The notes below the pieces were generated by a model. It searched no databases, had not been told where the DNA came from, and was given only the letters and a program-made list of their open reading frames with translations. 7,432 nt of DNA from Candidatus Hydrogenedentes bacterium CG07_land_8_20_14_0_80_42_17. Lineage in GTDB: Bacteria; UBA8481. Location of the stretch: assembly GCA_002780065.1 (NCBI GenBank), contig PEWQ01000045.1:1-7432 (forward strand), written 5' to 3'. Shown here piece after piece: positions 1 to 7,432 of the stretch. Numbering within the stretch: position 1 is the first letter of the stretch; each line of letters opens with the position of its first letter. The translations under genes were made by a program, and so were the position numbers.

Positions 1-297
1 TCCGCCTATCTTTGTGGAAACAGTTCCGTCTCGATTGGCTCCAATTGTGATTACACTCGAGTCAGGATGAAATTCGCGCGACACTCTCTTGTAAGGTTTT
101 GTGACCTGCATAACCTTTTCAACGCCTGAGAATATTTCTAACGGCAAGTTTTCAATTTTGCTTTCGTCGCCGATTACGCCTATGATGGTTCGTTCTTTTC
201 CTATGGAGATATGAACGTCGAGACCGTGAGTCTTTATTACATCTACAATATGCTGGCGGTCTTCAGCAGTGCTTTCCTGTGCTAATACAATAATCAT
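1..297 (-). CDS. aroF: DAHP synthase, N-terminal regulatory domain (3' part outside window)
   Basis: 3-deoxy-D-arabino-heptulosonate-7-phosphate synthase condenses phosphoenolpyruvate and erythrose 4-phosphate, the first step of the shikimate pathway, in the cytosol. Only 99 codons are present; the frame runs open off the left edge, so the catalytic barrel is not seen. The visible part matches the small ferredoxin-like domain that precedes the barrel in Thermotoga-type enzymes: a beta strand (MIIVL), a helix, HISIGKERTIIGVIGD at about residues 29-44, then KPYKRVSREFHPDSSVITIG at about 67-86, the typical linker. H29 and S31 fall where, as I recall, the Thermotoga maritima enzyme uses His29 and Ser31 for tyrosine feedback inhibition, so tyrosine control is inferred. 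The ATG at 297 has a GAGGG ribosome binding site 6 bases upstream. The gene is divergent from the methyltransferase gene. Family assignment is firm; the exact symbol (aroF, aroG or aroA-type naming) is less so. Confidence 0.88.
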   Translation of the reverse strand, partial: MIIVLAQESTAEDRQHIVDVIKTHGLDVHISIGKERTIIGVIGDESKIENLPLEIFSGVEKVMQVTKPYKRVSREFHPDSSVITIGANRDGTVSTKIGG

Positions 298-303
298 GTT
301 TGT

Positions 304-308
304 CCCTC
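304..308 (-). promoter_or_regulatory. Ribosome binding site of the DAHP synthase gene
   Basis: On the minus strand this reads GAGGG, six bases before the ATG at 297. It is the clearest Shine-Dalgarno sequence in the window and fixes the start of the partial gene. It also shows that this organism does use Shine-Dalgarno pairing, which makes its absence before other genes here notable. Confidence 0.75.
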
Positions 309-319
309 AATTTTTTTGT

Positions 320-348
320 ATCATAATTTAATATTTATCTATTGTCGA
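320..348 (-). promoter_or_regulatory. Predicted sigma-70-type promoter of the DAHP synthase gene
   Basis: Reading the minus strand, TCGACA (forward 343-348, five of six to TTGACA) is followed after 17 bases by TATGAT (forward 320-325, five of six to TATAAT). Transcription would begin near 312-313, giving a 5' leader of about 15 bases that contains the GAGGG ribosome binding site. This is the best promoter match in the window. Its -35 element overlaps the candidate -35 of the methyltransferase gene on the other strand. The assignment rests on consensus matching by eye only. Confidence 0.55.
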
Positions 349-370
349 ATTCAAAAGAATCAGTCATTCT
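342..370 (+). promoter_or_regulatory. Weak candidate promoter of the DNA methyltransferase gene
   Basis: TTGTCG (342-347, four of six to consensus) and CATTCT (365-370, three of six) are 17 bases apart. With usual spacing, transcription would start at or next to the A of the ATG at 377, giving a leaderless message, consistent with no Shine-Dalgarno sequence being visible there. The spacer contains GAATTC (348-353) and GAATC (358-362). The -10 match is poor, so the call is tentative; an atypical sigma factor or a more distant start is equally possible. Confidence 0.28.
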
Positions 371-376
371 AAACTT

Positions 377-1225
377 ATGTGTTCAGGAAAAATATTTTTT
401 GGAGATAATTCTATTGTTCTCGATAAAATTCCCGGTGAATCAATAGATTTGATTTATATCGACCCTCCGTTTAATACAGGTAAGACTCAGAGCCGAACCA
501 GAATAAAAACTCTGCGTGACGATGAGAACGGAGACAGAACCGGCTATGCGAGTCAACGATATAAAACTGTCAAAGTCAGCACTACAAAATACAAAGACAA
601 TTTCGATGATTACATGGAATTTCTTGAGCCAAGACTGCAGAATGCTTATCGAATTTTAAAGCCAAGCGGTTCTTTTTTCTTTCATATCGATTATAGAGAG
701 GTCCATTACTGCAAAGTTCTACTCGACAAGATTTTTGGACGAGCGTCATTCAAAAACGAAATTATCTGGTCATACGATTATGGAGCGCGTTCGATAAAAA
801 AGTGGTCGGCAAAGCATGACAATATATTGTGGTATGCAAAAGATTCCGAAAAATACACATTCAATTACGATGCGATAGATAGAATCCCGTACATGGCGCC
901 GGGACTTGTCGGCAAAGAAAAAGCCGCGCGCGGAAAAACTCCGACCGATGTCTGGTGGCACACGATCGTACCGACAAACGGAAAAGAAAAGACCGGCTAT
1001 GCCACCCAAAAGCCTTTGGGAATCATTCGAAGGATAATAGCAGTGCACTCTAATCCTGGCGATACAGTTCTCGACTTCTTCGCCGGAAGCGGAACTCTGG
1101 GGCTGGCGGCGGCCGAGGCGAAACGCAATTTTATTCTCGTTGACAATAATCCACAAGCCATAGAGATCATGAAAAAGCGGCTGAATAAATTTAATCCTGA
1201 AGTAATCGAACTAAAAAAAGTTTAA
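377..1225 (+). CDS. Site-specific DNA methyltransferase, beta class (N6-adenine or N4-cytosine), solitary
   Basis: This protein of 282 residues is an S-adenosylmethionine-dependent amino-methyltransferase acting on DNA. The catalytic motif IV, DPPFNTG, is at residues 29-35; the cofactor-side motifs follow near the C-terminus, with TQKP (motif X) at 210-213 and DFFAGSGT (motif I) at 233-240, then a strand ending LVDNN. The order catalytic motif first, cofactor motif last defines the beta class, which includes RsrI, HinfI and CcrM enzymes. The region between, including WSYDYGARSIKKW at about 131-143, probably holds the target recognition part; the recognised site cannot be read from the sequence. 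About 40 charged residues follow DPPFNTG before YKDNFDDYMEFL, longer than in RsrI-like enzymes. From memory, close relatives with this insertion occur in actinobacteria. The ATG at 377 is the first start after an in-frame stop at 329 and has no Shine-Dalgarno sequence. No restriction enzyme gene adjoins it, so a housekeeping or regulatory role is possible. Confidence 0.9.
   Translation: MCSGKIFFGDNSIVLDKIPGESIDLIYIDPPFNTGKTQSRTRIKTLRDDENGDRTGYASQRYKTVKVSTTKYKDNFDDYMEFLEPRLQNAYRILKPSGSFFFHIDYREVHYCKVLLDKIFGRASFKNEIIWSYDYGARSIKKWSAKHDNILWYAKDSEKYTFNYDAIDRIPYMAPGLVGKEKAARGKTPTDVWWHTIVPTNGKEKTGYATQKPLGIIRRIIAVHSNPGDTVLDFFAGSGTLGLAAAEAKRNFILVDNNPQAIEIMKKRLNKFNPEVIELKKV
1222..1225. other. TTAA palindrome supplying both convergent stop codons
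   Basis: Bases 1223-1225 are the TAA stop of the methyltransferase gene on the plus strand, and 1222-1224 read on the minus strand are the TAA stop of the glycosyltransferase gene. The two genes therefore overlap by three bases, with no space for an intrinsic terminator between them. I see no stable hairpin with a T-run close by on either strand; seven T bases follow the glycosyltransferase stop on its strand, but without a clear stem. Confidence 0.85.
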
Positions 1226-2241
1226 CGTCCGGCAATTACTTTATTACCAAGATATGTTAACCATTGTCTAAATTTTTTTGTTTCTGATAAATATTTTTCT
1301 CTTCCTAATATTCTTTTAACTTCGCTGACAAAATTAAATAATTTTAATCGAACCAACCATTTAATTATCGATAATCGTAAATAATTTCTATTCTCCAAAG
1401 AAAATTTCAAACTTATTTCCTGAAATTTAGTTGTTTCGCCAGCCAATAGATATGCCAAAGCAATTGAATAATAATGAAAAGATAAAATAACTTCTTCATA
1501 TTTTTTATAGAGTTCAGGGAAAAGTTTCTCTTTTAATTTCAATATTCTCTCCATTCCGTCAACTTTCAATTGAGGAGTCAGAGATATTTTTTTCAGAGTA
1601 TTGTAGCGGTAATACAACAGCGGTTCATTCAGAAAGCCGATTTTAATCGAGTCATCCGCTATTATCCTTAGAGAAAATTCATAATCCTGCGCGCTCAACA
1701 TAGTTTCATCAAAACCGTCAAGCTCATCAAATATACTTTTTCTTATTACATACGTTGAAGTGGAGCCTGTTGCTGTAAATTTCATCATATTGAGTTTTAA
1801 TTGACTGCGATCTTTTGAATAAAATTGTTCGAAATTCTTGTAGTCAAAAATTCGATATGCATTATCGAATAAATTTGTGTTCGAATAAATAAAGTCGAAA
1901 TCTTGTAAAGTTATCGCCTCAGCATATTTTTCGAGCTTCTGTTCTGCCCATAAATCGTCATCATCGAGAAAAGCAAGATACTCGTATTTTGCCTGCCGAG
2001 CTCCTAAATTTCTGCAAATCGAACCTATACCGGTTTTCTTGCCTTGCTCCAATATTTTTATCGGAACGTTGTTAATTGAAGTCGGAATATCTTTCAAAAA
2101 TGTTGAATATGCGGATTCACCGTCATACGCAATAATTATTTCGCTCGGGGCATAGCTCTGATATGCGGCAGAGTCGACAGCTTCATTCAAAGTTTCTCTT
2201 CCGCAAGTGGAAATAACGACACTGAACTCAATTTTGCGCAT
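1222..2241 (-). CDS. Family 2 glycosyltransferase (GT-A fold)
   Basis: A 339-residue inverting glycosyltransferase that would move a sugar from a nucleotide-sugar donor to a growing glycan at the inner face of the membrane. The N-terminal strand FSVVISTCGRETLNEAV (residues 6-22) is the usual nucleotide-binding start. Strand YLAFLDDDDLW (88-98) carries the acidic metal-binding DxD-type motif. DGFDETMLSAQDYEFSLRI (175-193) fits the acceptor/catalytic-base region, with D186 the likely base. The part after about residue 225 is helical and lysine-rich, without an obvious membrane segment. Donor and acceptor cannot be told from sequence. The ATG at 2241 has GAAGAGA upstream and lies 22 bases after the SGNH gene stop, so the two are co-transcribed. 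Base composition is strongly AT-rich. The same fold also occurs in teichoic acid, lipopolysaccharide O-antigen and capsule enzymes; any of these is possible. Confidence 0.9.
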   Translation of the reverse strand: MRKIEFSVVISTCGRETLNEAVDSAAYQSYAPSEIIIAYDGESAYSTFLKDIPTSINNVPIKILEQGKKTGIGSICRNLGARQAKYEYLAFLDDDDLWAEQKLEKYAEAITLQDFDFIYSNTNLFDNAYRIFDYKNFEQFYSKDRSQLKLNMMKFTATGSTSTYVIRKSIFDELDGFDETMLSAQDYEFSLRIIADDSIKIGFLNEPLLYYRYNTLKKISLTPQLKVDGMERILKLKEKLFPELYKKYEEVILSFHYYSIALAYLLAGETTKFQEISLKFSLENRNYLRLSIIKWLVRLKLFNFVSEVKRILGREKYLSETKKFRQWLTYLGNKVIAGR

Positions 2242-2244
2242 TTA

Positions 2245-2251
2245 TCTCTTC
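2245..2251 (-). promoter_or_regulatory. Ribosome binding site of the glycosyltransferase gene
   Basis: On the minus strand this reads GAAGAGA, three bases before the ATG at 2241, within a longer purine run (GAAGAAGAGA). It lies in the 22-base gap after the SGNH gene stop and supports re-initiation within one message. Confidence 0.45.
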
Positions 2252-2263
2252 TTCAAATATGCT

Positions 2264-3388
2264 CTACAAATTGTCCGCAATAAATCGAGCGGCAATTTTT
2301 GCTCCATCAGGTTTAAGATGCCCGTCAAAAATATAGAAATGTTCTTTCCTAATCATTGAAGAAGGATCTATCACTCGAATGTTCTCTTTTTCAGCAATTT
2401 CTTTAACGCGATTCAATACATAAGTTCTATCGTATTTTCCCTCAGGCCATTGCGCAGTGAGTTTTGAAAAAAGATTATCATCAATCATCCAAGCCGATGA
2501 AAATGGGACAAGAATTAATTCTCGTTTTTCTAATTCAGTTTCCTGCTTCCAGATTTTTAAAACATCTTGAAGTTTCTCCCAACTCTTTTCAGTTTCAGAG
2601 TCTTGAGAAGTTCTAAAAAATTTCGAAACATTGTTCTGCTGTTCTTTAAACGTGTTGTTTACAGCACCGCTTTTTTCGATCTTACTTCTTAGCATCGGAG
2701 CAAAACGTCGAAGATAACTTGCAAAGACAACATAAAGTCTGCTCGAACGTAACAGTTTCTTTACAATGGAAATATCCTCGGCATTTGTAGGTGGAGATGC
2801 ATTTTTATTCAGCCAAACAATTGTGTCTTTGCTTAGCTGAAATCGGCCGCTAAGAAATGCAGAGTTATCCGCAATATCATTTTCAAGACAAATTCCGTAG
2901 ATTACTTTATCGAATTTATTTTTTTGAGATAGTCTTTGATAATAAAGAAGAGCTTGCGCCGGAGACCAGCCCAATACTCCTGCGTTCAAACATTTAATAT
3001 TTTTCCCTTCTCCAGACAGAGCCAAAGAGACTTGAGAAGGAATAGTTTGTTCATCATTAAGCCCGTCTCCGAAAATAAACGAGTCTCCAAAAAAAATTGC
3101 AGATTCGGAATTATTTTCATTTTTTAATACGTTTGAAGTAGCTCTCAAACCATCAGAGCCAATAGAAACATTTACTGAATAATCCAAATTTTGCATAAGA
3201 CCATGCCAATCAGGTTCAGGTAAATAGCCAAGCAAAGGATCGTAGATTGTCGGAATGTAAGTAAAATTATTGTAAAAACGTATTGGATAGAAATAATGCC
3301 GAGCGGCAATTTCTGCAACAATAACGGAAAGAACCATTGAGCAAAATAAAGCTAATAATCGTTTACTCCACTTTGAACTGTTTGCCAT
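2264..3388 (-). CDS. Membrane-anchored SGNH/GDSL-type hydrolase or acyltransferase
   Basis: A 374-residue protein with one N-terminal membrane segment (about residues 10-29, preceded by KWSKR), placing the rest outside the cytoplasmic membrane. SGNH-fold elements are recognisable: FFGDSFIFGDG (99-109) with nucleophile S103, a glycine block NAGVLGWSPAQ (135-145), LENDIADNSAF (168-178) with N170 as the oxyanion-hole asparagine, and FDGHLKPDGAKIAA (354-367) with the D355/H357 pair. All four SGNH residues are thus present, so the enzyme should be active. Such proteins remove or transfer acyl groups, often acetyl, on surface polysaccharides; substrate is unknown. It is first in a two-gene unit with the glycosyltransferase, which supports a glycan-modifying role. 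The ATG at 3388 lacks a good Shine-Dalgarno sequence, and a promoter-like -10 lies 6 bases upstream. AT-rich like its partner. A lipase or esterase of other specificity cannot be excluded. Confidence 0.8.
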   Translation of the reverse strand: MANSSKWSKRLLALFCSMVLSVIVAEIAARHYFYPIRFYNNFTYIPTIYDPLLGYLPEPDWHGLMQNLDYSVNVSIGSDGLRATSNVLKNENNSESAIFFGDSFIFGDGLNDEQTIPSQVSLALSGEGKNIKCLNAGVLGWSPAQALLYYQRLSQKNKFDKVIYGICLENDIADNSAFLSGRFQLSKDTIVWLNKNASPPTNAEDISIVKKLLRSSRLYVVFASYLRRFAPMLRSKIEKSGAVNNTFKEQQNNVSKFFRTSQDSETEKSWEKLQDVLKIWKQETELEKRELILVPFSSAWMIDDNLFSKLTAQWPEGKYDRTYVLNRVKEIAEKENIRVIDPSSMIRKEHFYIFDGHLKPDGAKIAARFIADNL

Positions 3389-3394
3389 ATTTTT

Positions 3395-3423
3395 ATTTTA
3401 TCTCTGCAATAGAAATAAGTAAA
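3395..3423 (-). promoter_or_regulatory. Candidate promoter of the SGNH-glycosyltransferase unit
   Basis: On the minus strand TTTACT (forward 3418-3423, four of six) and TAAAAT (forward 3395-3400, five of six) are 17 bases apart. Only six bases separate the -10 element from the ATG at 3388, so the transcript would begin at or beside the start codon. The region is very AT-rich, so chance matches are likely; confidence is moderate to low. Confidence 0.42.
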
Positions 3424-3429
3424 AAAAAA

Positions 3430-3435
3430 TATATT
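3430..3435 (+). promoter_or_regulatory. Candidate -10 element of the transporter operon
   Basis: TATATT matches five of six bases of TATAAT and lies in the 58-base gap between the divergent SGNH and binding-protein genes, just after a run of nine A bases. A start about seven bases on would leave a leader of only about five bases before the ATG at 3447. No convincing -35 was found at 17 bases; the A-run may act as an upstream element. Confidence 0.3.
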
Positions 3436-3446
3436 TTGCATATATC

Positions 3447-4982
3447 ATGATGAATATGAAATTTATATTGAGCTCTATATTTGTCACATTACTCATAATC
3501 GGCTGCGGTCAAGACCGAGACGCAGATCCGAAATACGTTCGGATTGCAATTTCATCCAATCCGCAGTCGCTCGATCCTGCACTTGCAACAGACGTAAACA
3601 GTGGAGACATTCTCGCAAAACTTTTCAACGGGCTCGTGAGGTTCGACGGAATATCGGTGGTCCCGGATCTGGCAGAAACATGGACGGTCTCTCCTGACGG
3701 AGTAAATTACAACTTCCTGATCCGTAAGAATGTTAAGTTTCAAAATGGCCGCGAGCTTACCGCTTCGGATATTGCCGCAAGTTTTTCCAGAATTCTCGAC
3801 CCGAAAACCCGCTCTAAACGAACTTGGGTCTTTGACGCGGTCGATACTTTTTTTGCTGAAGGGAATCGATTCAAAATGATTCTGAAACATCCGTCAGCGC
3901 CGTTTCTTTCTCTGCTCGCAATGCCTACCTGCTACATAGTTCCAATCGAAGAAGTGAATCGACTGGGAGATGAATTTGCCCGTCGCCCTTGCGGAACCGG
4001 CCCCTATCGATTCGTCCGTTGGGAAGATGACCGTTCGGTTCTCCTCGAAAAAAATAAAAATTATTTCGAAGGAGCTCCTGAAGTTGAAGGCATCATCTAC
4101 AGAATTGTTCCCGAGCCTCTGACTCAAACAGCATTATTGAAGAGAGGCTCACTCGACATCTGTGAGATACCCGAGATGCAAATTCCGGTATTTCGCAATG
4201 ACTCTGTTTGGAAGGAGAGGATTCAAACTGTTGATCAACTCGTCACCGTTTATGTTGCCATAAACACCGAGAGATTTACTGACGAACGAATTCGAAGAGC
4301 GTTCAACATGGCGATCGATGTCGATAAAATTATTTCTTCTATCAGGAATGGACTCGGCACCCGTTCGACAGGATCTGTTCCGCCGGCGCTCATGCCTGAA
4401 AAAATCACAGGATTTGAATACAATCCTATTGAAGCGAAGCGACTACTTAAATCTGCCGACTTCGACTTCAATAAAAAAATAGTTCTTCTGCGAAGTTCTG
4501 TCCGCGGCACGCTGGAGCCTGCTGAAGCTATTGCAGGGTTTCTTCGAGATATCGGTCTGAAGATACAAATCGAGCCGATGGAATTTTCAGCTATGCGCGG
4601 CCGCGCAAATAAAGGAGACTTCGATCTCTGCCTTTTGAATTGGTATGCCGACTACGCCGACGCAGAGAATTTTATTGCGCCGCTATTCTCTTCCAAAAAT
4701 ATCGGGTCTGCCGGAAATCGATCGAGATTCAGCGATTCTGAAACGGATTCTATGATCGAAAAGATTCTATCGCTCTGTCAAGGCAACGAAAGAGGCTCAG
4801 CAATAATCGCAGTATCGAAAAGAATAATAAAGAAAGCTCCGTGGATTTTTCTGTGGTATCCCCGCACTGCTGTAGCTGTATCGCCGAGGATTTCAGGATA
4901 CACGATTCCTGCGATATTCAATGGCGATAAAGGAACGAAATATAAAATCGTGAAGCGTGAAGTGAGACAACGAAATGATTAA
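3447..4982 (+). CDS. ABC transporter solute-binding lipoprotein, peptide/nickel family (SBP_bac_5)
   Basis: This 511-residue protein captures solute outside the cytoplasmic membrane and delivers it to the permeases encoded next. The N-terminus is a lipoprotein signal: K5, a hydrophobic stretch (6-18) and lipobox IIGC with acylated C20. Family features follow: NPQSLDPA (38-45), a GDILAKLFNGLVRFDG segment (53-68), PDLAETWTVSPDG (73-85), GRELTASDIAASFSRILDP (101-119), GTGPYRFVRWE (183-193), DERIRRAFNMAIDVDKII (279-296) and DFDLCLLNWYADYADAENF (391-409). Length is normal for dipeptide/oligopeptide-binding proteins. The solute is not decidable: peptides are most likely, but nickel, sugars and opines are also carried by this family. 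Three in-frame ATGs (3447, 3450, 3456) are possible starts; none has a Shine-Dalgarno sequence and all leave the signal intact. It is the first gene of the operon and its stop overlaps the next start by eight bases. Confidence 0.93.
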   Translation: MMNMKFILSSIFVTLLIIGCGQDRDADPKYVRIAISSNPQSLDPALATDVNSGDILAKLFNGLVRFDGISVVPDLAETWTVSPDGVNYNFLIRKNVKFQNGRELTASDIAASFSRILDPKTRSKRTWVFDAVDTFFAEGNRFKMILKHPSAPFLSLLAMPTCYIVPIEEVNRLGDEFARRPCGTGPYRFVRWEDDRSVLLEKNKNYFEGAPEVEGIIYRIVPEPLTQTALLKRGSLDICEIPEMQIPVFRNDSVWKERIQTVDQLVTVYVAINTERFTDERIRRAFNMAIDVDKIISSIRNGLGTRSTGSVPPALMPEKITGFEYNPIEAKRLLKSADFDFNKKIVLLRSSVRGTLEPAEAIAGFLRDIGLKIQIEPMEFSAMRGRANKGDFDLCLLNWYADYADAENFIAPLFSSKNIGSAGNRSRFSDSETDSMIEKILSLCQGNERGSAIIAVSKRIIKKAPWIFLWYPRTAVAVSPRISGYTIPAIFNGDKGTKYKIVKREVRQRND

Positions 4983-5889
4983 CTTTTTCTTTCGGAGAAT
5001 TGCAGGACTTATCTTCGTAATAATTGGTGTCACATTTATCGTTCACCTCTTCATTCATCTCGTGCCTGGTGATCCTGTCGATACAATCGTGGGGCAAAGT
5101 GTCTCCGAAGAAGACAGAATCGAATTGAGAAAAGAGCTTGGATTGGACAAGCCGCTTATTATTCAGTACTTCTTTTTTATGAAGAGGCTCTCGAAATTCG
5201 ATCTTGGTAAATCTATGATTACTCAAAAGCCGATTTCAGATATCATAATCGAGCGATTTCCGAGAACAATTTATCTTGCTCTGACCGCGTTCTCAATTTC
5301 ATTACTGCTCGGAATCGGGGCCGGAGCATTGACAGCGCTTTTTCCTCGAACAGCATTCGACAAAACAATTATGGTCATTGCGGTTCTAGGCGTAAGTGCT
5401 CCAGTATTCGTAACGGCTTTAATTTTTCGATATCTTCTCGCAGAAAAATTTTCGTTTCTTCCGCCGGCCGGATACGGTCCCATCGCATTCGTCATTCTTC
5501 CTGCAATGACGCTTGGCACCCGCTCCGCCGCATTTCTCGCGCGGCTGACAAGAACAACGTTGCTCGAAATTCTTTCCGAAGACTACATGCGGACTGCTCT
5601 TGCTAAGGGGCTCACTCCAGCCCGTGCGCTCTTCAAGCACGCGTTTCCAAACGCAATGCCTCCGCTCATCTCGATACTAATTCTCGACCTGGCAAATTAT
5701 CTGAACGGCTCAGTCATAACCGAAACAATCTTCGCGTGGCCCGGGCTCGGCAGGTTCGCGCTTACTGCAATATCTCAGCGCGATGTTCCTTCGATTCAGG
5801 CAATCGTTCTTGTCATGGCCGTCACTTATGTCCTCGCAATGACTTTAGCTGATCTCGCCCGCGCATGGCTTGATCCGAGGTTAAGATGA
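4975..5889 (+). CDS. ABC transporter permease, DppB/OppB type
   Basis: A 304-residue inner-membrane subunit that forms half of the transport channel. It has the standard family layout: first membrane helix at about 9-29, then a periplasmic part with HLVPGDPVD (28-36) and a KELGLDKPLIIQY segment (53-65), FDLGKS (75-80), and five further hydrophobic segments (about 99-122, 131-153, 168-187, 229-247 and 274-292). The cytoplasmic EAA loop that docks on the ATPase is at about 202-226: EDYMRTALAKGL followed by FKHAFPNAMPP, with conserved G212, H222 and P225-N226. The C-terminus LADLARAWLDPRLR is typical, so the protein is full length. The start ATG lies inside the last codons of the binding-protein gene, with GTGAG eight bases upstream as a weak ribosome binding site. 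The intact EAA loop means a cognate ATPase is needed, though none is encoded here. Confidence 0.95.
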   Translation: MINFFFRRIAGLIFVIIGVTFIVHLFIHLVPGDPVDTIVGQSVSEEDRIELRKELGLDKPLIIQYFFFMKRLSKFDLGKSMITQKPISDIIIERFPRTIYLALTAFSISLLLGIGAGALTALFPRTAFDKTIMVIAVLGVSAPVFVTALIFRYLLAEKFSFLPPAGYGPIAFVILPAMTLGTRSAAFLARLTRTTLLEILSEDYMRTALAKGLTPARALFKHAFPNAMPPLISILILDLANYLNGSVITETIFAWPGLGRFALTAISQRDVPSIQAIVLVMAVTYVLAMTLADLARAWLDPRLR

Positions 5890-6710
5890 AGACCTCAATC
5901 TCAATTCTCATTATTATTTTCGGCTTTGCTATTTTTGCGCCCTTATTGACTCCATATCCTGTTTCCGGAGATACCTCTCCGAAGATGGGAGAACAACTTT
6001 CGAACAGACATCTCGCTCCTTCAATCAAACATCCGTTCGGCACAGACGAACTCGGCCGCGACATATTCGCAAGAACACTTTACGGCGCGCGAATTTCGCT
6101 CGGAGTGGGACTTGCCGCGCGGATTCTTGCCGTTATTATCGGAGGGCTCATCGGCTCTATCGCAGGCTTCTACGGAGGAAAGACTGATTTTATTCTGTCG
6201 CGTCTGATAGAAATATTTCTAGCTTTTCCTTCATTGATTCTCGCAATCGGAATCGGCACTGCGCTTGGCTCCGGGCTCCTCACAGTAATAATCGCAATTG
6301 TCGCTGTCTCGTGGGTCGATGTTGCGGTTTTAATTCGAGCAGTCTCCGCCGAGATTTCAAAAAGAGATTTTGTAATGGCGGCTCGCGCTATCGGAGAACC
6401 TGAATCAATGATTTTATTCAAGCATGTCATTCCGCACTGCTATGCTCCGCTCATCGTCACCTTCTCTTTCGGAATTGCATCTGCGGTCATGATTGAGGCT
6501 TCACTTTCATTTTTGGGGTTGGGCTCATCCGGAAACAGTGTTTTAGGGCCTTCGTGGGGCTGGATGATTTATACTGCGGAAGCTTATCTCGGAGTAGCTC
6601 CGTGGGCAGTCTTCGGGCCCGGTCTGTTTCTTGCAATGACAGTTTTCGGATGGAATATGCTCGGCGACTCATTGCGTGACAAATTCGATGTAAAGGCAGA
6701 ATTGAGATGA
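5886..6710 (+). CDS. ABC transporter permease, DppC/OppC type
   Basis: A 274-residue inner-membrane subunit that pairs with the DppB-like protein. The first helix (about 5-21) leads into a periplasmic part ending with HPFGTDELGRDIFARTLYGA (49-68), the hallmark of this subunit. Five further hydrophobic segments follow (about 75-97, 107-127, 131-150, 186-210 and 239-258), with SFLGLG (208-213) and PSWGWMI (222-228) as in relatives. The EAA loop is at about 160-185: RDFVMAARAIGEPE, then FKHVIPHCYAP. In most relatives the last motif is HxxPN; here the asparagine is replaced by H184. The gene is slightly short at its N-terminus, where many relatives carry a cytoplasmic tail before the first helix. 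ATGA at 5886-5889 overlaps the previous stop, and GAGG sits five bases before the start. Confidence 0.94.
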   Translation: MKTSISILIIIFGFAIFAPLLTPYPVSGDTSPKMGEQLSNRHLAPSIKHPFGTDELGRDIFARTLYGARISLGVGLAARILAVIIGGLIGSIAGFYGGKTDFILSRLIEIFLAFPSLILAIGIGTALGSGLLTVIIAIVAVSWVDVAVLIRAVSAEISKRDFVMAARAIGEPESMILFKHVIPHCYAPLIVTFSFGIASAVMIEASLSFLGLGSSGNSVLGPSWGWMIYTAEAYLGVAPWAVFGPGLFLAMTVFGWNMLGDSLRDKFDVKAELR

Positions 6711-7426
6711 TAACTTTTTTATCGCTTATACTTTTAATTTCGGCGCCTGATACTCCGCAAATCGAGACTCACATCGAACGCGAAGAGCTCAATCAGATTA
6801 AAACCGCGGAGATTGCAATTGCGGCCGCTGAAGTTGAAATTTCCAAAAGTGAACGGCGCAGTCCGCTTCTTGACCGATTGTTGCAAGCCGCAAAGACTGC
6901 GTACGGAGAAGGCAGATATGAAGACGCAATCGGAATTGCGCGTCGAATCAGAGTATCCACAACGCGGCGCGGCGATTTCGACAGAGCAACAACAACCAGG
7001 CCTGCAGTGCCCGCAATCGATTCGCTGTATGAAGCGCTCGAACGGCTATTTGCCGCTGAAAACCAACATATCGATAATCCTCTGATAAACACTGCAAAAG
7101 AACTGATCGCAAATTCTGAGGCTGCGCTCGAGGCTGGACTGATAACTCAGGCAGATCAGCTTGCGCGCCGAGCAATTCTTATGCTCTCCGCTTTGCCGCC
7201 GCCGGAAGTCCGAAAAGAAAACACTTCTGAAACTCTGCCGCTGAATCTGAATTCTGTTTCGCTCAATAAATTGTTAACAGTTCCCGAAATGACTCCTGAA
7301 TTTGCAAAGAACATAATTTGGTTCAGAACAAATATCGGGCTGTTCACCTCGATAAATGAATTACGATTCGTTCCAGGTTTCGAATACAAATTCATGCAAA
7401 TTGCAAAAAATTATTTTACGCTGTAG
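6707..7426 (+). CDS. Helical-repeat protein with C-terminal ComEA-like helix-hairpin-helix domain
   Basis: A 239-residue protein I do not recognise as a named family. Residues 2-13 form a short hydrophobic stretch ending ISAPDT, a possible signal peptide lacking a positive charge near its start. Residues 24-83 and 103-163 are alanine- and charge-rich helices, each ending in a similar hairpin (AYGEGRYEDAIGIARRI and ALEAGLITQADQLARRAI), resembling a TPR-like repeat pair. After a proline-rich linker (164-180), residues 179-236 match the helix-hairpin-helix domain of ComEA-type proteins: LNLNSVSLNKLLTVPEM, KNIIWFRTNIGLFTSINEL, then VPGFEYKF. The usual PGIG hairpin of the first motif is PEMT here, so DNA binding by that motif is doubtful. 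ATGA at 6707-6710 overlaps the permease stop, with AAAGG ten bases upstream. Roles in DNA uptake, or in assembly of an exported complex, are both conceivable; neither is shown. Confidence 0.7.
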   Translation: MITFLSLILLISAPDTPQIETHIEREELNQIKTAEIAIAAAEVEISKSERRSPLLDRLLQAAKTAYGEGRYEDAIGIARRIRVSTTRRGDFDRATTTRPAVPAIDSLYEALERLFAAENQHIDNPLINTAKELIANSEAALEAGLITQADQLARRAILMLSALPPPEVRKENTSETLPLNLNSVSLNKLLTVPEMTPEFAKNIIWFRTNIGLFTSINELRFVPGFEYKFMQIAKNYFTL

Positions 7427-7432
7427 AGCAGT

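Follow-up and report, generated by a model that had tools for sequence, protein, structure and literature searches.

A helix-hairpin-helix protein gene with a conserved place behind dppC in a Dpp/Opp-type importer operon of Candidatus Hydrogenedentes

The helix-hairpin-helix (HHH) domain of ComEA binds DNA via backbone contacts and lysines, of which K164 is critical for transformation in Bacillus subtilis (PMC9747964). Importers of family 5 (Dpp/Opp/Nik) have their binding protein and permeases encoded by dppA, dppB and dppC genes with standard domains. The locus described here has such a dppA-dppB-dppC set, but differs from those systems in that its operon has no ATPase genes and carries an extra gene, for an HHH protein, after dppC. 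It lies on contig C185 (PEWQ01000045.1) of the metagenome-assembled genome (MAG) of Candidatus Hydrogenedentes bacterium CG07_land_8_20_14_0_80_42_17 (2.39 Mb in 207 contigs, 86.9% complete), and the whole contig, 7,432 nucleotides in length, is the stretch that was analysed and is referred to below as the window.

All four genes of the operon are on the plus strand. The dppA-like gene (3447..4982) encodes a family 5 solute-binding protein of 511 residues (SBP_bac_5, E 6.1e-80) in whose translation an N-terminal LIIGC lipobox-like motif can be read, and it overlaps by eight bases with the gene for a DppB-like permease (4975..5889; 304 residues; BPD_transp_1, E 2.5e-38, with its N-terminal domain at 7.8e-15). 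An ATGA overlap joins the latter to the gene for a DppC-like permease (5886..6710; 274 residues; BPD_transp_1, E 2.2e-19). With one SBP_bac_5 binding protein and two BPD_transp_1 permeases identified by Pfam, the operon is of the family 5 importer type. The HHH gene (6707..7426; 239 residues) begins with an ATG that overlaps the dppC stop codon, again as ATGA and just as had been noted in a preliminary description of this DNA, and AAAGG at 6692-6696 is a possible ribosome-binding site for it. The contig ends six bases past the HHH-gene stop, where the readable sequence stops. Upstream of dppA are a divergent SGNH-like gene and a glycosyltransferase gene. The window also contains a solitary N6/N4 DNA methyltransferase gene at 377-1225 (Pfam E 4.8e-53), beside which no restriction enzyme gene was recognised among the large open reading frames of the window.

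Our sample of the phylum consisted of two incomplete MAGs of the same order and different families, that of the window (G000) and that of Candidatus Hydrogenedentota bacterium isolate J006 (G001; record RFFU01000019.1). The permease-HHH gene pair, whose recurrence in related genomes had been put forward as a check, does recur in J006, the sole related genome compared: the order dppA-dppB-dppC-HHH is found there too, with ATGA overlaps between dppB and dppC and between dppC and the HHH gene as in the window. The two HHH proteins are homologous over their whole length and 32% identical, having diverged faster than the accompanying DppB (62%) and DppC (65%) orthologues while retaining their position. 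Upstream of the J006 operon are an amidohydrolase gene and a GlmS-like gene (named from sequence), unlike the flank in the window. Conservation in this one genome pair is what suggests a functional link between the HHH protein and the transporter.

The overlap itself had been taken to tie synthesis of the HHH protein to that of the transporter. It is present, but the tie is weak, because 15 of the 53 same-strand neighbour pairs sampled from the window's genome can be read as having an ATGA overlap, and because in J006 a HisF-like gene (named from sequence), directly downstream of the HHH gene, overlaps it in the same way; unrelated genes can therefore share the operon. The informative evidence is the conserved order of the four genes rather than the overlap. 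The same observations lend weight to a serious rival explanation, in which the HHH protein is exported, has an envelope role of its own (for example with the lineage's TPR/coiled-coil HHH proteins or its HHH-tailed secretin) and is an ancient passenger in the dpp operon. Retention of the four-gene order across two families, though the upstream flanks changed, speaks against a passenger, which we regard as a possible, if on balance rather unlikely, explanation.

Outside the phylum, the neighbourhoods of the closest DppC homologues (40-49% identical) were surveyed in 28 genomes (loci L104-L131, for most with ~1.5 kb of flanking sequence to either side), and the HHH-domain profile matched only the two loci already known, one extra match (E 0.009) looking spurious. 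Since the closest DppC proteins of these 28 genomes have no HHH neighbour, this transporter type does not generally depend on the HHH protein and, as far as sampled, the dppC-HHH pairing appears specific to the phylum. Used as a single query against the genome contigs, the window protein had no relatives, and the alignment of the two HHH proteins matched only J006. In a search of 386 genomes with this alignment, those among the matches listed that came from other phyla had the HHH domain at their centre; the full-length protein was found in two genomes only, that of the window and J006. Viral contigs scanned for relatives of the HHH protein gave none. A literature search turned up no HHH protein in a peptide-transporter operon and nothing on J006, nor did it provide anything usable on roles that such domains may have apart from DNA (PsbU, GspK).

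Export of the window protein is likely, judging by its N-terminus and that of its homologue. Residues 1-11 form its most hydrophobic stretch, the top 11-residue stretches beginning at residues 1-5, and the J006 homologue has a conventional and clearer signal peptide. A short signal peptide is thus probable at residues 1-13 (6707..6745), and the export signal suggested earlier is plausible, although no positive charge precedes the hydrophobic stretch and the N-terminus is short. These last two features are what could be expected if the hydrophobic stretch were no signal and the protein were cytoplasmic, perhaps regulating the operon by binding nucleic acid; among the DNA enzymes of the cytoplasm, HHH domains are common. 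With the homologue's signal peptide conventional and residues 1-11 by far the most hydrophobic here, we consider a cytoplasmic protein very unlikely.

Between the putative signal peptide and the HHH domain, AlphaFold2 models built from the two-sequence alignment predict two units of three helices each. Confidence is moderate (mean pLDDT 69.7 and pTM 0.43 for the window protein; mean pLDDT 65.7 for the homologue), and the same arrangement is seen in both proteins. In the window protein, unit 1 spans residues 25-85 (6779..6961; helices 25-47, 53-67 and 71-85) and unit 2 residues 101-161 (7007..7189; helices 101-118, 125-142 and 146-161), their counterparts in the homologue having helices at 90-107, 112-126 and 130-144 and at 161-178, 183-200 and 204-232. 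The two similar helical hairpins of the preliminary description thus become two three-helix units in both models, but in sequence the units resemble each other only weakly (four comparisons with shuffle p of 0.56, 0.10, 0.02 and 0.11; hhalign E 0.019, probability 2.4%), so that the case for tandem repeats is structural and model-based. In Pfam at E values up to 1, HHH_3 was the sole match in the window protein; no TPR model matched, and the helical units were assigned to no family. Fold relatives retrieved for the helical part (unrelated bundles, designed proteins, a DUF4398 protein and a TatC insert) were set aside, as their Z values are common for helices.

The C-terminal domain, residues 179-237 (7241..7417), matches HHH_3 (PF12836) with an E value of 1.4e-10 and a score of 41.6 bits (cut-off 27), and modelled residues 175-239 superpose on Geobacillus ComEA (8dss_B) with a VIA-align Z of 12.0 and an rmsd of 1.3 over 65 residues. 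Pfam, AlphaFold2 and VIA-align therefore agree on the ComEA-like HHH fold that had been placed at residues 179-236. Such a likeness raises the possibility that the protein acts in the periplasm as a ComEA-like DNA receptor, serving natural transformation and expressed jointly with peptide uptake. Genes for ComEC are indeed present, as are others of type IV pilus-like or secretion kind, and the isolated domain is basic (pI 9.3), with lysines opposite two of the four that were tested in ComEA, so that it may bind DNA weakly. The motifs point the other way. The hairpins read VPEMT and VPGFE in the window protein, the second glycine of GxG being absent in both, and those of the homologue, PGMS and PGFS, also have no final G; of the ComEA-like repeats listed for the two genomes, all eight retain this residue. 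The position of K164 is occupied by Phe in the window protein and by Arg in the homologue; this position discriminates little, given that Thr, Met or Leu occurs there in the lineage's own ComEA-like repeats, and only the glycines discriminate. From these sequence motifs, the domain has probably lost DNA binding.

Scores with the NCBIfam ComEA models are likewise far below their cut-offs (TIGR01259, 27.9 versus 152.35 bits; TIGR00426, 13.4 versus 53.1 bits), the domain make-up differs from that of B. subtilis ComEA, and the window's genome encodes, beside a ComEC/Rec2 gene, a triple-HHH protein of 285 residues whose motifs are intact and which, by sequence, is a better ComEA candidate than the window protein. 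We thus consider a DNA receptor improbable: the DNA-uptake component that had been offered as one option for the HHH protein loses ground with GxG broken in both homologues and a separate triple-HHH protein next to ComEC. The window protein is likely an accessory part of the transporter rather than a DNA-uptake protein.

Proteins with HHH domains are numerous in this lineage, HHH_3 having 11 matches in the window's genome and 15 in J006, in unrelated settings, as would suit a passenger gene. In a tree of the domains, that of the window protein pairs with its homologue (94/84), and the pair is joined by TPR- and coiled-coil-HHH proteins of J006 (94/94 for the five), with both supports just below the star threshold of the tool, and this group is apart from the ComEA-like and secretin-tail domains. 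That the nearest domain relatives are TPR/coiled-coil HHH proteins again fits a passenger with its own envelope role. Several other HHH proteins came to light in the two genomes. On the minus strand of G000:C204 (L025:16115-19999), a secretin of ~1547 residues (Secretin, Secretin_N), cut at the end of the stretch examined, bears at its C-terminus four HHH_3 repeats in which GxG is not intact, and a 2818-residue open frame on G001:C88, with at least four HHH_3 matches, is similar to it at the C-terminal end; compared with the window protein, a secretin with an HHH tail may be the more unusual find. Neighbouring genes on G001:C28 (L026:910-5924) encode a TPR/coiled-coil/HHH protein of 1036 residues and a coiled-coil/HHH protein of 636 residues, adjoined by further TPR proteins. 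On G000:C15 (L093:2864-6031), a 1055-residue open frame combines HHH_3 (by profile) with amidase-like and phospholipase D-like parts (read from sequence).

In each of the two genomes, DppB genes were seen twice, and the Dpp/Opp-type ATPases likewise form two pairs. One pair is inside a complete second importer operon in both, and the other, encoded together with a HIT-domain protein as HIT-dppD-dppF, has no adjoining permease in either genome; the three genes are at L088:6272-8753 on G000:C6 and at L091:8773-11121 on G001:C119. With the first pair already accounted for by the complete second operon, we infer by elimination, from incomplete genomes, that HIT-dppD-dppF powers the window's transporter.

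As a tentative explanation, to which we give somewhat less than even weight, we propose that the HHH protein is exported, consists mostly of helices and assists a split Dpp/Opp-type importer as an accessory protein, and that its HHH domain serves for docking on protein. The importer genes would be divided between one locus with dppA-dppB-dppC and the HHH gene and another with HIT-dppD-dppF. Once exported, the protein would form a rod or scaffold with its two three-helix units, and the HHH domain, having lost glycines of the signature that binds DNA phosphate, would dock on a protein partner, which could be the permease, the lipoprotein-like binding protein or some other component of the envelope. 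We infer export, the partnership with DppDF, docking on protein and any effect on transport. The transporter-associated scaffold, another option of the preliminary description, is strengthened by conservation of the operon and by the degenerate hairpins. A bolder version, which we hold to be doubtful, is that the protein represents a new periplasmic accessory subunit of peptide ABC importers, in which an HHH domain that once bound DNA has become a protein-docking module carried by a helical stalk; such a subunit might connect the lipoprotein-like binding protein and the permease with further structures of the envelope.

The finding itself stands and is mildly out of the ordinary; the mechanism put forward for it is one suggested by sequence and structural models. 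If true, an accessory component would be added to a well-studied importer class, and the HHH protein would illustrate how a ComEA-type domain can serve in a role other than DNA binding. For exported HHH_3 proteins of poorly sampled phyla, the domain alone is no ground for annotation as a competence protein; such a label is unwise given a window protein without the signature glycines and a better ComEA candidate elsewhere in the same genome.

Compared with ComEA of B. subtilis and Geobacillus, the window protein is alike in having a C-terminal HHH_3 fold, probably extracytoplasmic, with another domain in front, but it has two helical units where ComEA has its oligomerization domain, and its gene is in a peptide-transporter operon. 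Closer to it in the domain tree are the helical, coiled-coil or TPR-HHH proteins of J006 (1036 and 636 residues on C28; 254 residues on C1), which also are apparently exported, with a helical N-terminal part and a single C-terminal HHH domain, and share with it W-[FY]-R after the first hairpin and a broken second hairpin; they differ in having true TPRs or coiled coils, other gene neighbourhoods and a first hairpin that ends in G. An HHH-fold protein is also known outside the cytoplasm, seated on a membrane complex. In a PDB search it gave a weak profile match to the window protein that is not significant by sequence (E 0.16), and it differs in having no helical units and in belonging to other organisms and another complex. 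It serves as an analogy for how an HHH fold could dock on protein, not as a family assignment.
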